From Bacillaceae bacterium IKA-2 (GTDB lineage Bacteria; Bacillota; Bacilli; Bacillales; Anaerobacillaceae): 64,000 nucleotides of DNA. Below the pieces are notes generated by a model. It worked only from the letters and a program-made list of their open reading frames with translations. It was not told the DNA's origin and made no database searches. The stretch spans positions 496,001 to 560,000 of the forward strand of contig CP134492.1 in NCBI GenBank assembly GCA_031761875.1, written 5' to 3'. Made by a program: the position numbers and the translations under genes. This document shows, one piece after another, positions 1 through 64,000 of this stretch; the first letter of the stretch is position 1, and each line of letters begins with the position of its first letter.

Positions 1-960
1 TTCCTGCAAATAGAAGTTATCGCACCTTTTTTATATTTGATTCCTCTGGTGATTTTATTTTCAGCGTTCCTACAAGTTGCACAGCAATGGCTAATACGAA
101 CTAAACAGTTCAGAATCACCGCTAGGGTCGCATTCTTACAAGCTTTATTTTTAAACAGTGCTAAAGCAGGCATTGGCTGGTTCAATCCTGTGGCAGCTGT
201 ACTCATAATTCTAGCAACGTTAGGTAGCGCTTTACACGCATTGATGCTTTTCTTAGGAGCAAGCCGTTCGCAGCGCAAACAAGTAGAAGAGTTAACTGAG
301 TCTAATACGGTAAAAGAACTAGCCAAAAAGCATAGGGACTTCCCGATATATAGAGCGCCGCAAGTTTTCATTAATGCAATCTCTCAAAGCTTGCCTGTCT
401 TATTATTAGCAAGTTTCTTTGGCCCTGCCTCCGCTGGATTTTACACTATAGGTAAAACCGTGCTTGGTATGCCAGCACAACTTATTGGAAGTTCGGTGGG
501 TGATGTGTTTTATCCTCGGATTGCCGCGGCAGCGAATAACGGTGAAAACCTTACTCGTTTAATTACAAAAGCAACTCTAGGGCTTGCAGCAGTTGGTATC
601 ATACCATTTGGAATAATTATCGCCTTAGGGCCCTGGATTTTTGGGTTTGTGTTTGGTGCAGAGTGGGTGTTGGCAGGGGAATATGCTAGATGGATAGCAC
701 TTTGGAGTTTTTTTATGTTTCTAAATAATCCAAGTGTTAAAGCATTGCCTGTTTTGTCCGCACAGTTGTTTCACTTAAGGTTTACTATTTTTACTGTAAC
801 AACACGAATTAGTGTTTTAGCAATTGGTTATTATGTGTTTTCAAGTGATATTGTAGCAGTTGCTTTATTTGGAGTGTCAGGTGCAATAATTAATATTATA
901 TTAATTTTAATTACTCTCCAAAAAGGGAAAAGTTTTGATAAGTTACGGAGGCGTACATAA
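1..960 (+). CDS. Polysaccharide flippase (Wzx/MATE-like), 5'-truncated by window edge
   Basis: Integral membrane protein of the polysaccharide-biosynthesis transporter type, expected to flip lipid-linked oligosaccharide units across the membrane. The frame is open from base 1 (FLQIEVIAPFLYL...), so the start lies upstream of the window. The visible 319 residues hold repeated hydrophobic segments and the family-like stretch 'ASFFGPASAGFYTIGKTVLG' before 'IGSSVGDVFYPRIA'. It ends directly against the next start codon, so it is probably the first visible gene of a capsule operon. Family is recognised by overall pattern; the substrate cannot be told. Confidence 0.72.
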   Translation, partial: FLQIEVIAPFLYLIPLVILFSAFLQVAQQWLIRTKQFRITARVAFLQALFLNSAKAGIGWFNPVAAVLIILATLGSALHALMLFLGASRSQRKQVEELTESNTVKELAKKHRDFPIYRAPQVFINAISQSLPVLLLASFFGPASAGFYTIGKTVLGMPAQLIGSSVGDVFYPRIAAAANNGENLTRLITKATLGLAAVGIIPFGIIIALGPWIFGFVFGAEWVLAGEYARWIALWSFFMFLNNPSVKALPVLSAQLFHLRFTIFTVTTRISVLAIGYYVFSSDIVAVALFGVSGAIINIILILITLQKGKSFDKLRRRT

Positions 961-2100
961 ATGGCAAAAGTATTTATTTGTGGAGATATCGTAAATTACG
1001 AAAATCGTGATGGCTTGGTCTGCTCAAAGACTTTGTCTAAGGTGATTTCTGAAGCAGACTACTCTATATGTAATTTTGAGGCACCAATAGATGGTTTTGG
1101 TGAGCCACAGCCTAAATCAGGGTCTCATCATTTTCAGAGAAAATCGACAATAGGCGGTTTAAAGGAACAAGGGTTTAATTTGTTATGTATGGCGAATAAT
1201 CACATAATGGACTTTGGAAGTGCTGGATTAACGGAAACAATCAAAGAAGCAAATAGTTCAGGTTTAGAAACAATAGGTGCAGGGTCTGATTTTGATGAAG
1301 CTTATAAACCATTAATTAAGAAAATTGATAATCTAAAGCTTGGTATTATAAATGCATGTGAGGCTCAATTTGGTGTAATTGATTATTTTTCAGGACCAGA
1401 TCAAGCTGGCTATGCATGGATTAATCATAATAATATAGATAAACAAATTATTGAGCTTAGAAAGAAATGTGATTATGTTATAGTACTGTCTCATGCGGGC
1501 TTAGAGCATTATAACCTGCCACAAAAAGAGTGGAGAAGGCGTTATAAGCATTTCTGTGATTTAGGTGCTGATGCAATTGTCGGTTCTCACCCACACGTAC
1601 CTCAAGGCTATGAGCATTATAATGATTCTTTAATATTCTACAGTCTTGGAAATTTTTATTTTGATTCTAAAAACTATATTAAAAAGGAAGATCGTTCTTA
1701 CTCTATAGTCTTGCAGTTAGAGAAAAATAAGAAAATTAATTTTGAGCCAGTTTTTCATCACAAACAAGATGGATTGGTTCAACTCTCGCCACCAGATAAA
1801 CAAATTGATTTAAATTCTTTAAATGCGAATTTGAACGATGAATATGAAATGCTTCACAATGCAATGTCCCTTGCAGTTTATAGTAAAAAAATTAAGTCTA
1901 ATTTTATATATTCTATATTGCCTTTTCCGTATGATGGCAGATTAAAATCTTCGCTCAAAAGAATTATAGCTACGCTTCTGGGTAGAAAAAAGATAGATAA
2001 AGATTTGCTCGCGTTACACCTTCTAAGAAACGAAGCTTATTATTATGCAGCCAAGCATGCGCTTGAATTGATTTCAAAAGAAAAGTATGGTGATAACTAA
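961..2100 (+). CDS. CapA-family metallophosphatase-like protein
   Basis: 379 residues with CapA/PgsA hallmarks: GDIV near the N-terminus, 'NFEAPI', 'ANNHIMDFG' (about 76-84), 'LSHAGLEHY', 'GSHPHVPQGYE' and 'YSLGNFYFD'. These Asp/Asn/His motifs are those of the calcineurin-like fold used in capsule and polyglutamate synthesis loci. No N-terminal signal or membrane segment is visible, unlike classical CapA, so it may work in the cytoplasm. The ATG follows the previous stop without a gap, and its own stop overlaps the next ATG (TAATG), pointing to translational coupling. The exact reaction is unknown. Confidence 0.8.
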   Translation: MAKVFICGDIVNYENRDGLVCSKTLSKVISEADYSICNFEAPIDGFGEPQPKSGSHHFQRKSTIGGLKEQGFNLLCMANNHIMDFGSAGLTETIKEANSSGLETIGAGSDFDEAYKPLIKKIDNLKLGIINACEAQFGVIDYFSGPDQAGYAWINHNNIDKQIIELRKKCDYVIVLSHAGLEHYNLPQKEWRRRYKHFCDLGADAIVGSHPHVPQGYEHYNDSLIFYSLGNFYFDSKNYIKKEDRSYSIVLQLEKNKKINFEPVFHHKQDGLVQLSPPDKQIDLNSLNANLNDEYEMLHNAMSLAVYSKKIKSNFIYSILPFPYDGRLKSSLKRIIATLLGRKKIDKDLLALHLLRNEAYYYAAKHALELISKEKYGDN

Positions 2101-3863
2101 TGAGTGATTTTATTTATTCTAAAAATCCTATATTCAAAGGAAAGTTAACTAAAGAAATTCAAGCTATCTATCATGAGGAAAAACCCGCCATTAGTGAATT
2201 TCATGGGAGTTGGGGTTCTTTGGCCGTAAGTTATAATATTTATAATGGTTTTCAACCCTATGAAACTAATGAACATGTTTGTATAGTGCTCGGTGGCCCT
2301 GTTCTTTGTTATCAAGATAATAATTTTTTGACAAGTGATGATGAAGTTGCAGGTGCACGGGCTATATACAACCGTTGGATTGCGGGAACAATGCAATGGG
2401 ATGAAGATCTCAGTGGCCCATTTGCTGTTTTGATTCTAAACAAGAGTACATCAGAAATAAACTGCATTACCGACCTGATGTCGTTTATTCCAGTTTTTAT
2501 CTACCAAGATACAAGCAATATGATGCTGTCAACGCATGTTAATGCATTGGCGCAGGCATCGGGCCAGCATAATAAAATAGATATAGTGTCACAGGTCGAT
2601 TTTATTCTTCATGGTGTAGTGACTTTCCCGTTTACAACGTACACTAACCTGAGACAGGTAGCGCCGGCAGAGGTGCATAGTATGCTAGGTGATTCGAAAC
2701 AGTCGCAATCAAATGCCTACTGGGTGCCCAAAGAAAAATTTCAGTATAAGTCGATTGATCAGGCGGCTATGAACTTAAGGGACGGGTTACAGAACTATAT
2801 AGACGCCATTGTCAAGGGGATGCCTCATTTAGCCCAATTTATTAGTGGAGGCGAAGATTCGCGTACTCTTTCTGGACTCTTACCGAAAGAGTGTAATCGA
2901 GATGCTTTTATATTTCTAGATGGTATGAATCGAGAAGGTAAAGTCGCCAAAAAGGCTGCTAATGCTTACGGAGTCAACTTTAACATGTCGACCCGAAGCA
3001 AAATTCATTACCTAGAAATCCTTCCTTGTGCAGATTTAGTAGGTAAGGGTTCCCAGTATATTCATGCTCATACGTTTGGTTTTCATAAAAGTTGTAAGTT
3101 GAATGAATATCCTGCTGTATTTGGTGGATTATTTTCTGATGCTCTGTTAAAAGGTGCGCGTATTAAAAAGTTACGTGGGTTAAGTCGGTTTCCATTTTTA
3201 CCTCAAATAAAGAGACGAAATTATTCTGCGGCTACCCCTTTAAAGAATGATTCGTTTCAGTTGGAAGTGTTAGAAGAATTAACTAAAAGACGACAAGCTC
3301 ATTTAAAATATGTAAGTAGTTTTCGGAATGAGTCTGCGGAAGAATGGTTTGAGTTGTGGCCTAGCTCCATGAATATGAATATACCTAATCTTCATGCTAA
3401 TCGTAGACTATTTAAGAGCTATGAACCATTTTTATCTAAAGATGTCGTAAAAATAAGTGCATCTATACCACAAAAGTGGAAGCTTAACCGAAGAGTATTT
3501 CATAAAGCTGCCAAGCCATTGTTAAAACCGACAAAATGGTTGCTACATGGTGAAGGACGACTTCCGTATTTCCCATGGTATATTAACAGTTTTGTACAGT
3601 TTGTTACGTGGACTTACCGTCAAGTGGGCAGTAGGAGTGGTATTATTAAAGGGAATCAAGGACCTTGGGGTCAGTGGAAGGTAGTAATGAACAGCGCTGA
3701 ATGGGACCAAGCTATTGATAAATACTCTGATGGATTAAATATAATGAATTCTGCATTTAAGGAAAAAGACGTAAAAAAACTGTTTGAGGATGATAATCTG
3801 AATTATATTCAGCGTGTTAATTTGATGCAGACCTTGTATATGAATCATAAAAAGGAAAATTAA
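2100..3863 (+). CDS. Asparagine-synthase-like protein of capsule locus, no N-terminal Cys
   Basis: 587 residues laid out like glutamine-hydrolysing asparagine synthetases: an N-terminal Ntn-type region (about 1-200) and a C-terminal ATP-pyrophosphatase region with the PP motif 'FISGGEDSR' near residue 248. The nucleophilic Cys2 of the glutaminase domain is absent (the protein starts MSDF), so it probably cannot hydrolyse glutamine and may form amides or esters with another nitrogen source. The start overlaps the capA stop by one base. Such proteins occur in polysaccharide loci, where they may decorate the polymer; that role is inference. Confidence 0.72.
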   Translation: MSDFIYSKNPIFKGKLTKEIQAIYHEEKPAISEFHGSWGSLAVSYNIYNGFQPYETNEHVCIVLGGPVLCYQDNNFLTSDDEVAGARAIYNRWIAGTMQWDEDLSGPFAVLILNKSTSEINCITDLMSFIPVFIYQDTSNMMLSTHVNALAQASGQHNKIDIVSQVDFILHGVVTFPFTTYTNLRQVAPAEVHSMLGDSKQSQSNAYWVPKEKFQYKSIDQAAMNLRDGLQNYIDAIVKGMPHLAQFISGGEDSRTLSGLLPKECNRDAFIFLDGMNREGKVAKKAANAYGVNFNMSTRSKIHYLEILPCADLVGKGSQYIHAHTFGFHKSCKLNEYPAVFGGLFSDALLKGARIKKLRGLSRFPFLPQIKRRNYSAATPLKNDSFQLEVLEELTKRRQAHLKYVSSFRNESAEEWFELWPSSMNMNIPNLHANRRLFKSYEPFLSKDVVKISASIPQKWKLNRRVFHKAAKPLLKPTKWLLHGEGRLPYFPWYINSFVQFVTWTYRQVGSRSGIIKGNQGPWGQWKVVMNSAEWDQAIDKYSDGLNIMNSAFKEKDVKKLFEDDNLNYIQRVNLMQTLYMNHKKEN

Positions 3864-3882
3864 GTGTAGGGATTTTTAAATC

Positions 3883-4723
3883 ATGAGCAAGTTTGATAAC
3901 TTTATTTTTTTACAGCTTGATTTAGCGGCTCAAGCTGGTGTTCGTTATAGTCTTGAAAATCCACTTGCCTATGTAGACTCGAACTTAGTGGGGTTCACGA
4001 ATATACTGGAAGGTTGTCGTCATCATGGGATCAAACACTTAATTTATGCTTCTTCAAGTTCTGTTTATGGTGCAAATATAAAGATGCCGTTAATCATCCT
4101 GTTAGCTTATATGCAGCTACTAAGAAGGCGAATGAATTTAATGGCTCATACTTTATAGTCTTCTTTATAATATACCAACAACAGCCTTACGTTTCTTTAC
4201 TGTATATGGACCATGGGGCCGACCTGATATGGCGTATTTCTCATTTACAAAGAACATTCTTGAAGGTAAACAAATTAAGGTGTTTAACAACGGCGAAATG
4301 ATGTTTGATTTTACATATATTGATGATATTGTTGAAGGCATTGTCCGTTTGTTAGACAAGCCACCAATTGCTAAGCCTGACTGGATTCGTTAAATTCCAG
4401 ATCCGAGTTCTAGCTGTGCATCATATAAAATTTTTAACATTGGTAACAATGAACCGGTTAAGTTAATGGACTTTATAAAAACGTTAGAGCAATTGCTTGG
4501 TAAGAAAGGAAGTATGGAATTTTTACCGATGCAGCCAGGTGATGTGAAAGCAACATTTGCTGATATAGATGATTTGAAAAAGGAAGTTAATTTTAACCCA
4601 TCAGCATCAATTGAAGAAGGTTTAAAGAAGTTTATTGATTGGTATAAGGAGTATTACAAAAAAACTAAAAATTTACAAATTGTAATAAAAATCATTGTAT
4701 TCTATGATAAACTGCCTATATAG
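3883..4723 (+). pseudogene. Decayed NAD-dependent sugar-nucleotide epimerase (UDP-glucuronate 4-epimerase type)
   Basis: Fragments of an extended-SDR epimerase run through three frames: '[20 protein letters not shown]' and 'YASSSSVYG' in the first; '[14 protein letters not shown]' (active-site YAATK) in the second; '[17 protein letters not shown]', '[13 protein letters not shown]' and a C-terminus ending 'IDWYKEYYKK' in the third. The N-terminal GxxGxxG NAD site is missing, at least two frameshifts lie between 4075 and 4200, and a TAA at 4393-4395 interrupts the last part ('KPDWIR' stop 'IPDPSSSC'). It is not functional. It may once have supplied a uronic-acid precursor, which fits the galU and ugd genes just downstream. 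Confidence 0.85.
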
Positions 4724-4771
4724 ATAGGTTCATAGAGTACATTGATTTTTGATTTTACGAGGAGGTAACTT

Positions 4772-5659
4772 ATGAAGGTCCGTAAAGCAATCATTCCCGC
4801 TGCTGGTTTAGGAACGCGGTTTTTACCAGCAACGAAAGCGCAACCGAAAGAAATGCTCCCGATTGTCGACAAGCCGACAATTCAATATATCGTTGAGGAA
4901 GCGATTGCTTCTGGGATTGAAGATATAATTATCGTCAGTGGTCGCAGTAAGCGTGCGATTGAAGACCATTTTGATAAGTCATATGAGTTAGAAGAGACGC
5001 TATTGAAGAAAGGGAAACTTGAATTATTAGATCATGTTCAAGCAATTTCGAATATGGCCAACATTCATTACATCCGTCAAAAAGAGGCTCTTGGACTTGG
5101 ACATGCGATTGCCTGTGCGAAATCATTTATCGGGAATGAGCCTTTTGCGGTGTTACTGGGTGACGATATCGTTCAATCTCAAAAGCCTTGTTTAAAGCAA
5201 TTAATCGAGGTGTTTGACCGTTATCATTCTTCGGTTGTTGGTGTTCAACCAGTTGCAGATGAAGAGGTTTCTAAATATGGAATCATTGCTCCTAATGGGC
5301 AAGAAATTGCGCCTGGGGTCATTAGTGTCCAATCATTAGTCGAAAAGCCAAAAGCAGAGGATGCGCCATCTAACTATGCGATCATGGGTCGTTATGTATT
5401 ACGCCCGGAAATCTTTGAAATATTAGAATCACTCCCGCCAGGAGCTGGTGGCGAAATTCAATTAACCGATGCGATTAATGAATTAAATAGAGTGCAAGCA
5501 GTATTAGCCTATCATTTTGAAGGCGTTCGCTATGATGTCGGCGATAAATTTGGTTTTGTCAAAGCTACTATTGACTTTGCCTTACAAAGAGATGACATAA
5601 AAGACGATGTCCGAAAATATTTAAAGCAAGTATATGAGAAAGAAAAACTATTGAAATAG
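4772..5659 (+). CDS. galU: UTP-glucose-1-phosphate uridylyltransferase
   Basis: 295 residues, full length for GalU/GtaB. It makes UDP-glucose from UTP and glucose-1-phosphate for exopolysaccharide and cell-wall glycans. The nucleotide-binding signature '[20 protein letters not shown]' (residues 7-26), '[13 protein letters not shown]', 'GDDI' and 'VEKP' are all present. The ATG at 4772 has GGAGG at 4761-4765. ugd follows 34 bp downstream, so UDP-glucose can be passed straight to UDP-glucuronate synthesis. Confidence 0.95.
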
Positions 5660-5693
5660 TAGTTTAATAAGCAGCAAGGATGTGTAGGGAAAA

Positions 5694-6860
5694 GTGAAAA
5701 TTACAATCGCCGGAACAGGTTATGTCGGCTTATCAAATGCCGTATTATTAGCCCAACATAATGAAGTTATCGCCATGGATATTATTCAAGAAAAAGTAGA
5801 CATGATCAATAATAAAAGATCTCCAATCATCGATAACGAGATAGAGGAGTTTTTAGCAACGAAAGATTTAAATTTAACTGCTACTACGGATAATTACAAG
5901 GCTTTTAAGGATGCAGAGTATGTGATTATCTCTACACCTACCAATTATGATCCGGTGAAGAACTATTTTAATACAAGGACCGTTGAAGCAGTGATTGCTA
6001 ATGTGTTATCGATCAATCCCGATGCGGTGATGGTCATTAAATCAACTGTTCCAGTTGGGTATACAGAGAAAATAAATGAGAAGTTTGAAACTGAGAACAT
6101 TATCTTCGCACCGGAATTTTTAAGAGAAGGTAAGGCACTATATGATAACTTATACCCTTCGCGTATTGTTGTAGGGGAGCAATCTGAAAGAGCTAAAGTA
6201 TTTGCTGACCTGTTATTAGAGGGAGCTATTAAAGAGGATATTGACGTTTTGTTTACTAATTCGACAGAAGCAGAAGGAATTAAGCTATTTGCCAATACGT
6301 ACCTTGCGATGAGAGTGGCCTTCTTTAATGAATTAGATTCATATGCAGAAGCAAGAGGGTTAGATTCGAAGCAAATTATTGAAGGTGTAAGTCTTGATCC
6401 AAGGATCGGTGGACACTACAATAACCCTTCATTCGGTTATGGTGGCTACTGCTTACCAAAGGATACAAAACAGTTGCTGGCTAATTATGAAGATGTTCCG
6501 AATAACATCATGGCAGCAATCGTAGATTCCAATCGAACAAGAAAAGATCATATCGCCGATAGTATTTTGGCTAAGAAACCTAAGATTGTTGGTATTTATA
6601 GATTAACGATGAAGATGGATTCGGATAACTTTAGGCAATCAGCTATTCAGGGCGTTATGAAGCGGATTAAGGCGAAGGGTATAGAGGTTGTTGTGTATGA
6701 GCCAGCGCTTTCTGATGATGAATTTTATAATTCTAGGGTTGTGAATGATTTTGAAGAGTTTAAGAAAATAAGTGATGTGATCGTGGCTAATAGGCTATCT
6801 GATGAGATTAAAGATGTTGCGGATAAGGTTTATACGAGGGATTTGTTTAGTCGAGATTAG
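5694..6860 (+). CDS. ugd: UDP-glucose 6-dehydrogenase
   Basis: 388 residues, the length of the short E. coli-type Ugd. It oxidises UDP-glucose to UDP-glucuronate with two NAD+. Rossmann motif '[10 protein letters not shown]' (7-16), '[12 protein letters not shown]', '[20 protein letters not shown]', and the active-site loop '[16 protein letters not shown]' with the catalytic Cys. The GTG start at 5694 immediately precedes the Rossmann strand ([12 protein letters not shown]). It forms a galU-ugd pair and closes the capsule locus. Confidence 0.95.
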
Positions 6861-6944
6861 GAGATCGTAGATCTCGGTGATGCCTCGAAAGCTAAGAAGG
6901 AACTTAGCTGGAATGCTAAACGTAAGATTAAAGATAGAAAATAG
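6861..6944 (+). pseudogene. C-terminal remnant of a GalE-type epimerase
   Basis: Directly after the ugd stop a 27-codon frame reads EIVDLGDASKAKKELSWNAK and then RKIKDRK before a stop. The segment 'DASKAKKELSW' matches the conserved C-terminal motif of UDP-glucose 4-epimerases (ADPSKAKRELGW). It has no start codon and abuts ugd, so it is the tail of an otherwise lost gene joined by deletion. Based on short motif similarity only. Confidence 0.5.
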
Positions 6945-7241
6945 ACACCCGTTGAACTGAATGGTTTGGCGGGGTTATTTTTGTTTTCAAATTTTACCAC
7001 AGTTTTCCGAAAAATTTGGTGCCTGACCCCCGGTGCGGTAGTGTGTTAAAGAGCGGGGGTATGGTAGCGCCTCCTAATTCGGGGGCGCTTTACTCCAAGT
7101 AAGAAATACCGAGCAAAATAAGTTTGGACTTTTCAGGTATTATTTCAATAAATAAGGTGAAATTTCAAACGAAATGAGATATGACAAATTTAAAATAGAG
7201 TTCTCTTTTCAGCAAACTAAAGCTTTACAAAGGATGATGCC
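6945..7241. other. Non-coding gap with GC-rich hairpins and REP-like core
   Basis: No gene seen. The stretch holds 'GGTGCCTGACCCCCGG' near 7019-7034, akin to the REP cores found elsewhere in the window, and an inverted repeat around 7065-7090 (AGCGCCTCC, short loop, GGGGGCGCT) that can form a strong hairpin. It lies upstream of a RAYT transposase, the usual position for REP sequences. Confidence 0.45.
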
Positions 7242-7826
7242 ATGTTGTCTAGAAAGCGTAGAGTATGGTACCCAGGTGCTAGTTATCACATTACCGCTCG
7301 AGGTAATCGAAGAACCGCCTTGTTTGAAGGTAAACAAGATTACCTCATGTATTTAGCAATCCTCGAAGATGTCCGTTCAATCTATCCTTTTACTTTGCAC
7401 GCCTACTGTTTAATGACCAATCACATTCATCTTCAACTCCAAACGAAAAACGTCCACATTAAAGAAATTATGAAAGAACTCCATTCTCGCTATGCGGTGT
7501 GGTTTAATAAAGAACACCATTATACCGGCCATTTGTTTCAAGGACGTTATGGTGCAAATGTGATTGATACAGATGCTTATTATGTCGAAGTAAGCCGTTA
7601 TATTCACTTGAATCCTGTTGAAGCAAATATGGTCCACCGTCCTCAGGATTACCGCTGGAGCAGTTACAAGGCCTATATATCAGGCACGATTGATACCCAC
7701 GTAACAACAACGAAAGTACTCGCTTACTTTCCTCAACCGAGACACATTCATTATCAAGCATTCGTCGAACGAAAAGAAAAATTAGATCAGGTACTGGAGG
7801 AATTAAAAAAATGGAAGCCAAAATAA
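7242..7826 (+). CDS. REP-associated tyrosine transposase (Y1/HUH family), 194 aa
   Basis: Single-strand DNA transposase of the RAYT branch of the IS200/IS605-like Y1 family. The N-terminus 'YHITARGNRRTALFE' matches the family start; the HUH metal site is 'TNHIHLQLQ' (about 60-68); the signature 'VSRYIHLNPVEANMV' contains the probable nucleophilic Tyr; 'YRWSSYKAY' closes the domain. It lacks the long C-terminal extension of the other two RAYTs here and is clearly divergent from them. GGATG lies just upstream of the ATG. Probably acts on REP hairpins; activity cannot be judged. Confidence 0.85.
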   Translation: MLSRKRRVWYPGASYHITARGNRRTALFEGKQDYLMYLAILEDVRSIYPFTLHAYCLMTNHIHLQLQTKNVHIKEIMKELHSRYAVWFNKEHHYTGHLFQGRYGANVIDTDAYYVEVSRYIHLNPVEANMVHRPQDYRWSSYKAYISGTIDTHVTTTKVLAYFPQPRHIHYQAFVERKEKLDQVLEELKKWKPK

Positions 7827-7934
7827 CAGTATTAACTGATGTTAAATGATTGAAAGGTGAAGCAAAACTTTTTATCATAACAGTAACCAGCTTATTGGCT
7901 TCTTGTTCAACCCGTAACTTACTTTCTTCAATTT

Positions 7935-8154
7935 CATCCTCAATCGTCATGATTAAACCACTTTAATCTTCCTTTTTACATCGATCATTTCAAATTTAAC
8001 TGTTAAATCAATTTAAACAATGCTTTATCATACCTAGTATAGGAGGGATGTTATTTTGTCTGCAAAAGTAAATAGTATTGGTTTGAAGGGCTTGGAGGGC
8101 TACTTGGTCCAGGTGGTTTTAGGTTTAATAACCTATAATCGAGAGAAGTACTAA
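7935..8154 (+). pseudogene. Duplicate of comM leader and first about 20 codons
   Basis: The block before 8056 (ATCTTCCTTTTTACATCGAT ... AGGAGGGATG) and the TTG-started frame 8056-8154 nearly repeat the leader and start of the intact comM at 12741-12930. The peptide begins LSAKVNSIGLKGLEGYLVQV, as in ComM, then diverges and stops after 32 residues. It is a broken 5' copy with the original ribosome binding site still in place. On the minus strand the same leader carries the first 36 or so codons of a divergent frame (MTIEDEIEESKLRVEQEANK) that is degenerate in the other leader copies. Confidence 0.8.
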
Positions 8155-8226
8155 CCAATGGTAGAGGTTGCGTGAAAATGAGAAAGAGAAATTCTAAATA
8201 TCGCACAATAAAAATTAAATTTAAGG

Positions 8227-8320
8227 CCAGTCCAAGTTTTTAATCGAGGAATTGGACTGGAATTTTACTTAGTCTATCATGAGTTAATTAGCCATGATTT
8301 GAAAATGGCTAACTTTTATT
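8227..8320. terminator. Two inverted repeats, probable terminators
   Basis: First stem: CCAGTCCAA at 8227-8235 with TTGGACTGG at 8252-8260. Second stem: TTAGCCAT at 8288-8295 with ATGGCTAA at 8305-8312, followed by CTTTTATTT. They lie just past the 3' end of the minus-strand oxidoreductase at 8336 and can stop transcription coming from either side. Confidence 0.5.
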
Positions 8321-8335
8321 TAGTATATTTTTTTT

Positions 8336-9340
8336 CTAACGTTTTGATCGAATGGTGTTATAATTTCTCACCATTTCATCCATTACCCAGTTTGTTCGAG
8401 CGCCTGATAATGCTGTGCTTGGGCACTGAATATCGTTCCCGGTTAATTCAGCTACAATAGTCTCTACTAGAGGTTGATGGACCTGTTGTAATGGCTCAAA
8501 GCTCCATTCCTCTGTTCCGTTTGCAGTTGTTAATACAATCGGATTATGTCCAAAAGTTGAAAACGTAATTTTTCCCTTACTACCTAGAATTTCGTTCATA
8601 TCGGCTTTCTCAAACGTAGAAAAACACCAACTACCTACACCATGAACACCAGATTCAAATACATAATTTCCTGTAACGATGTCTTCTGCTTTATAAAAAC
8701 CTGCTTGATTTGAAACATAGCCTTGAACAGTTTTAATGGGGCCTAATAAAAAATCTAAGAGGTCTAATGTATGGCTTGCTAAATCAAAAAATAACCCACC
8801 GCCGGAAATATCAGGTTGAAGTCTCCAAGGGACATCGTTTGAATGAATGATTTCCTCCGAGGCCTGTTGAAACTGGGCGGTGCGAACTAAACGAATATCC
8901 CCAATTACTTTGTTTTCTAAAAGCTCTTTTACCTTTAGAAACCGAGGCTGTGCCCTTCGATAATAAGCAACAAATAAGGGAACTTCTGCATCTTTACAAG
9001 CATTAATCATTTTTTGACATTCATTGAAATTCCGTGCCATTGGTTTCTCTACATAAACAGGTTTACCTGCCTTTGCAGCTTTTATAGTGTATTCCATATG
9101 TGAACCTGGCGGTGTTGCAATGTAAACAACATCCACATCCGGGTCATGAATAAGTTTATCTGCGTCTTCATACCACTTCGGAACATTGTGCCTTTTTGCA
9201 TAGTCCTTAGCAAGATGACCCGTTCTACGCATAACAGCAATCAACTCTGAGTTCTTCACTTTTTGAAAGGCAGGGCCACTTTTTACTTCTGTTACATCCC
9301 CACACCCAATAATTCCCCAACGGACCTTTTTCAATTCCAA
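8336..9340 (-). CDS. Gfo/Idh/MocA-family oxidoreductase
   Basis: 334 residues. NAD(P)-dependent sugar or inositol-type dehydrogenase by family. N-terminal Rossmann motif 'WGIIGCGDV' (8-16), 'VYIATPPGSHMEYTIKAAKA', and the family signature 'PVYVEKPMARN' with the catalytic-pocket Lys; the C-terminal domain has 'DISGGGLFFDLASHTLDLLD' with the conserved GG and His. It stands alone on the minus strand, flanked by comM debris and a RAYT element, so context does not reveal the substrate. Confidence 0.9.
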   Translation of the reverse strand: MELKKVRWGIIGCGDVTEVKSGPAFQKVKNSELIAVMRRTGHLAKDYAKRHNVPKWYEDADKLIHDPDVDVVYIATPPGSHMEYTIKAAKAGKPVYVEKPMARNFNECQKMINACKDAEVPLFVAYYRRAQPRFLKVKELLENKVIGDIRLVRTAQFQQASEEIIHSNDVPWRLQPDISGGGLFFDLASHTLDLLDFLLGPIKTVQGYVSNQAGFYKAEDIVTGNYVFESGVHGVGSWCFSTFEKADMNEILGSKGKITFSTFGHNPIVLTTANGTEEWSFEPLQQVHQPLVETIVAELTGNDIQCPSTALSGARTNWVMDEMVRNYNTIRSKR

Positions 9341-9391
9341 TTCTTTTCTCTCCTTTCCAACCGTAATTATCCTTATTGTAACATTCTTTTT

Positions 9392-9452
9392 AAAACCAGG
9401 TGTTAAAACCAGGTGAAACCAGGTGAAACCAGGTGAAACCAGGTGCCAGGCA
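9392..9452 (+). repeat. Tandem AAACCAGGTG units ending in a REP-like core
   Basis: Five close repeats of an AACCAGGTG unit run into AGGTGCCAGGCACTTAACTT. The last unit plus the following 'TTATTAACTTATTGAAACTGATG' recurs at 11244-11288 before the second RAYT copy, so it marks the left edge of a RAYT-carrying unit. GGTGCCAGGCACT is close to a palindrome, like REP cores. Confidence 0.7.
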
Positions 9453-9518
9453 CTTAACTTATTAACTTATTGAAACTGATGTGGGCTTTTGGTATGCTGA
9501 GGCCAGGAGGTGTTTTTG

Positions 9519-10358
9519 GTGGGAAGGAAGCCGAGGATAGAGTTTAAGGGTGGCATTTATCATGTTATTCAACGGGGGAATAACCGGGAGTATATATTTA
9601 GGACAAGGGAAGATAAGCAGTATTTGCTGGATTTGGTCAATGACTATAAGTCTGTGATGAATTTTGAACTGTATGGATTTGTTTTTATGGATAATCATTA
9701 TCATATGGTGTTGAGGACGTTGGATACGAGATTGCAGGATATTATGCATCGAATAAATAATAAGTATAGCAAGTATTATAACTTTCAAAATAACAGAACA
9801 GGGCATGTTTTTGAGAATAGATATAAAGGTATTTTAGTGACGGATGATAACTACCTTTTTTCTTTACTTCGCTATGTTCACCAAAATCCAGTGAAGGCAA
9901 AGATGTGTGAGCGTGTGAACGACTATCAATGGAGCAGTGATCCTTCCTATCGAAAGAATAGACGAGGAGAAATGGTTGATATTGATTTTATTTTAAATAT
10001 GTTTTCTAAAAATAGACAAACGGCGCTAATTGCTTATCGGAAATTCATGGATGCGGATGAGTTGGAGAAAGCGGATGTGTTTGAAGAAGGCTTAGTTATT
10101 GGTGGAAACGAAGAGATTGGTGATGATAAACGACTGAAAGTGATTCAAAGAAGAAGTCTTGATGACATCTTAGATGACGTAACAAACGACACAGTGATTT
10201 ATGAAGAGATAAAGAGGGGATCGCGGAAACGGTATTTAACGAGCTATAAACGGGAATATATTCTTCGGTCGTTAGCTGCTAATTATACGATGAAGGAAGT
10301 TGGAGTAAATATATCTATTAGTGAAGTGGCTGTCTATAAAATACTTGATCGCGGCTAA
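9519..10358 (+). CDS. REP-associated tyrosine transposase (long form), copy 1
   Basis: About 279 residues. Y1-type domain in the first 150: 'YHVIQRGNNREYIF', HUH motif 'DNHYHMVLR', and 'LLRYVHQNPVKAKM' holding the nucleophilic Tyr. The C-terminal part (about 180-279) ends 'YTMKEVGVNISISEVAVYKI', a helix-turn-helix-like tail reminiscent of the DnaA C-terminal fold. The GTG at 9519 is chosen because AGGAGG lies at 9505-9510; an upstream in-frame GTG at 9510 would overlap that site. Copy 2 differs at about nine residues, so the duplication is recent. Confidence 0.87.
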   Translation: MGRKPRIEFKGGIYHVIQRGNNREYIFRTREDKQYLLDLVNDYKSVMNFELYGFVFMDNHYHMVLRTLDTRLQDIMHRINNKYSKYYNFQNNRTGHVFENRYKGILVTDDNYLFSLLRYVHQNPVKAKMCERVNDYQWSSDPSYRKNRRGEMVDIDFILNMFSKNRQTALIAYRKFMDADELEKADVFEEGLVIGGNEEIGDDKRLKVIQRRSLDDILDDVTNDTVIYEEIKRGSRKRYLTSYKREYILRSLAANYTMKEVGVNISISEVAVYKILDRG

Positions 10359-10392
10359 GATAGCTCTTGAGCCATCTTAGCGGAGTTATTTT
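10354..10392 (+). terminator. Hairpin overlapping RAYT stop codon
   Basis: GCTAAGAT (10354-10361) pairs with ATCTTAGC (10374-10381), followed by GGAGTTATTTTAT. The stop codon lies inside the stem. The second RAYT copy keeps the same structure at 12163-12190 with one stem change. It could be a terminator or the right-end hairpin recognised by the transposase. Confidence 0.5.
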
Positions 10393-10532
10393 ATGATGTA
10401 GTTAATTCTTTTTTAATCGGTAAGCTTTCCTAGGCACTTAACTTAGTAGGTTCTTCTATTTTACAATGAAAGCGAGGGTCTTTTTAATTAACTTGAACTA
10501 TTTTCTATACTAGGCACACGAACTTGGGGCGG

Positions 10533-10853
10533 TTAAATAAGATCTTGATATTTTTTCCTGCTATACAGAACACGCATGACAACAACTTGCTTCTCTTCTT
10601 CTCGTACTAAGTAAAACGCAATGTAGTTTTCAATAATAAGCTTACGGTAACCTTTATCTTTTAATATTTCATCTGTAACAAAGCTACAGGAAAAAGGGAA
10701 ATCCTTGAGTCTCATGATATTTGTTTCAATTTTGTCTATAAGGTTATCAGCGGCACTTTGATTGTGAAGGTCTTCAGCAATATAGCTATAGATTTCATCT
10801 AAATCGTCATACGCTTTGGGTGTAATTTTTATTTTGTGTTTAATTTCTTCCAT
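10533..10853 (-). CDS. RelE/ParE-type toxin of a type II toxin-antitoxin pair
   Basis: 106 residues. Family features: 'ITPKAYDDLDEIYSYIAED' at the N-terminus, 'NLIDKIETNIMRLKDFPFSC', and 'YRKLIIENYIAFYLVREEEK' leading to 'VVVMRVLYSRKKYQDLI', the typical ParE/RelE C-terminal strand with Arg and Tyr residues. Whether it cuts mRNA or poisons gyrase cannot be told from sequence. It overlaps the antitoxin gene by 14 bp in the usual antitoxin-first order. A broken copy of its 3' half is at 44966-45072. Confidence 0.88.
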   Translation of the reverse strand: MEEIKHKIKITPKAYDDLDEIYSYIAEDLHNQSAADNLIDKIETNIMRLKDFPFSCSFVTDEILKDKGYRKLIIENYIAFYLVREEEKQVVVMRVLYSRKKYQDLI

Positions 10854-11106
10854 ATTTATTTTTTAATGTCTTAAAGACTACTTCCCCATCCAAAAGCTCT
10901 GCTCCATTTTTAATTTGTGCTTCTGCTTCCGCTAACTTTTGATATAACTCTAACTTTGCTAAAGATCTTTCGTAAGTTTCCATACTCATGACAACCATAT
11001 CTCCATAGCCGTTCTTTGTAATAAAGATTGGTTCTTTAACTTTATGGCAGAGTTCAGAAATTTCCATTGTATTTCTTAAATCCTTAATTGGCCGAATTTC
11101 AGGCAT
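10840..11106 (-). CDS. Phd/YefM-family antitoxin
   Basis: 88 residues. The N-terminus 'IRPIKDLRNTMEISELCHKV' and 'EPIFITKNGYGDMVVMSMET' are the DNA-binding Phd/YefM fold, and the charged C-terminal part is the expected toxin-wrapping segment. It is expected to neutralise the downstream toxin and autoregulate the operon. AAGGAGC precedes the ATG. The pair sits exactly between two nearly identical RAYT copies. Confidence 0.88.
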   Translation of the reverse strand: MPEIRPIKDLRNTMEISELCHKVKEPIFITKNGYGDMVVMSMETYERSLAKLELYQKLAEAEAQIKNGAELLDGEVVFKTLKNKYGRN

Positions 11107-11179
11107 AATCCCAGCTCCTTATTTCGATATTATGACTTAATTATAGCATTATTATGATAAGTGAACAACCGAGTTTAAT

Positions 11180-11211
11180 ATAAAAGAAAAAATGAACGGA
11201 GCGATTAATTA
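11180..11211 (+). promoter_or_regulatory. Orphan leader of the small coiled-coil gene family
   Basis: The sequence from ATAAAAGAAAAAATGAACGG to GCGATTAATTA matches the region immediately upstream of the coiled-coil gene at 12428 and of the truncated one at 29065. Here no gene follows; the RAYT-flanking repeat starts about 30 bp later. It is a promoter/leader relic cut off from its gene. Confidence 0.6.
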
Positions 11212-11327
11212 TTCTAGAGGTATAGAGGTATAGAGGTATCGGAAACCAGGTGCCAGGCACTTAACTTATTAACTTATTGAAACTGATGGGGGCTTTTGGT
11301 GATGCTGAGGTCAGGAGGTGTGTTTTG

Positions 11328-12167
11328 GTGGGAAGGAAGCGGAGGGTAGAGTTTAAGGGTGGCATTTATCATGTTATTCAACGTGGGAATAACCGGGAGT
11401 ATATATTTAGGACAAGGGAAGATAAGCAGTATTTGTTGGATTTGGTCAATGACTATAAGTCTGTGATGAATTTTGAACTGTATGGATTTGTGTTTATGGA
11501 TAATCATTATCATATGGTGTTGAGGACGTTGGATGCGAGATTGCAGGATATTATGCATCGAATAAACAATAAGTATAGCAAGTATTATAACTTTCAAAAT
11601 AACAGAACAGGGCATGTTTTTGAGAATAGATATAAAGGTATTTTAGTGAAGGATGATAACTACCTTTTTTCTTTACTTCGGTATGTTCACCAAAATCCTG
11701 TGAAGGCAAAGATGTGTGAGCGTGTGAGTGACTATCAATGGAGCAGTGATCCTTCCTATCGAAAGAATAGACGAGGAGAAATGGTTGATATTGATTTTAT
11801 TTTAAAAATGCTTTCTAAAAATAGACAAGCGGCACTAATTGCTTATCGGAAATTCATGGATGCGGATGAGTTGGAGAAAGCGGATGTGTTTGAAGAAGGC
11901 TTAGTTATTGGTGGAAACGAAGAGATTGGTGATGATAAACGTCTGAAAGTGATTCAAAGGAGAAGTCTTGATGACATCTTAGATGACGTAACAAACGACA
12001 CAGTGATTTATGAAGAGATAAAGAGGGGATCGCGGAAACGGTATTTAACGAGCTATAAACGGGAATATATTCTTCGGTCGTTAGCTGCTAATTATACGAT
12101 GAAGGAAGTTGGAGTAAATATATCTATTAGTGAAGTGGGTGTCTATAAAATACTTGATCGCGGCTAA
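11328..12167 (+). CDS. REP-associated tyrosine transposase (long form), copy 2
   Basis: About 97% identical in protein to the copy at 9519, with the same HUH motif 'DNHYHMVLR', the same 'LLRYVHQNPVKAKM' and the same C-terminal extension. The GTG at 11328 is chosen for agreement with copy 1 and AGGAGG at 11313-11318; an ATG at 11286 is also in frame. The conserved unit runs from about 11244 (GGTGCCAGGCACT) to 12200. Both copies are intact, in the same orientation and 1.8 kb apart. Confidence 0.86.
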   Translation: MGRKRRVEFKGGIYHVIQRGNNREYIFRTREDKQYLLDLVNDYKSVMNFELYGFVFMDNHYHMVLRTLDARLQDIMHRINNKYSKYYNFQNNRTGHVFENRYKGILVKDDNYLFSLLRYVHQNPVKAKMCERVSDYQWSSDPSYRKNRRGEMVDIDFILKMLSKNRQAALIAYRKFMDADELEKADVFEEGLVIGGNEEIGDDKRLKVIQRRSLDDILDDVTNDTVIYEEIKRGSRKRYLTSYKREYILRSLAANYTMKEVGVNISISEVGVYKILDRG

Positions 12168-12427
12168 GGTAGCTCTTGAGACATCTTAGCGGAGTTATTT
12201 TATAGACTGAGATAAATGTAAATGTCAACCCAAAAGTTGACCATATTAGCAAGTTTATCTCTCCATGGGTTAGCTTCTTCTACTTGAGCAGATAATTTAG
12301 CTAGATGCTAGATTTGGAGTTTGTATTCCTTCTTCCTCAATAAAATTTTGCGACTTGTTTAAAGCTTATAGTAACAAATAGTAGAACTGTGATATTATAA
12401 AAGAAAAAATGAACGGAGCGATCAATT
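12168..12427. other. Gap: RAYT right flank and coiled-coil gene leader
   Basis: No gene seen. The first 30 bases hold the RAYT downstream hairpin. The last 60 carry the leader shared with 29020-29064 and 11180-11211, with a probable -10 region near 12391-12398 (GATATTAT). Confidence 0.4.
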
Positions 12428-12661
12428 ATGCAAGAGGTATTAAATCAGATATTACAAAAGCTCGACAATATTGAAAAAGATGTTAAAGTTCTAACGGTTG
12501 GTCAGGAAAGGATTGAAAGGAAAATAGGTGGTATCCCAGAACAATATCAAAAATTAGAGGATTACTTAGGAAAACAACATTTAACTGTGGACACACTATC
12601 AGTTCGTTCAATAGAGCACGAAGCAGAAATTAAGAATTTATATCGTTTAGTAAAAAATTAA
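12428..12661 (+). CDS. Small coiled-coil protein, unknown function (intact member)
   Basis: 77 residues, heptad-rich: 'LNQILQKLDNIEKDVKVLTV' then 'QEYQKLEDYL'-like and 'SIEHEAEIKNLYRLVKN' helices. Charged, no membrane segment and no known domain recognised. Related frames are at 29065 (truncated), 45231 and 49782, so it is a dispersed family in this genome. CGGAGCG precedes the ATG. It may be an oligomerising accessory protein; function not inferred. Confidence 0.6.
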   Translation: MQEVLNQILQKLDNIEKDVKVLTVGQERIERKIGGIPEQYQKLEDYLGKQHLTVDTLSVRSIEHEAEIKNLYRLVKN

Positions 12662-12740
12662 TAAATATATGTTTACTCAAACCACTGTATCCCCTAATTA
12701 TTTCTATTCTTCTTGATCAACCGATGATTTTCTTTCATTT

Positions 12741-12867
12741 ATCCTCAATTATCATGATCTATGATCAAAACCTCTAAATCTTCCTTTTTACATCGGTCAT
12801 TTCAAACTCAATTACCAATTCAAATGAAACAATGCTTCATCATACCTAGTATAGGAGGGATGTTATT
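12741..12867 (+). repeat. comM leader (reference copy of a dispersed leader repeat)
   Basis: The 126 bp before comM, including ACCTCTAAATCTTCCTTTTT, TTTCAAACTCAATTACCAAT and CATACCTAGTATAGGAGGGA, recur whole or in part at 7935-8056, 16255-16330, 42414-42526, 50176-50283 and, inverted, 14585-14640. Only here does an intact gene follow. Confidence 0.75.
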
Positions 12868-14379
12868 TTGTCTGCAAAAGTAAATAGTATTGGTTTAAAG
12901 GGCTTGGATGGATACTTGGTCCAAGTTGAAGTTCAAGTGATGGAAGGGGTGGAATCTGTCATTATTGTTGGGCTGCCTGATGCATCGGTTAAAGAATCTC
13001 GGGAACGGGTGTCTGCTGCCTTGCATAATATGGGCTATCCGTTAGTAGATAAGAAAGTTGTCGTCAACTTGTCTCCAACAGAGCAGAAGAAAAATGGCCC
13101 GTTGTTTGACACGGCGATTGCTTTAGGGGCATTGAAAAGCGGTAAGTTTGTGTCAGAGAGACTACCCACAGATGCAGCGTTCATTGGGGCATTGTCGTTG
13201 GATGGTTCAATATTACCGGTTGCCGGAATGTTACCTGCGGTGCTTGCCGCAAAACGGCTGGGGATGAAAAAGTTGTACTTACCTTTTGATCCTAATCTCC
13301 CAGCTATCGAAATTGACGATCTAGAACTTATTTACGTGGAAACGGTCGATGAAATCCTTCAGCATTTGGCCGGAAGGCCAGTGCTGTCAGTTAATCGCAT
13401 CGAAAAAGTCTCTGAAAGTACCGAAATGAACTACGAACGAGATTTTCGGCAGATTATTGGGCATCCTTTTGCGAAGCGCGCCCTTGAAATTGCGGCTGCA
13501 GGTGGGCATCATTTGATGATGGATGGACCGCCAGGCTGTGGGAAGAGTTTGCTAGCTGAGACGTTTCCGAGCATTTTACCTCCGTTATCGAAAGAAGCTC
13601 AACTTGAAAAAGTAAGCCTCTACCAACTAGCTGGAGCCCCTCTTGAATCGATCTATCTACCACCATTTCGTAGCCCACACCATTCTGCATCAGCGGTTTC
13701 CATTATCGGTGGGGGATCGAATCCGAAACCTGGCGAAGTATCGCTTGCCCACCGCGGCGTCTTATTTTTAGATGAGTTAGCTGAGTTTGCGAAGAAAACA
13801 TTAGATATGCTACGGCAACCGTTAGAAAATGGCAAAGTAACGATTAATCGTGCGCATTCAACCGTATCTTATCCGAGTAAGTTTATTTTTATCGCAGCAA
13901 TGAACCCTTGTCCTTGTGGATATAAAGGCTCGAATAGCCAGTACTGTAGTTGTTCTGAGAACCAAGTTAAAGCTTATCAAAATCGTATTTCTGGCCCGAT
14001 ACGGGATCGAATCGATATTTTACTTTCGTTAAAGCCCGTCAATTTAAGAGAAACGAATTTTAACGAGATCGAATCATCTGAAATGGTTAGGAACCGGGTA
14101 AGTGCAGCTAGAGATAAACAGTATCAAAGGTATGGTAAAACAATCACAAATGGTGAAGTCGTTTTTGACCAGCTAGTTAAAACCAGTCCAATTAGTAGCC
14201 GCCAGCAACAAATTTTACAAGAAATTTGTATGGAACATGGTCTAAGCAATCGCGTTCATATTAAAGTGATCCGTTTAGCAAGAACCATTTCAGACCTAGA
14301 CGAGGAAAAAGTGATATCTGATCTTGCGCTCCTAGAAGCATTAAAGCTCAGGAAAGTGAATATTAAAGAGCTTGGGTGA
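12868..14379 (+). CDS. comM: YifB/ComM-family Mg-chelatase-like AAA+ ATPase
   Basis: 503 residues, full length. ComM is a hexameric helicase that promotes branch migration during natural transformation. N-terminal ChlI-like domain ('GLPDASVKESRERVSAAL'), Walker A 'GPPGCGKSLLAETFPSILPP' near 216-235, Walker B 'VLFLDELAEF', then 'CPCGYKG' with further Cys (zinc-like cluster) and a C-terminal Mg-chelatase helical domain. The TTG start at 12868 follows AGGAGGG at 12853-12859 and is copied unchanged in the broken duplicates. A comK homologue lies about 11 kb away, so a competence role is plausible. Confidence 0.93.
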   Translation: MSAKVNSIGLKGLDGYLVQVEVQVMEGVESVIIVGLPDASVKESRERVSAALHNMGYPLVDKKVVVNLSPTEQKKNGPLFDTAIALGALKSGKFVSERLPTDAAFIGALSLDGSILPVAGMLPAVLAAKRLGMKKLYLPFDPNLPAIEIDDLELIYVETVDEILQHLAGRPVLSVNRIEKVSESTEMNYERDFRQIIGHPFAKRALEIAAAGGHHLMMDGPPGCGKSLLAETFPSILPPLSKEAQLEKVSLYQLAGAPLESIYLPPFRSPHHSASAVSIIGGGSNPKPGEVSLAHRGVLFLDELAEFAKKTLDMLRQPLENGKVTINRAHSTVSYPSKFIFIAAMNPCPCGYKGSNSQYCSCSENQVKAYQNRISGPIRDRIDILLSLKPVNLRETNFNEIESSEMVRNRVSAARDKQYQRYGKTITNGEVVFDQLVKTSPISSRQQQILQEICMEHGLSNRVHIKVIRLARTISDLDEEKVISDLALLEALKLRKVNIKELG

Positions 14380-14416
14380 TTATTATGGATAGACAAAAAC
14401 GGATCTGGATACCGTG

Positions 14417-14500
14417 GAGATCCAGGGACAGGCACCTTGTTCCACCATATTTTTACAATTGCAGTCTTGAGATAAGGTAGGATGCATTTCACTTATCAAA
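14417..14500 (+). repeat. REP-like repeat A, copy 1
   Basis: Starts GAGATCCAGGGACAGGCACC and continues through ACCATATTTTTACAATTGCA and GATAAGGTAGGATGCATTTC. The same order of blocks occurs at 23889, 28821, 37236, 42273 and elsewhere. Confidence 0.85.
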
Positions 14501-14502
14501 AA

Positions 14503-14640
14503 TCGACAATAATAACAGATTCCACTTCCTCCATCACTTGAATTTCAACTTGGAATAAGAGCCCTTTCGTCCAATACTATTTACTTTTGCAGACAAAATA
14601 ACATCCCTCCTTTACTAGGTATGATAATACGTTGATTAAA
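14503..14640 (-). pseudogene. Inverted comM 5' fragment (leader plus about 45 codons)
   Basis: On the minus strand this reads the comM leader (CATACCTAGTAAAGGAGGGA), the TTG start, then LSAKVNSIG and nucleotide similarity through GTGGAATCTGTTATTATTGT. Small deletions break the frame. It faces away from the next comM piece at 14699, so a former copy was split and inverted. Confidence 0.75.
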
Positions 14641-14698
14641 TTGATTTAACAGATCTAGCACACTTCTACAAATTTCGGGGAGTCCAATGACACGGTCT

Positions 14699-14848
14699 AC
14701 TGATGCTTCTGATAAGGAATCTAGTGAACGAGTGTCTGCTGCTTTACATAATATGAGCTACTCGCTGGCAGATAAGAAGGTTGTCGTAAACTTATCTCCA
14801 ACGGAGCAGAAGAAAAATGGCCCGCTGTTTTACGCTTTGATTGCTTAG
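14699..14848 (+). pseudogene. comM internal fragment (codons about 40-90)
   Basis: Nucleotides here match the intact gene from 'DASVKESRERVSAALHNMG' through 'KKVVVNLSPTEQKKNGPLF', with TAC for GAC in LFD and a stop soon after. It continues the gene segment found inverted at 14503-14640, with about 60 bp of unrelated sequence between. Confidence 0.8.
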
Positions 14849-15037
14849 TGATGGGTGTCACCACCCGATACACTCCTAATATTGGAGTGTTCCCTGTCTA
14901 CTTTACAGAGATATTAAAGGTACAATGGCGTTGCCGCTCAGTTTTTTGTTCCTTTTTGTGATCAACTCAAAAAAAATTATTTATTGGAGCTGATAAAATC
15001 ATTATAGGCAAATAAAAAATTGTTCGGAGGATTAAAG
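14849..15037. other. Short gap upstream of the RelA/SpoT-domain gene
   Basis: Contains an inverted repeat CACTCCTAATATTGGAGTG at 14869-14887 that may be an operator or hairpin. No gene recognised. Confidence 0.35.
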
Positions 15038-15748
15038 ATGATACCTTTCGGGAAACTATGGGGGAATATTGAAAATATTTATAAGGGTCATGGATTGAGT
15101 ATTAATTTAGCTAAAAAATTCCGTGAGTATGAAGGTGAGGTCCTTAATACTATAATAGAAGAAAAAGATAAAATGATTGTAGATACTTTAGATGACATTG
15201 TGTATTTAGAGGAAAATATGAATAGTATCTACCGACACGTTGATTTTTTATATCGTTTCAAAACAGAAACTTCAATCAAAAAAAAATTAATGAATCAAAC
15301 TCAAGTCAGGCAACTTTATAAGGTCTGTAACGACATTATTGGTTTTAGATTTATTATCAGAACAGATTCAGTGGGGTTAATGGAAATAGCAAATAAGTTC
15401 ATGAGAAGTTGCCCTACCGAAAATATCGATTGCCGTATTCATGATCAAAGAGGTGGAAAAAGAAACGATGACGGCTATAAGGGTATACATGTAAACATCA
15501 GAATGAAACATAACTTTGCTTTTCCTATTGAAGTTCAGTTTTGGACCCGATCAGACGCGTTGTTAAATGATTACTTACATGATAAAATATATAAAATAGA
15601 GGATGATGAAACGTTGACTAATTATGCAGTTTCATTAAGACTGTGGTTAGAAAATGTACCGCTCGTTCCAGGCAATAATGAGACAATGTCATATGTAGAC
15701 TATTTATACGAAAAAGCTTATTCAATCGACTTTGGATATGAATTCTAA
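15038..15748 (+). CDS. RelA/SpoT-domain nucleotidyltransferase (small alarmone synthetase-like)
   Basis: 236 residues with only the synthetase-type domain and no HD hydrolase, TGS or ACT parts. Motifs in order: 'YRFKTETSIKKKL' (ATP-binding R.K...S...K), 'NDIIGFRFIIRT' (Mg Asp), 'DGYKGIHVNIR' (GY..IH, guanine site) and 'FPIEVQFWTRSD' (EVQ Glu). All key residues are present, so pyrophosphate transfer to GDP/GTP or another acceptor such as tRNA is possible. ATG 15038 with GGAGG at 15026-15030 is preferred over a TTG at 15020. A small gene follows after 31 bp. Could be a housekeeping-like synthetase or a toxSAS-type toxin. Confidence 0.8.
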   Translation: MIPFGKLWGNIENIYKGHGLSINLAKKFREYEGEVLNTIIEEKDKMIVDTLDDIVYLEENMNSIYRHVDFLYRFKTETSIKKKLMNQTQVRQLYKVCNDIIGFRFIIRTDSVGLMEIANKFMRSCPTENIDCRIHDQRGGKRNDDGYKGIHVNIRMKHNFAFPIEVQFWTRSDALLNDYLHDKIYKIEDDETLTNYAVSLRLWLENVPLVPGNNETMSYVDYLYEKAYSIDFGYEF

Positions 15749-15779
15749 ATAAAAATCTAAAAAAGAAGGGGTGTTCATT

Positions 15780-16037
15780 ATGAGCAAGGTTTACATTTGT
15801 TCTACGCACCGTGATACAAAGGCAAAAGTTATCCTTGAATTGTCTACAAGTGCAGAAGCAAAACAAGCCCTTCAACGGATTAAAAGTATAAATCCAAAAC
15901 TAAGCATTGGGGTTTATGGCTCAAGGGATTTAGCAACATTTAAACGAACACAACGTGTCTTTAAAGCATCTACATTGGTAAAATCAGTAGGAGATTTTGT
16001 AGAAGTCATGGATAAAAAGGAAATGGAAACTGTATAA
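15780..16037 (+). CDS. Small protein of unknown function paired with the alarmone synthetase-like gene
   Basis: 85 residues, basic (MSKVYICSTHRDTKAKVILE...), no membrane segment, no domain recognised. ATG 15780 has GAAGGGG about 8 bp upstream. The 31-bp gap and shared strand suggest co-transcription with the RelA/SpoT-domain gene; its size suits an antitoxin or accessory protein. Role is inference from position. Confidence 0.6.
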   Translation: MSKVYICSTHRDTKAKVILELSTSAEAKQALQRIKSINPKLSIGVYGSRDLATFKRTQRVFKASTLVKSVGDFVEVMDKKEMETV

Positions 16038-16329
16038 ACCTATGTGCCTCCTCTCACTTTAATTTGTAACTTCACCTCGGATACTGAATACAGCCACTAT
16101 TCTTTACCACCCTTGCCATGGTTCTTACCAATATTCCATCACCAATTGTATTTACCACTGAATGAAAAAGCCCTACAGATTAACATTTGGATAATCTTGT
16201 AGTACTTTTCTCTTGCAATAAGTTAATTAGATTTGTTATTGAAGTAAACAGATCAATCCGCATGATCAAAACCTCTAAATCTTCCTTTTTTTACATCGAC
16301 CATTTCAAATCCAGCTGTTAAATCAATTT
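16038..16329. other. Gap with partial comM leader copy
   Basis: No gene seen. 16255-16330 contains ACCTCTAAATCTTCCTTTTT and CATTTCAAATCCAGCTGTTA, a partial copy of the comM leader without ribosome binding site or start. Confidence 0.55.
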
Positions 16330-16603
16330 TTCCCGTTCTGATGTGTTGAAAACAAGCTGTCTCTGTCAGAGGTAATTTTATCGAATTTCAGCTAAAGTGA
16401 GCTCCGAAGCCTAGTTTTTCAACTAGATTTTGAAGCTCTTTTTGTTTTAGTGAGCGTTTGTTAGCCACTGAGACAAACGACTTGGTTAGGAACCTCAGGT
16501 GCCTCTCACCAAGCTGGATACCAGCTCCGTTTTTGTCATATTGTTTTCGTGGCACTTGTTGCGATCCCAGCAGCAATCTCACTGTTAAACAAGCGCTACG
16601 CAA
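16330..16603 (-). pseudogene. 3' scrap shared with the winged-helix gene region at 24040-24165
   Basis: The stretch from TCAGAGGTAATTTTATCGAA to GAGCTCTTTTTGTTTTAGTG is nearly identical to the region around 24045-24135. On the minus strand it encodes 'KRSLKQKELQNLVEKLGFGA', like the frame past the end of the gene at 24125. Upstream similarity fades, so it is a detached tail of the same gene family. Confidence 0.6.
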
Positions 16604-16683
16604 GCTATTACAAAATTAAATATCGACTAATGAAATATAAGTAACAATTAAGCAATTATTTTTAAAGAGAGATGAGGTACCCT

Positions 16684-17544
16684 CTATTGTGTAATATTCT
16701 TTTGTTTAAGGATATTACCTAATTCTTCTAATTTTTTAATAGAGGTCTCAGAGGTTCGTCTGCCAATTTCAATAACTATAGTTTCAAGTAGGGCAATTGT
16801 AGGTGTAATAGAATATTGTTTACTACTGCCTTCAATTTTTAATATTGTTGAAGCGTAAGGAGCGATTGGACATGATAGTAGATCTGTAATAAGAACAACT
16901 GGATAGTTTCTTTCATGGCAAAATTTTGCAGCGGCTATACTTTGAGTAGAATACGGGGAATGAGTGATTAAAAATAGTATATCCCCTTCTTTAAACTGAA
17001 GAATACGATCGAATATAAATTCACTGTCGTTACTTAATTGTTTGGTCTTAGGATAAAATTCTTCTAGTAAATTGTCGAAGTAAAGAGCGGCGCCTTTTGA
17101 TGCACGAAGCCCTAAAATATTAATTTTTTTGGCGTTAAGCATTAAATCGATTACTTCATTAAAAGCCGTAATTAAGGAAGTGTTTAATGTTGAATTTAAT
17201 AGACGGATGATCTCAGGCCAAGTTTGTAATATGGTGCTTTCATTGTCTCCATCGTTGGTCTCAAAAGAGGTTTTCATATGCCACCATGTAGGTAATGATC
17301 CATTAATTGTCACTTCATGAAATTCTTTTCTCATATCATGAAAGCTTTCATAACCTAAAACTTTCATGACTCGTAAGACAGTTGTTGTTCCAACTGCCGC
17401 TGCGCTAGCCAATTCAGCAACTGTATACATTCCAATAGATTTATAGTTTTCTACAATAAAATCACATAACTGTTTTTGTTTTTTCGGAAGCGTTTCTTTA
17501 ACAAGAATAATTTGATTAAGAATATCCTTTTGATTATTTTCCAA
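16684..17544 (-). CDS. MurR/RpiR-family transcriptional regulator
   Basis: 286 residues. N-terminal RpiR helix-turn-helix domain (about 1-77: 'VAELASAAAVGTTTVLRVMKVL') and a C-terminal SIS phosphosugar-binding domain ('KKINILGLRASKGAALYFDNL', 'GDILFLITHSPYSTQSIAAA'). Divergent from the TRAP transport genes starting at 18012; two copies of an AAAGGAATATATA dyad lie in the shared intergenic region, so it probably controls both itself and the transport/catabolic operon. The ligand is likely a metabolite of that pathway. Confidence 0.88.
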   Translation of the reverse strand: MENNQKDILNQIILVKETLPKKQKQLCDFIVENYKSIGMYTVAELASAAAVGTTTVLRVMKVLGYESFHDMRKEFHEVTINGSLPTWWHMKTSFETNDGDNESTILQTWPEIIRLLNSTLNTSLITAFNEVIDLMLNAKKINILGLRASKGAALYFDNLLEEFYPKTKQLSNDSEFIFDRILQFKEGDILFLITHSPYSTQSIAAAKFCHERNYPVVLITDLLSCPIAPYASTILKIEGSSKQYSITPTIALLETIVIEIGRRTSETSIKKLEELGNILKQKNITQ

Positions 17545-17597
17545 AATTTCTCAACCCTCTCCAGACTAAATATAGATTCCATTTTATTATACTTTAA

Positions 17598-17620
17598 ATA
17601 AAGGAATATATATTTCTTTT
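17598..17620. promoter_or_regulatory. Probable RpiR operator, copy 1
   Basis: AAAGGAATATATATTTCTTT is an imperfect dyad centred near 17609, about 60 bp from the regulator start codon. The same sequence with one change recurs at 17918-17939. The pairing suggests binding by the adjacent regulator; this is inference. Confidence 0.55.
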
Positions 17621-17917
17621 TTTTTAAAAATAGTTTAAATATCCCGCGCGAAAGTATATTAAGTTAGATTAATAGTCGTTTTATTTAATAAAAAAGGAAC
17701 AAAATATACTTTTTATTAAATAAAGCGTTTACATTGTTCCTATTCTGTGCTAATTTTAAGTATACTAAAAATTCAATTTTAAAGTAAATAAGTGAATTTG
17801 ACCAATAAATTAGTCAAGTCAAGCTCACTCAGTGACGCTAAATCAGCGTTATGAAATTCAATGAAACATAAAATTATTTTAGAAAGGTGGATGATAATAA
17901 GATTAAAGAAAAGTTTA

Positions 17918-17940
17918 ATAAAGGAATATATACTTCTTTC
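17918..17940. promoter_or_regulatory. Probable RpiR operator, copy 2
   Basis: AAAGGAATATATACTTCTTT, about 70 bp before the TRAP permease start. Identical to copy 1 over AATAAAGGAATATATA. Two sites about 320 bp apart could support DNA looping. Confidence 0.55.
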
Positions 17941-18011
17941 ACAAAAATTTGGAATTTTTAGTTAATTTGTTAAGTAAGACAAACAGTAATTGGTTGACGA
18001 AGGGGGTAAAT

Positions 18012-20015
18012 ATGAGTAAGAAAGATCAAGTCCAAAAAATAGATAATGATATTAATATTGAAGTTGCGGATGTTGATGAACTCTATGGGTTAAGAAAGTT
18101 AGGAAAAAAAATAAAATATTTAGTCATTACAATTGCTGTGTTGTGGTCATTATTTCAAATGTATACTGCCGGTTTTGGGGTTTTCCCAGCGATGCAGCAG
18201 CGTTCAATTACGTTGGGATTTGCATTGGTCCTTATATTTTTTCTATTTCCCAGTAATTTAAAAGCAATTAGAAAGCTCTCTATCGTAAATTATTTAGTTG
18301 AAAAAACACCTAAGTGGTCCGGTGTTCCAATATTTGATTGGATTTTTATCGTTTTAAGCATCGTAGTCAGCGGTTATGTATTTATCTTTTTTAAAGATAT
18401 TGCATATCGAGTGGGGAGTCCTAACCAATTAGATCTGATACTAGGAGCAATAACGATAGTACTAGTCTTAGAAGTTACACGAAGAACTGTTGGTGTGCCA
18501 CTTGTTATATTAGCGTTAGTTTTCATTGGATACGCCTTATTTGGACCATATATACCAGGAGATTTAGCTCATAGAGGTTATAGTCTCACTAGAATATTTG
18601 AACAAATGTATATCACGACAGAGGGTATTTTTGGAATACCGATGTCAGTTATGGCAACCTTCGTTTTTGCTTTCATATTATTTGGAGCATTTTTGGAGGT
18701 AGGTGGTGGGTCAAAGGCATTTATACGGTTGGCCTATGCATTAACAGGATCTATGGTTGGTGGTCCTGCAAAAACAGCTGTTGTGGGAAGTGCGATGTTG
18801 GGTACGATATCGGGAAGTTCTTTAGCCAACGCCGCAACAACCGGATCATTTACCATCCCCTTAATGAAAAAAGTTGGATTTAAGCCTTCTTTTGCAGCAG
18901 GTATTGAAGCAGCAGCATCTACAGGTGGACAAATCATGCCTCCTGTTATGGGAGCAGCAGTATTTATTATGATCGAATTTACAGGCCTTTCATTCGTAGC
19001 AATCTTAACAGCTGCAATTTTTCCGGCCATTCTTTATTTTACCTCTGTACTCATGATGGTACATTTTGAAGCAAAAAGATTAGATTTAAAAGGAACTCCT
19101 AAAGAATATTTACCAAATTTAGTGCCAGCATTTATTGGCGCGTTACCATTGTTAATTCCAATTATAGCAATAATATATTTATTAATAAGCGGAGTAAGTC
19201 CACTTAAAGCAGCCTTTTATGCGACATTGCTATTAATAGCTTCAACATATTTGAGTAAAGAAACAAGATTAAGCCCTAAAAAGATTATCCATGCCCTAGA
19301 ATTGGGAGCTAAAAATGCAATGGCGGTTACAGCAGCTATTGCTGCATGTGGGATCATTGCTGGTGTAGTAACAATGACAGGACTCGGTATCAATCTGGCC
19401 CAATTCATTATAAATGTTGCTAATGAACAATTACTATTAACCTTAGTTATGACAATGGTTGCTTGTTTGGTATTAGGGATGGGCTTACCTACTACTGCAA
19501 CTTATATTGTTTTAGCTCCTATCGCAGTACCAGCATTAATGATGTTGGATGTACCAATGATATCAGCACATTTGTTTGTATTTTACTTTGGTATATTAAC
19601 AGAGGTAACTCCTCCAGTTGCATTAACTTCATATGTAACAGCAGGCATTGCACAGAGTAAAGGATTCGAAACAGCTTTACAAGGCTTTAAGATATCCTTT
19701 GCCGGATTTTTAGTTCCGTTCATGTTTATTTATTCCGATCAGCTTCTTCTACAGCAACCATTTTCTACGGAACTAATTATTGCTATAGTGACGGCTGTTA
19801 TTGGTATAGTCTCCTTGGCCTCTGCTCTTAGTGGTTACCTTATCAAAAATATGAACATTCTTGAGAGGCTAATTATGTTAATTGCAGCTGTTGTATTAAT
19901 CCAGTCTTCGGTCTTAACTGACTTAGTGGGTATTACTCTTTTCTTACTGGTTGCTTTAATACAGTGGTTGAAAAGAGAGAACAATAGTACTAAAGAATTT
20001 AAAACAGCTACTTAA
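18012..20015 (+). CDS. TRAP transporter fused permease (TAXI type, 4TM-12TM)
   Basis: About 667 residues with many membrane segments; the small (DctQ-like) and large (DctM-like) permease parts are fused, as in TAXI-TRAP systems. Recognisable stretches: 'GVPLVILALVFIGYALFGP', 'GTISGSSLANAATTGSFTIP', 'STGGQIMPPVMGAAVFIM', 'GMGLPTTATYIVLAPIAVPA' and 'EVTPPVALTSYVTAGIAQSK'. Driven by an ion gradient, it takes up a carboxylate-type solute delivered by the next gene's lipoprotein. ATG 18012 with GAAGGGGG upstream is preferred over a TTG at 17949. First gene of a four-gene set. Confidence 0.93.
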   Translation: MSKKDQVQKIDNDINIEVADVDELYGLRKLGKKIKYLVITIAVLWSLFQMYTAGFGVFPAMQQRSITLGFALVLIFFLFPSNLKAIRKLSIVNYLVEKTPKWSGVPIFDWIFIVLSIVVSGYVFIFFKDIAYRVGSPNQLDLILGAITIVLVLEVTRRTVGVPLVILALVFIGYALFGPYIPGDLAHRGYSLTRIFEQMYITTEGIFGIPMSVMATFVFAFILFGAFLEVGGGSKAFIRLAYALTGSMVGGPAKTAVVGSAMLGTISGSSLANAATTGSFTIPLMKKVGFKPSFAAGIEAAASTGGQIMPPVMGAAVFIMIEFTGLSFVAILTAAIFPAILYFTSVLMMVHFEAKRLDLKGTPKEYLPNLVPAFIGALPLLIPIIAIIYLLISGVSPLKAAFYATLLLIASTYLSKETRLSPKKIIHALELGAKNAMAVTAAIAACGIIAGVVTMTGLGINLAQFIINVANEQLLLTLVMTMVACLVLGMGLPTTATYIVLAPIAVPALMMLDVPMISAHLFVFYFGILTEVTPPVALTSYVTAGIAQSKGFETALQGFKISFAGFLVPFMFIYSDQLLLQQPFSTELIIAIVTAVIGIVSLASALSGYLIKNMNILERLIMLIAAVVLIQSSVLTDLVGITLFLLVALIQWLKRENNSTKEFKTAT

Positions 20016-20037
20016 AAATTTTAGGAGGAATGTAAAG

Positions 20038-21045
20038 ATGAAAAGTAGATTTTTTAATTTATTAGTTTTAGTAGTAATGATTTCAGTTTTGGCTGCTTGC
20101 GGAGGAGATAATGGAGCAGATGGTAGTGGTAATGAAACACAAGGTCGAGAATTTCTTACTATTGTTACAGGTGGAACAGGTGGAACGTACTATCCTTTAG
20201 GCGGAGCAGTTGCAAATATTATCAATAGTAATATTGATAACACTAGATCTAACGTTGAATCAACAGGAGGATCGGTAGCAAATATAAGGTTACTTTCTGA
20301 TAAAGAAGCTCAACTTGCTTTTGTGTCGGCAGACAGTGCCTATTATGCTTATAGTGGTACTGAATTTTTTGAAGGTGAAGATGTCCACGATGGTTTACGC
20401 GCTATTGCAAGTCTTTATCCAGAAGTTATCCAAGTAGTTACTACAGAAGCAGCGGGTGTGAAATCATTTGATGAATTAGTCGGAAAACGAGTAGCTGTAG
20501 GCGCTGCTGGAAGTGGAACTGAATTAAGTGCAAGAATTGTCTTAAATGCACACGACATCAGCTACGATGACATTCAGGAAGACTTTTTATCTTTTGGTGA
20601 AGTAACCACTGGATTGCAAGATGGACACATCGCAGCAGGGTTCGTTTGGGCTGGATTACCTACATCGTCAATTGTTGATTTAGCTTCATTAAATAAGATA
20701 AATCTTTTACCAATTCAAGCTTCACGAATGGGAACTATTTTAAATGATTTCCCATTTTATAATGAGGTCGTAATTCCAGCAAACACTTACAATGGTCAAA
20801 CAGAAGATATTGAAACGATTGCTGCAAATGCGTTGTTAATTACTACAAGCGATATGGATGAAGAGCTTGTCTATGAAATTACTAAATATCTATTCGAAAA
20901 TGTAGATGCGATTGCTGCAGCTCATGTTCGTGGCGAAGATATCACTTTAGAAACGGCTTTAGACGGAGTGGCAATCCCACTTCATCCTGGGACGATTAGA
21001 TATTACGAAGAAGTTGGAGTAGATATACCTGATAACTTGAGATAA
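20038..21045 (+). CDS. TAXI-family TRAP solute-binding lipoprotein
   Basis: 335 residues. Signal peptide with lipobox 'VLAACGG' (Cys near 21), so it is anchored outside the membrane. Family features: 'IVTGGTGGTYYPLGGAVANI', 'AFVSADSAYYAYSG', 'KRVAVGAAGSGTELSARIVL'. Partner of the permease 22 bp upstream. AGGAGGA precedes the ATG. The substrate is unknown; TAXI proteins usually bind dicarboxylates or glutamate-like compounds. Confidence 0.93.
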   Translation: MKSRFFNLLVLVVMISVLAACGGDNGADGSGNETQGREFLTIVTGGTGGTYYPLGGAVANIINSNIDNTRSNVESTGGSVANIRLLSDKEAQLAFVSADSAYYAYSGTEFFEGEDVHDGLRAIASLYPEVIQVVTTEAAGVKSFDELVGKRVAVGAAGSGTELSARIVLNAHDISYDDIQEDFLSFGEVTTGLQDGHIAAGFVWAGLPTSSIVDLASLNKINLLPIQASRMGTILNDFPFYNEVVIPANTYNGQTEDIETIAANALLITTSDMDEELVYEITKYLFENVDAIAAAHVRGEDITLETALDGVAIPLHPGTIRYYEEVGVDIPDNLR

Positions 21046-21194
21046 GAGCAAAAAAGAACGGCTAAAATTATCTGTGAAAAATAGAGAGAAGAATAAATGA
21101 AACTGAGTCGATGAGTGGAGAAACAGAACAGAAGAGCAGATGAAGTTGAAAAAATAATTAGCTGAAAAACAAATTATGTGGAGGAGAATTTACT

Positions 21195-22418
21195 ATGGGG
21201 AAGATGGATTATTTAAAAGATATGCCAATTACTGTGCTGGGTGCTGGTGCAGTCGGTAAAACCTGTGCAGCGGATTGCACATTGGCGGGGCAAGAGGTAA
21301 GACTCTTTGACATGATGCCCTTTGCTGAAAAATCGCTACTCAATGTAGAGAGAACAGGCATTGAGATTGACGGTATCCAAAGAAACTATTATAACTTCAA
21401 ACGCTCGGGTATCGCTAAGCTTTCAATGATCACAACTGATATCGCAGAGGCACTGAAGGGTGCGGGTATGATCATCGTTGCTGTACCAGCAATCGCTCAT
21501 GAGATATTATTTCGACAAGTAATTCCGCACCTTGAGGATGGCCAGGTTATTCATATTACAACTGACAACTTCGGATCACTACTTTTTAGAAAGTTGATGC
21601 GGGAACTAGGTAACACAAAGAAGGTAATTGTTGGAGGTTGGTCAAGTGCACCATATGGCACAAGAATTGAACAGGCAGGAGGCTTTATGTTTCCGAAATG
21701 TGGAATCAAATATCGTGCTATATCACTAAGGGGTGCAACGATTCCTATGACTGATATCGACGATTTTATGGAGACAGTTCCGCTTCTAGGCTGCCTTGAT
21801 GCCGTTTCAACCGGTGATGGACCTGTTAAAGGTAAAACAGTATTGGATATTGGGTTTAGTAACATCAACCCAGTGATTCACGTCCCTGCAACGTTGCTCG
21901 GTGTTTCTACTATGGAGAATTGGGGTAAAATTTTCGGAGATTTTGACAAGAGTGGTTACTCAATGTATGCCCATGCACTCTGTCCATCGATTTGTGAGGT
22001 ACAGTACAAATTTTATAATGAAGAGATTGCCCTTGCAGATGCGATCGGTGTAGATCTTGACAGATATGAGTACAACGATTTCTTCTCGCGTCGAAGTGTT
22101 CTAGCAATTGAATACATGGGCAAGGGTAATATGCACTTGCCATTAGACGAGCCGACGACAGAAGCAAATGCTGGACCAAATAGCATCCATCATCGTTATA
22201 TCACCGAGGATGTTCCGGTAGGATGCAAGATTTATCACGAACTAGGTGTGGCTTATGGTGTCAAAACACCAGTAATTGATTCGATGATCGTTCTTGCTGG
22301 TGCAATGCTTAAAAAGGACTATTTTACCGAGGGGTACACTCTGTCATATCTAGGGATCGACAATATGTCAAAAGAAGATTTACTCGCCTATTTGAATGAA
22401 GGAACTTATAACAAATAG
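21195..22418 (+). CDS. NAD/NADP octopine/nopaline dehydrogenase-family protein
   Basis: 407 residues. N-terminal Rossmann domain 'ITVLGAGAVGKTCAADCTLA' (12-31), 'AGMIIVAVPAIAHEILFRQV', then an all-helical C-terminal domain of the opine dehydrogenase type with 'INPVIHVPATLLG' carrying the conserved catalytic His. It probably oxidises or reduces a C-N linked opine-like acid. GGAGGAG precedes the ATG. Lies in the TRAP operon, so the transported solute may be its substrate. Confidence 0.82.
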   Translation: MGKMDYLKDMPITVLGAGAVGKTCAADCTLAGQEVRLFDMMPFAEKSLLNVERTGIEIDGIQRNYYNFKRSGIAKLSMITTDIAEALKGAGMIIVAVPAIAHEILFRQVIPHLEDGQVIHITTDNFGSLLFRKLMRELGNTKKVIVGGWSSAPYGTRIEQAGGFMFPKCGIKYRAISLRGATIPMTDIDDFMETVPLLGCLDAVSTGDGPVKGKTVLDIGFSNINPVIHVPATLLGVSTMENWGKIFGDFDKSGYSMYAHALCPSICEVQYKFYNEEIALADAIGVDLDRYEYNDFFSRRSVLAIEYMGKGNMHLPLDEPTTEANAGPNSIHHRYITEDVPVGCKIYHELGVAYGVKTPVIDSMIVLAGAMLKKDYFTEGYTLSYLGIDNMSKEDLLAYLNEGTYNK

Positions 22419-22426
22419 TTCGGTGT

Positions 22427-22462
<36 letters not shown>

Positions 22463-22496
22463 GCGCGTTGCTTATTAGTAAGTTAGGAGAGATTTT

Positions 22497-23876
22497 GTGT
22501 CCGGTGCATCTGCGATTATTGGTGTGCCGGTGAAGGGACATTGTATGAATTTTATAACCGATTATAAATTAGAAAACTACATTCTAAATACGACATGGGA
22601 GACGATCCCAAAATCAGTACAAGAACGAGCAGTGGTATGTGGAATCGACCTAATGATTGCTTTAATCCTTGGTAGCAAAGGGAGACAGTATGCTACTGGA
22701 AAAATAGTTGCCCAAGAGATTGGTAGCAAAGGTGAGATCCCGATTATCGACTCAGACGAGCATTATAATCTCTTTGGCGCAACGCTGGTTCTCGGGCATG
22801 CCTCCAATTCATTTGACATCGATGATGGTCATAATATGGTAAGAGGTCACCCCGGAACCTCGTTTGTTGCAGGTATTCTTGCGGCTTCGTTAGAGCGGGA
22901 TATCAGCTATCGCGAGTATCTTACTACTCTTGTGATTGCCTATGACGTCGCGGTTCGCAGTGGACTTGCTATCCAGGACCATTATAATTATTTACACAGC
23001 ACCGGTACTTATGGAGCTGTGGCAACAGCAGCGGGAATATCTAAAGTATTTGGATTGTCAAAAGAGCAACTGAATAACGCACTTTCCATTGCTGATTTTC
23101 ACGCACCACTCGTGCCAGTTATGCGCGCGGTTGAATATCCTTCGATGAATAAAGATGGTGCACCGTTTGGAGCGGTCACTGGTGTTCTTTCGGTCATCGA
23201 AACGTTAGCTGGCTATACTGGTAAAACCCATCTGTTAGAGCTTGACGACTATCGTTATCTTCTTGACTCGTTAGGTAGCGAGTTCGAGATTATGAATTTG
23301 TACTTTAAGCCATTTACCTGTTGCAGGTGGTCGCACCCACCAATATTGGCTTCACAATGGCTGATAAAAGAGCATAAGATCAGCTATCAAGAGATTAAAT
23401 CGGTTAAAGTTAAGACCTTTGCGGCGGCAACTCGTCTGAGTAAAATTACTCCAACCTTGACCGACGAAGCACAGTATAATATCAGTTATCCGATAGCCGC
23501 AGCAATTGTTCACGGAGATCTTGGTTTTTTGCAAGTAATTGAAGAGAACCTTAGTAATGTTGAAGTTCTTAATTTAATGAAAAAGATAGACTTTATAGTA
23601 GATGACACGCTAGAAGCTGCCTTCCCAGAAAAGCGCCAATGTATCGTTGAATTGGTGTTACAGGATGGTAAGCATTATACCTCCAAGGTTTTTGAAGCGA
23701 TTGGGGAATCTGGAGATGATGTAGATCTAGCTTGGATGACTGAAAAGTTTTTACGTATCACGAAACCAGTTCTCAATCCAAGTGCACAACAACAGATCCT
23801 GGGTACACTGACTGATAGTGATAATTTATCAGTCAGACAGGTAATGGCAGTAATCAACAAAGCAATGCGATCATGA
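22497..23876 (+). CDS. MmgE/PrpD-family protein
   Basis: 459 residues. Family of 2-methylcitrate dehydratase, cis-aconitate decarboxylase and iminodisuccinate epimerase. Motifs: 'GHASNSFDIDDGHNMVRGHP' (family-typical D-D..H and HPG), 'HSTGTYGAVATAAG' and 'KPFTCCRWSHPPI'. The GTG at 22497 has AGGAGA 6 bp upstream; an internal ATG at 22545 is an alternative. Coupled in position to the opine-type dehydrogenase, so a C-N or C-C isomerase/lyase acting on an imported organic acid is likely. Exact reaction not assignable. Confidence 0.88.
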   Translation: MSGASAIIGVPVKGHCMNFITDYKLENYILNTTWETIPKSVQERAVVCGIDLMIALILGSKGRQYATGKIVAQEIGSKGEIPIIDSDEHYNLFGATLVLGHASNSFDIDDGHNMVRGHPGTSFVAGILAASLERDISYREYLTTLVIAYDVAVRSGLAIQDHYNYLHSTGTYGAVATAAGISKVFGLSKEQLNNALSIADFHAPLVPVMRAVEYPSMNKDGAPFGAVTGVLSVIETLAGYTGKTHLLELDDYRYLLDSLGSEFEIMNLYFKPFTCCRWSHPPILASQWLIKEHKISYQEIKSVKVKTFAAATRLSKITPTLTDEAQYNISYPIAAAIVHGDLGFLQVIEENLSNVEVLNLMKKIDFIVDDTLEAAFPEKRQCIVELVLQDGKHYTSKVFEAIGESGDDVDLAWMTEKFLRITKPVLNPSAQQQILGTLTDSDNLSVRQVMAVINKAMRS

Positions 23877-23888
23877 TAATTCCTATTG

Positions 23889-24045
23889 GAGATTCGGGGA
23901 CAGGCACCTTTTCCTACCATATTTTTACAATTATAGTGTTGAGATAGGGTAGGATGCATTTCTCTTATCGAATTTTATAGACCGTGTCACCGGACTTCGC
24001 GAAATATTTGTAGAATAGTAGACTCGAAGAATCGCTACCAGAGTC
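23889..24045 (+). repeat. REP-like repeat A, copy 2, with downstream block
   Basis: GAGATTCGGGGACAGGCACC, then ACCATATTTTTACAATTATA and GATAGGGTAGGATGCATTTC, followed by AGACCGTGTCACCGGACTTC. The later block TTTGTAGAATAGTAGACTCG resembles 49618-49638. Confidence 0.8.
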
Positions 24046-24124
24046 AGAGGTAATTTTATCGAATTGCAGCTAAAGTGAGCTCCGAGATCTAGTTTTTCAA
24101 CTAGATTTTGAAGCTCTTTTAGTT

Positions 24125-24952
24125 TTAGTGAGCGTTGGTCATCCACTTGGACAAACGACTTGGTTTGGCAAAGATCTTTCGCCTTTCGACGGTGAGCATT
24201 CCGGCAAGGGTGCCGTAGTAATAGGCAATGAAGCTTGTTTTGATCATTTTACGCTTGTAGTGGTAGACGGTTTCTTTGAAGGCTTTGATGATGATTGGAA
24301 GAAAGTATTCAATCGGTTCTTCAAATTTTAGTGAGCGATAAACCATTAGGGCTCGATCCCAGAACTGACAGATGTCTTTGGCTCGGCTAAAGAACGATTT
24401 GACTATTCTTGTGAATTCACTTGGAACGTAGCTGGGAACGAATGTGTAATCTAGTGTTTCTATGGTAATTGGACGAAGTTCTTGATCTTTTATTTTTGTT
24501 TTAAAAGAAATAGCTTCATCGCTGGTTTTGGGGTTCTGAACTGATGCTATAGCAGGATTTTTTGGTTGGGGGCGCTCTGTCAATTTCTGCGTTTGCGTTC
24601 CGTCAAAGCGGTGAAAAACATAGACGTTGTGTGAGTAGCCACCTTTTTTTCTTGTTGTATGGTGGATGGTGAGGATGCCGAGTTGGTTTGCTTTTCGGAG
24701 CATTCGCTCAAATGTAGAGCGGGAGATACCACCTTTTTCTGATTGCGCGGCAGCGACTAATTTACAAATCCGCGCGTTGCAGATGCCTACTTTTTTGACG
24801 CTAAAGCGAGTCAGCATTGTGAAGGCAAGAAGTTCGCCTTTTGTCAGCTGACAGCTATGTTTTTTTAATTGTTGTTTGACTGTTTCGTTAAATTGAGGGA
24901 TCGATGTAAACTCACTTAAGTGGGAGTATTGGTTGATGTGACCTGATTTCAT
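24125..24952 (-). CDS. Winged-helix DNA-binding protein, replication-initiator-like
   Basis: 275 residues. The first 110 look like a winged helix ('GELLAFTMLTRFSVKKVG', 'GGISRSTFERMLRKANQLGI' and 'TIHHTTRKKGGYSHNVYVFH'), as in plasmid/phage replication-related or DnaD-like proteins; a linker and helical C-terminal region follow. Its stop 'LSKWMTNAH' is followed in another frame by 'DDQRSLKLKELQNLVEKLDL', which also occurs at 16388-16500, so the original C-terminus may be frameshifted. It overlaps the comK end by 41 bp on the same strand. Exact function unknown. Confidence 0.6.
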   Translation of the reverse strand: MKSGHINQYSHLSEFTSIPQFNETVKQQLKKHSCQLTKGELLAFTMLTRFSVKKVGICNARICKLVAAAQSEKGGISRSTFERMLRKANQLGILTIHHTTRKKGGYSHNVYVFHRFDGTQTQKLTERPQPKNPAIASVQNPKTSDEAISFKTKIKDQELRPITIETLDYTFVPSYVPSEFTRIVKSFFSRAKDICQFWDRALMVYRSLKFEEPIEYFLPIIIKAFKETVYHYKRKMIKTSFIAYYYGTLAGMLTVERRKIFAKPSRLSKWMTNAH

Positions 24953-25463
24953 CTTCGTGCTCCTTTCGGGGAAATAGTCTTGGTTCGGATAAACGGTGTG
25001 AGACTCGGATCATCATATAAGACGAGCGTTGGAGTTGTTTTTCAATTGTATAGTAGGAAACTGGCAGGATGATATGTTTAAAGTTTGTAAAGAGGATCTT
25101 TGTTTGTTTTGGGTGATTAGGGACTATGTAAGGTGTAATCAAGCGGATATGATTGGGAAAGATCCAAGCGCATTCGAATTCTTTTGGCGAGTGGGTTGGG
25201 AATGCGTAGATTTGCTCGAGTTGATCGACTGGTATCGGTACTTTATGTTTTACACCAGTTTGGTAAACGACCGCTGCTCGGCGGCCTTCGTAAGTGGACC
25301 CACCTTCTAAGCAGGCAAGTTTGATTAATTGTAATGGTGGTTTCCTAACGTAGCATTTAAAGTTGGGTTCTAGGGCGATGGTGTCATAGTCGGGGTGAGC
25401 AACGGAGAGTAAGGGCATTGTGTTTTTGTTTACTTCATAGTGTTCTTGGATACTTGTTTTCAT
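24912..25463 (-). CDS. comK: ComK-family competence transcription factor
   Basis: 183 residues, close to ComK length. Shared pattern with B. subtilis ComK: 'HYEVNKNTMPLL', 'KPPLQLIKLACLEGGSTYEG' followed by RR, 'HKVPIPVDQLEQIYAFPT', then 'ECAWIFPNHI' and 'LPVSYYTIEKQLQRS'. ComK activates DNA-uptake genes by binding AT-boxes. ATG at 25463 with GAGGAG upstream is preferred over a TTG at 25481. A downstream winged-helix gene overlaps its 3' end. It may be the main ComK or a second paralogue; this window cannot decide. Confidence 0.8.
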   Translation of the reverse strand: MKTSIQEHYEVNKNTMPLLSVAHPDYDTIALEPNFKCYVRKPPLQLIKLACLEGGSTYEGRRAAVVYQTGVKHKVPIPVDQLEQIYAFPTHSPKEFECAWIFPNHIRLITPYIVPNHPKQTKILFTNFKHIILPVSYYTIEKQLQRSSYMMIRVSHRLSEPRLFPRKEHEDEIRSHQPILPLK

Positions 25464-25663
25464 ACATTTAACTCCTCTCAATACATACTTAAATTAGAAT
25501 AAGAAATTTTAAGCCAATTTGGAATTAATCGAAAGTAGGTAGGTGAAGGTAAGGCAAGGTAAATGTGGGTAAAAATGTCGATTTGGTTGTGGTTTTATGA
25601 TACGAAGTAATCAGATTGTAGTGATTGAAATGGACTGAGGAACTGAGCAGAAGTATAAAAGGT

Positions 25664-25930
25664 TCAGTCGTTATCTTGTTCTAGCTCAGTTTGAAAGGGA
25701 TTGATTATTGCGGCGAAAATTTGCATATGATCAATGTTAAAACCTTTAGCTATTTTAACGACAGTATCAACGGTTGGAGCTGTTTTACCATTTTCGATTC
25801 GACTAATTGATACGGCATGAAGACCGCAACGATATGCAAACTCTTCTTGACGAAGGCCTAGTTTTTCTCTGCGACTTTTCACAAACTCAGCAAATCGCAC
25901 TTTTATTAACTTTTGTTGATTATCCTCCAA
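25664..25930 (-). CDS. Xre-family transcriptional regulator
   Basis: 88 residues; one helix-turn-helix of the Cro/C1 type: 'RREKLGLRQEEFAYRCGLHA' then 'SISRIENGKTAPTVDTVVKI'. The start is a TTG at 25930 with GGAG 7 bp upstream (25938-25941 on the minus strand). That site is the arm of a perfect 15-bp palindrome, so both autoregulation at DNA level and hairpin control of translation are possible. No obvious target gene nearby other than comK. Confidence 0.85.
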   Translation of the reverse strand: MEDNQQKLIKVRFAEFVKSRREKLGLRQEEFAYRCGLHAVSISRIENGKTAPTVDTVVKIAKGFNIDHMQIFAAIINPFQTELEQDND

Positions 25931-25937
25931 GGCTTTT

Positions 25938-25975
25938 CTCCTTTTTTATTCATTATCTAGTGAATAAAAAAGGAG
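25938..25975. promoter_or_regulatory. Perfect 15-bp palindrome over the Xre ribosome binding site
   Basis: CTCCTTTTTTATTCA (25938-25952) and TGAATAAAAAAGGAG (25961-25975) pair exactly with an 8-base spacer. On the minus strand the inner edge supplies GGAG for the TTG start at 25930. Confidence 0.75.
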
Positions 25976-26149
25976 ATCCATAACACACATGTTATAAAAG
26001 AGGGGAATATGAAAATTATTTTTTGTGCCAAGCAGAGCGGTCGAGTATACGAGAAAGAGTAGTCCCTTGTCCACGTTTTTAAACAAACTTCAGCAAAATC
26101 ATGCGGGGTGAGATAGAGTAAAACCCATGCCTGACCCGAGAAACCAAAA

Positions 26150-26182
26150 GTAATGCCATCTCTTGAAGGCAGATGGCATTTG
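26150..26182 (-). terminator. Terminator after the YvrJ-like gene
   Basis: AATGCCATCT and AGATGGCATT form a 10-bp stem a few bases beyond the stop at 26189, with a T-rich tail (ACTTTTG) in the minus direction. Confidence 0.7.
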
Positions 26183-26188
26183 TTATGA

Positions 26189-26359
26189 TCACTTAATCTT
26201 TACTTTTGATTCAGAAAAGGGTGAACCTTTAACATTCACTACTAACTGGATCATCGAATCGTTGAGGAGATCGAGCTTTTTTTCGATACGGTGCAGTAAA
26301 TACAAGGTGATCATTACTGGGAAACCATATTCACTTAAAAGTGGGATCCACATCTCCAT
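26189..26359 (-). CDS. YvrJ-family small membrane protein
   Basis: 56 residues: MEMWIPLLSEYGFPVMITLY then LLHRIEKKLDLLNDSMIQLV and a polar tail. The single membrane segment followed by 'LLHRIEKKLD' is the YvrJ pattern. GGAG is 9 bp before the ATG at 26359. It is the last gene of the DUF1659-DUF2922-YvrJ cassette common in Bacillaceae. Function unknown. Confidence 0.85.
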   Translation of the reverse strand: MEMWIPLLSEYGFPVMITLYLLHRIEKKLDLLNDSMIQLVVNVKGSPFSESKVKIK

Positions 26360-26389
26360 TCGTTTCAGCTCCTTTCTTATTTTTTAGAT

Positions 26390-26425
26390 GAGAAAAGGGA
26401 GAAACAATTGCCTCTCCCTTTCTTA
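26390..26425 (-). terminator. Hairpin between DUF2922 and YvrJ genes
   Basis: AAGGGAGA (26395-26402) pairs with TCTCCCTT (26413-26420); in the minus direction it is followed by TTTCTC. A partial terminator inside the cassette could lower YvrJ expression. Confidence 0.6.
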
Positions 26426-26440
26426 CGGTCTAGCTTATGA

Positions 26441-26656
26441 CTAGATTTCAATATCAGCTACGTTACGCTCAACAACTCTTGCTGCATATTTGCTTACGAG
26501 TGAACCACCTGAAGAAACAAATGCATCCTCAGCTATGACTTGATCCATCACCGCGGCGACTTGCACCGGATCAACAGGTTCGATTGGAGTGTCCAAAGAC
26601 AATGTCACGTTGCGTCCTAACTCATTTTTGAAGATAAGCTCAATTTTTTTCGCCAT
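26441..26656 (-). CDS. DUF2922-family protein
   Basis: 71 residues, beginning MAKKIELIFKNELGRNVTLS and with 'PVQVAAVMDQVIAEDAFVSS', the DUF2922 layout. ATG 26656 follows GGAGGTGAT closely; an in-frame GTG nine bases further out overlaps the ribosome binding site. Middle gene of the cassette; function unknown. Confidence 0.88.
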   Translation of the reverse strand: MAKKIELIFKNELGRNVTLSLDTPIEPVDPVQVAAVMDQVIAEDAFVSSGGSLVSKYAARVVERNVADIEI

Positions 26657-26691
26657 TAAAATCACCTCCGTTCTGATTAGTTTTTAAAAAA

Positions 26692-26907
26692 TTAGTTTAA
26701 AACATCGTACACATTGCTTCGTGTTACTCCTTCTAACATGTACTGCTGCAGTGAAGCTAATGCTTCGGCAGTCGTCTTTAACTGCGTTCCTGTAGCTGTA
26801 ATGTCAATGTTATTAAAGTTCTTCGTTTTAAAAACCTCTTTGCCTTCACCGTCAAATCCAGCATGAAATTCTAACGACAAACGAGATTGCATAATGTTCT
26901 GGCTCAT
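26692..26907 (-). CDS. DUF1659-family protein
   Basis: 71 residues: 'SRLSLEFHAGFDGEGKEVFK' and 'NIDITATGTQLKTTAEALAS' are typical of DUF1659. ATG 26907 with GGAGGTGAT upstream. First gene of the DUF1659-DUF2922-YvrJ operon; the genes are 35 and 81 bp apart. Function unknown, often linked to the cell surface or sporulation in Bacillaceae. Confidence 0.88.
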   Translation of the reverse strand: MSQNIMQSRLSLEFHAGFDGEGKEVFKTKNFNNIDITATGTQLKTTAEALASLQQYMLEGVTRSNVYDVLN

Positions 26908-27017
26908 TTTTATCACCTCCTTCACTCTATAAATACCAGTTGAAGGGGAAAAGGGGGACAAGCGGAAACCGGTGCACTGTGACCAATCGAACTTATCTTC
27001 TCGAAAATTTGCAGAAT

Positions 27018-27050
27018 AAAAACCGAGAGCAAAGATGCTCTCAGTTTCTT
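27018..27050 (-). terminator. Rho-independent terminator, minus direction
   Basis: ACCGAGAGCAAAGATGCTCTC forms a stem (GAGAGCA / TGCTCTC); reading on the minus strand it is followed by CGGTTTTTATTC. No well-supported gene ends here; the 60-codon frame above it lacks a convincing start. Confidence 0.6.
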
Positions 27051-27256
27051 ATACATTTTTTAGCAGCTAGTAAGAGGTCGTGGCTAGTCTTGCAGAGCAC
27101 TTGTGACACTCGGCATATTTCGATTACGATGAAATGTTCTATAAAAATAAAAGGGGATGCTGTTTGGTCGGATATAAATTTTAAGATGATAACAGTCTGT
27201 GACTGAAATATCTTTGTTCTCAAAAATTCAGCGACTCATCTATATAGAGGGGCTTT

Positions 27257-27421
27257 TTATGTTTTTTCTAAAGAGCAGCTAGTAATGTCAAAAATAGACA
27301 TCACTATAAATATGATTAATGCACAACCTGCAAACCAATTTCTCTCACCCTTACCGCCACCAAGAAACATGGTAATAAAAACCCCAATCGCTACAAATGG
27401 CACTACTAGAATTAATTCAAT
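27257..27421 (-). CDS. Possible small membrane protein without a canonical start
   Basis: A 54-codon frame encodes 'ELILVVPFVAIGVFITMFLG', then GGGKGERNWFAGCALIIFIV and a short polar end. Two hydrophobic stretches with a positive loop look like a genuine membrane protein, and TAGGAGGG lies 5-6 bp before it, yet the first codon at the right spacing is ATT. Either the start has mutated or a rare start is used. Family not recognised. Confidence 0.38.
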   Translation of the reverse strand: MELILVVPFVAIGVFITMFLGGGKGERNWFAGCALIIFIVMSIFDITSCSLEKT

Positions 27422-27626
27422 AATGAACCCTCCTACTGCACCTTTTTCTAAATATTAACATAATCAATTTATCTATGAGACTATTAGGTAAATTGGAAGG
27501 GCAAGGGAGAAGGACAAGGAAACAGTTTACAGGCACTGCGTCCCAGTTGACTTTGTGAGTTGTTGGAGGACAGTGAACCTGTCCCCATGATTGGAAATTT
27601 AGCCAAACGGGGGAGTGGATTACTGT
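27422..27626. other. Gap with a degenerate REP-like block
   Basis: No gene seen. 27505-27590 includes 'TTTACAGGCACTGCGTCCC' and 'GTGAACCTGTCCCC', a decayed inverted pair of the GGGACAGG core. Confidence 0.35.
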
Positions 27627-27720
27627 TTGACTTAGAGTAGACTCTAGGTTGTAAAATTGTTACAAAGCTCCAACTTAAGTAAGAAGGGTGTTTCTTTTAT
27701 GAAAACAACTCGGAGATGAT
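27627..27720 (+). promoter_or_regulatory. Orphan MerR-type promoter with a six-codon leftover gene
   Basis: -35 TTGACT at 27627-27632 and -10 TAAAAT at 27652-27657 are 19 bp apart, the long spacer of MerR-family promoters, and the spacer holds the dyad TAGAGTAGACTCTA. The pattern is that of promoters controlled by aldehyde-responsive MerR regulators (AdhR type). AGAAGGGTG precedes an ATG at 27699, but the frame ends after MKTTRR. The controlled gene has been lost. Confidence 0.6.
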
Positions 27721-27796
27721 TTTTTTCAGTTAATTTGTAATGGGAATCTCTAATTATTGTTTTTATGAAGTGCAATAGGGGATATATCGATTCAAC

Positions 27797-28696
27797 TTAA
27801 AAGTGAAAACAATTTTTCCCTTTTTCTTTTGCCTGATACAATGCAATATCAGCTTTCTTTAAATGCTCACCTATATCATTTACACCATCACAAGGAAATT
27901 TTACAACTCCAATAGAAGCAGAAATACCTATATCATAACTAAATTCTTTCCAATCAGATAAAATACTCAATATACAATTAGCTTTGTCTTCAATCTGTGT
28001 ATGGTCTTGTAAATTCGGAAAAAGAATAACAAACTCATCTCCTCCTAATCGAGCACCTAAACTATTACCATCCAAAAAGTCCTTAATCCGTTTACCCACT
28101 TCTCTTAAAACCTTATCACCGACATCATGACCATAGACATCATTTACTTCTTTAAACCGATCTAAATCAATAAGCATTAAAGTTCCTTTATCAGCTATAA
28201 AATTGAAGTTATCATACAAATAAGTTCTACTGAATAAATCTGTTAAACAATCGTATTGTACCTTCTTTTCCAGTTCTATTACATATGAAAATAAATTAGA
28301 AAATTTTTGGAATACCTCTATATCCTTTTCTGTAAACTTGGCTATTTTACTATCTATTGCACATAGCGTTCCAAACATATCCCCATTTTTATAAGAAATA
28401 GGAACTCCCAAATAAGAGTGTATATTAGCTTCATATGTTAAAGGTAAATCTCTCGTAAAACCATTTAAAGAAGTATCATTTATCAAAAGTGGTTCCCGAC
28501 CACCCAAAAATATCCTCTGTCAGTAAGATTCCGTTAATCCTAAAGTTTGACCTTCTTTAATAGTAGCACCACTACTATAATCTAATATTTTGATAATTTG
28601 AATATCATTCTCTGTTAATCTTGTCAAAAATAATGTTTTTTCATGCATATATAAGCTCACTAATTCTAATAAATCCGTTGTAGCTTTGTCATTCAT
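27797..28696 (-). pseudogene. GAF-GGDEF diguanylate cyclase interrupted by one in-frame TGA
   Basis: A single 300-codon frame runs from ATG 28696 (AGAGGTG upstream) to 27797. It has an N-terminal GAF domain (MNDKATTDLLELVSLYMHEK, 'IHSYLGVPISYKNGDMFGTL') and a C-terminal GGDEF domain ('DCLTDLFSRTYLYDNF', 'LIDLDRFKEVNDVYGHDVGD', 'ARLGGDEFVILFPN'). The only defect is TGA at 28520-28522, at the spot where GAF domains of this type read 'ESYCQ'. The RxxD inhibitory site is not evident. The downstream part has a TTG at 28507, so a truncated GGDEF product is conceivable. Most likely a recent nonsense mutation. Confidence 0.8.
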
Positions 28697-28820
28697 ATAA
28701 ACACCTCTTTTTGGGATAAATAGTAAGGATTTATGCCTATGCGTTACGATCCGCAGTTAGAATTTTGCTTTATTGTCATTTTATTTGATTGTCTCAGACT
28801 ACTGATTTCCAGTCAAGAGA

Positions 28821-28950
28821 AGATCCAGGGACAGGCACCTTTTCCCACCATATTTTTACAATTATAGTCTTGAAATAAGCTAGGATACATTTCTCATATC
28901 AAATGTAATAGACCGGGTCACTTGGCTCCCTGAAATTTCAAGAAGTTAGC
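28821..28950 (+). repeat. REP-like repeat A, copy 3
   Basis: AGATCCAGGGACAGGCACCT, ACCATATTTTTACAATTATA, a variant of GGTAGGATGCATTTC, and AGACCGGGTCACTTGGCTCC. It shares the longer downstream block with 42273-42410. Confidence 0.85.
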
Positions 28951-29064
28951 TAGAGTTTCGGTTAGCCATCTCCCGAAGCACTAGGCACCTGCTTCTTTAC
29001 AACCACTTTATGGAAGCAAATAATAGAACTGTGATAATATAAAAGAAAAACGGAGCGATAAATT

Positions 29065-29175
29065 ATGCAAGAGAAATTAAATCAGATATTACAAAAACTC
29101 GACACTATTGAAAAAGATGTTAAAGTTCTTACGGTTGGTCAGGAAAGGATTGAAAGGATAATAGGTGTGCAATGA
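29065..29175 (+). pseudogene. Truncated small coiled-coil gene, overlapping the vanZ start
   Basis: MQEKLNQILQKLDTIEKDVK and the next 14 residues match the gene at 12428, then the frame ends in TGA at 36 codons. Its stop overlaps the vanZ ATG (ATGA), and vanZ lacks a good site of its own, so the relic probably supplies transcription and translational coupling to vanZ. Confidence 0.7.
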
Positions 29176-30035
29176 AAAAATCAATTTGGTTCGTTATATT
29201 ATACTGGTTGCCAGTCTTGTTTATGGCAACGGTTATCTTTACCGCATCTTCACAGTCCTATGAGCAACAAAATATCCGACCTCAGCTTAGTGTATTAACA
29301 GATGTTCAAAAGTTAACATCCATTTATCATCAAATGAAGCTAGAGTATGCCGAAAATAAGCTTTATGCAAAAGAAATTGGTTTAAGTGGCATGGTCAATC
29401 TAGTTGTTGAAAAAGCAAAATTGCTATTAATAGTAGGAGTTAGCTTATTTTTTATCCTGTTAATCTGGACTCTTGTGTATTTAATTAACTTATACAATGA
29501 AAAAGGCGTTCAATATGTATATAAGCGAATGCTATTTTGGTTAGGACTCTTCCTTTTGAGTATCGCGTTAATTTTTATTGGTATCTTTTTTGCTTTTAGA
29601 ATTGAAGATATATTGATGTTTATCAAAAGTAGGTTAGAGGCAGAAGCAACAAAAGGATTTTTAAAGGGAATTAATTTTACTTATGCGACCTCTGAGGTGA
29701 GTATTGAGAGAATGGGTGTTGCAGGTTTTATCGAGTTTCTGCTCCGTAAAGGTGCTCATTTTACTTTTTTCTTTATTCTCGGCTTTCTTATCTACCGGGC
29801 TTTATGGGCTAGTAAATGTAAAAACTATCTAAACTTTATTGGTTCTTTCCTTTTTGTCGTATTATATGCCGTTAGCGACGAACTTCACCAAGCATTTACA
29901 CCTAATCGAACTCCCCTAGTTGAGGATATCGTTCTTGATTCTGTTGGTGGTTTAACAGGTATTTTATTTGCTTTTGCAATTTATTATACAATAAGTTACT
30001 TTAAAGAAAAAAACCATCGGTATAGACTAGACTGA
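29172..30035 (+). CDS. VanZ-family membrane protein
   Basis: 287 residues with about five membrane segments. Family signatures: N-terminal 'LPVLFMATVIFTASSQSY', then 'FLLRKGAHFTFFFILGFL' and 'AVSDELHQAFTPNRTPLVED' followed by 'DSVGGLTGILF'. VanZ-type proteins affect envelope stress and glycopeptide tolerance; the role here is unknown. The start overlaps the stop of a truncated coiled-coil gene. The last codons and stop (30033-30035) fall in the left end of an IS3 element, so the natural C-terminus has been replaced. Confidence 0.88.
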   Translation: MKKSIWFVILYWLPVLFMATVIFTASSQSYEQQNIRPQLSVLTDVQKLTSIYHQMKLEYAENKLYAKEIGLSGMVNLVVEKAKLLLIVGVSLFFILLIWTLVYLINLYNEKGVQYVYKRMLFWLGLFLLSIALIFIGIFFAFRIEDILMFIKSRLEAEATKGFLKGINFTYATSEVSIERMGVAGFIEFLLRKGAHFTFFFILGFLIYRALWASKCKNYLNFIGSFLFVVLYAVSDELHQAFTPNRTPLVEDIVLDSVGGLTGILFAFAIYYTISYFKEKNHRYRLD

Positions 30036-30069
30036 CATAGCGATTTGAGACACATATAAAACACCATCT

Positions 30070-30909
30070 TTAGGCTGCTTGCGCCCCAAATTCTTTGGGC
30101 GTCAGGTAGCCTAATTTTTCTAGGATCCGGTCTTGATTGTAGTAACGCATGTATTCATCCACCTTCTCCACGACCTGGATGTTGTGCATCGAATTGAATT
30201 TGACGTATTGGAATTCCTCGGATTTGATATTGGAATGGAACGATTCAATGACCGCATTGTCCCAACAGTTTCCACGCCGCGACATACTGCTGACCAGATG
30301 GCTCTTCTTGACCAACTCCTGATACGCATAGGAGGTATACACACTTCTCTGATCGGAGTGGAGGATCACGCCTTCTGGGTTCCCACGTATCTCCAGCGCT
30401 TCTTTCAAGGTATCGATGACCAGCGGCGTCTGTTGGTGATCATACATCTTGTACGCGATAATTTCATTATTGAACAGGTCCATGATCGTCGACAGGTACA
30501 TCGTCGAACTTCCGTACTGAATATACGTAATATCCGTCACCCATTTCTGGTTCTGCGCAGTTGCCGTGAAATTGCGTTGCAGAAGATTCGGCGCTACAAT
30601 AATGGATTCGCCTTGTGATTTCCATTTCCGTTTCGGTTTAGTCCGGTATTGTAAATGGTGCTTTTGCATGATGGTTTGAACCGTATTGCGATGCCGATCC
30701 AACTTGTATTCTGTTTTTAATAACTTCTTGATTTTCCGATGGCCAAAGCGATACTTCGTTTTCCGGCACAATGCGATAATCGCTTCTTCCACTTCCGTCA
30801 ACACGCTTGTGACGCCATCGGCGAGCCACCGGTAATAAGTGGAGCGTGACACGCCTAATACGGAAAGAATCGCCGTGATGGTATACTTCTTGCGATAGGT
30901 TTCCACCAA
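30070..30909 (-). CDS. IS3-family transposase OrfB (DDE integrase domain)
   Basis: 279 residues. N-terminal HTH_21-like part 'LGVSRSTYYRWLADG', then the rve core: 'QKWVTDITYIQYGSSTMYLS' (first Asp), 'VILHSDQRSVYTSYAYQEL' (second Asp) and 'NCWDNAVIESFHSNIKSEEF' (Glu), ending 'YNQDRILEKLGYLTPKEFG'. The DDE triad is intact. It begins 9 bp after orfA ends, and IS3 elements normally fuse the two by -1 frameshifting. Confidence 0.93.
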   Translation of the reverse strand: MVETYRKKYTITAILSVLGVSRSTYYRWLADGVTSVLTEVEEAIIALCRKTKYRFGHRKIKKLLKTEYKLDRHRNTVQTIMQKHHLQYRTKPKRKWKSQGESIIVAPNLLQRNFTATAQNQKWVTDITYIQYGSSTMYLSTIMDLFNNEIIAYKMYDHQQTPLVIDTLKEALEIRGNPEGVILHSDQRSVYTSYAYQELVKKSHLVSSMSRRGNCWDNAVIESFHSNIKSEEFQYVKFNSMHNIQVVEKVDEYMRYYNQDRILEKLGYLTPKEFGAQAA

Positions 30910-30917
30910 ATGGAGAA

Positions 30918-31235
30918 TTACTTGTTTTCCAACTCCTTTTTGATCTCCAAATACTTTTTTAAGATCTCATTCTCCATTTTCAAATGGGCATTCTGGCGAT
31001 CTTTCTTCTCCAGCTCGCTGGCGAATTCCGGCCCGTGCCCAAACGTATATTGCTTGCCGATCGGCTGGTCGAAGCGGTAAATTTCGTTATTCCGATACCA
31101 CTTCATCCAGGTCTTAATTTGAGAATAGTTTTTAATGCCATACTTCTCCATAATTTCCTTGTTCGTTAACTGACCAGTCATTTTGTCTTTTACAACAGCC
31201 CATTTAATTTCGCTTGAATATACGTTTTTACCCAT
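30918..31235 (-). CDS. IS3-family transposase OrfA (helix-turn-helix)
   Basis: 105 residues: 'SEIKWAVVKDKMTGQLTNKE' then 'IMEKYGIKNYSQIKTWMKWY', a helix-turn-helix, followed by a Leu-zipper-like end 'HLKMENEILKKYLEIKKELE'. It binds the IS ends. ATG 31235 with GGAGGTG upstream; longer frames upstream would run into the terminal repeat. Confidence 0.9.
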   Translation of the reverse strand: MGKNVYSSEIKWAVVKDKMTGQLTNKEIMEKYGIKNYSQIKTWMKWYRNNEIYRFDQPIGKQYTFGHGPEFASELEKKDRQNAHLKMENEILKKYLEIKKELENK

Positions 31236-31354
31236 GCAAAAACACCTCCGATTTGAGTACTTGTGGTAAGTGTACCATTTCGAAGGTGTTTTATATTGTC
31301 CCATTTAATTATGTTAGTCTATATCTGGTTTAGATAGTCGAAGGCTTTTATTTT

Positions 31355-32104
31355 CTATTCTACTATTCCTAGCGTAGCTTCTTCCTTATAGCCGTTTTTT
31401 CCGGTTACTTCAAATGTTTCCTTGATAAGTCCTAGTTCTGGTGCATAGTATTTTCTAAAGATTGTGTCTGCGTCGGCAACCTCATCAGTTATATTTTCGA
31501 TAACGTATACATTCTCAAACGTTCCAAATGGCACAGTTACTAACTCGGATTCACTTACAAGCTTCCAGTCTGCTGTACCTTCTAGGTTTATGAGTGTTTC
31601 TATTTTTTCTTCCATAGGTTCGAATTCATTTAAGATATTAGTTTCAGGATTGGTAGGTGAATCATCCTCATAGACAAGGGTGATTTCCGTAGTTGTCCAC
31701 TTATAAATATGTGTGGTCGGGTCTCCGCCGATCGATATTGTTATCTGTACGTACTCATCATTAGCAGCGATGATTTTATATACATATAATTCTACTTCAC
31801 CATTTGTATAGATCATTTTATTACCTACTTTAGAACGATAATCTAATAATCCACCTTGTTTGGCAGTCGTTTCCTCTTCTATTTCTTCAATACTACCTTC
31901 ATTTTCTACTTCTACTTCTTTTTCTTCATTACCTTCACTTTCTATTTCTTCATTTTCATTAACTTCTTCTTCCTGATTCGTTTCTTCTGTTATTTCGGTT
32001 TCATTGCTGTCTAGTTGATTATTTTCTGTTTGCTCAACCGTTGGCGCGTTTGAACAACCAATTAGTAAGAAAAATCCTAAAATAGGTATAATCAATTTTT
32101 TCAT
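31355..32104 (-). CDS. Secreted lipoprotein with acidic linker, unknown function
   Basis: 249 residues. Lipobox 'FFLLIGCSN' (Cys near 17), then a Glu-rich low-complexity stretch (about 25-85), then a globular region ('LLDYRSKVGNKMIYTNGEVE', 'WKLVSESELVTVPFGTFENV', 'FRKYYAPELGLIKETFEVTG'). The C-terminal part resembles lipoproteins with an all-beta fold of unknown ligand. GGAGAC precedes the ATG. Next to a cell-wall amidase on the same strand, so a wall-associated role is possible. Confidence 0.75.
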   Translation of the reverse strand: MKKLIIPILGFFLLIGCSNAPTVEQTENNQLDSNETEITEETNQEEEVNENEEIESEGNEEKEVEVENEGSIEEIEEETTAKQGGLLDYRSKVGNKMIYTNGEVELYVYKIIAANDEYVQITISIGGDPTTHIYKWTTTEITLVYEDDSPTNPETNILNEFEPMEEKIETLINLEGTADWKLVSESELVTVPFGTFENVYVIENITDEVADADTIFRKYYAPELGLIKETFEVTGKNGYKEEATLGIVE

Positions 32105-32147
32105 ATTAATAGTCTCCTTTATGCAATAAGGTAATTTCGATTATTTA

Positions 32148-34238
32148 TTACCTGACAGTGTTAAGCACCTGTGTAATGACTGGATCTTTTACAATTTCAC
32201 CAATTATGAAAATATCTTCTACGTAATTTGTTTCTCCATACTCCATTAAAAATAATTCAACTGAAGTGGCTAAATTATCTTTTACCAGAATGATTGGTGC
32301 TTTACTATGAATTGCCAATGCGGCAGAAGCAAGCGCGTCCGGAAAGTTCGTTCCGGTTGTTAGGATAATTTGGTTTGAGTTGATCTCATTTTTAAAAGTA
32401 TGCAATAACATAGCAACAGTATCGTAACGAGTTTTACCTGCTAAGCGCTCTACACTTTTCTTGTGTTGGTAGTTATTTATTTTAGTTTCTACTTGGTCAG
32501 AAAGAACTAAATGTCCACCAAGAATGACAACACGCTTTCCATTTAATACTTTTAATGCTTTAGCAGAGATATCATTTTTAGGCGTTAACAAAATCCCCCA
32601 GTTATTAGCTGCTGCAATTGGAGCTGCTGCTATGGCGTCGGCAAAGCTTGCTCCAGAAGCTACAAAGATGCCTTCTAGATCACCTAATTCATCAATAATT
32701 AATTGATTTGTATCGTATCTAGTCGGACCACTGATACGAACGGTTTCAATTCCTAATGCTTTAATTTCCACTTCAACTTCTTCTTTAATGGCTAAATGTC
32801 CACCAAGGATGACTACTTTATCTGCCTTTAAACGCAGAATTTCATTTTTTGTGGCTTCGGTAAATTCAGCGGTTTTGGTTAATAGAATAGGGGCAACACC
32901 ATAGACGGTAGATAATGGGCCGGCAGATAAACCATCTGCTGAATCTTCACCGGTCGCCAATATGACAGTTTTTTGTTCTTTGTCATTTGGAAAACCATCT
33001 GGATACAATGATTTAGATATTTCAACAGCTGTGATATAACGAGTTCGACCAGCTAATTTTTTTGGTGAAAGATTCCTAGTAACAGTTACACTCGATTGAT
33101 TTGTCCAGAGAACGTCTCCAGTTAAATTGTTAACTATTTTTGCATTTGTTTTGCTTTTTGCATGGTTATTGGCAAAGTTATAATCATAAAAACTATCGGT
33201 CTTTACATTATTTATGTAGACATCGTATTTTTTCGATAAGAAATTAGACCATTTCGTCTTTTTTGTACCCGATGAGATGATACGAGTTTTTTCTTGCGAC
33301 TTTGCATAGTTTGTAGCATCTGCTAATGTGTAGAAATTATTTAAGGGACCGTTTATTTGATGTTGGACTTCAAACTCAGGTTGAGTTGTAAAAATAACTT
33401 TTTGTAAATCTTTATCGAAAACAGTCACTTTAGATTTATATCCTTTAGCATAGTTAATCGCGTCTGCCTTTTTGTCAAAAGTCTTAAGCTTTTTATTAGT
33501 AGCATCAAAAACTTCATAAACTTTAAAATATTTAATAACAGAATCTGCTAAGGATTGAGCTGCTTTTTGTTGAAAAGCATTCGATTTGATTAGTTGCTCT
33601 TCTGTAGGATTCGTCATGAATCCTAATTCGACAAGAATAGATGGCATCTGTGCGTTTCGAATGACATAGAAACTTTGATTATTTCGAATTTTGCGGTCAA
33701 TAAGTCCTAGGTTACTGATAAGTCTAGGGTGAGCAACCTCAGCGAGTCTTTTACTTTCCTGAAGAAATGTCAATTGCATAGGGTCTGGTGGCCAACTAGA
33801 CTTATAATGATTCTCACCATCGTAGTAATAGGTTTCAATTCCTCGCGTAAAGGTACTTGAGGGATGTGCGTTAAAATGAATTGATATAAAAATACTATTA
33901 TCGTTATTTCCTTTTGCAAAGTCATTTGCAACTTTCATGCGTTTTTCAAAATCACCGCCAGCATTTTGTAAGTATGAAGCAAATGCAATGTCAGTGCTGC
34001 GGGTTAAATGTACTTTAATATCTGTAGACTTTAAGATATCTCTTAACTTTAAGGCTACTAATAGGTTTGCATCTTTTTCACAAAAACCTGTCCTATTACC
34101 TGAATACCCACATGTACCAGAGAATTTTCCGCCGTGACCAGGGTCAATGACAACTATTTTTTCTGCGAAACTAATTAGTGGGAATAAAAATAGCATAAAT
34201 GCTAATAAAGCAACTAATCTTGTAACTTTTCTTTTCAT
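32148..34238 (-). CDS. N-acetylmuramoyl-L-alanine amidase with CWB2 cell-wall-binding repeats
   Basis: 696 residues, LytC-like. Signal peptide (MKRKVTRLVALLAFMLFLFP), amidase_3 domain (about 27-215) with zinc ligands in 'VIDPGHGGKF', the Glu after 'TGFC', 'FISIHFNAHPS' and 'ILVELGFMTNPTEEQL'. Three 40-residue repeats with 'AINYAK', 'ATNYAK' and 'ANNHAK' follow (about 230-380), then three type-2 cell-wall-binding repeats, each with 'VVILGGHL' or a relative and 'AGRTRYITA'-like starts. It hydrolyses peptidoglycan stem peptides outside the cell. ATG 34238 with GGAGG 7 bp upstream. Confidence 0.93.
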   Translation of the reverse strand: MKRKVTRLVALLAFMLFLFPLISFAEKIVVIDPGHGGKFSGTCGYSGNRTGFCEKDANLLVALKLRDILKSTDIKVHLTRSTDIAFASYLQNAGGDFEKRMKVANDFAKGNNDNSIFISIHFNAHPSSTFTRGIETYYYDGENHYKSSWPPDPMQLTFLQESKRLAEVAHPRLISNLGLIDRKIRNNQSFYVIRNAQMPSILVELGFMTNPTEEQLIKSNAFQQKAAQSLADSVIKYFKVYEVFDATNKKLKTFDKKADAINYAKGYKSKVTVFDKDLQKVIFTTQPEFEVQHQINGPLNNFYTLADATNYAKSQEKTRIISSGTKKTKWSNFLSKKYDVYINNVKTDSFYDYNFANNHAKSKTNAKIVNNLTGDVLWTNQSSVTVTRNLSPKKLAGRTRYITAVEISKSLYPDGFPNDKEQKTVILATGEDSADGLSAGPLSTVYGVAPILLTKTAEFTEATKNEILRLKADKVVILGGHLAIKEEVEVEIKALGIETVRISGPTRYDTNQLIIDELGDLEGIFVASGASFADAIAAAPIAAANNWGILLTPKNDISAKALKVLNGKRVVILGGHLVLSDQVETKINNYQHKKSVERLAGKTRYDTVAMLLHTFKNEINSNQIILTTGTNFPDALASAALAIHSKAPIILVKDNLATSVELFLMEYGETNYVEDIFIIGEIVKDPVITQVLNTVR

Positions 34239-34885
34239 TAAGTAACCTCCGTGTTTGTCTAGTTTTGTCATTTACTGCAATTCTATTATAGATGAATATA
34301 GATAAAATATGGAAGGACTATTTTAGATTCGTTGCCTGTGTGTGTAGCAATACAAAGAGTAAATTATCTATATTTGTATTTGGGCTGGGTAAATAGGCTC
34401 TTTAGCGATGGTTATTTTAAGTTATAAGTCTATCATTACCATGCTAGGAGGGGACTTTAGAGCCAATTAGTAGTTCGAGAACCGGTGAATACGAAGTGAA
34501 GGGGGAAGATTAGTGCCTTGTCCTCATTTTTTTGATTCGGCACTGAGCGCTCCCGGTAATTGTCGAACGATTGTTTTTGTCAAATGGAAAAGGTAAGTTT
34601 TTTATGCAGGTATCAATTTAAAAGTGATCACGGTATACCGCTGTTTAATAGGGTTGAAGCCTGCTTTACACTTATAATGAGAGGAAGGTTTTTTTCAAAT
34701 AGGCTAAAATAATCTACAAATTTACAATTTATTATAAAAATGGCTTTATTTTATCATAAAATCCATATATAGTTGATAGAGAACAGTGATTTTTCCAGTA
34801 CAGAAAAGAAACGAAATTAAAATTTAGATTAGACACCCGAAAATAAATGAGGTATAGAAGAGAATTGTGTATTATAATTGTATTT
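34239..34885. other. Gene-free gap upstream of the amidase
   Basis: No convincing gene. 34470-34530 holds a decayed REP-like stretch (AGTGCCTTGTCCTCATTTTT). The short open frames on the minus strand lack starts and domains. Confidence 0.4.
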
Positions 34886-35001
34886 GAATGAATTTCATAA
34901 TACCAAAAACTAGCCATAATAATCTACATCTAGTTTAAAATGTTTTAATTCAACTAGATGTAGATTCATGTGGAGCGAAACCTACATTATGAAATTCATT
35001 C
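34886..35001. repeat. Nested palindromic element D, copy 1 (complete)
   Basis: Outer inverted ends GAATGAATTTCATAAT (34886-34901) and ATTATGAAATTCATTC (34986-35001) are perfect over 16 bp. Inside, CTACATCTAGTT and AACTAGATGTAG form a second inverted pair. Related copies at 39155, 40557, 46092 and 51841. No coding potential; MITE-like. Confidence 0.85.
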
Positions 35002-35049
35002 ACTTAATGTAATTATTACCATTTAATAATTTGAGATATAGGTGAGTAT

Positions 35050-35877
35050 ATGAAGAAAATAGTTATATTTTCAATAGTCTTAGTATCGATTTTGACAATT
35101 GTTTTTAGTAGATATCAGTATGATCAAAAACTTAAAACAACAGCATCTGAAGCGCAGACAGTATTCGAGGAAATAAAAATCGAAAATGAACAGATAAAAG
35201 AGATAGAGGGAAAAGAAGCAGAACGGGAACGACTTCGTTTGCTCACTACGAACATGGCTCCTTCTATTAGTCAAATAGTAAATGAGGCTGTTGACGAAAA
35301 TGGACAAGTTAATATTGTCGTTGTAGGATCAGATAGTTTAGTAATAACAGAAGAGCGAGAAAGTTGGCTTACTCTTGTTCAATCTCATTTAGATCAACAT
35401 TATGAAGGAGCTTTGTTCTCAGTAGAGTCAGTTATTTATGATGGCAAAAGTTCATATGAAGTATTAGCTGAACAAGGGTATACTCGCGTAATTGAGAAGA
35501 AACCAGACATTTTGATCGTTGAACCATTTCTACTAAATGATAATGGGATAGCTCTTATAAGTGATACGCTTAATTATTTAGAAGTGTTTTTAAGTGAAAT
35601 AAAGGAGATATATGAAGATATTATTGTTATTATTCAACCACCAGCGCCTCTATATCAATCAGCTTATTATTTAACACAAGTTGAGGAGATAAATGCTTAT
35701 TCAGACAATAATAACTATATTTATTTTGATCATTGGACAAATTGGCCGGATAGCGATGACGAGGGTATAAAAGATTTTTTGGATGGAAAAATTCCGAATC
35801 AAGAAGGACATAAACTTTGGGCTGAATACATAAATAATTATTTTGTCGCTCGAGATATTGCTGCGAACGAAGAATAA
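35050..35877 (+). CDS. SGNH/GDSL-hydrolase-like exported protein
   Basis: 275 residues. N-terminal membrane anchor or signal (about 4-20), a charged helix, then an SGNH fold: 'NIVVVGSDSLVITEERESW' (nucleophile Ser in GSDSL) and near the C-terminus 'GKIPNQEGHKLWAEYINNYF' with the His of the D..H pair. Probable secreted esterase, perhaps acting on acylated wall polymers. AGGTG precedes the ATG. Directly downstream of palindrome D copy 1; the next gene encodes another exported protein. Confidence 0.78.
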   Translation: MKKIVIFSIVLVSILTIVFSRYQYDQKLKTTASEAQTVFEEIKIENEQIKEIEGKEAERERLRLLTTNMAPSISQIVNEAVDENGQVNIVVVGSDSLVITEERESWLTLVQSHLDQHYEGALFSVESVIYDGKSSYEVLAEQGYTRVIEKKPDILIVEPFLLNDNGIALISDTLNYLEVFLSEIKEIYEDIIVIIQPPAPLYQSAYYLTQVEEINAYSDNNNYIYFDHWTNWPDSDDEGIKDFLDGKIPNQEGHKLWAEYINNYFVARDIAANEE

Positions 35878-35998
35878 TTGAATATAGAAAACTTGAAAAC
35901 GTCACCAATGACCAGAGGGTTTTACTAGTTACATGAATTTCATTCACATAGCTTAATAAATAAAATTAGTTTGATAGTGTGGGGGGTGAAAGGTAAAA

Positions 35999-36967
35999 AT
36001 GAATAAAACTAGGATAGTCATCTTTTTTGCGTTACTATTTAGTTTTACTTTTTCTACTGTTTTTGGAGAAGGGAATAACTACGATACTGATATGCCTATT
36101 GGAAATGTTGAGGATGTAGGAGTGCCGGAGCCAGAGCCAGAGCCAAAGGAACCGTCCGAACCTAAAGAAGACACAACAAAACCTAAGGAAGACACAACAA
36201 AACCCAAAGAAGAAACAACGAATCCGAAGGAAGATACAACACAACCTAAAGAAGACACTACAAAACCTAAGGAAGAAACAAAAACAACAAAGCCAAAGGA
36301 AGAAACAGTACCAAGGGTACCGTCCAGACCAAAGGAAGAAACACAACCAAATTCACCGGCAATCACCAGGCCGACTGTAGAAGATGTTTCAGAAGTGAGT
36401 GATCAAATTAATAGTCCTATTGAGGAATTAGAGCAGAATGAAGAAACTGAAGAAGCTGAAGAAGCTCATCTAAATGAAAGTATTATTGAAGTTTTAGTTT
36501 TATCTTTTGAAAACAACGCTCAAGATTACAAAAAAATTGATAAGTATATTTTGGTTAATATCTTATCTATTTTCCTTTATGACAAGCCGCAGGAAGATGT
36601 GCTATCAACTTTTTCAGACACTCCATTCCTCGACCTTGTGAGAAGACTTTCCGACGATCAAACAGAAGAATTAAAAAAAATTATGATAAACCAAGAATTT
36701 GAAGTCTATTTAGAGTATGAATTACTAGTAAGTAAAATCGATGAATTGTTACTTCTACGAGAAGAGCAAACGCCTATCATCGCACAAGCTGAGGATCGCG
36801 TGGTAGAAGAGGATTCGGAAGATGCTTTGGTAGACTCTCTAGAACAAGTAAAGGAAATTGTAACAGTTGAGACTCAACCGAAGATAGGTCTATTTTCATC
36901 AATAGGTAATGGGTTTTCTGATTTTTTTAAGCGGATCGGTACGTTATTCTCATTGAACAAATCTTAA
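35999..36967 (+). CDS. Secreted Lys/Pro/Thr-rich repeat protein
   Basis: 322 residues. Signal peptide ending near 'TVFGEGNN' (about 24), then a repeat region (about 45-110) of seven-residue units such as KPKEDTT, KPKEETT and NPKEDTT, then an acidic helical part with coiled-coil character and a hydrophobic-basic end 'GLFSSIGNGFSDFFKRIGTL'. The repeat region resembles wall-spanning linkers. No domain recognised. GGTG lies upstream of the ATG. Same strand as the SGNH gene, 121 bp downstream, so the two may be expressed together. Confidence 0.7.
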   Translation: MNKTRIVIFFALLFSFTFSTVFGEGNNYDTDMPIGNVEDVGVPEPEPEPKEPSEPKEDTTKPKEDTTKPKEETTNPKEDTTQPKEDTTKPKEETKTTKPKEETVPRVPSRPKEETQPNSPAITRPTVEDVSEVSDQINSPIEELEQNEETEEAEEAHLNESIIEVLVLSFENNAQDYKKIDKYILVNILSIFLYDKPQEDVLSTFSDTPFLDLVRRLSDDQTEELKKIMINQEFEVYLEYELLVSKIDELLLLREEQTPIIAQAEDRVVEEDSEDALVDSLEQVKEIVTVETQPKIGLFSSIGNGFSDFFKRIGTLFSLNKS

Positions 36968-37006
36968 CTATGTACATAATTCAAACTAGTAAAAGGGGAT
37001 CGTTAA

Positions 37007-37231
37007 ATGCTTGGCATACTACTTGGAAAAAATAGAAGTAAAAACGCTAACTACGCTATATGTCCTAACTGTGAAAAGAAAATATCAATTAAATTATGGG
37101 ATGAACAAACAAGGGCATTTCTAGGTGCAAATATACCTAGTATTGTGAACGGCGGAAATACGAAAATCCCATACCAATGCCCGGAATGCTATTCTGGCTA
37201 TTTGTCTAAACATATTAAATTTGTCGATTAA
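37007..37231 (+). CDS. Small zinc-ribbon-like protein
   Basis: 74 residues with two CxxC pairs: 'AICPNCEKKI' and 'YQCPECYSGY'. The spacing (about 33 residues) fits a zinc ribbon. No other domain. AGGGGATC precedes the ATG. Nucleic-acid binding is a guess. A REP-like repeat begins right after the stop. Confidence 0.65.
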   Translation: MLGILLGKNRSKNANYAICPNCEKKISIKLWDEQTRAFLGANIPSIVNGGNTKIPYQCPECYSGYLSKHIKFVD

Positions 37232-37235
37232 GAAG

Positions 37236-37385
37236 ATTCAGGGAGATTCAGGGACAGGCACCTTTTCCTACCGAAAAAGAGAATCAGGGACAGGTACCTT
37301 TTACCACCAAATTTTTACAATTAGGATCTTGAGATAAGGTAGGTTCTATTTCTCTTATCAAATTTAATAGACCAGGTCACTTGGT
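37236..37385 (+). repeat. REP-like repeat A, copy 4, with a tandem head
   Basis: The head GATTCAGGGACAGGCACCTT appears twice with a variant (CAGGGACAGGTACCTTTTAC) 42 bp apart, then TTTTTACAATTAGGATCTTG, GATAAGGTAGG and AGACCAGGTCACTTGGTC. Confidence 0.8.
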
Positions 37386-37429
37386 CAAGCCCCCAATAAG
37401 TAGACACTATAAAATACGACATTAAACTG

Positions 37430-37741
37430 CTATTTGATCATTTGAGTAGTAATTTTGGGGAGCAACGAATCTTGGTTATACTGGATTCGTTTTTTTGTTG
37501 TTTCGTGACATGTTGGTGTGAACTGTAGCTGTTGACGTAACTTATAGTACTCAAAGGATCTGTAGACACTTCTTTGATCGCTGTGAATCTGACCGATTTC
37601 TAGTGACTTCAACTTTCTTTTTTTACGAGCAGCTTCCATTGTAGCTTTAATTATCTGCTGATTTGGGCTGGAGCTATGCCTTACCAAGTTAAAAGATAGA
37701 GGCAAAAAACTTCTATCTTTCAACGTTAATAACAATATCAA
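37430..37741 (-). pseudogene. IS3-family transposase fragment
   Basis: The minus-strand frame includes 'GQIHSDQRSVYRSFEYYKL', the region around the second Asp of an IS3-type integrase core, then 'RIQYNQDSLLPKIT', resembling the C-terminal YN..R...L...TP. The N-terminal half and first Asp are missing. It is not the same as the intact IS3 at 30028. AAGTAGACACTATAAA just beyond (about 37401) recurs at 44199 and may be an IS end. Confidence 0.6.
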
Positions 37742-37756
37742 AATAGTTGTTTGCTC

Positions 37757-38578
37757 TTAAGCTCGTGTCATACAGTCGATCCACTCAGTGATTCTATTTA
37801 CCTGCGTTAGTTGTTTATGCTGAGTCTGTTGGGGATGGTCAGAGATATATACTGCATGAATTCCTAGTAATAATGCAGGCGCAATTTCATTGATAAAATT
37901 GTCACCAACAGAAACTGTCTCTTCTGGACCGACGTCGTACTCCTTCATTATGAATTCAAAGAATTCCTTTGTTCTAGTCGGTTTTTGAGCAGAGGTAAAA
38001 ACTTGATGGAATACACCATTTAAATCCAACTCACTTAATAGTCGTCCTACATCTTCTTTATCACTATTAGTTAGTAATACAATCTGAGATTTTTCTTTTA
38101 GTTCTCGTAAAAAACTAGCTAGTCCTGCTATTTTTTCTAATTGAAATTGATCTGTCACCATATACTCCTTCGTTTGCAAATATCTTGGATAACAATCCTT
38201 CACTCCATAATGACTTGCACAAACAAACGGCAACCACCAACCATCTCCAATAGCGATTAAGTCCTTGGAATCGAATTCAACTTGTCGATCTCCATACTGT
38301 AATTCCGTATCTTCGATAGAGTTACCCTCCCAGTCTTCTGCTTTTACAACAGTTAATGTCATCGGATCGATTGTTAATACAGCATCGTTTTTCGTATCAT
38401 ATGCCTTTCCAATCGAAACTGGATGATTGCCAGCTTTCATGTTTTCATAGTCATCCGAATAAGCTTCGCGATCCGATACTGAAACATCTAATTTTAATTT
38501 TTCAGCATAGTAATCAAAATGGTCTGTTCCTTCGTAAAGCGTTCCATCTAAATCAAAAATATATAATTTTGCAGTCAC
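37757..38578 (-). CDS. HAD-family hydrolase
   Basis: 273 residues. Motif I 'IFDLDGTLYEG' (8-18), motif II 'IVLLTNSDKEDV', motif III Lys in 'SAQKPTRTKEF', motif IV 'VSVGDNFINEIAPALLLGI'. A cap-like insertion (about 30-145) with Trp/Asp-rich sequence sits between motifs I and II. Probable phosphatase on a small phosphorylated metabolite. GTG start with AAGGGTG upstream. Isolated gene between IS debris and repeats; substrate unknown. Confidence 0.87.
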   Translation of the reverse strand: MTAKLYIFDLDGTLYEGTDHFDYYAEKLKLDVSVSDREAYSDDYENMKAGNHPVSIGKAYDTKNDAVLTIDPMTLTVVKAEDWEGNSIEDTELQYGDRQVEFDSKDLIAIGDGWWLPFVCASHYGVKDCYPRYLQTKEYMVTDQFQLEKIAGLASFLRELKEKSQIVLLTNSDKEDVGRLLSELDLNGVFHQVFTSAQKPTRTKEFFEFIMKEYDVGPEETVSVGDNFINEIAPALLLGIHAVYISDHPQQTQHKQLTQVNRITEWIDCMTRA

Positions 38579-38672
38579 TTAGATCACACCCTTTTGAGTA
38601 ATACAATGATTGAGGTTGTACAATTGTTTTTATTGTTTGTCAATTGCCAAATATTATTAGTGAGATCCAGGT

Positions 38673-38716
38673 GAGATTCAGGGACAGGCACCTTTTACCA
38701 CCATATTTTTACAATT
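38673..38716 (+). repeat. REP-like repeat A, copy 5 (head only)
   Basis: GAGATTCAGGGACAGGCACC and ACCATATTTTTACAATTGAA, cut off where repeat B begins at 38725. Confidence 0.8.
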
Positions 38717-38724
38717 GAAATAAT

Positions 38725-38850
38725 TGGTGTCAGACACCGTAGCGTATAGATTGTGAATACTAGGTCTTGATGTTATCGTATTGGCGACTAAAATTCACAT
38801 AGTGTCTGGCACCAAAAGACGATTGAAGTAATCTTCAATCGTCTTTTTTG
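38725..38850 (+). repeat. Repeat B, copy 1, with terminator-like hairpin
   Basis: Begins TGGTGTCAGACACC (38725-38738), ends TGTCTGGCACCA (38803-38814); the ends are inverted repeats of each other. It is followed by GACGATTGAAG ... CTTCAATCGTC and TTTTTT, a good terminator. Copies 2 and 3 at 50341 and 51607 keep the same order. Confidence 0.85.
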
Positions 38851-38900
38851 GGTATCCAATTTTAATAATTCATTAATTTCTCTTTCAAATACCCGAACAG

Positions 38901-39029
38901 TCATTTTGCTCGATCGTCATTTGCGATATCATGAACACCGCTATGTTTTTGACCACAATTGGGACAAGGGAATTTAGCGCCCTGTTGGATGTTCAAAAAG
39001 ATATGGAGTTGTCCTGAATTCCCGCCCAA
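38901..39029 (-). pseudogene. ISL3-family transposase N-terminal fragment
   Basis: The minus-strand frame reads NSGQLHIFLNIQQGAKFPCP then NCGQKHSGVHDIANDD and a TGA. The 'FPCPNCG...VHD' zinc-ribbon start is characteristic of ISL3-type transposases. Only about 40 residues remain. Confidence 0.6.
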
Positions 39030-39154
39030 TTTATAGTCGTCACCGTATCATGGATCTTGGGTATTTAATGCCTTTGAAATAGGGTATATTATTTCTCGGA
39101 ATCTTGCATTCTTATACACTGGAAAGAATGCAAGATTCCGTGCCACTAGGATCC

Positions 39155-39232
39155 TGCTTCTAGTTGAATTAAAACCTCTTCAACTAGATGTAGATTGATG
39201 TGGCTAGTTTTTGGTAGTATGAAACTCATTCA
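39155..39232. repeat. Palindromic element D, copy 2 (right half)
   Basis: CTAGTTGAATTAAAACCTC, then TCAACTAGATGTAGATTGAT, GTGGCTAGTTTTTGG and TATGAAACTCATTCACT: the inner hairpin and right outer end of element D. The left outer end is missing. Confidence 0.75.
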
Positions 39233-39518
39233 CTAGTGATCTTTTTATAGATTTTTTATCTAGGATGGTCAGGTCTTTCAATCTCTAAACAAATACTATT
39301 TAGCGACGGAGCGCTTTTATACCAATCGAAACGACATATGTCCTCAACATATTATTCTAGGATATTACTATCCAAAAATATTTAACTACTGACAGGTAAA
39401 CTAACGAAAAAATGAATATTTACACTTTCTTCACTGTAGCTTTACGTTGTATTTACATTCTTACTGTACAGTTAAACAAGTAAGAATAATGTCGATTATT
39501 CTAAAAGGAGGAAGTCAA

Positions 39519-40496
39519 ATGTATAGTAAACTTTTAAAAACATTCATTTTATTACTTATCATTTCTGTGTTTTTAGTTGCATGTGGGGGAAATAACACTC
39601 CTGAACCAGCTCAGTCTACACCTGCTAATGCGCCAGAAAGCACTACGGAAACGTCAGAGTCACCAGAGGTAGAAGAAACATCAACAGAAAGTAGTGGTAT
39701 TGACCGTTCAGAATGGCCAGAGAAGGTTCGATTTGCAGTTGATGGAATTGACGGTTTAGAAGAATTACAACGTCGTTATGATGTTTTTCAAGAGGTTATT
39801 ACCGATTTAATGGGAGTTGAGTTTGAATTATTTCCACTTGCAAACCGAACGGTTGTTGTCACAGCAATGGAATTTGATCAAATTGATGTTGGGCTAATCG
39901 GTCCAGCAGAATATGTCCAAATGAAGGGGGCAGTTCCTGGAATAGATATTTCTGCTGCACTGCAACGTGATAAGTATCATGCTGCTTTTATTGTTCCAGA
40001 AGATAGTGATTTGCAAACACTTGATGATTTAAAAGGAAAAAAACTTTCTCTGAAAGAAGTAGGTTCAGGCTCGGGTCATATTGCACCGGCATCAATGTTA
40101 ATTGAAGCTGGATTTGATCTTGATCGGGATCTTGAGATTAATTTTCTAGGTGCTGCAGCTATTGAAGCTTTGAGGTCTGGGGAAGTGGACGCTATGGCTG
40201 ATGGTATTCGTGTCTACGATAAGATGTTAGAGGAAGATGGGGAAGGTGTATGGAGGTTGTTATTAGAAGGTCCGCCATTGCCGCAGGACCCATTTGTTGT
40301 TGGGCCTAAATTGCCGGAGAGCTTTAAAAATGAATTTAAACGCGTACTTATTGAGCATCAAGATGAAATTTTAGCAGCTATTTTGATGAGTGAGGAAAAT
40401 GCTAAATTTATTAATGCTGAAATTATAACTATAACGGACAGTGGCTTTGATTTAATGAGAGAAACGTATGCAATTCTAGGAATTGAATTGAACTGA
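39519..40496 (+). CDS. phnD: Phosphonate/phosphite-type ABC transporter substrate-binding lipoprotein
   Basis: 325 residues. Lipobox 'VFLVACGG' (Cys near 22), a Ser/Thr/Pro/Glu-rich linker, then a PhnD-like domain: 'RFAVDGIDGLEELQRRYDVF', 'VGLIGPAEYVQMKGA' and 'LKEVGSGSGHIAPASMLIEA'. It captures phosphonate, phosphite or a related oxyanion. ATG 39519 with AAGGAGG 7 bp upstream. phnC follows after a hairpin, so it is made in excess of the membrane parts. Confidence 0.87.
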   Translation: MYSKLLKTFILLLIISVFLVACGGNNTPEPAQSTPANAPESTTETSESPEVEETSTESSGIDRSEWPEKVRFAVDGIDGLEELQRRYDVFQEVITDLMGVEFELFPLANRTVVVTAMEFDQIDVGLIGPAEYVQMKGAVPGIDISAALQRDKYHAAFIVPEDSDLQTLDDLKGKKLSLKEVGSGSGHIAPASMLIEAGFDLDRDLEINFLGAAAIEALRSGEVDAMADGIRVYDKMLEEDGEGVWRLLLEGPPLPQDPFVVGPKLPESFKNEFKRVLIEHQDEILAAILMSEENAKFINAEIITITDSGFDLMRETYAILGIELN

Positions 40497-40556
40497 AGTA
40501 AATAAAAAGTAGTGTAATTAATTTTATGATGCTGATATAGCACCGCAAAGATCGTG

Positions 40557-40600
40557 CATCTAGTTGAATTAAAGTATTCTCAACTAGATGTACCATCTTT
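40557..40600 (+). terminator. Hairpin from element D between phnD and phnC
   Basis: CATCTAGTTGA (40558-40568) and TCAACTAGATG (40580-40590) form a perfect 11-bp stem followed by TACCATCTTTTTT. It matches the inner hairpin of palindrome D. Likely partial terminator or mRNA stabiliser for the binding-protein transcript. Confidence 0.7.
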
Positions 40601-40652
40601 TTTACTATTAAAGAATTGATTAAATTTCAAGAAAATCTTGGAGGAATATAAA

Positions 40653-41474
40653 ATGACATCACTCGAAGTAAAAAATCTATCTAAAATATTTCCAGATGGT
40701 ACTAAGGCTCTTGATAACGTCAATTTTTCAATAAGTCCTGGTGAAGCCGTTGTTTTGTTAGGGCATAACGGCTCTGGTAAATCAACTCTATTTAATTGTA
40801 TAGCAGGTTTTGAAAACCCATCTCTAGGGCAAGTGATGGTAGGAGATATTGATATAACTCAATTAAACTATCAACAATTACGCCCAATACGTAGGCGAGT
40901 CGGGAAGGTTTTTCAGCACTTTCATCTTGTCAATAACCTAAATGTTCTTCAGAATGTACTTTTTGGAGCGTTAGGACGTACAACTTTTTCTTTTCAAACA
41001 TTTGCTCCTATCGCTTCCAAACAGCTTCGGGATCGTGCCATGAACTGCCTTGAACGAGTCGGTTTAAGTGATTTTGCCAAGCGTAGAGCGGATCAGCTTT
41101 CAGGTGGACAGCAACAAAGAGTTGCTATTGCGAGAATGCTCTTGCAGGAACCAGAAATTGTTTTAGCAGATGAACCGATTGCGAGTCTTGACCCAGCAGC
41201 GGGGCGAGAAGTGATGGACTTATTGTGGAAAATTGTGAAAGAAGAGAATCTTACAGTAGTTTGTGTCCTTCATCAAATGAATATCGCTAAAGAATATGGT
41301 AAGCGAATTATTGCATTGAAGAAAGGGAAGCTCGTTTTAGATAATGATATTTCAACTATTAGTGAGCGATCTCTTGAGGGATTGTATAAGCAAGAAAATA
41401 ATGACATATCATTAATGCAGGTCGGGCAAGGTGGTGACGTAGAAAATGAAAAATCCATCAAATCAAATGTCTGA
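40653..41474 (+). CDS. phnC: Phosphonate-type ABC transporter ATP-binding protein
   Basis: 273 residues. Walker A 'LLGHNGSGKSTLF', Q-loop 'GKVFQHFHLV', signature 'QLSGGQQQRVAIARMLLQEP', Walker B 'IVLADEPIASLDP', switch His 'VCVLHQMN'. Energises uptake through the next gene's permease. ATG 40653 with GGAGG upstream; a TTG 15 bp earlier overlaps the ribosome binding site. It overlaps phnE by 29 bp. Confidence 0.93.
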   Translation: MTSLEVKNLSKIFPDGTKALDNVNFSISPGEAVVLLGHNGSGKSTLFNCIAGFENPSLGQVMVGDIDITQLNYQQLRPIRRRVGKVFQHFHLVNNLNVLQNVLFGALGRTTFSFQTFAPIASKQLRDRAMNCLERVGLSDFAKRRADQLSGGQQQRVAIARMLLQEPEIVLADEPIASLDPAAGREVMDLLWKIVKEENLTVVCVLHQMNIAKEYGKRIIALKKGKLVLDNDISTISERSLEGLYKQENNDISLMQVGQGGDVENEKSIKSNV

Positions 41475-42270
41475 TGAAAATAGATGGAAAGAAAAAATGC
41501 CGCCTAGGTTGGAGCGTCCTTCATTATTTACATGGATCATTCTCTTAATTTTTATCGGATTTATTATCTCGGGTTTGCAAAATGCTGATATTACTGTTGA
41601 GCGCCTTTCGAGAGGTATTTTGAATATTGGTGGTTTCTTAGACAAAGCATTTCCACCAGATACGGCTAGAGTTATTCCGTTACTCTCTCGTATTCGAGAA
41701 ACATTTGAAATGGCGCTCATTGGCACATTTGTCGGTGTAATGTTAAGTATCCCTATTGCATTGCTTGCTTCTAGAAATACAAGTCCCTATTTTATTGTAA
41801 GGAGTTTTACTAAGGGTATAGTCACTACGTTAAGGACGATTCCAGATTTAATTTGGGCGCTCATTTTTGTAATTTCTGTTGGATTAGGTCCCCTAGCTGG
41901 AATCCTGACCATCATCGTTGATACAATTGGTTTTTGTGGTAGGTTTTTTTCTGAACGAATCGAAGAGGTAGATGCTGGTCCACCACGGGCATTAGAGTCA
42001 ACTGGTGCGAGCCGCCTAGGAGTTATCTTTGGTTCTATTATCCCGATTTGTCTACCTTCATTTGTTGGAACTAGTTTATTTGCTGTTGAAAAAGCTGTTC
42101 GTTCCGCTGTTATACTTGGTTTAGTTGGGGCAGGCGGGATTGGTATTGAGTTAAGCACTTCAATGTCATTAAGAAGGTTTGATGAAGCTTTAATGATTAT
42201 TATTTTAATTCTTGTGATTGTACTCGTTGTTGAGCAAGTATCTTCAGTGATTAGAAAGAAGTTTATTTAG
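41446..42270 (+). CDS. phnE: Phosphonate-type ABC transporter permease
   Basis: 274 residues, about six membrane segments, with the BPD permease EAA-like loop 'STGASRLGVIFGSIIPIC' followed by 'LPSFVGTSLFAVEKAVRSAV'. Forms the channel with phnC and phnD. The first ATG at 41446 overlaps phnC; an in-frame ATG at 41467 is an alternative. No phosphonate-degrading gene is seen here, so phosphite, phosphate or intact phosphonate transport are all open. Confidence 0.9.
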   Translation: MKNPSNQMSDENRWKEKMPPRLERPSLFTWIILLIFIGFIISGLQNADITVERLSRGILNIGGFLDKAFPPDTARVIPLLSRIRETFEMALIGTFVGVMLSIPIALLASRNTSPYFIVRSFTKGIVTTLRTIPDLIWALIFVISVGLGPLAGILTIIVDTIGFCGRFFSERIEEVDAGPPRALESTGASRLGVIFGSIIPICLPSFVGTSLFAVEKAVRSAVILGLVGAGGIGIELSTSMSLRRFDEALMIIILILVIVLVVEQVSSVIRKKFI

Positions 42271-42272
42271 GA

Positions 42273-42410
42273 GAGATTCGGGGACAGGCACCTTTTCCCA
42301 CCATATTTTTACAATCGTATCTTGAGATAAGGTAGGATGCATTTCACTTATCAAATTTAAAAGACCGTGTCACTGGAGTCCCGAAAATTTAAGAAGTTTG
42401 CTAGATTTTC
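42273..42410 (+). repeat. REP-like repeat A, copy 6 (long form)
   Basis: AGATTCGGGGACAGGCACCT begins three bases after the phnE stop, then ACCATATTTTTACAATCGTA, GATAAGGTAGGATGCATTTC and AGACCGTGTCACTGGAGTCC. Confidence 0.85.
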
Positions 42411-42413
42411 GGT

Positions 42414-42526
42414 GGGTAATCTTCCTTTTTTACATGGATCATTTCAAAATCGGCTGTTATATCAATTTAATTAACGTATTAACATCCCTAGCATAAGAGG
42501 GATGTTATTTTGTCTGCAAAAGTGAT
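42414..42526 (+). repeat. comM leader copy without gene
   Basis: AATCTTCCTTTTTTACATGG through AGAGGGATGTTATTTTGTCT and GCAAAAGTGATTAATC: the leader, TTG start and first four codons of comM, then divergence. AACATCCCT/AGGGATGTT now forms a hairpin. Confidence 0.75.
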
Positions 42527-42663
42527 TAATCAATATTTAGAGGGTCTTTCTTTTTAGCTAAATAAATATTATCGGCGCGAAGCAAATAACTTTACATTGG
42601 TATAAAATCATTATATATTTATTATGCAAAGCTTATACAAAAAAATCAAGAGGAGGTTTTACG

Positions 42664-43299
42664 ATGAGTAAAACAAAAGTATTTATTGTATCGTTAGTGA
42701 TGATGTTGTTAATGCCTATGAGTTGGGTATTAGCGGATAACCATGAAGGAGTCGACGTCGTTGATACAGCAATTGCTGCTGATGATTTCGAAACTTTAGT
42801 GGCTGCAGTTCAAGCTGCTGATTTAGTAGACGCACTAAAAGGTGAAGGTCCATTCACAGTATTTGCTCCTACGGATGAGGCATTTGCTAACTTGTTAAGT
42901 GAATTAGGAGTTACAGCTGAGGAGTTACTAGAAAGTGAAGATTTAGCTGACATTCTTTTGTATCATGTTGTAGAAGGAAAAGTAATGTCTACGGATCTAG
43001 TAGATGGAATGGAAGCTACTACATTAAATGGAGAAAAAGTAACAATCTCATTAGACCCAGTGCAAGTGAATAGTGCTAATGTAGTTACTGCAGATATTGA
43101 GGCTTCCAATGGAGTCATTCACGTAATTGATGCAGTATTGCTTCCTTCAGGAGAAGAAGCACCAGCTGAAGAAGCAGCAGAAACACCAGCAATTCCACAA
43201 ACTGGTGATAGCTCAATACTTATGTATGTTCTTTTAGCTTTAATAGCTGGTTCGGCCATAGTATTCTTTGTAAGAAAGCAAAAAGTATCTAACGTATAA
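42664..43299 (+). CDS. Sortase-anchored fasciclin-domain surface protein
   Basis: 211 residues. Signal peptide (about 1-24, '[10 protein letters not shown]'), one fasciclin domain (about 30-155: '[20 protein letters not shown]', '[17 protein letters not shown]', '[13 protein letters not shown]'), a Glu/Ala linker and a sorting signal 'IPQTGD' followed by a hydrophobic segment and basic tail 'FFVRKQK'. Fasciclin domains mediate adhesion. AGGAGG precedes the ATG. A class B-type sortase gene follows, most likely its anchoring enzyme. Confidence 0.9.
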
Positions 43300-43303
43300 T
43301 AGT

Positions 43304-43340
43304 AGAAAGGGGGAGCATCTTATGATCTCCCTTTTCTTTT
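43304..43340 (+). terminator. Terminator after the fasciclin gene
   Basis: AAAGGGGGAG ... CTCCCTTTTCTTTT, with GCAT/ATGA adding to the stem. It lies between the fasciclin and sortase genes, so sortase is probably made from read-through or its own start. Confidence 0.65.
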
Positions 43341-43376
43341 ATCATCAAGTCTCTAAGGATAGATAGGTGTTTTTCT

Positions 43377-44126
43377 ATGATGCGTAACAGGCTGTTAATA
43401 TTGATTTTCTCAATTGTGATACTCTTTTCTCTTCTAAAAATTGGTGAATCCTTTTACGAGAGTTACCAAAACAAACGAATGTATACTTCGCTTCAAAATA
43501 CTTTTATAATGGCTCCTACACCTGAAATAATAAAGGAAACGACAGATTCAAATGATCGTCATGTAAAGCGTATTGGAGAAAAATTTCTACCATTAGTAGA
43601 AATCAACGATGAGACGGTAGGATGGGTTACACTTTCTAACTCCTCCATTGATTACCCAATCGTACAAACAAGTGATAACGAGTTTTATTTGGACCATAGT
43701 TTTGAACGAAATAAATCTAAATCAGGATCGATATTCATGGATTTTCGAAATGATCAGGACTTGTTCAACCGCCATTCGATACTATATGGACATCATATGA
43801 GGGATGGGTCTATGTTTAGTGATCTATTGAAATATCAAGATGAAAATCACTTTATAGAAAATCAGTATATTACGTTGCAGACTTTAAATGAAGACACGAA
43901 ATGGGAAATCTTCTCTGCCTATGTAACGGATACAGACTTTTATTATATTATTACCGATTTTGGGACAGATGATGAGTATGTTGAATTTCTTCAGGAGATC
44001 CAATCAAAATCTACTTATGAAAGTGAAATGACATTAACAGAGAAAGATCGCATTTTAACTTTATCAACATGTGCTTATGATTTTGATGACGCACGTTTTG
44101 TCGTTCATGCGCGAAGAATTCAATGA
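43377..44126 (+). CDS. srtB: Class B-type sortase
   Basis: 249 residues. N-terminal membrane anchor (about 5-22), then the sortase domain: 'VGWVTLSNSSIDYPIVQTSD', 'FLDHSFERNKSKSGSIFMD'-like lead into 'SILYGHHMRDGSMFSDLLKY' (catalytic His), 'LTLSTCAYDFDDARFVVHAR' with catalytic Cys and Arg. TLSTC plus the longer helix insertion points to class B. It joins surface proteins to peptidoglycan; the adjacent fasciclin protein with IPQTG is the likely substrate. Confidence 0.92.
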   Translation: MMRNRLLILIFSIVILFSLLKIGESFYESYQNKRMYTSLQNTFIMAPTPEIIKETTDSNDRHVKRIGEKFLPLVEINDETVGWVTLSNSSIDYPIVQTSDNEFYLDHSFERNKSKSGSIFMDFRNDQDLFNRHSILYGHHMRDGSMFSDLLKYQDENHFIENQYITLQTLNEDTKWEIFSAYVTDTDFYYIITDFGTDDEYVEFLQEIQSKSTYESEMTLTEKDRILTLSTCAYDFDDARFVVHARRIQ

Positions 44127-44129
44127 CAA

Positions 44130-44262
44130 CCGGGGACAGGCACCTTTTCCCAAAAGTGAGTGGGAAGATCTAGTCACAGTGCGTTGCGAACCGCAAAGTA
44201 GACACTATAAATTCGGAATTTAGTTAGAAACCCAGGGCGAATCAAGCCTTGGGTTTTCTTTT
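44130..44262 (+). repeat. REP-like repeat A copy 7, IS-end scrap and a terminator
   Basis: CGGGGACAGGCACCTTTTCC (44131-44150) starts five bases after the sortase stop. AAGTAGACACTATAAA at 44199 matches 37401. Then AACCCAGGGC ... GCCTTGGGTTTTC with T-rich tail (44228-44260) is a terminator-like hairpin. Confidence 0.7.
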
Positions 44263-44474
44263 TTCTCATCACGTTTTGTTGGCTCAGACTACTGATTGCC
44301 AGTTAAGGAAAGCACTTGATAGTCATTCTGTAGGCTGAGAATGCGTGTTTACGATGAGAAGGATAAAGAATAAGTCACTGAATCTGAATACCCGCTCGTT
44401 GGAAACCTCCATGTTGAAGATGGCAACGTCGAAGGCTTTAGCCGAATCTACAACACATTACTGCAAATTGGGGC

Positions 44475-44518
44475 GCCCTGTGACATGGGACAAGGGGGCA
44501 TGTCCCATGTCACAGGGC
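44475..44518. repeat. Perfect 18-bp hairpin in mosaic region
   Basis: GCCCTGTGACATGGGACA (44475-44492) and TGTCCCATGTCACAGGGC (44501-44518) pair without mismatch around an 8-base G-rich loop. GC-rich against an AT-rich background. It contains TGGGACA, the inverse of the repeat A core. Confidence 0.85.
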
Positions 44519-44746
44519 CTCGGGGCTTATCTCAATTCGAAGTATCATGGTTATTAAACATTAGCTATGGCAAAGCATTAGGCAAGTGGGAGTTATCATA
44601 TCGAACTAGATTATCGACTAATTTGGGGGTCGACATGCAGCTGCATTTTTAACATATGATGGCCTCCGCCGCTATAATTTCAATTCGAGATATCATATTT
44701 TAGCGATAATTACCGCCGCTATAATAAATGTTGGGATTAAACACAA

Positions 44747-44781
44747 TTCGGGTAGTTCAAGAGTTTACAGAACTACCCGAA
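44747..44781. repeat. Perfect 12-bp inverted repeat
   Basis: TTCGGGTAGTTC (44747-44758) and GAACTACCCGAA (44770-44781) with an 11-base loop. No T-tract follows, so it is not a standard terminator. Confidence 0.75.
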
Positions 44782-44885
44782 CGGTAAAGTTCATCTCCTT
44801 TAGGTGGGAGTATCTGCGTTAATCACTTGCCTTCAAGCGATCGGTTTGTTTTTTAATCAAGCGATTGATTAATTAGAAGACAAAA

Positions 44886-44966
44886 GGGGACAGGTTTGTG
44901 GTGCACCCCAAAAGTTAGAGTAAAAAACTAACTTTTGGGGGTCACATCAGCACCTTGTCCCAAAAA
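44886..44966 (+). repeat. REP-like block carrying an inner long hairpin
   Basis: A repeat A-like head (GGGGACAGGTTTGTGG) and tail (CAGCACCTTGTCCC) enclose CACCCCAAAAGTTAG and CTAACTTTTGGGGGT, an inverted pair of about 15 bp. It looks like a hairpin nested in a REP. Confidence 0.65.
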
Positions 44967-45072
44967 TATTAAAAGATAAAGGTTACCGTAAGCGCTCATA
45001 GAAAATTACATTGGATTTTATCTAGTCAGAGAAGAAGAAAGGCAAGCCGTTGTCATGCGTGTTCTGTATGGC
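44966..45072 (+). pseudogene. ParE/RelE toxin 3' fragment
   Basis: Nucleotides translate in pieces to ILKDKGYRK, then, after a stop, similarity to 'FYLVREEEK' and 'VVMRVLYS' of the intact toxin at 10533-10853. Frameshifted and about 35 codons long. It begins right at the end of the REP-like block. Confidence 0.65.
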
Positions 45073-45094
45073 ACAAATAATATTAAGACTCGGT

Positions 45095-45135
45095 TTGCCT
45101 CATGCTTCTATTAAGGAATCTAGGGAACGAGTGTC
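45095..45135 (+). pseudogene. comM micro-fragment
   Basis: CTTCTATTAAGGAATCTAGG and GAACGAGTGTCT read 'ASIKESRERVS', matching comM codons about 40-50. About 36 bp only. Confidence 0.5.
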
Positions 45136-45230
45136 TTATATATTTAGAGGCTAATAAAACAAGGTGCTAGTCTTTTACCCTTTTTAAGTGATATAATTAA
45201 ACAAAACATTAAATTTGGGACGTGGTTTAA

Positions 45231-45485
45231 CTGGATAATGAGCAATTATTAAAAGTTATATTAGAGAGATTTGACAAAGTCGATTTGCAATTTGATAAAG
45301 TCGCTATGCAATTTGACAAAGTGGATTTGCAATTTGAAAAGGTGTTCAAAAGACTAGATAACATTGAACTAAGCCGACAAGAAGACGTTAAAGAAACACT
45401 TAACTTAATTAGTAAGAAAGTAGATAATATTTTGTGCGATGTTGATTATTTAAGCAAAAAAACAGGAAAACAAGATATAAAATAA
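45231..45485 (+). CDS. Small coiled-coil protein with internal QFDKV repeats
   Basis: 84 residues. LDNEQLLKVILERFDKV, then three near-identical units (LQFDKVA, MQFDKVD, LQFEKVF) and 'DNIELSRQEDVKETLNLISK'. Helical and charged; same family look as 12428 and 49782. The best-aligned start is a CTG at 45231, where relatives have ATG; a TTG at 45285 is the alternative. Function unknown. Confidence 0.5.
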   Translation: MDNEQLLKVILERFDKVDLQFDKVAMQFDKVDLQFEKVFKRLDNIELSRQEDVKETLNLISKKVDNILCDVDYLSKKTGKQDIK

Positions 45486-45577
45486 ATAGTCTTGAAGCTT
45501 AATCTGGAGCATCGAGATGATCAGTGACTCGTCGCTAAACGAAGATTAGTCGATTTAAAATAATATGAGATCATAAG

Positions 45578-45607
45578 AGCTGATGTGAGTTTGTGCATCG
45601 GCTTTTT
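45578..45607 (+). terminator. Terminator after coiled-coil gene
   Basis: AGCTGATG and CATCGGCT form an 8-bp stem (one G-T pair) followed by TTTTT. Confidence 0.6.
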
Positions 45608-45828
45608 CAAGTTTGGCCGGCTCATAGTAAGTCCTCTTAAGAGATCGTTCAAATTTGAATGACCTCTTAAAAATTAGTATCGATTCACAATCATCTCTTC
45701 TCTTTTTCCCTCACAACTTTGCGAATCCTAATACTTATTCAATCATATTTTAATCAATCAGTAAAAAAACTATATACAAAAATGGGAAATTACACTAAAA
45801 TATATTTGTATCACGATAACTTTTTATT

Positions 45829-46086
45829 ATGGTGGTGATAAATATTAGTAATGAAAAAGAATGTGATGTCATCTATGATGCTGGTCTTGCTGGATGTGGA
45901 GAGTTAATCATGAATGTGTTCTTAGCGGTAAAAAAAATGTCCGTTGGCGAAACCATCCACGTAATTTCCTATGACTTAGGAGCAATAGAGGACATACCAG
46001 CTTGGTGTCGGATGCAAGGTCACACATTATTAGAAGTTTTTGAAGAAGATTTACTAATTACTAATTTTGTAATTCAAAAAAATTAA
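45829..46086 (+). CDS. TusA/SirA-like sulfur carrier protein (variant Cys motif)
   Basis: 85 residues with the TusA fold pattern: 'AGCGELIMNVFLAVKKMSVG' then ETIHVISYDLGAIEDIPAWC and 'MQGHTLLEVFEED'. The usual CPxP is replaced by GCGEL, but a Cys remains where the persulfide-carrying Cys belongs. First gene of a sulfur-handling set. The ATG has no clear site upstream; GGTGGTGAT inside the first codons might serve a slightly later start. Confidence 0.72.
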   Translation: MVVINISNEKECDVIYDAGLAGCGELIMNVFLAVKKMSVGETIHVISYDLGAIEDIPAWCRMQGHTLLEVFEEDLLITNFVIQKN

Positions 46087-46091
46087 CTATT

Positions 46092-46212
46092 TGAATGATT
46101 TTCATAATACCAAAAACTAGCCACATAAATCTATATATAGTTGATAATGTTTTAATTAAACTAGATATAGCATCCTAGTGGTGTAGAATCTGCATTATGA
46201 AATTCAATCATT
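46092..46212. repeat. Palindromic element D, copy 4
   Basis: GAATGATTTTCATAATACCA at the left, inner ATATATAGTTGATAATG / TTAATTAAACTAGATATAG, and ATTATGAAATTCAATCATT at the right. It fills the space between the TusA-like and DsrE genes and ends 6 bp before the latter's AAAGGAGAG site. Confidence 0.75.
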
Positions 46213-46227
46213 AAAGGAGAGATTATT

Positions 46228-46590
46228 ATGACAAACAAATTTTTAGTAAGTTTAACGAATGGTAAAAACGATACAGATCGAGCAACAGTAGGATTTGTCG
46301 TTGCCAATGCAGCGGTAGCATCTGGAAAAGAAGTTGTCATTTTCTTGAATATTGATGGCGCTTACCTTTCTGATAAAGGTTATGCAGATGACATACATGA
46401 AGAAGGATTTGCTCCATTGAAAGAGTTAATGGATCAATTTATTGAAGCTGGTGGGATACTATGGGTATGTAGCCCTTGCCATAAAAAGCGCGAATTAGAT
46501 GCGAATAATTTAATTGACGGAGCAACAATTGTTGGTGGAGCTAAAGTTGTTGAATTTTTATCAGATGGTGCAGCTTCGATTACATACTAG
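46228..46590 (+). CDS. DsrE-family sulfur-relay protein
   Basis: 120 residues. 'FLVSLTNGKNDTDRATVGFV' then 'VANAAVASGKEVVIFLNIDG' and 'LMDQFIEAGGILWVCSPCHK' with the conserved Cys of DsrE/DsrF-like proteins. Such proteins accept or pass persulfide sulfur, often with TusA. AAAGGAGAG precedes the ATG. The next gene's ribosome binding site overlaps this stop, so the two are coupled. Confidence 0.85.
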   Translation: MTNKFLVSLTNGKNDTDRATVGFVVANAAVASGKEVVIFLNIDGAYLSDKGYADDIHEEGFAPLKELMDQFIEAGGILWVCSPCHKKRELDANNLIDGATIVGGAKVVEFLSDGAASITY

Positions 46591-46602
46591 GAGGTGCAAT
46601 CA

Positions 46603-47322
46603 ATGGTTTTTCAAAAGCCAAACGGAATGTGTGATGGTGGTGATTTAGACTGCGGCTCTGGACTCCTTCTGATCATTAAGAAAAGTATGGATCCGCTCGA
46701 AACGGGTCAAGTACTAGAAATTCGAAGTAGAGAGAGAACAGTCGCTGAAGATCTTCCCGCTTGGTGTAGGATGGTAAAACATCAGTTTATGGGTTCCGAA
46801 AAGCATGAACAGCATACAAGCTATTTTGTTTGTAAAGGCGGAAGCGGTGGATCAGTTAAAGACGACTTAGAAGCTGCTCGTGGTTATCAATGGAGTGTGA
46901 GGGTTCGCTCGGGAAAAGGACTTTCTGCTAAAGTTTTCTCTAGAAATCATACACTCATATCTGGTCAACCAGCAGAATTCAGTCCGAAAGTCGATGCACC
47001 TAGTGCGATTGATTACTTGCTTACGTCGCTTGGGTCATGCCTTGTAGTTGGATTTAAAGCTCACGCCTCTAAACAGAAGATAATCATTGATGAAATGGAA
47101 TTTACGTTAAAAGCAAAACTGGAAAACATTCTCTACCATATGCAGCTTGAAGATCACGGAAGTCCTAAAGTAGACCATATTACAGGTGTTTTTTATGTCA
47201 CATCACCAAATGAAGAAGATGAGTTACAAAAAATTTGGCAAACGACATTAGAGCGATCACCAATTTATCAAACGTTGCAACCGTCAGTCGCTATTAAACT
47301 TACATTTCAAGTTGTATTATAA
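46603..47322 (+). CDS. TusA-OsmC fusion protein
   Basis: 239 residues. N-terminal TusA-like domain (about 1-75: 'DGGDLDCGSGLLLIIKKSMD', 'EDLPAWCRMVKHQFMG'), a Gly-rich linker near 82-88, then an OsmC/YhfA-like domain ('PSAIDYLLTSLGSCLVVGFK' with the first redox Cys). The second OsmC Cys is replaced: 'RSPIYQTL' where relatives have RCPV. Likely passes or reduces sulfane sulfur rather than organic peroxide. ATG 46603 with AGGAGG 8 bp upstream. Confidence 0.85.
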   Translation: MVFQKPNGMCDGGDLDCGSGLLLIIKKSMDPLETGQVLEIRSRERTVAEDLPAWCRMVKHQFMGSEKHEQHTSYFVCKGGSGGSVKDDLEAARGYQWSVRVRSGKGLSAKVFSRNHTLISGQPAEFSPKVDAPSAIDYLLTSLGSCLVVGFKAHASKQKIIIDEMEFTLKAKLENILYHMQLEDHGSPKVDHITGVFYVTSPNEEDELQKIWQTTLERSPIYQTLQPSVAIKLTFQVVL

Positions 47323-47419
47323 GAGGTTTTTTCAAAAGTTGATTTTTACCTTTTAAACACGCTAAATAAGTAGGTTCGCCTATTTCGATGACATTTTTAA
47401 ATAAGGGGTTGTAATTTTA

Positions 47420-48634
47420 ATGATAAACCAATTTTTACCTACTACAATCGTTGGAAGCTGGCCACGGACACGTGAAGTACTAAAGGCATTAAGAGACGTT
47501 CGAGCCGAGCGAATTACTGAGGCAGACTTTCAAGAAATTGCGAATGTTGCGATTATTGAATGTGCACGAAGTCAAGAAGAAGCGGGGATTGACATCATTT
47601 CCGATGGTGAACAAACACGTGATAACTTCATTTCATTCGTTGCAGAAAAAATTAAAAACGTAAAAATGTTATCGGTCGCAGATTTGTTAGAATATGTAGA
47701 AGATAAAGCTAGCTTTGAAGAAATTCTTGGTACATTAGATGTCCCTGCTTATTCACTAACAAACCCAGCTGCTTATGGTAAAATCTCTCGAAAAAAACCG
47801 ATTGCCGCTGATGAATATAAATTTTTAAAAGAACATACTAAGGCACAAATCAAAGTCGCGATTCCAGGACCATACTTGTTAACAAGGGCAATGTGGGTTG
47901 ATGGCTTATCAAAAGAGGCTTATCCAACAAAAGAAGATTTATCGGTTGATATCGTCAAGATTTTGCGAGAAGAAATAGAAGATTTAATTGATGCAGGTGT
48001 TGATTTCATCCAAATTGATGAACCTGTCTTAACTGAAATTGTATTTACACAAAAAAATGCTAATCGAACCTTTATGTGTGGTGCTCTAACAGCAAAAGCT
48101 GACGCCAAAGAGGAGCTAACCTTCGCAACAGAGTTAATTAATCAGCTTACAGAGGGAATGCGAGGCCGTGGCTCTAAAATTGGTATTCACGTTTGTCGAG
48201 GTAACTGGAGTACTCAAGAAGATACGTTACTAAGAGGACCTTATTATCCACTGATGCCATTTTTAGCAAAAATGAGTGTTGACCAGTATGTTCTAGAATA
48301 TGCTACACCTAGAGCTGGAGAACTACATGCCTTAACTGAGTTAGCAAAGCTTGAAAACGTGGAACTTGGTTTAGGTGTTGTGAACCCGCGCACACCTACA
48401 ATTGAAACCGTAGCGGAGATTGTAACTAAAGTAAAACAGGCTGCAAAATATTTCCCTATTGAAAAAATGTATTTAAACCCTGATTGCGGCTTTGGGACAT
48501 TTGCACAAAGACCAATGAACACTCCAGAAATTGCAAAACAAAAGCTTACCAACATGAATGAAGCAGCAAAACAGTTAAGACAAGAATTCGCAGACAACAT
48601 GGGGACAGGCACCTTTTCCCAAAAGGAGATGTAA
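47420..48634 (+). CDS. Core-MetE (cobalamin-independent methionine synthase C-terminal domain) protein
   Basis: 404 residues, only the catalytic MetE domain. 'FLPTTIVGSWPRTREVLKAL' start, 'IQIDEPVLTE', and zinc ligands in 'GIHVCRGNWS' (His, Cys) and 'YLNPDCGFGTF' (Cys). Short MetE homologues methylate or handle thiols with diverse donors. Its place among TusA, DsrE and OsmC genes suggests a sulfur-linked substrate. The last residues 'NMGTGTFSQKEM' are encoded by a REP-like repeat (48600-48625), so the true C-terminus has been overwritten. Start is ATG 47420. Confidence 0.85.
   Translation: MINQFLPTTIVGSWPRTREVLKALRDVRAERITEADFQEIANVAIIECARSQEEAGIDIISDGEQTRDNFISFVAEKIKNVKMLSVADLLEYVEDKASFEEILGTLDVPAYSLTNPAAYGKISRKKPIAADEYKFLKEHTKAQIKVAIPGPYLLTRAMWVDGLSKEAYPTKEDLSVDIVKILREEIEDLIDAGVDFIQIDEPVLTEIVFTQKNANRTFMCGALTAKADAKEELTFATELINQLTEGMRGRGSKIGIHVCRGNWSTQEDTLLRGPYYPLMPFLAKMSVDQYVLEYATPRAGELHALTELAKLENVELGLGVVNPRTPTIETVAEIVTKVKQAAKYFPIEKMYLNPDCGFGTFAQRPMNTPEIAKQKLTNMNEAAKQLRQEFADNMGTGTFSQKEM
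48600..48625 (+). repeat. REP-like repeat A, copy 8, inside the gene end
   Basis: TGGGGACAGGCACCTTTTCC then CAAAAGGAG. It supplies the last codons of the core-MetE gene, and its edge joins the AAGGAG ribosome binding site of the OsmC gene. Confidence 0.85.
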
Positions 48635-48637
48635 TAT

Positions 48638-49075
48638 ATGTCAATATTGACAGTAAAAGTAGAAGGCGTAAGCAATAAGATGAAAACACAACTAACGGCT
48701 AAAGAGCATCAGTTTACAATTGATGAACCGGAAAATTTTGGCGGTACGAACCAAGGTCCTGATCCACTATCAATACTACTCGGAGCTCTTGCTTCATGTG
48801 AAAATGTTATTGCTAATTTTGTAGCAAAAGAAATAAATTTTGACTTGCAAGGAATCGAGTACGAAGTTACTGGAGAGCTAGATTTAAGAGGATTGATGGG
48901 AGATAGTAGCGTCCGCACATATTTTCAGTGGGTAAAAATTGAAGCAAAACTTCAAACATCAGAAAGTGATGAGCGTATCGAAGAAATTCGTAAACTAACA
49001 GATGCGCGTTGCCCAGTTTTTCAAACACTAAAAGCAGCAGGTGTAGAAATCATATCTAATTGGTCAAAAGCATAG
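48638..49075 (+). CDS. OsmC-family protein
   Basis: 145 residues. Both conserved Cys are visible: 'LLGALASCENVIANFV' and 'DARCPVFQTLKAAG'. OsmC proteins reduce hydroperoxides or act on persulfides. AAGGAG lies 8 bp before the ATG. Last gene of the sulfur cluster, three bases after the core-MetE stop; a terminator follows. Confidence 0.9.
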   Translation: MSILTVKVEGVSNKMKTQLTAKEHQFTIDEPENFGGTNQGPDPLSILLGALASCENVIANFVAKEINFDLQGIEYEVTGELDLRGLMGDSSVRTYFQWVKIEAKLQTSESDERIEEIRKLTDARCPVFQTLKAAGVEIISNWSKA

Positions 49076-49130
49076 AAAAGCATACGAGATTGAGATAGGA
49101 TAAGGTTGGAATAAAGGAATAACAAGTAAT

Positions 49131-49170
49131 AGCAACTAAGAGAAGTGAAATATTCTTAGTTGCTTTTTTA
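49131..49170 (+). terminator. Terminator of the sulfur cluster
   Basis: AGCAACTAAGA (49131-49141) and TCTTAGTTGCT (49153-49163) form an 11-bp stem followed by TTTTTTATT. Confidence 0.85.
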
Positions 49171-49247
49171 TTGTAATCTTTTATGAAAATGTACTCACCA
49201 TTCGCTAAATCGTGTATTACTTCAATTAGTAAGAAACAAGCATAGAC

Positions 49248-49475
49248 TTGTTAATATTTTCAAGAAAGACTAGGAATGAATTTTGTCCAATTACGAACCA
49301 AGAAAAAGGCTATCCATTTGAAGAAAGTATACCTGTAGGGTATAAAGTAGAAGGCGTAATTTTAACCGACCAAGTAAAGAGTTTGGATTGGAGGTCAAGA
49401 CGATTAAAAATTGTTGATCAAGCTCCACCACAAACAGTCAGCAATTGCTTTACCTTAATACATACGTTTTTGTAA
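49248..49475 (+). pseudogene. MazF-family toxin remnant
   Basis: 'RKTRNEFCPITNQEKGYPFE', 'VEGVILTDQVKSLDWRSRRL' and 'KIVDQAPPQTVSNCF' match the middle and C-terminal part of MazF/PemK endoribonucleases. The N-terminal third, including the conserved start strand, is missing and there is no antitoxin gene upstream. A terminator-like hairpin (AGAGCCAG/CTGACTCT plus seven T) follows at 49474-49502. Confidence 0.75.
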
Positions 49476-49513
49476 GAGCCAGATAACCTGACTCTTTTTT
49501 TGTTTTATTAATG

Positions 49514-49640
49514 AAGATCCAGGGACAGGCACCTTGTCCCAAAAGTGAGTCGAAAGATCCCGTTACAGTGGTTCCCCGTAAATCTCGTCGCTGTGACACC
49601 TCGGTATTTGCCGAGTTTTGTAGAATAAGAGACTCGAAGA
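49514..49640 (+). repeat. REP-like repeat A, copy 9
   Basis: AGATCCAGGGACAGGCACCT, then a variant tail CCCAAAAGTGAGTCGAAAGATC shared with 44150-44175, and TTTGTAGAATAAGAGACTCG shared with 24004-24023. Confidence 0.75.
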
Positions 49641-49781
49641 TTTGCTGTAGGAGTAGGACACATTATGAAGGGATTTCAAACTAGGATTTTTTCATAAATC
49701 AGCTAAATGTATTGATACTAACAAAATGGGACTGTATTATATAGTTAGGTAATAAAATACGCTAAGTTAGGAGATAAAAAA

Positions 49782-50096
49782 ATGAGTGAAAATATTTTGA
49801 AGCAAGTACTTGAGGAAGTAAAAAATTTAAACAATGGATTGGCTAATATTGAAAATCAACTAAATCAAATGGATAGTCGTTTTGATACTTTAGATACAAC
49901 TAATCTTTCAATGCAAAGTGATATAACTGATATTAAACAAGGAGTTCAAAGAATAGAAGAAAGTCATCCCGAAGATGTAATCGGAATGCTAAAAACGATA
50001 AATAGCAAGCTTGATGAACGGGATAATGAAATGCTTGCGATCAATCGAAGACTTTATAGAGTAGAGGGTGTTGTGGAAGGCGTTTCGAAGCAATAG
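49782..50096 (+). CDS. Small coiled-coil protein, unknown function
   Basis: 104 residues, continuous heptads: 'LKQVLEEVKNLNNGLANIEN', 'QLNQMDSRFDTLDTTNLSMQ', 'MLAINRRLYRVEGVVEGVSK'. The end resembles '...IKNLYRLVKN' of the family member at 12428. TTAGGAGA is 8 bp before the ATG. Function unknown. Confidence 0.65.
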   Translation: MSENILKQVLEEVKNLNNGLANIENQLNQMDSRFDTLDTTNLSMQSDITDIKQGVQRIEESHPEDVIGMLKTINSKLDERDNEMLAINRRLYRVEGVVEGVSKQ

Positions 50097-50175
50097 ACTT
50101 TTTTGCGTCTCTGCATGTGGCTTCAATCTAATCAGATCGATTCTGTTAGTCCTCTTGTTCACCCTTTAATTTTCT

Positions 50176-50283
50176 TCAATTTTATTCTCAATCCTCATGA
50201 TTAAAACCTCTAAATCTTCCTTTTTTTACATCGATCATTTCAAATTTAACTATTAGTTCAATTTAAACAATGCTTTATCATAA
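50176..50283 (+). repeat. comM leader copy, cut by repeat A
   Basis: TCATGATTAAAACCTCTAAA, ATCTTCCTTTTTTTACATCG and CAATGCTTTATCATA, then a direct junction with repeat A at 50283. The ribosome binding site and gene are missing. Confidence 0.75.
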
Positions 50284-50337
50284 GATCCAGAGACATGCAC
50301 CTCGTCCCACTATATTTTTACAATTGGGGTCTTTATA
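50283..50337 (+). repeat. REP-like repeat A, copy 10
   Basis: AGATCCAGAGACATGCACCT and ACTATATTTTTACAATTGGG, a variant sub-type shared with copy 11 at 51489 (GAGACATGCACC instead of GGGACAGGCACC). Confidence 0.8.
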
Positions 50338-50340
50338 AAC

Positions 50341-50472
50341 GGTGTCTGACACCGGGGCGTGTAGATTGTGAAAACTAGTTCTTGTTGTCATCCTATTTTC
50401 CACTAAAATTCACATAATGTCTGGCACCAAAAAACGATTGAAGAATGAATTAATCTTCAATCGTTTTTTTTT
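50341..50472 (+). repeat. Repeat B, copy 2, with hairpin
   Basis: GGTGTCTGACACC head, ATTCACATAATGTCTGGCAC tail, followed by ACGATTGAAGA ... TCTTCAATCGT and TTTTTTT. Joined directly to a repeat A copy, as at 38673-38850 and 51489-51732. Confidence 0.85.
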
Positions 50473-50603
50473 GGTATATCCATACAAATTAGCGAGAAAG
50501 TTAAAAAGTTACCTATGTAAAATTTTTCTCTGATTTTCTTTTATGATTCTGTCTTATCTTAGGGGAATTATTCAATTTTTTTGTCGAAATCGCTAAATTA
50601 ATA

Positions 50604-50632
50604 TTACAATTTTTACCACGTTTGTGTATAAT
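50604..50632 (+). promoter_or_regulatory. Probable sigma-A promoter of the TM2 genes
   Basis: TTACAA (50604-50609) and TATAAT (50627-50632) are 17 bp apart, about 40 bp before the AGGAGG of the first TM2 gene. Confidence 0.6.
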
Positions 50633-50670
50633 TGAATATGTACTTATTTTAACTTATAGGAGGAAAAATT

Positions 50671-51006
50671 TTGTCATTGTTACAAAAGCAAGACTTAACA
50701 ACAGAAGAATTTCAATTACTAAGCTCAGAAATGAGCAAGAAACAAAAATCAAGTGGAACAACATGGTTACTATGGGTCTTTACTGGTGTTCTTGGAGGTC
50801 ATCGTTTTTATTTAGGAAAAACAGGAACTGCAGTTGCGATGTTACTGACGCTTGGGGGACTTGGATTTTGGGTATTTATTGATTTATTCTTAATAAATGG
50901 CATGATTAAGGATACGAACGATAATATCGAAAATGACGTTATAGCTGAAATTCGTATGATCAAACAAGCAAGGAAAAATTCTGAAGTGGCAGCATCTGCT
51001 TTATAA
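50671..51006 (+). CDS. TM2-domain membrane protein
   Basis: 111 residues. TM2 signature 'LLWVFTGVLGGHRFYLGKTG' then 'TAVAMLLTLGGLGFWVFIDL', two membrane segments around a short loop, with a polar N-terminus and a charged C-terminal helix. TTG start at 50671 with AGGAGG upstream. Paired with a paralogue that starts 3 bp after its stop. Function unknown. Confidence 0.85.
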   Translation: MSLLQKQDLTTEEFQLLSSEMSKKQKSSGTTWLLWVFTGVLGGHRFYLGKTGTAVAMLLTLGGLGFWVFIDLFLINGMIKDTNDNIENDVIAEIRMIKQARKNSEVAASAL

Positions 51007-51009
51007 ACG

Positions 51010-51381
51010 ATGATGACATCTAAAAAAGAACTGACACTTGAAGAGTTAGCAATTCTTCAGTCTGAAATGTTAAAAAAGAGCAAAAATAAAGAAGCTGCAT
51101 GGGGTTTATGGGCAGGCCTGTCTTTCTTTGGTGGGCATCGCTTCTACACAGAAGACTATGGACTTGCAGGTGCCATGTTAAGTACAACTGTCTTTCCATT
51201 GATCATCTTTGTGTTCGTACTTTTTGGTTCTCTTCCTGTCGCACTTTTTTATCCGTCCCTGTTCTTTGTCATTGGTTCTGTTGTTTGGAGTTGGATTGAC
51301 GCGTTTTTTTTAAATCGTCGTTTAGATACGTTAAACAATAAAATAGAAAATGATATTTTAAATTCTATCAAAAAAAGCTGA
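51010..51381 (+). CDS. TM2-domain membrane protein, paralogue
   Basis: 123 residues. N-terminus 'LTLEELAILQSEMLKKSKNK' resembles that of the upstream gene, and 'GLSFFGGHRFYTEDYGLAGA' is the TM2 core; the middle has two extra hydrophobic stretches. Tail 'LDTLNNKIENDILNSIKKS' matches the neighbour's 'NDNIENDVIAEIR'. Probably a tandem duplication forming a hetero-oligomer. No strong ribosome binding site: likely coupled. Confidence 0.82.
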   Translation: MMTSKKELTLEELAILQSEMLKKSKNKEAAWGLWAGLSFFGGHRFYTEDYGLAGAMLSTTVFPLIIFVFVLFGSLPVALFYPSLFFVIGSVVWSWIDAFFLNRRLDTLNNKIENDILNSIKKS

Positions 51382-51412
51382 AACCTATATTTCTAGGTTT
51401 CAGCTTTTTTCT
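51376..51412 (+). terminator. Terminator of the TM2 pair
   Basis: AGCTGAAACCTA and TAGGTTTCAGCT form a 12-bp stem that begins at the stop codon, followed by TTTTTT. Confidence 0.9.
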
Positions 51413-51488
51413 TGTTTGACTAGTAATAGAATAATTAAAAGCAATAAATCACAAATCAGAACACTGTTTACTAGAAATTATATAAATA

Positions 51489-51605
51489 AGATCCAGAGAC
51501 ATGCACCTCGTCCGACTATATTTTTACAATTGGGGTCTTGAGATGGTAGGATGCATTTCACTTATCAAATTTAATAGACCATGTCACTGGACTCTCCGAG
51601 ATCAG
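51489..51605 (+). repeat. REP-like repeat A, copy 11
   Basis: AGATCCAGAGACATGCACCT, ACTATATTTTTACAATTGGG, GATGGTAGGATGCATTTCAC and AGACCATGTCACTGGACTC. Confidence 0.82.
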
Positions 51606-51606
51606 C

Positions 51607-51732
51607 GGTGTCTGACACCGAGGCGTGTAGATTGTGAAAACTAGGTCTTGATGTCATCCTATTTTCGACTAAAATTCACATAATGTCTGGCACCAAAAAA
51701 CGATTGAAGAATTAATCTTCAATCGTTTTTTT
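51607..51732 (+). repeat. Repeat B, copy 3, with hairpin
   Basis: GGTGTCTGACACC head (51607-51619), TGTCTGGCACCA tail (51684-51695), then ACGATTGAAGA / TCTTCAATCGT and a long T-run. Confidence 0.87.
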
Positions 51733-51840
51733 TTTGTATCCAATTTTAATAATCGATTAATTTCTCCTTCAAATATGCATAAAACGGTAAAGATCATGAT
51801 ACTCTCTCAAACTATTATATAAATTGGTTTCCTACTTTTA

Positions 51841-51956
51841 TGAATTTCATAATCTAGATTCAACGCCACTAAGATACTACACCTAGTTTCACTAAAATAT
51901 TTTAAACTAGATGTAGCTTGATGTGGCTAATATATTGTTATTAAGAAATTCACTCA
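51841..51956. repeat. Palindromic element D, copy 5
   Basis: TGAATTTCATAATCTAGATT at the left, ACACCTAGTTTCACTAAAA and TTTTAAACTAGATGTAG inside, AAGAAATTCACTCACTG at the right. It ends eight bases before the IS21 left end. Confidence 0.7.
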
Positions 51957-52008
51957 CTGTATTTGTCAACTCAAAAGCGGTCCACGAATCAGTTGAAAAA
52001 AGGTCCAC

Positions 52009-52755
52009 TTATTTAGTTGGTTTTAGCCATGACATTGTCTCTTCAAATCGGTGACTTACTTCTCGTGAAATATCTAAGATATGTGATTTGTGAGCAAGTC
52101 TATCTACAATTGCACCAGTAAGCATCGGGTCTTTAAAAATCTCTTCCCAGCGATCAAAAGCCAAGTTTGTTGTTATGATTATTGATCCTTTATCGTTTCT
52201 ATTTGATAATAAATTAAATAGTATTTCACAACCAATTTTGTCAAATGATACGTATCCCAGTTCATCTAAAACGACAAGACTGTACTTTTCAAATTTGGTT
52301 TTATATTGCGATAGTTTGCTTTCACTCATTGCTTCTTTTAACTCTATTATTAAGTTAGGTACAGAGATAAACAATACACTTTTGCCTTCCAAACACGCCT
52401 TAATACCAAGCCCAATACTATAATGTGATTTCCCGCAGCCAGGAGATCCTATTAAGATTATATTTTCTTTATTTTCAATGAACTGCAACGTTTCTAGTTC
52501 TTCGAATTTCGGTATAAATTTCTTATGGTACTTACTCTTGTCGAAGTCTTCTAAGTACTTGTTAAGAGGGAATTTAGCCCTTCTGAGTCTATGTTTTAAA
52601 CCATTCTCAAGCCTTAGTTCTAATTCTCTTTCGAGTAGACGACTTATCAGCTCTCGGTGGGTCATGTTTGTATGGTTTGCTTCATCAAGAAGCATTTGAT
52701 AATTGGTTTTTATATAGGGTAATTTTAGTATATGGGCCATTTCTTGTATTTGCAT
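52009..52755 (-). CDS. istB: IS21-family helper ATPase IstB
   Basis: 248 residues, DnaC-like AAA+ protein that activates the IstA transposase. Walker A 'NIILIGSPGCGKSHYSIGLG', Walker B 'YSLVVLDELGYVSFD', sensor-like 'IIITTNLAFDRWEEIF', and 'RLAHKSHILDI'. Intact. The start follows the istA stop directly (TAAATG). Confidence 0.93.
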   Translation of the reverse strand: MQIQEMAHILKLPYIKTNYQMLLDEANHTNMTHRELISRLLERELELRLENGLKHRLRRAKFPLNKYLEDFDKSKYHKKFIPKFEELETLQFIENKENIILIGSPGCGKSHYSIGLGIKACLEGKSVLFISVPNLIIELKEAMSESKLSQYKTKFEKYSLVVLDELGYVSFDKIGCEILFNLLSNRNDKGSIIITTNLAFDRWEEIFKDPMLTGAIVDRLAHKSHILDISREVSHRFEETMSWLKPTK

Positions 52756-53436
52756 TTATTCCACCTCCGAGAAACATAATTCGTTATATCTAGATACTTG
52801 CCTTGTAGCGATGTTGCTAAGTGCAGTTTTATCTATGTGCATAGATGGAATAATATCGATATGAGATTTATTGTATGTTTCTAGAATCAATAGTATTTCT
52901 TCGATTGGTTTATCATCATTTTCTTGAATGATCTCTATGAATTTTTTCTTGTTTCTGCTAAAATTAGTATCATAGATGGCTTTTAACCTTGGTATGCTTT
53001 TTAGAGCGTGGGAGTTCTTGATTGCACCTGGTTTTTTGTTTAATGAGTTTAAGTAATGTTTAATTTTAATACTTATCTCGTTAGTACCATCTATTTTTTT
53101 GTGTTCACAAACGAGTATGTTGTTTGAATAAAAGCCTATTGTGTCGTAATATTTCTTGATTGTTATTAAGCGTCCTACAAGATACTCCGGTACTGAATAG
53201 TGGTTGTTATCAACTCGTACAAAACTATATTTATTTGGTTTTTGCACTGTAACTGTTGCAAGATCAAGCTTTGGTTTTGTAGGTTGAAGATGTTTTATTT
53301 CTTCAGAAATAGTGCTGTCTTTATTGAGTTCTATCAATATAGTATTCAAGTATTCACGTGCATCATCGAATGTCTTAAACTTATAAGTTAACGCAAATGC
53401 TTTGTTCCTAATTATCTTCACGCTGCCCTCCACATG
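52756..53436 (-). pseudogene. istA: IstA transposase, C-terminal half (separated by insertion)
   Basis: 226 codons, beginning at the insertion junction with HVEGSVKIIRNKAFALTYKF. It holds the probable catalytic Glu (VEG) and the C-terminal strand-rich part ('YSFVRVDNNHYSVPEYLVGR'). The frame has no stop and joins exactly to the N-terminal half at 56937 if the 3.5-kb insert is removed. A GTG at 53433 could start a separate fragment. Confidence 0.85.
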
Positions 53437-53462
53437 ACCCTTCTAATGCAAAGCTTTACATT

Positions 53463-53507
53463 AGAAGGGTAATGAAAAGTATATGATAATGTAAAGTAAG
53501 GCTGTTA
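53463..53507. repeat. Left 45-bp inverted repeat of the RIT element
   Basis: Begins AGAAGGGTAATGAAAAGTAT and ends GTAAAGTAAGGCTGTTA; exact inverse of 56900-56944. An AATGTAAAGTAA motif at 53489 is mirrored by TTACTTTACATT at 53540, a likely recombinase binding pair. Outside it, AATGCAAAGCTTTACATT (53446-53462 region) adds another palindrome. Confidence 0.9.
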
Positions 53508-53571
53508 AATAACCGTAAGTAAAGGATCCCTCGCTGTTTTACTTTACATTATCTGCAACGCAAACACTATT

Positions 53572-54591
53572 TTATTTATCAAATCTTTTTAGCCATTCCA
53601 ATAAATCTCCACTTTTTTGCCAAGAAGGTGCACCTTTTGGTACAACATCTGTATATGCTTTTTCAATTGCTTCTCTTTTTTGTTTTGAATCTACCTTAGC
53701 GTAAATTTCAGTTGTTTGGACAGAACGGTGACCTAGTATATCACGGATGTATATGAGATTAACTCCTGCTTGGAGTAAGTGCATAGCTTTTGAATGTCTC
53801 AGACAATGACAGCTAAATCGTTCTGGGATTAATATTTGATCTTTAATACGAGCCTTGCGTGCATATTTATCTAGTATGTAATTCACCCCTGCCCGGGTCA
53901 GTTTTTCTCCTCTTTTGTTACAGAACAATGGGTACATGTTTGCTGACAAACTTAACAGCCCCTGCTCATCCATATATCGATTTAATAAATCTAACGGAGC
54001 ATCCATCAGAGGGACTATCCGGGCTTTATTCCCCTTACCAATTAACTTTACAGTACATGGTCTGTCAAAACGTACTTGTGACGGAGTGAGGTCAATGATT
54101 TCCTGTACTCTTCCACCGCTTTCATACATAATTGACAAAAGAGCAAGATCTCTTCGTCCTATTTTAGTTGACTGATCAGGCATTTCCAAAAGTAGTCTGA
54201 TCCCATTAAGCGTTAGGTAACTGATTGATTTTGTTTCTGTTTTCTTAACCCGGATTCCAAGGATTCTCTGCCATTCCAAAAGATTATCGGGGCTCTGATA
54301 CTGGAGATATTGGAAGAAAGAGTGTAATGCCGCAAGGCGGACGTTCCTTGTGGCTGTACTACAGCCACGCTCTGTTTCTATCCAGTCAAGAAAGTGAATA
54401 ACCATTTCCTTATTAATCATGCCCAGCGTCAGAGAATTTGTTTTTATTCCTTTTTTATCCTTGATAAATGTAAGGAAAAGTACAAATGTGTCTCTATAAG
54501 AGGCAATCGTATTTATACTGAACCCCATTTCTCCTGGCAGGTATTTTGTAAGAAATCCTGTCAGATAGCGAGAGAAATCAGTCGGCTTCAT
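53572..54591 (-). CDS. Tyrosine recombinase, third gene of the trio (RitC-like)
   Basis: 339 residues. SAM-like N-terminal domain, then catalytic domain with 'YESGGRVQEIIDLTPSQVRF' (Arg), 'FSCHCLRHSKAMHLLQAGVN' (HxxR) and 'LGHRSVQTTEIYAKVD' (His and nucleophile Tyr). ATG 54591 with GGAGG upstream, overlapping the previous gene by 14 bp. Full catalytic set present. Confidence 0.9.
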   Translation of the reverse strand: MKPTDFSRYLTGFLTKYLPGEMGFSINTIASYRDTFVLFLTFIKDKKGIKTNSLTLGMINKEMVIHFLDWIETERGCSTATRNVRLAALHSFFQYLQYQSPDNLLEWQRILGIRVKKTETKSISYLTLNGIRLLLEMPDQSTKIGRRDLALLSIMYESGGRVQEIIDLTPSQVRFDRPCTVKLIGKGNKARIVPLMDAPLDLLNRYMDEQGLLSLSANMYPLFCNKRGEKLTRAGVNYILDKYARKARIKDQILIPERFSCHCLRHSKAMHLLQAGVNLIYIRDILGHRSVQTTEIYAKVDSKQKREAIEKAYTDVVPKGAPSWQKSGDLLEWLKRFDK

Positions 54592-55552
54592 AATGGTCAA
54601 CCTCCGGAAATACATAGGCACAAACGTTATCTACTTCTCTAATTAAATCAGGGTACATGTCAGATGTTAGCCTTACATACTTATCTGTAGCCTCTAATGA
54701 CTGATGCCCAAGATATTTTGATAATATTGGGAGTGAGTAGTATAAATCTAGCCCAGCTTCTGACATTTTCACAAGAGAGTGTACACTGAAAGTGTGACGA
54801 AAGTCATGCATTCTTGGGCCAAAACCCTTCCCACCATGTGGAATTCCTGCATTCCAGAGTATTTTTCTGAACCATTCATATATTGCCTTGGCATTACATT
54901 TTTGCCCATTGTTCTTGATAAAAAAATAACCTTTCGGTTCATATTTGCCGGGACGAACATTCCTATATTGAATACACACCTCAGTTAGTGTTTCAGATAA
55001 TGGGAGTATTCGGTCTTTGCCGTTTTTCGTTTCCCTGACAATAATATTTTTTGCATCAAGATCAACATCCTTACATGTTAGGGATAACGCTTCGCTGATA
55101 CGGATGCCACAGCCATATAGCATTCTAAATAAAGCGGGGAGTACATACACAGTTGTTTCAAATCGTCTATTAACTTTAAGCGTATCACATGCATCGAAGA
55201 ATGCATTCACTTCCTTTTTCGAGAAAATATGTGGTACAAACGTACTGCTGTACTTTTTAGGCAATCTCGGTATATGTGATGGATATCCCATATCATTTAA
55301 ATAGGCGGAAAATTTTGCAATATAATGAATCCTCGCATAACGTGTCTTGTCTGATTCATTTGGACGCTTCTCACTCCATTTATCAACAATCTCCTTTGAT
55401 AGACCGAGTTTTAATACGGCATTATCTATTGTAAATCTGTCAAATAACGAAAGTGTGTAAGTGGCATCAACAAACTTGTAACCGAGGTTTCTTTTGAAAT
55501 CAATGTACTGTTCGATTAAACCAGCATAAATACCACAATAGTTCGGCATCAT
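54578..55552 (-). CDS. Tyrosine recombinase, second gene of the trio (RitB-like)
   Basis: 324 residues. 'LYGCGIRISEALSLTCKDVD' (Arg), 'MHDFRHTFSVHSLVKM' (HxxR) and 'LGHQSLEATDKYVRL' (His, Tyr). The ATG at 55552 overlaps the preceding stop (ATGA) and has GGAGGTGG upstream, so translation is coupled. Intact. Confidence 0.9.
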   Translation of the reverse strand: MMPNYCGIYAGLIEQYIDFKRNLGYKFVDATYTLSLFDRFTIDNAVLKLGLSKEIVDKWSEKRPNESDKTRYARIHYIAKFSAYLNDMGYPSHIPRLPKKYSSTFVPHIFSKKEVNAFFDACDTLKVNRRFETTVYVLPALFRMLYGCGIRISEALSLTCKDVDLDAKNIIVRETKNGKDRILPLSETLTEVCIQYRNVRPGKYEPKGYFFIKNNGQKCNAKAIYEWFRKILWNAGIPHGGKGFGPRMHDFRHTFSVHSLVKMSEAGLDLYYSLPILSKYLGHQSLEATDKYVRLTSDMYPDLIREVDNVCAYVFPEVDHYEAD

Positions 55553-56802
55553 TCCACCTCCTTGGCATAAAATGGCGTTTTTAAGAGTGGAACATCTAAT
55601 GCGCATTGGCTCAAAGATGTTAAGTCTATTCGTAAATAAGTTTTTGTGCTTTCGGTATTCTTGTGACCTAGCACTTCTGATATAACATGGATGGGTATTT
55701 TTTGTTCCAGTAGTTGCCCAGCAAGACTGTGCCTCAAAGCATGAGGACCATGTTTCTTTTCTGTTATGTTTTTAATGCCAGCACGACGGAGATAAAAAGT
55801 AACAATGCTATGCAAAGTCGATCTATTTAGGCAGTTATATGGCGGGATTGCATGTAGGAAGACATAAGGAAGATCAGATTTAGGCCGTCCATACTTCAGA
55901 TAATCGATAATAGCCTCTCCTATTTCTATTAAAAGTGGATGCTCAATCTTATTTTTAGTCTTTTGTTGAACAAGTGTAATTGTATTCTTTTCCCAGTGTA
56001 TGTTTTCAAACTTCAACAGACAGATGTCAGAAGCCCTCAATCCCAATCGTGCAGCCAATAGTATCATAGCAGCATCACGCTTCCCTTTTGGGCTACTTCT
56101 GTCAACAGTATTGATTAATGATTCAACTTCATTTTTCGTATATGTCGTGGGTAGTTTACATTGCTTCTTGTAATTGTCTTTTGGAATTAGGTATGAAAAG
56201 TCAATCCCTGTATACCCATTGTCATGTAGATATCTCATAAACCCACGTAAAGTGGTAAGCATGCTGTGGCGCGTTGCAGGTGTATAAAAACCAAGCTGAT
56301 TCACAAATCCTAAAATGTGTTGTTTTTTAATTGCTTCGGTTTCCATGACTCCTTCTTCATTAAAAAAACTAAGAAAGCGATGAAGATTTAATCGGTAATG
56401 ACCAAGCGTATTTTCTGTAATACCCAAAGATTTTCGGTGATTAAGGAAATCCACCATAGGATTACCGATGCAACCATAAAATTGGTAGGATTTCTTTGCC
56501 CTTCTGTATTGGAACGTTCCTGTAGACTGAAATTCAGTTAGAACATCCACACACCGGATTATGCTCTTTTCCCAATGGCTAAATTCCTCGTATTTCCCAG
56601 TACCAATAAAGTCAGCTATAAATGCTCCACCTACTGACGCTGAATAATACTCAATCTGATTGTTTTCCATAAAAGTAGCCAGTTTTTGCCACGCGGAACG
56701 ATATTGGCTTATCCTTGATTCGGAATAGGACATATCCCGAAGGGATTTAACTACTTCTGAGGACAGTTGTTCAAATGTTTGATATTTTTGTTCCATAATC
56801 AT
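55549..56802 (-). CDS. Tyrosine recombinase, first gene of the trio (RitA-like)
   Basis: 417 residues, the longest of the three. 'LLAARLGLRASDICLLKFEN' (Arg), 'KHGPHALRHSLAGQLLEQKI' (HxxR) and 'VLGHKNTESTKTYLRIDL' (His, Tyr). Long N-terminal core-binding region. GGAGG lies upstream of the start at 56802. Intact. Confidence 0.9.
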   Translation of the reverse strand: MIMEQKYQTFEQLSSEVVKSLRDMSYSESRISQYRSAWQKLATFMENNQIEYYSASVGGAFIADFIGTGKYEEFSHWEKSIIRCVDVLTEFQSTGTFQYRRAKKSYQFYGCIGNPMVDFLNHRKSLGITENTLGHYRLNLHRFLSFFNEEGVMETEAIKKQHILGFVNQLGFYTPATRHSMLTTLRGFMRYLHDNGYTGIDFSYLIPKDNYKKQCKLPTTYTKNEVESLINTVDRSSPKGKRDAAMILLAARLGLRASDICLLKFENIHWEKNTITLVQQKTKNKIEHPLLIEIGEAIIDYLKYGRPKSDLPYVFLHAIPPYNCLNRSTLHSIVTFYLRRAGIKNITEKKHGPHALRHSLAGQLLEQKIPIHVISEVLGHKNTESTKTYLRIDLTSLSQCALDVPLLKTPFYAKEVE

Positions 56803-56899
56803 AACCTCCTATATTTAACGTAGGCGACCTCGCCTATATTAAATATAGCCATTGAAAATGTAAAGTAAAACAACTAGAATCACTTTGTTTATAGTTATC

Positions 56900-56944
56900 T
56901 AACAGCCTTACTTTACATTATCATATACTTTTCATTACCCTTCT
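56900..56944. repeat. Right 45-bp inverted repeat of the RIT element
   Basis: Begins TAACAGCCTTACTTTACATT and ends TTTTCATTACCCTTCT. Exact inverse of 53463-53507. AATGTAAAGTAA at 56856 and TTACTTTACATT at 56908 form the matching inner pair. Confidence 0.9.
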
Positions 56945-57722
56945 CGTTTCCACTGAAACAATTAGTGACGTTGATATCGAATCCGTAGTAGAGTGACAAT
57001 TTTAGCAAATTCTCATTGAGGACTTTTTCAGTTTTACCTATGAATTTTGATACTACATTTCTCATATTGTCGTACACAATCTCTGAATAAACGCCACCTA
57101 ACATATCGAAGAAACGCACATGAGAATCCATAAAGACGTCTTGCTTTTGATTCTTATATAAATACGCCCATCTGAAATCAGCAGCTGGTGAAGATAGTAC
57201 AGCTAGATGATAGGTATTGATCTCCCCGTTTATTTCTAACTTCACTTCGCCAAAATCATATTCAAGTCTTTGCCCTAAATCATATGATTGTTTAATAAAG
57301 CATTCCTTAGGTTTGTTTCTTTTTTCTCTGATTTTATTTGTAATAGTTGTATATCCAATATCAAACTTTTCATTGACTAGCATTTGGTGAATTTGCAAAT
57401 TAGTCAGCTGTTGTTTATGTCGACCTAACTCTTTACACTTTTCAGATTCACTCTCTAGGATTTCGTCTAATCTGGTATCGATTTCTGCTGTGTACTTTCT
57501 TGGCTTTCTATTTTGAGCATTATACTTTGGTGCCTCGCATATTTTTTCTTGTACTTCTTGTACTTCTTTTTTATTAACGTCTAAGGCATTCAACAGAGTA
57601 TTGTTCTTCTGGTACTCATTCCAATAGATTGCGACTGTTTTCCGATTGATGTTTAAAAGCTTGGCAGCTTTTCTATTGGATACACCTTGCTGCTTTAGTT
57701 TTATTATTGCATGTTTGTCCAT
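56913..57722 (-). pseudogene. istA: IstA transposase, N-terminal half (interrupted)
   Basis: Starts MDKHAIIKLKQQGVSNRKAA with a helix-turn-helix, then the integrase-type core 'LGQRLEYDFGEVKLEINGEI' (first Asp) and 'GGVYSEIVYDNMRNVVSKFI' (second Asp). The native sequence stops at 'NCFSGNEKG' (56937), after which the frame reads into the RIT end and terminates. 262 codons here plus 226 in the other half give a 488-residue IstA. GGAG is 9 bp before the ATG. Confidence 0.87.
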
Positions 57723-57875
57723 TATCTCAATCACTCCATCCCACCCCTTTACTGCCATCATAACAGTAAGAGATTAGTGTTAAAGTACTGGACCGTTTTT
57801 CAATTGATATTATTCTATTAATGGGCCACTTTTAGAGTATCATAAACAAATGGTGTAATTATTTGGAAATTGACA

Positions 57876-58091
57876 ACGGCGTATCTCAGTAGTAGACTTG
57901 AAAATTACAGTATAGTAAAACAAAATATAGTAGTGACTCCATCAAATGTGAGTGCACTGCTTTTTCTATTAAAAATAAGTAAGTAAATCCGTTTTTACTT
58001 AGTAAGCTATCAAGGAGCTAGTGCTTTTCTTAAAGCGAGTAGGGTGTCTGTTTAAGCGGACGAGTTACCAAGAAATAAAGGGGGGACACCA
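57876..58091. other. Short gap before queG
   Basis: No gene or clear repeat seen. GGGGGG at 58080-58086 serves as the queG ribosome binding site. Confidence 0.4.
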
Positions 58092-59228
58092 GTGACACCA
58101 GCCCAATTGAAAGCAGAGATTATTGCATATAGTAAGATTATTGGAATTGATAAAATTGGTTTTACTACTGCAGATCCCTTCGTCGAGCTAAAGGATAGGC
58201 TTGTTAACCAACAAAATTTAGGGTTCCAATCAGGCTTTGAAGAAAAGGATATTGACAAGCGTGTTGGACCTGAGCTGGTCCTTTCCGAAGCAAAATCAAT
58301 TATTGCTATCGCTCTTGCTTACCCCTCAAAGATGAAGAATGCACCATTAAGTACGAGAAAGGAACGTCGAGGGTTGTTTTGTCGAGCTTCTTGGGGCGAA
58401 GATTATCATAAAATATTAAAAGATAAATTGTCTAAGTTAGAAGAGTTTATCTTGGCAAAGGTACCGAGCGCAAGAATTGCTTCTATGGTTGATACAGGTG
58501 AACTAGCTGATAGGGCAGTAGCCGAAAGAGCAGGAATAGGCTGGAGCGGAAAAAATTGTTCGATTATTACTGAAGAATTCGGTTCCTACGTTTACTTAGG
58601 CGAAATGATTACAACCATTTCATTACCAGCCGACCAACCAATAACAGAACGATGTGGAACGTGTACAAAGTGTATTGATGCCTGTCCGACTGGAGCAATT
58701 GTTCAAGGTGGACAGCTAGATTCAAATAAGTGTATTGCCTTTTTAACGCAAACAAAAACGTTCTTAGCAGACGAGTATAGAGAAAAGCTAGGTAATCGAA
58801 TTTATGGATGTGACACATGTCAACAAGTGTGTCCAGATAATAAAGGGAAAGACTCCCATTTACACACAGCAATGGAGCCAGACCCTGAAATAGTAAAGCC
58901 ACTTCTAAAAGAATTATTGTTTTTAAGTAATCGACAATTTAAAGAAACCTATGGTTATTTGTCAGGTGCATGGCGAGGGAAAAAACCTTTACAAAGAAAT
59001 GCAATTATTGCAATTGCTCATTACAAAGACGTAACAGCTATTGATGATTTAGATAAGCTACTAAGAGAAGATCCTCGTCCAGTAATTAGGGGAACAGCAG
59101 CATGGACGATCGGGAAGTTGGACACCGAAAAATCTAAATTAATATTAAATGCGGCGAAAGAAAGAGAAAATGACTCAGATGTATTAGCTGAGATTGATAA
59201 AGGGCTGAATATGCTGAAAAATAACTAA
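58092..59228 (+). CDS. queG: Epoxyqueuosine reductase
   Basis: 378 residues. Catalyses the last step of queuosine synthesis in tRNA, using a cobalamin and two [4Fe-4S] clusters. 'RCGTCTKCIDACPTGAIVQG' and 'YGCDTCQQVCPDNKG' carry the cluster Cys; 'GELADRAVAERAGIGWSGKN' is the cobalamin/substrate part; a C-terminal HEAT-like region follows. GTG start with AAGGGGGG upstream. Followed by ogt, amidase and trmL genes on the same strand. Confidence 0.95.
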   Translation: MTPAQLKAEIIAYSKIIGIDKIGFTTADPFVELKDRLVNQQNLGFQSGFEEKDIDKRVGPELVLSEAKSIIAIALAYPSKMKNAPLSTRKERRGLFCRASWGEDYHKILKDKLSKLEEFILAKVPSARIASMVDTGELADRAVAERAGIGWSGKNCSIITEEFGSYVYLGEMITTISLPADQPITERCGTCTKCIDACPTGAIVQGGQLDSNKCIAFLTQTKTFLADEYREKLGNRIYGCDTCQQVCPDNKGKDSHLHTAMEPDPEIVKPLLKELLFLSNRQFKETYGYLSGAWRGKKPLQRNAIIAIAHYKDVTAIDDLDKLLREDPRPVIRGTAAWTIGKLDTEKSKLILNAAKERENDSDVLAEIDKGLNMLKNN

Positions 59229-59299
59229 ATATAGCTGTGGGAAAATAGTTTATTGTCAAGTATTATTAAGACAAGGTTGGATTGAAAAGAGGGGATAAA

Positions 59300-59830
59300 A
59301 TGGAAAAAAGATTTGATATTTTCTATGATGAAATGGAAAGCCCACTTGGTCCGTTAACGGTAGTTTGTAGGGATTTAGGAGTTTGTTTAATTGAATTTGG
59401 TTCCTTAGAACAGTCGCTTCCAAATATTAATGTCTGGATGAAGAAGCATCTACTTAAAAATGAGTTGTGTCATGATCAAGAAAAAGTTCAACCGGTCATA
59501 AAGCAGTTACAGCAATATTTTAGTGGTAAAAGAGTTAAGTTCGATTTAAGTATTGATCTGATAGGAACAAAGTTTCAGTGCTTAGTTTGGGAAGAGCTAA
59601 AGAAGATTAATTATGGTGAAACAAAAAGCTATAAGCAAATAGCCAAAGAAATCGGTGCCCCAAAAGCTGTTCGTGCAATTGGTGGAGCTAATAACAAAAA
59701 TCCCGTCCCGATTATTATTCCTTGTCACCGTGTAATTGGTAGTAATGGTGCTCTTGTTGGGTATGGTGGTGGATTAGAAAAAAAAGAAATCTTATTAGAG
59801 ATAGAAGGCTCAATTAAAAAGATCTCATAA
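59300..59830 (+). CDS. ogt: Methylated-DNA-protein-cysteine methyltransferase
   Basis: 176 residues. Direct-reversal DNA repair of O6-alkylguanine by transfer to a Cys. Active site 'PVPIIIPCHRVIGSNGALVG' with the PCHRV motif; helix-turn-helix 'SYKQIAKEIGAPKAVRAIGG'. ATG 59300 with AGAGGGGA upstream; a TTG at 59282 is less likely. 71 bp after queG. Confidence 0.94.
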   Translation: MEKRFDIFYDEMESPLGPLTVVCRDLGVCLIEFGSLEQSLPNINVWMKKHLLKNELCHDQEKVQPVIKQLQQYFSGKRVKFDLSIDLIGTKFQCLVWEELKKINYGETKSYKQIAKEIGAPKAVRAIGGANNKNPVPIIIPCHRVIGSNGALVGYGGGLEKKEILLEIEGSIKKIS

Positions 59831-59858
59831 GTGATTACGCTTTGCGTAGTCACTTTTT
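59830..59858 (+). terminator. Terminator after ogt
   Basis: GTGATTACGC and GCGTAGTCAC form a 10-bp stem (one mismatch) with TTTTTT immediately after. Confidence 0.85.
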
Positions 59859-59956
59859 TCAGGTTTAACGCAAGCACATAGCTTGTGGATGATTCATTTA
59901 ACTAAGCCGGTTAACATACATTTTAAAAGCAACTAAATTATTTGGGGGTTTTTTTG

Positions 59957-60844
59957 ATGGGATGGTTAACTATCTTAAAGAGAAATGTAAAAAGTTTAAA
60001 TAATGCCTATGTATCAGATGTAAGAAACAGTTTTATTAGAAATGATGAACAGGAATGTCTACATAGAAAAATGGAAGACTTAGCGGGTCGAGAAGCAAGA
60101 ATTATTAAATCGATCGTCGATGGTACGGTCTTAAGAACTCAAAAATTTGAAAATGTCCTCGAGGTCGATTATATTGTCCACTGGCAGCATCTAATTAAAC
60201 AGACAAATAAATTTCATATCGAGGATAAAATCGAAGAGCGCCGGGCAATTATTTCTGGGGATAAATTAATTGATGATTACTGTCTTATAAATGAAAAGAT
60301 ACTATCAAGTAAACAACCAGATGTGGCAGAGCGCGATTATTCAGAAGAAGAGTTGAGATTTCAATACTCAAGATTAGAAGCCGTTCGCTATGCTGAGAGA
60401 TGGTGGAATGACTATAATACCGTTTATAAAAAATTTGATGATAATTGTACAAATTTCATATCACAATGCTTACATGCTGGTGGAGCGCCAATGGCAGTTG
60501 GAACTAGCCGTAGTAAGGGATGGTGGTATCGTGGGAATAATTGGAGTTTCAGTTGGTCAGTGGCACACTCGTTACGCTGGTATTTAAGTGGTTCGAAAGT
60601 TGGCTTGAGGGCTATTGAGGTAGTAAAACCTGAAGAATTAATAAAGGGTGATGTTATCTGCTATGATTTTGATGGAGATGGTAAGTGGCAGCATACAACG
60701 ATTGTCGTTGCAAAAGATGTGAATAAAATGCCATTGGTGAATGCCCAAACGACAAACAGCAGGATGAGATATTGGGCTTACGAGGACTCAACTGCATGGA
60801 CTGAAAACATTAAATATAAATTTTTTCATATTGCCGATAATTAA
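59957..60844 (+). CDS. Putative amidase-domain protein (PF12671 type)
   Basis: 295 residues. N-terminal helical part (about 1-135) and a C-terminal amidase-like domain starting 'AVRYAERWWNDYN' and 'FDDNCTNFISQCLHAGGAPM' (probable catalytic Cys in NCTNFISQC), then 'GKWQHTTIVVAKD' (His) and 'VNAQTTNSRMRYWAY' (Asn). No signal peptide, so cytoplasmic or in the forespore. ATG 59957 with GGGGGT upstream. Lies in the queG-trmL block, a common Bacillaceae arrangement. Substrate unknown. Confidence 0.85.
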   Translation: MGWLTILKRNVKSLNNAYVSDVRNSFIRNDEQECLHRKMEDLAGREARIIKSIVDGTVLRTQKFENVLEVDYIVHWQHLIKQTNKFHIEDKIEERRAIISGDKLIDDYCLINEKILSSKQPDVAERDYSEEELRFQYSRLEAVRYAERWWNDYNTVYKKFDDNCTNFISQCLHAGGAPMAVGTSRSKGWWYRGNNWSFSWSVAHSLRWYLSGSKVGLRAIEVVKPEELIKGDVICYDFDGDGKWQHTTIVVAKDVNKMPLVNAQTTNSRMRYWAYEDSTAWTENIKYKFFHIADN

Positions 60845-60929
60845 ATAATCTAACTACCCTTTTCAGCTTATCTAGAAATGCTATAATAAGTTTAGTCTAA
60901 AAAGACTCGAAAAAATTAGAGGTGAAAAA

Positions 60930-61403
60930 ATGGGGTTACATATTGTTTTATACCAGCCAGAAATTCCTGCCAATACGGGTAATATTGCACGGACTTGTGC
61001 GGGGACGAATACGTCTTTGCACTTAATCCGCCCGCTAGGTTTTTCAACTGATGATAAAATGCTTAAAAGAGCAGGTTGTGATTATTGGCCAGACGTAAAA
61101 ATAAACTATTACGATGCTATTGATGAGCTATTTGATGCGTTTTCAGAGGGAAAATTTTATTTTATTGAAACAGTAGGGAAGAAAAACTACACAGATTTTG
61201 ATTATAGTAGCCTTGATGAAGAATATTTTTTTGTTTTTGGTCGAGAAACAAGCGGGTTACCTAATGATTTAATTGAAGCAAATGCTGAGCGCTGTTTGAG
61301 AATTCCGCAAACAGACAAAGTTAGGTCACTCAATCTTTCCAACACAGCAGCAATACTTGTATATGAAGCATTGCGTCAGCAAAATTTCCCTTCACTAAAA
61401 TAA
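60930..61403 (+). CDS. trmL: tRNA (cytidine(34)-2'-O)-methyltransferase
   Basis: 157 residues. SPOUT-class enzyme methylating the wobble base of tRNA-Leu. Motifs 'YQPEIPANTGNIARTC', 'FFVFGRETSGLPNDL' and 'CLRIPQTDKVRSLNLSNTAA'. GAGGTG lies upstream of the ATG, and TATAAT at 60882-60887 is a probable -10. A long inverted repeat follows the stop. Confidence 0.95.
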   Translation: MGLHIVLYQPEIPANTGNIARTCAGTNTSLHLIRPLGFSTDDKMLKRAGCDYWPDVKINYYDAIDELFDAFSEGKFYFIETVGKKNYTDFDYSSLDEEYFFVFGRETSGLPNDLIEANAERCLRIPQTDKVRSLNLSNTAAILVYEALRQQNFPSLK

Positions 61404-61437
61404 AAATAACGTTGAATAAGCTACATTTGGGTGAAAA

Positions 61438-61517
61438 ACAAAGGAACTAACTCCGAGTATAGTGACATCGCACTCAGTTATTTTGAGTCGATAGAAACTA
61501 AAGAGTTAGTCCTTTTG
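61438..61517. terminator. Bidirectional terminator-like inverted repeat
   Basis: AAAGGAACTAACTC near 61438 pairs with GAGTTAGTCCTTT ending at 61517. It separates trmL (plus) from the small minus-strand gene. Confidence 0.7.
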
Positions 61518-61526
61518 TATGTAAAT

Positions 61527-61616
61527 TTAGTTATGTTTTGGTTTTTCATCGTATCCCGCAGTGAAAATCGCTGCTAAAAAAGCGACAATAACACCAATAA
61601 TTAGAAAAGTTGCCAT
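61527..61616 (-). CDS. Very small membrane protein, 29 aa
   Basis: MATFLIIGVIVAFLAAIFTA then GYDEKPKHN: one hydrophobic helix and a charged tail. GGGAGGCT lies 8 bp before the ATG and an inverted repeat follows the stop, so it is likely real despite its size. Function unknown. Confidence 0.65.
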   Translation of the reverse strand: MATFLIIGVIVAFLAAIFTAGYDEKPKHN

Positions 61617-61762
61617 AATTAGAGCCTCCCTTTATCAATAATTAAGTCCTACTCTTATTATTCATTATAGTCGATAAATCAAACAATGTGAATGGAAAAG
61701 TTTCAAACCTATTTTAACTGTATTTTGGATAATGTGTGAATGATGTAAAGGATGGATTAGAA

Positions 61763-62320
61763 GTGAAAAATACGTATTTGACTAGCCATTTCCCATTAAT
61801 TTCAATCCTGCTGTTTAGCACTTCTTTTTCTTTGTATACAGAAGGATTAGTAATTAATAAACTCCATGATTTAGGTATTTATAGTGGAATGACTGAATTT
61901 ATTTCTGAAAGTGGTATTAAATTAACCTTATTATTTTTATTAATGCTACTGTTCTTTATGGTATTTGCTGCTTTAAAACTTATTGCCGATACTACTATCG
62001 AGCTATCACTTTTATTTTTTTCTAAAGATAAAGAAGGGAAGGAACTAACAAAAATCCGTTCTGGTTCATGGCTCTATTTGGTGGGAAGTGCTGTTTCCGT
62101 TTTCACCTTCAAGTACATTTTGTTTGTACTAACAATCGTTGTTTTAGTTAGTTTTGGATATTTTATCTTCTTTGTTTATAAAGTCAGTTCTTCATTGTCT
62201 AATGTAGGGCTAATTGGGATCATCTTTTTTCATATGTTTTTCTGGTCTGCTTTTGTACTTTCTATTTCTTATGCAATTATCAAGCTTTACAATGGCTTCA
62301 TTGCAGGCTTACCAATTTGA
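61763..62320 (+). CDS. Membrane protein, YufK/DUF5366-like
   Basis: 185 residues, about four to five membrane segments. The N-terminus 'VKNTYLTSHFPLISILLFST' and 'FAALKLIADTTIELSLLFFS' followed by KDKEGKEL resemble the Bacillus YufK-type family, recalled from memory. GTG 61763 with AAGGATG upstream is chosen because relatives start at KNTYLT; an in-frame GTG at 61736 also exists. Function unknown. Confidence 0.6.
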   Translation: MKNTYLTSHFPLISILLFSTSFSLYTEGLVINKLHDLGIYSGMTEFISESGIKLTLLFLLMLLFFMVFAALKLIADTTIELSLLFFSKDKEGKELTKIRSGSWLYLVGSAVSVFTFKYILFVLTIVVLVSFGYFIFFVYKVSSSLSNVGLIGIIFFHMFFWSAFVLSISYAIIKLYNGFIAGLPI

Positions 62321-62443
62321 TGAATTTACCAGGGGCAACTAATCATTTTTCTGAATTGTGCCCCAAAAATTAACGTGTATCAGGTGATTATATGATTTAG
62401 CCCAAAAAACCCGTGACTTTAGTCATGATAAATTCTGAAATCA

Positions 62444-64000
62444 CTACTTCATTATATCTCGCCAAATCAATAAGTGTGGGCTTCGTGAATTAATACCAGC
62501 TAAACTTTGAGGCTGATCTTGACCGACCCAAACACCTGTCGTGTAATTATCATTAAGACCGATAAACCAAAGGTCATGAAACTCATTGGTCGTACCTGTT
62601 TTCCCACCAATGTAGGGGGTACTATAAAAAGCTTTTCGTCCCGTGCCCTCAGTGACAACTTTATTTAGAAGAATCCGCATTTTTTCGTTCGTTTGTTTAT
62701 CCCAAACTTGAATAGCCCCAGTCTCCCACTCATATAGGGTGTTTCCTTGAAGATCTACAACCTTTTCAATTCCCTTCGCATTTGTAAACTTTCCATTATT
62801 GGAAAAAATTGTATAAGAGCTAGTGATTTCTAATGGGCTAACTCCAAATGTAAGTCCACCTAAGGCAGCCGGAACTCGGTAATCTTCATGAACAATCTTT
62901 GAAAAAGCAAATTTATCAAAATAAGAGAAAGCACGTTCAACACTAATTTGATCAAACATTCTTGCCGAGGCTGTATTATATGAGTTCTTAAAAGCAGTTT
63001 CAAGGCGAACACTGCCGTAAATACTCCCGCCGAAATTTTGTGGACAATAGTCGTTTTTACAAAATGGGGCAGCGCTAATAGTAGTTGAAATAGGAATCTT
63101 TCGCTCTGCTAAATAAGGAGCAAAAACGAGCAAAGACTTGATTGCTGAGCCAGGTTGTCGAAATGCTTGAAAGCCTCGGTGAAAATTAAATTTTTGGTAA
63201 TCTTTACCTCCACTTATCGCTACAATAGATTGACTATGATGATCAATTATTACTGCTGTCGCCTGAATTTCCGGCTCAGGAAGATGCTGCTTAATTACTT
63301 GGTTTATTTTTTTTTGTTTTTCCGGCTGAAATGCGGTATAAATGTGGATCCCACTAGCTAAAAGTTCTACTGTTTTTTGTTCGCGTAATTTCAAGTAAAG
63401 GGACTTTTCTTCAACAGTTTTAGATTTATTGATTAGGTCATTAAAACCTTCTTTTTCCCCAATTAACTGTTCTAATTCGTGATGAATGTAGGTTACATAA
63501 TCTGGGAAAAAATCAATTTTCTTTGATAATAGTAACTTAATTTTTTCAGAAACAGCTTGACTATATTGAGTCTGATCAATAAAATTCATTTCCTGCATTT
63601 TCGTTAAAATCCAATTTTGACGCACTTGAGTGTTTTCAATCTGGAGCAGTGGATTAAAAAGTGTCGGGTTATTAGGAACTGCGCTTAAAAATGCTATTTC
63701 TGCAAGCGACAATTCATCTACTGGAAGGGAGAAATAAAATTGACTAGCTGCCGCAACCCCGTACACGCCATTTTGGAAGTAAATTGTATTAAGGTATAAT
63801 TCTATAATTTCTTCTTTAGAGAACATTTTTTCTAGCTGATATGCATACAAAAGTTCTGTTAATTTCCGGTTATATGTACGCTCGCTACTTAGATAGATAT
63901 TTTTAACTAACTGCTGTGTAACGGTGCTTCCACCTTGTTTAATCTCTTGATTTTCTGCATTTACGAACAAAGCTCGGGCAATTCCACTCATATCAAACCC
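62444..64000 (-). CDS. Bifunctional class A penicillin-binding protein, 5' end beyond window
   Basis: 519 visible residues. Glycosyltransferase GT51 motif 'KQGGSTVTQQLVKNIYLSSE' (12-31 or so), then 'KEEIIELYLNTIYFQNGVYG', and transpeptidase motifs SxxK in 'RQPGSAIKSLLVFAP', SxN in 'KNSYNTASARMF' and KTG in 'GGKTGTTNEFHDLWFIGLND'. It polymerises and cross-links peptidoglycan outside the membrane. The frame continues through the window edge ('GFDMSGIARAL'), so the N-terminal anchor is not seen. The exact PBP type is not determined. Confidence 0.93.
   Translation of the reverse strand, partial: GFDMSGIARALFVNAENQEIKQGGSTVTQQLVKNIYLSSERTYNRKLTELLYAYQLEKMFSKEEIIELYLNTIYFQNGVYGVAAASQFYFSLPVDELSLAEIAFLSAVPNNPTLFNPLLQIENTQVRQNWILTKMQEMNFIDQTQYSQAVSEKIKLLLSKKIDFFPDYVTYIHHELEQLIGEKEGFNDLINKSKTVEEKSLYLKLREQKTVELLASGIHIYTAFQPEKQKKINQVIKQHLPEPEIQATAVIIDHHSQSIVAISGGKDYQKFNFHRGFQAFRQPGSAIKSLLVFAPYLAERKIPISTTISAAPFCKNDYCPQNFGGSIYGSVRLETAFKNSYNTASARMFDQISVERAFSYFDKFAFSKIVHEDYRVPAALGGLTFGVSPLEITSSYTIFSNNGKFTNAKGIEKVVDLQGNTLYEWETGAIQVWDKQTNEKMRILLNKVVTEGTGRKAFYSTPYIGGKTGTTNEFHDLWFIGLNDNYTTGVWVGQDQPQSLAGINSRSPHLLIWRDIMK

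Follow-up and report, generated by a model that had tools for sequence, protein, structure and literature searches.

How did three recombinase genes come to interrupt istA of an insertion sequence in Bacillaceae bacterium IKA-2, and what fixes their position within it? We analyzed a 64,000-nt stretch of the genome (the window), in which an IS21-family element (51958..57848, minus strand) holds the insert. Its termini, TGTATTTGTC... and ...TATCATAAACA, were defined by comparison of 22 copies, and the copy in the window lacks a matching target duplication. Profile searches found both istA and istB, the gene pair that serves as the criterion for the IS21 family. The helper ATPase gene istB (52009..52755, minus strand) is intact (PF01695, E 3.9e-60; NF038214 above cut-off). 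The istA gene is split into a 5′ part (56945..57761, minus strand), which encodes the HTH and the first and second catalytic Asp (NF033546, E 7.4e-38, residues 8-263, with a score that falls below the cut-off, as a fragment), and a 3′ part (52756..53436, minus strand; PF22483), which begins at HVE and includes the catalytic Glu. The Glu was assigned by aligning intact IstA with IS5376 IstA: KGHVE aligns with position 233 (counted by hand), and E233 is a catalytic residue of the IS5376 enzyme according to the available part of PMC10122671. The aligned Glu is residue 278 of IKA-2 IstA, and the insertion point lies two residues upstream of this DDE glutamate, where the preliminary description had placed it.

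The insert is a cargo-free recombinase-in-trio (RIT) element of the tyrosine-recombinase type, 3482 bp (~3.5 kb) in length. Three adjacent genes are oriented in the same direction on the minus strand: ritA (55549..56802, 417 aa, with a longer N-terminal part; PF00589, E 8.3e-33), ritB (54578..55549, 323 aa; PF00589, E 9.6e-27) and ritC (53572..54591, 339 aa; PF00589, E 3.5e-31). The names were assigned by gene order, and the lengths of ritB and ritC as well as the overlaps of 1 and 14 bp depend on the chosen start codons. Each protein can be aligned with 4a8e, an XerA-like enzyme from archaea, and inspection by eye located the R, HxxR, GH and Tyr blocks in all three alignments, which bears out the earlier identification of a RIT with three intact, overlapping recombinase genes. 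In the RIT family, as far as the available text of PMC8138268 goes, RitA has two core-binding domains and RitC an extra C-terminal helix; in IKA-2, RitA is the longest of the three, and the profile search scored one SAM-like domain only. Neither open reading frames nor profile searches revealed a further convincing gene in the insert, in agreement with the reported lack of passenger genes.

The junctions are equally well defined, and the sites that follow were given no strand. The direct repeats ACCCTTCT and the perfect 45-bp inverted ends of the preliminary description were both recovered. One core copy lies on the host side (53437..53444), as determined from both junctions and the empty sites, and the other at 56937-56944, 3500 bp away. 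The left terminal inverted repeat (53463..53507) marks the ritC end, and the right one (56900..56944), which terminates in the second core, marks the ritA end; the repeats extend to 91 bp at 86% identity. Beyond that description, we found a 20-bp spacer, flipped copies, an overlap of ~6 bp and a wider target rule. The near-palindromic spacer TAATGCAAAGCTTTACATTA occupies 53444..53463, so that the host-side core does not adjoin the element end. Within this core, CCCTTC (53438-53443), covering the E-K-G codons of istA, is the likely 6-bp overlap, its length being estimated from 23 related junctions.

The genome contains 20 RIT copies, all at the same position of istA, far more than coincidence would give; 19 are identical and one carries a single substitution. 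Among the 22 IS copies of this genome, istA is interrupted in 20 and intact in two, and a whole-genome search found no RIT outside this IS21. Both natural RIT-free copies read CACATG-ACCCTTCT-CGTTTCC, exactly the empty site predicted from the in-frame join. They fit the clean excision proposed in the preliminary description, although they may never have been invaded. Their IstA has 501 codons from the first ATG and 488 from the ATG at codon 14, the latter matching the length predicted for the joined gene. Judging from the broken istA, the RIT may silence its host IS21, and perhaps reversibly, as the preliminary description proposed. ACCCTTCT also occurs without a RIT at genomic sites outside the IS, so that either the 8 bp alone are insufficient or those sites are unused. 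The element lies in one orientation in 11 copies and in the other in eight, and one copy is a hybrid. In all eight flipped copies the spacer is reverse-complemented, yet it remains on the istA C-terminal side.

The same asymmetry was found in related elements. Across 45 related loci in nine target classes, the host target set the side of the spacer in every case (43/45 without the split of two IS66 clades, which was post hoc), whereas the majority element end was beside the spacer in only 29 of these loci. The comparison covered loci sharing their target class with another, so that sole class members such as L076, L159, L160, L162 and L166, and likewise L195, L198, L207, L210 and L219, stand outside it. 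For the overlap, 23 of 33 loci were counted, the ten without a clear spacer being left out. Agreement between the host-side and element-side cores at positions 1-7 from the spacer was 15, 20, 22, 13, 23, 23 and 6 of 23. On this basis the 8-bp core was rejected as the true overlap and cut to a matching overlap of probably ~6 bp, as read from these junctions. The match is imperfect, with all seven bases agreeing in 2/23 junctions and at least five in 17/23. We also rejected the spacer as a host-derived coupling sequence because the TTATGxAAAGCTTTxCATAA type recurs in unrelated hosts.

Among relatives, 66 of 79 evaluable loci have the insertion at a signature motif that is conserved and in most cases belongs to an enzyme of a mobile element (35/40 in the first set, 25/31 in the hold-out set and 6/8 on plasmids), and no recognized signature motif was present at the remaining 13 (5/40, 6/31 and 2/8). 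The motifs include the IstA/rve Glu, the IstB Walker A or B, the IS66 Asp, the reverse-transcriptase QGG and the recombinase HxLRH; at L150 the target is the recombinase of another RIT. The motifs were assigned by eye; Pfam backed the host family in 26/30 fragments, and 9/35 first-set assignments rest on one flank. L109 and L129 were placed in the one-sided group. L117 and L146, with flanks of 4 nt and ~6 nt, were left out of the 40 evaluable loci, although both kept their labels in the RitB tree and among the references for the nearest-RitB prediction. An additional Pfam check gave the expected host family in 9/10 cases, the contradictory one being L209; this locus was rejected as a serine-recombinase target, since its larger fragment matches ArdA, so that the two flanks may stem from separate genes. 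On one side, L128 has the same TGQA-DG sequence, and neither locus was counted as lying at a motif. When L161, L168, L137, L139, L128 and L072 were searched for RNA families, the only matches were to parts of group II introns, at L161 and L072, and these lie at a distance from the element ends.

The target follows RitB clades across phyla, as far as the RitB sequences indicate. The RitB tree required 11 changes of target label for 11 groups (minimum 10), compared with a shuffled mean of 27.2 and 0/200 shuffles as low. The nearest RitB named the hold-out motif in 20/30 loci (shuffled mean 3.65), but the prediction fails below 45% identity (3/13). In the 13 IstB fragments scanned, PF01695 was interrupted at profile positions 102-104 or 160-161, and this holds for different hosts and phyla. 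The repeat was undetectable at 21/80 loci and 8/48 non-duplicate hold-out loci, which could behave differently. A rival reading of the motif rule is ascertainment: RITs would insert widely, harmless hits in mobile genes would survive, and conserved motifs would be the easiest to recognize. Most hosts are indeed dispensable mobile genes and some host genes are unrecognized (L137, L139 and L220), but neither the restriction of IstB insertions to two profile positions nor the hold-out prediction from RitB alone is expected on this account, which we regard as unlikely.

We therefore consider it probable that the RIT forms a circle, on which two Xer-like sites lie in inverted orientation, and integrates via either of them into motif targets that match the overlap. 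The model builds on what was observed of the anatomy of the element, its copies and their orientations, the rule for the spacer, the empty sites and the target pattern. XerCD dif-type sites consist of an arm, a 6-bp centre and an arm. The RIT circle would differ in bearing two such sites in inverted orientation (arm-overlap-arm, arm-overlap'-arm), abutting at a predicted joint of ACCCTTCT-spacer-AGAAGGGT, and in facing a target without arms; the arms would be 10 bp, of the TTATGTAAAG type, and the overlap ~6 bp. A chromosomal sequence that matches the overlap would serve as target for either site, so that the element could land in both orientations with the spacer keeping to one constant side of that target; a flipped copy, with its spacer reversed but its side kept, would be one whose integration used the other site. 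The overlap of each lineage would spell codons of a near-invariant motif, usually of a transposase or another mobile-element enzyme, so that targets are available in many hosts; in IKA-2 these would be E-K-G, directly before the catalytic Glu of IstA. Excision of the circle, a division of labour among the recombinases and control over IS21 are further steps that we infer.

The identical copies could also have arisen with few RIT insertions. We give an even chance to the RIT having entered IS21 once or twice, after which IS21 spread the IS::RIT composite with IstA acting in trans. Although istA is broken in 20/22 copies, 16 of the 19 two-flanked IS::RIT copies show their own 5-7 bp target duplication, as does one of the two empty IS copies, which leaves two routes, movement of the composite in trans by IS21 or a later entry of the RIT. 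The IS portions differ between copies by no more than a deletion in L023, istA is intact in two copies and no RIT lies elsewhere in the genome, all in keeping with spread of the composite. Against it, RIT-free copies make up only 2/22, and the abundance of both orientations calls for at least two RIT events. Composite transposition could explain most of the 20 copies from as few as two insertions, and it disputes only the number of events, being compatible with integration of a RIT circle. A different origin of the flipped copies, in-place inversion through the terminal inverted repeats, is conceivable given 45-bp perfect repeats and intact recombinases. However, it would leave the spacer unchanged, while the spacer is reversed in 8/8 flipped two-flanked copies and obeys the host side in 45/45 relatives. 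We rejected inversion on this ground; separate inversions of the element and of the spacer could still produce the pattern, and we judge this route highly improbable.

Inteins and homing introns target conserved catalytic codons that persist across hosts. RITs differ from them in having no splicing, so that the host gene is disrupted. The available descriptions of RITs report a trio of tyrosine-recombinase genes that overlap and keep a fixed order within ~3.5 kb, an inverted repeat with an overlapping palindrome, multiple identical copies and sites in IS66 tnpA, a Tn6049-like transposase gene and radC (PMC3414803, PMC2864759). The IKA-2 element shares the gene trio, size, inverted repeats with palindrome and identical copies; in contrast to the present analysis, the portions of these descriptions searched give neither orientations nor a rule for the target or the spacer. 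A catalytic-motif target rule for RITs was likewise absent from the parts of the literature searched, to which Van Houdt 2009 and Ricker 2013 did not belong. In the accessible part of PMC10214605, RIT target specificity, empty site and movement are recorded as not tested (Table 1), and no laboratory RIT transposition had been reproduced. According to the same source, SE, GInt and Tn554 resemble the RIT in having several tyrosine recombinases, target specificity and a 6-bp footprint, but possess an extra protein (Srap, GinD or TnpC), and SE and GInt also Tfp/GinC, whereas the IKA-2 element has no further gene; SE and Tn554 carry the 6-bp flank to the other end, in contrast to the fixed, element-borne 20-bp spacer of the RIT (PMC10214605).

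With 20 copies, two orientations, natural empty sites and an asymmetric spacer in one genome, the RIT reaction becomes directly testable. If the target pattern holds, it would account for the spread of an element without cargo across phyla and would make the attachment site of each lineage readable from sequence. More speculatively, and with considerable doubt, RITs from different phyla may together make up a guild of hyperparasites in which the short overlap ties every lineage to catalytic codons in a single class of mobile-element enzyme; hosts would be switched by overlap mutation, and the occupied transposons would be shut down reversibly. If this is true, RITs would be natural brakes on transposition.

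The RIT element of the window is 3482 bp long and lies inside istA of an IS21-family IS (51958-57848). As the preliminary description had it, three overlapping tyrosine recombinase genes, here named by gene order, are present between perfect 45-bp inverted ends: ritA (55549-56802), ritB (54578-55549) and ritC (53572-54591). Each is encoded on the minus strand. RitA, RitB and RitC can all be aligned with XerA/XerD enzymes over the catalytic domain. The junction falls between G and H of KGHVE in IstA, which aligns with position 233 of IS5376 IstA, where the DDE residues are given as D124, D187 and E233 (PMC10122671). The insertion stands two residues ahead of the DDE Glu, as had been proposed.

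We searched the source genome, a single contig of 4.42 Mb, and found 20 RIT copies, each within this IS at an identical istA position, together with two RIT-free copies of the IS. Nineteen RIT copies are identical across 3482 bp, and the remaining one carries a single substitution. Both empty copies read CACATG-ACCCTTCT-CGTTTCC at the site and encode an uninterrupted 501-codon IstA, providing natural examples of the core-joined, intact istA that had been predicted on removal of the insert. Among the 19 copies with both istA flanks, the RIT is oriented as in the window in 11 and flipped in 8; in the twentieth, L020, the istA C-terminal flank stands on either side. The two orientations require at least two RIT entries into IS21, and the copies may reflect either many such entries or transport of the RIT by the IS. 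A 5-7 bp target duplication surrounds the IS in 16 of the 19 two-flanked copies and is absent in L014, L025 and the window copy, L019. In the latter, 6 bp of the right flank (57849-57854) match the left flank of L029, one of the RIT-free copies, which would fit a past recombination between these two IS copies. In L023, an IS copy with RIT, 12 bp are deleted from the 3′ part of istA near the insert. Six other genomes of the genus yielded at most short weak matches to this IS, or none.

For relatives, the genome collection was scanned using a RitB alignment, which gave 194 confirmed loci, the best 80 of which were examined: 12 were short of flank, 47 had a terminal repeat and 21 had none at the threshold used. 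Seven of the 47 (L080, L081, L090, L117, L133, L144 and L146) were excluded for no usable host flank. In 35 of the 40 evaluable loci among these best 80, the insertion site is a recognisable signature motif: the catalytic Glu in IstA or another rve transposase (8), Walker A (11) or Walker B (5) of IstB, the first Asp (ADET) of IS66 (3), reverse transcriptase QGG (3), HxLRHS of a RitC recombinase (1), the position directly ahead of QRRxR in C5-methyltransferase (3) and ResIII Walker A (1). The motif fits from both sides in 26 loci, including the hybrids L091, L114 and L123, and from one side in nine (L076, L087, L093, L096, L097, L109, L116, L129 and L138); L127, L128, L137, L139 and L142 lie away from any recognised signature motif. 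Pfam identified the host family in 26 of 30 scanned host fragments, and the breakpoints of 13 IstB fragments fall at profile positions 102-104 or 160-161. Within the genus, genome G004 contains four copies of one RIT type at IstB Walker A, six of another in an rve transposase at its second Asp, and one single element; G001 has a RIT within IS66 at a WAH motif, and L072. The host of L150 shares 81% identity with L071 RitC across 221 residues: L150 is a RIT sitting in another RIT's gene. L150, L212 and L215 lie in tyrosine recombinase genes at the HxLRH motif. A TGQA-DG-type sequence occurs at one junction each of L128 and L209, and is perhaps an additional target motif in antirestriction-like genes.

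Plasmids gave 222 records with a match, and 13 were taken for breadth from 60 among the matches listed. Eight of the 13 have terminal repeats and spacer, and six of these eight lie, by eye, at a conserved motif (recombinase TTxRY, the second Asp of IstA and of IS66, reverse transcriptase QGG twice and HU GFGxF), L161 and L168 being the other two. L167, among the other five, has a second repeat pair at plausible spacing. On the proteobacterial plasmids, the RITs of L164 and L169 are flanked on each side by toprim-domain genes in opposite directions, possibly another hybrid, at a plasmid gene.

Mapped onto a phylogeny of 41 RitB proteins, the 11 target labels require 11 changes, the minimum possible being 10; shuffled labels gave a mean of 27.2 changes and never as few as 11 in 200 trials. 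Some placements are unsure owing to long branches, clustering of this kind is inflated by near copies, and the labels of L117 and L146 are based on almost no flank. The Walker B clade extends over Bacillus, Clostridium, a proteobacterial and a Chlorobiota genome bin. On this protein tree, RIT target class tracks the RitB lineage.

A hold-out followed a plan fixed beforehand and covered 398 genomes each at class and phylum level, source genome included. The RitB search (E≤1e-70) was positive in 15 and 40 genomes, respectively, with scoring limited to five candidates per genome. From the 72 places listed outside the source genome, 56 were retrieved, those omitted being mostly within-genome repeats and contig ends; 8 were duplicates, 6 lacked flank, 8 lacked a terminal repeat and 34 had one, leaving 31 evaluable (L180 and L183 without host flank, L178 masked). 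The target is an active-site or signature motif in 25 of the 31, with L208 as a one-sided fit. Five lie elsewhere, namely at amidoligase HVHV (L198), in the C-terminal part of a methyltransferase (L207), in an ArdA fragment with an unlike opposite flank (L209), at the end of a phage portal gene (L216) and in a DruA-like gene (L219), and L220 has no motif assigned. Over all three sets together, a signature motif is the insertion site in 66 of the 79 relatives that could be evaluated. The nearest labelled RitB named the motif correctly in 20 of 30 hold-out loci, with IstA and rve Glu pooled as a single motif, versus a mean of 3.65 and a maximum of 11 in 10,000 shuffled predictions; above a cut set post hoc at ≥45% identity, 17 of 17 were correct, and below it 3 of 13.

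Earlier studies reported RITs in IS66 tnpA and radC (PMC2864759) and in a Tn6049-like transposase gene, with an element length of ~3.5 kb and an inverted repeat overlapped by a palindrome (PMC3414803); subgroup features of RitA/B/C are given in PMC8138268, and PMC10214605 marks the target specificity, empty site and movement of RITs as untested. The priority of the target rule over the earlier RIT literature is uncertain.

In the source genome, the 20-bp near-palindromic spacer, TAATGCAAAGCTTTACATTA, separates the host-side ACCCTTCT from the end of the element. All 8 flipped copies carry this spacer reverse-complemented and still at the istA C-terminal side, whereas in-place inversion between the terminal repeats would keep it unchanged. 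A circle with ACCCTTCT-spacer-AGAAGGGT recombining with the istA ACCCTTCT via either inverted core would give exactly both observed forms. Across 45 loci in target classes of two or more members each, the spacer side is fixed relative to the host target in 45/45, with IS66 divided post hoc by RitB clade (undivided, it splits 2 versus 2 and the total becomes 43/45), and the adjoining element end is the majority end in only 29/45; a smaller set of 39 gave 39 and 26. The spacer is on the C-side at the Glu motif (n=14), Walker A (n=10), recombinase HxLRH (n=2) and the IS3 first Asp (n=2), on the N-side at Walker B (n=3), reverse transcriptase (n=7) and methyltransferase (n=3), and on one fixed side in each IS66 clade (n=2 and 2). 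Host-side and element-side cores match at positions 1-7 from the spacer in 15, 20, 22, 13, 23, 23 and 6 of 23 junctions, which suggests a 6-bp overlap flanked by 10-bp arms in an Xer-like site, an arrangement resembling dif.

In hybrid insertions, one side of the host gene flanks the RIT at both ends, sometimes with sequence from two different host elements: L020 (G000:C1:2183400-2191500), L065, L067, L091, L114 and L123, and L170, L191 and L212, which the script did not catch and were recognized by eye. They suggest recombination between oppositely directed RIT copies, and so a possible role of RITs in driving chromosome rearrangement. None of the 20 RIT copies in the source genome is the reciprocal product of L020.

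The most likely mechanism is overlap-matched integration of a circle. The Rit recombinases would cut a RIT circle bearing two inverted Xer-like sites and link it to a target with a matching overlap, the orientation being free and the spacer side dictated by the target. Because unoccupied ACCCTTCT is also present outside the IS in the source genome, this core is insufficient alone or is not used there. The overlap would span codons that hosts can hardly alter, D-E in Walker B, G-K in Walker A, A-D or D-E in DDE enzymes, K-G before Glu, Q-G-G and R-H, and would thereby offer RITs stable targets across many hosts.
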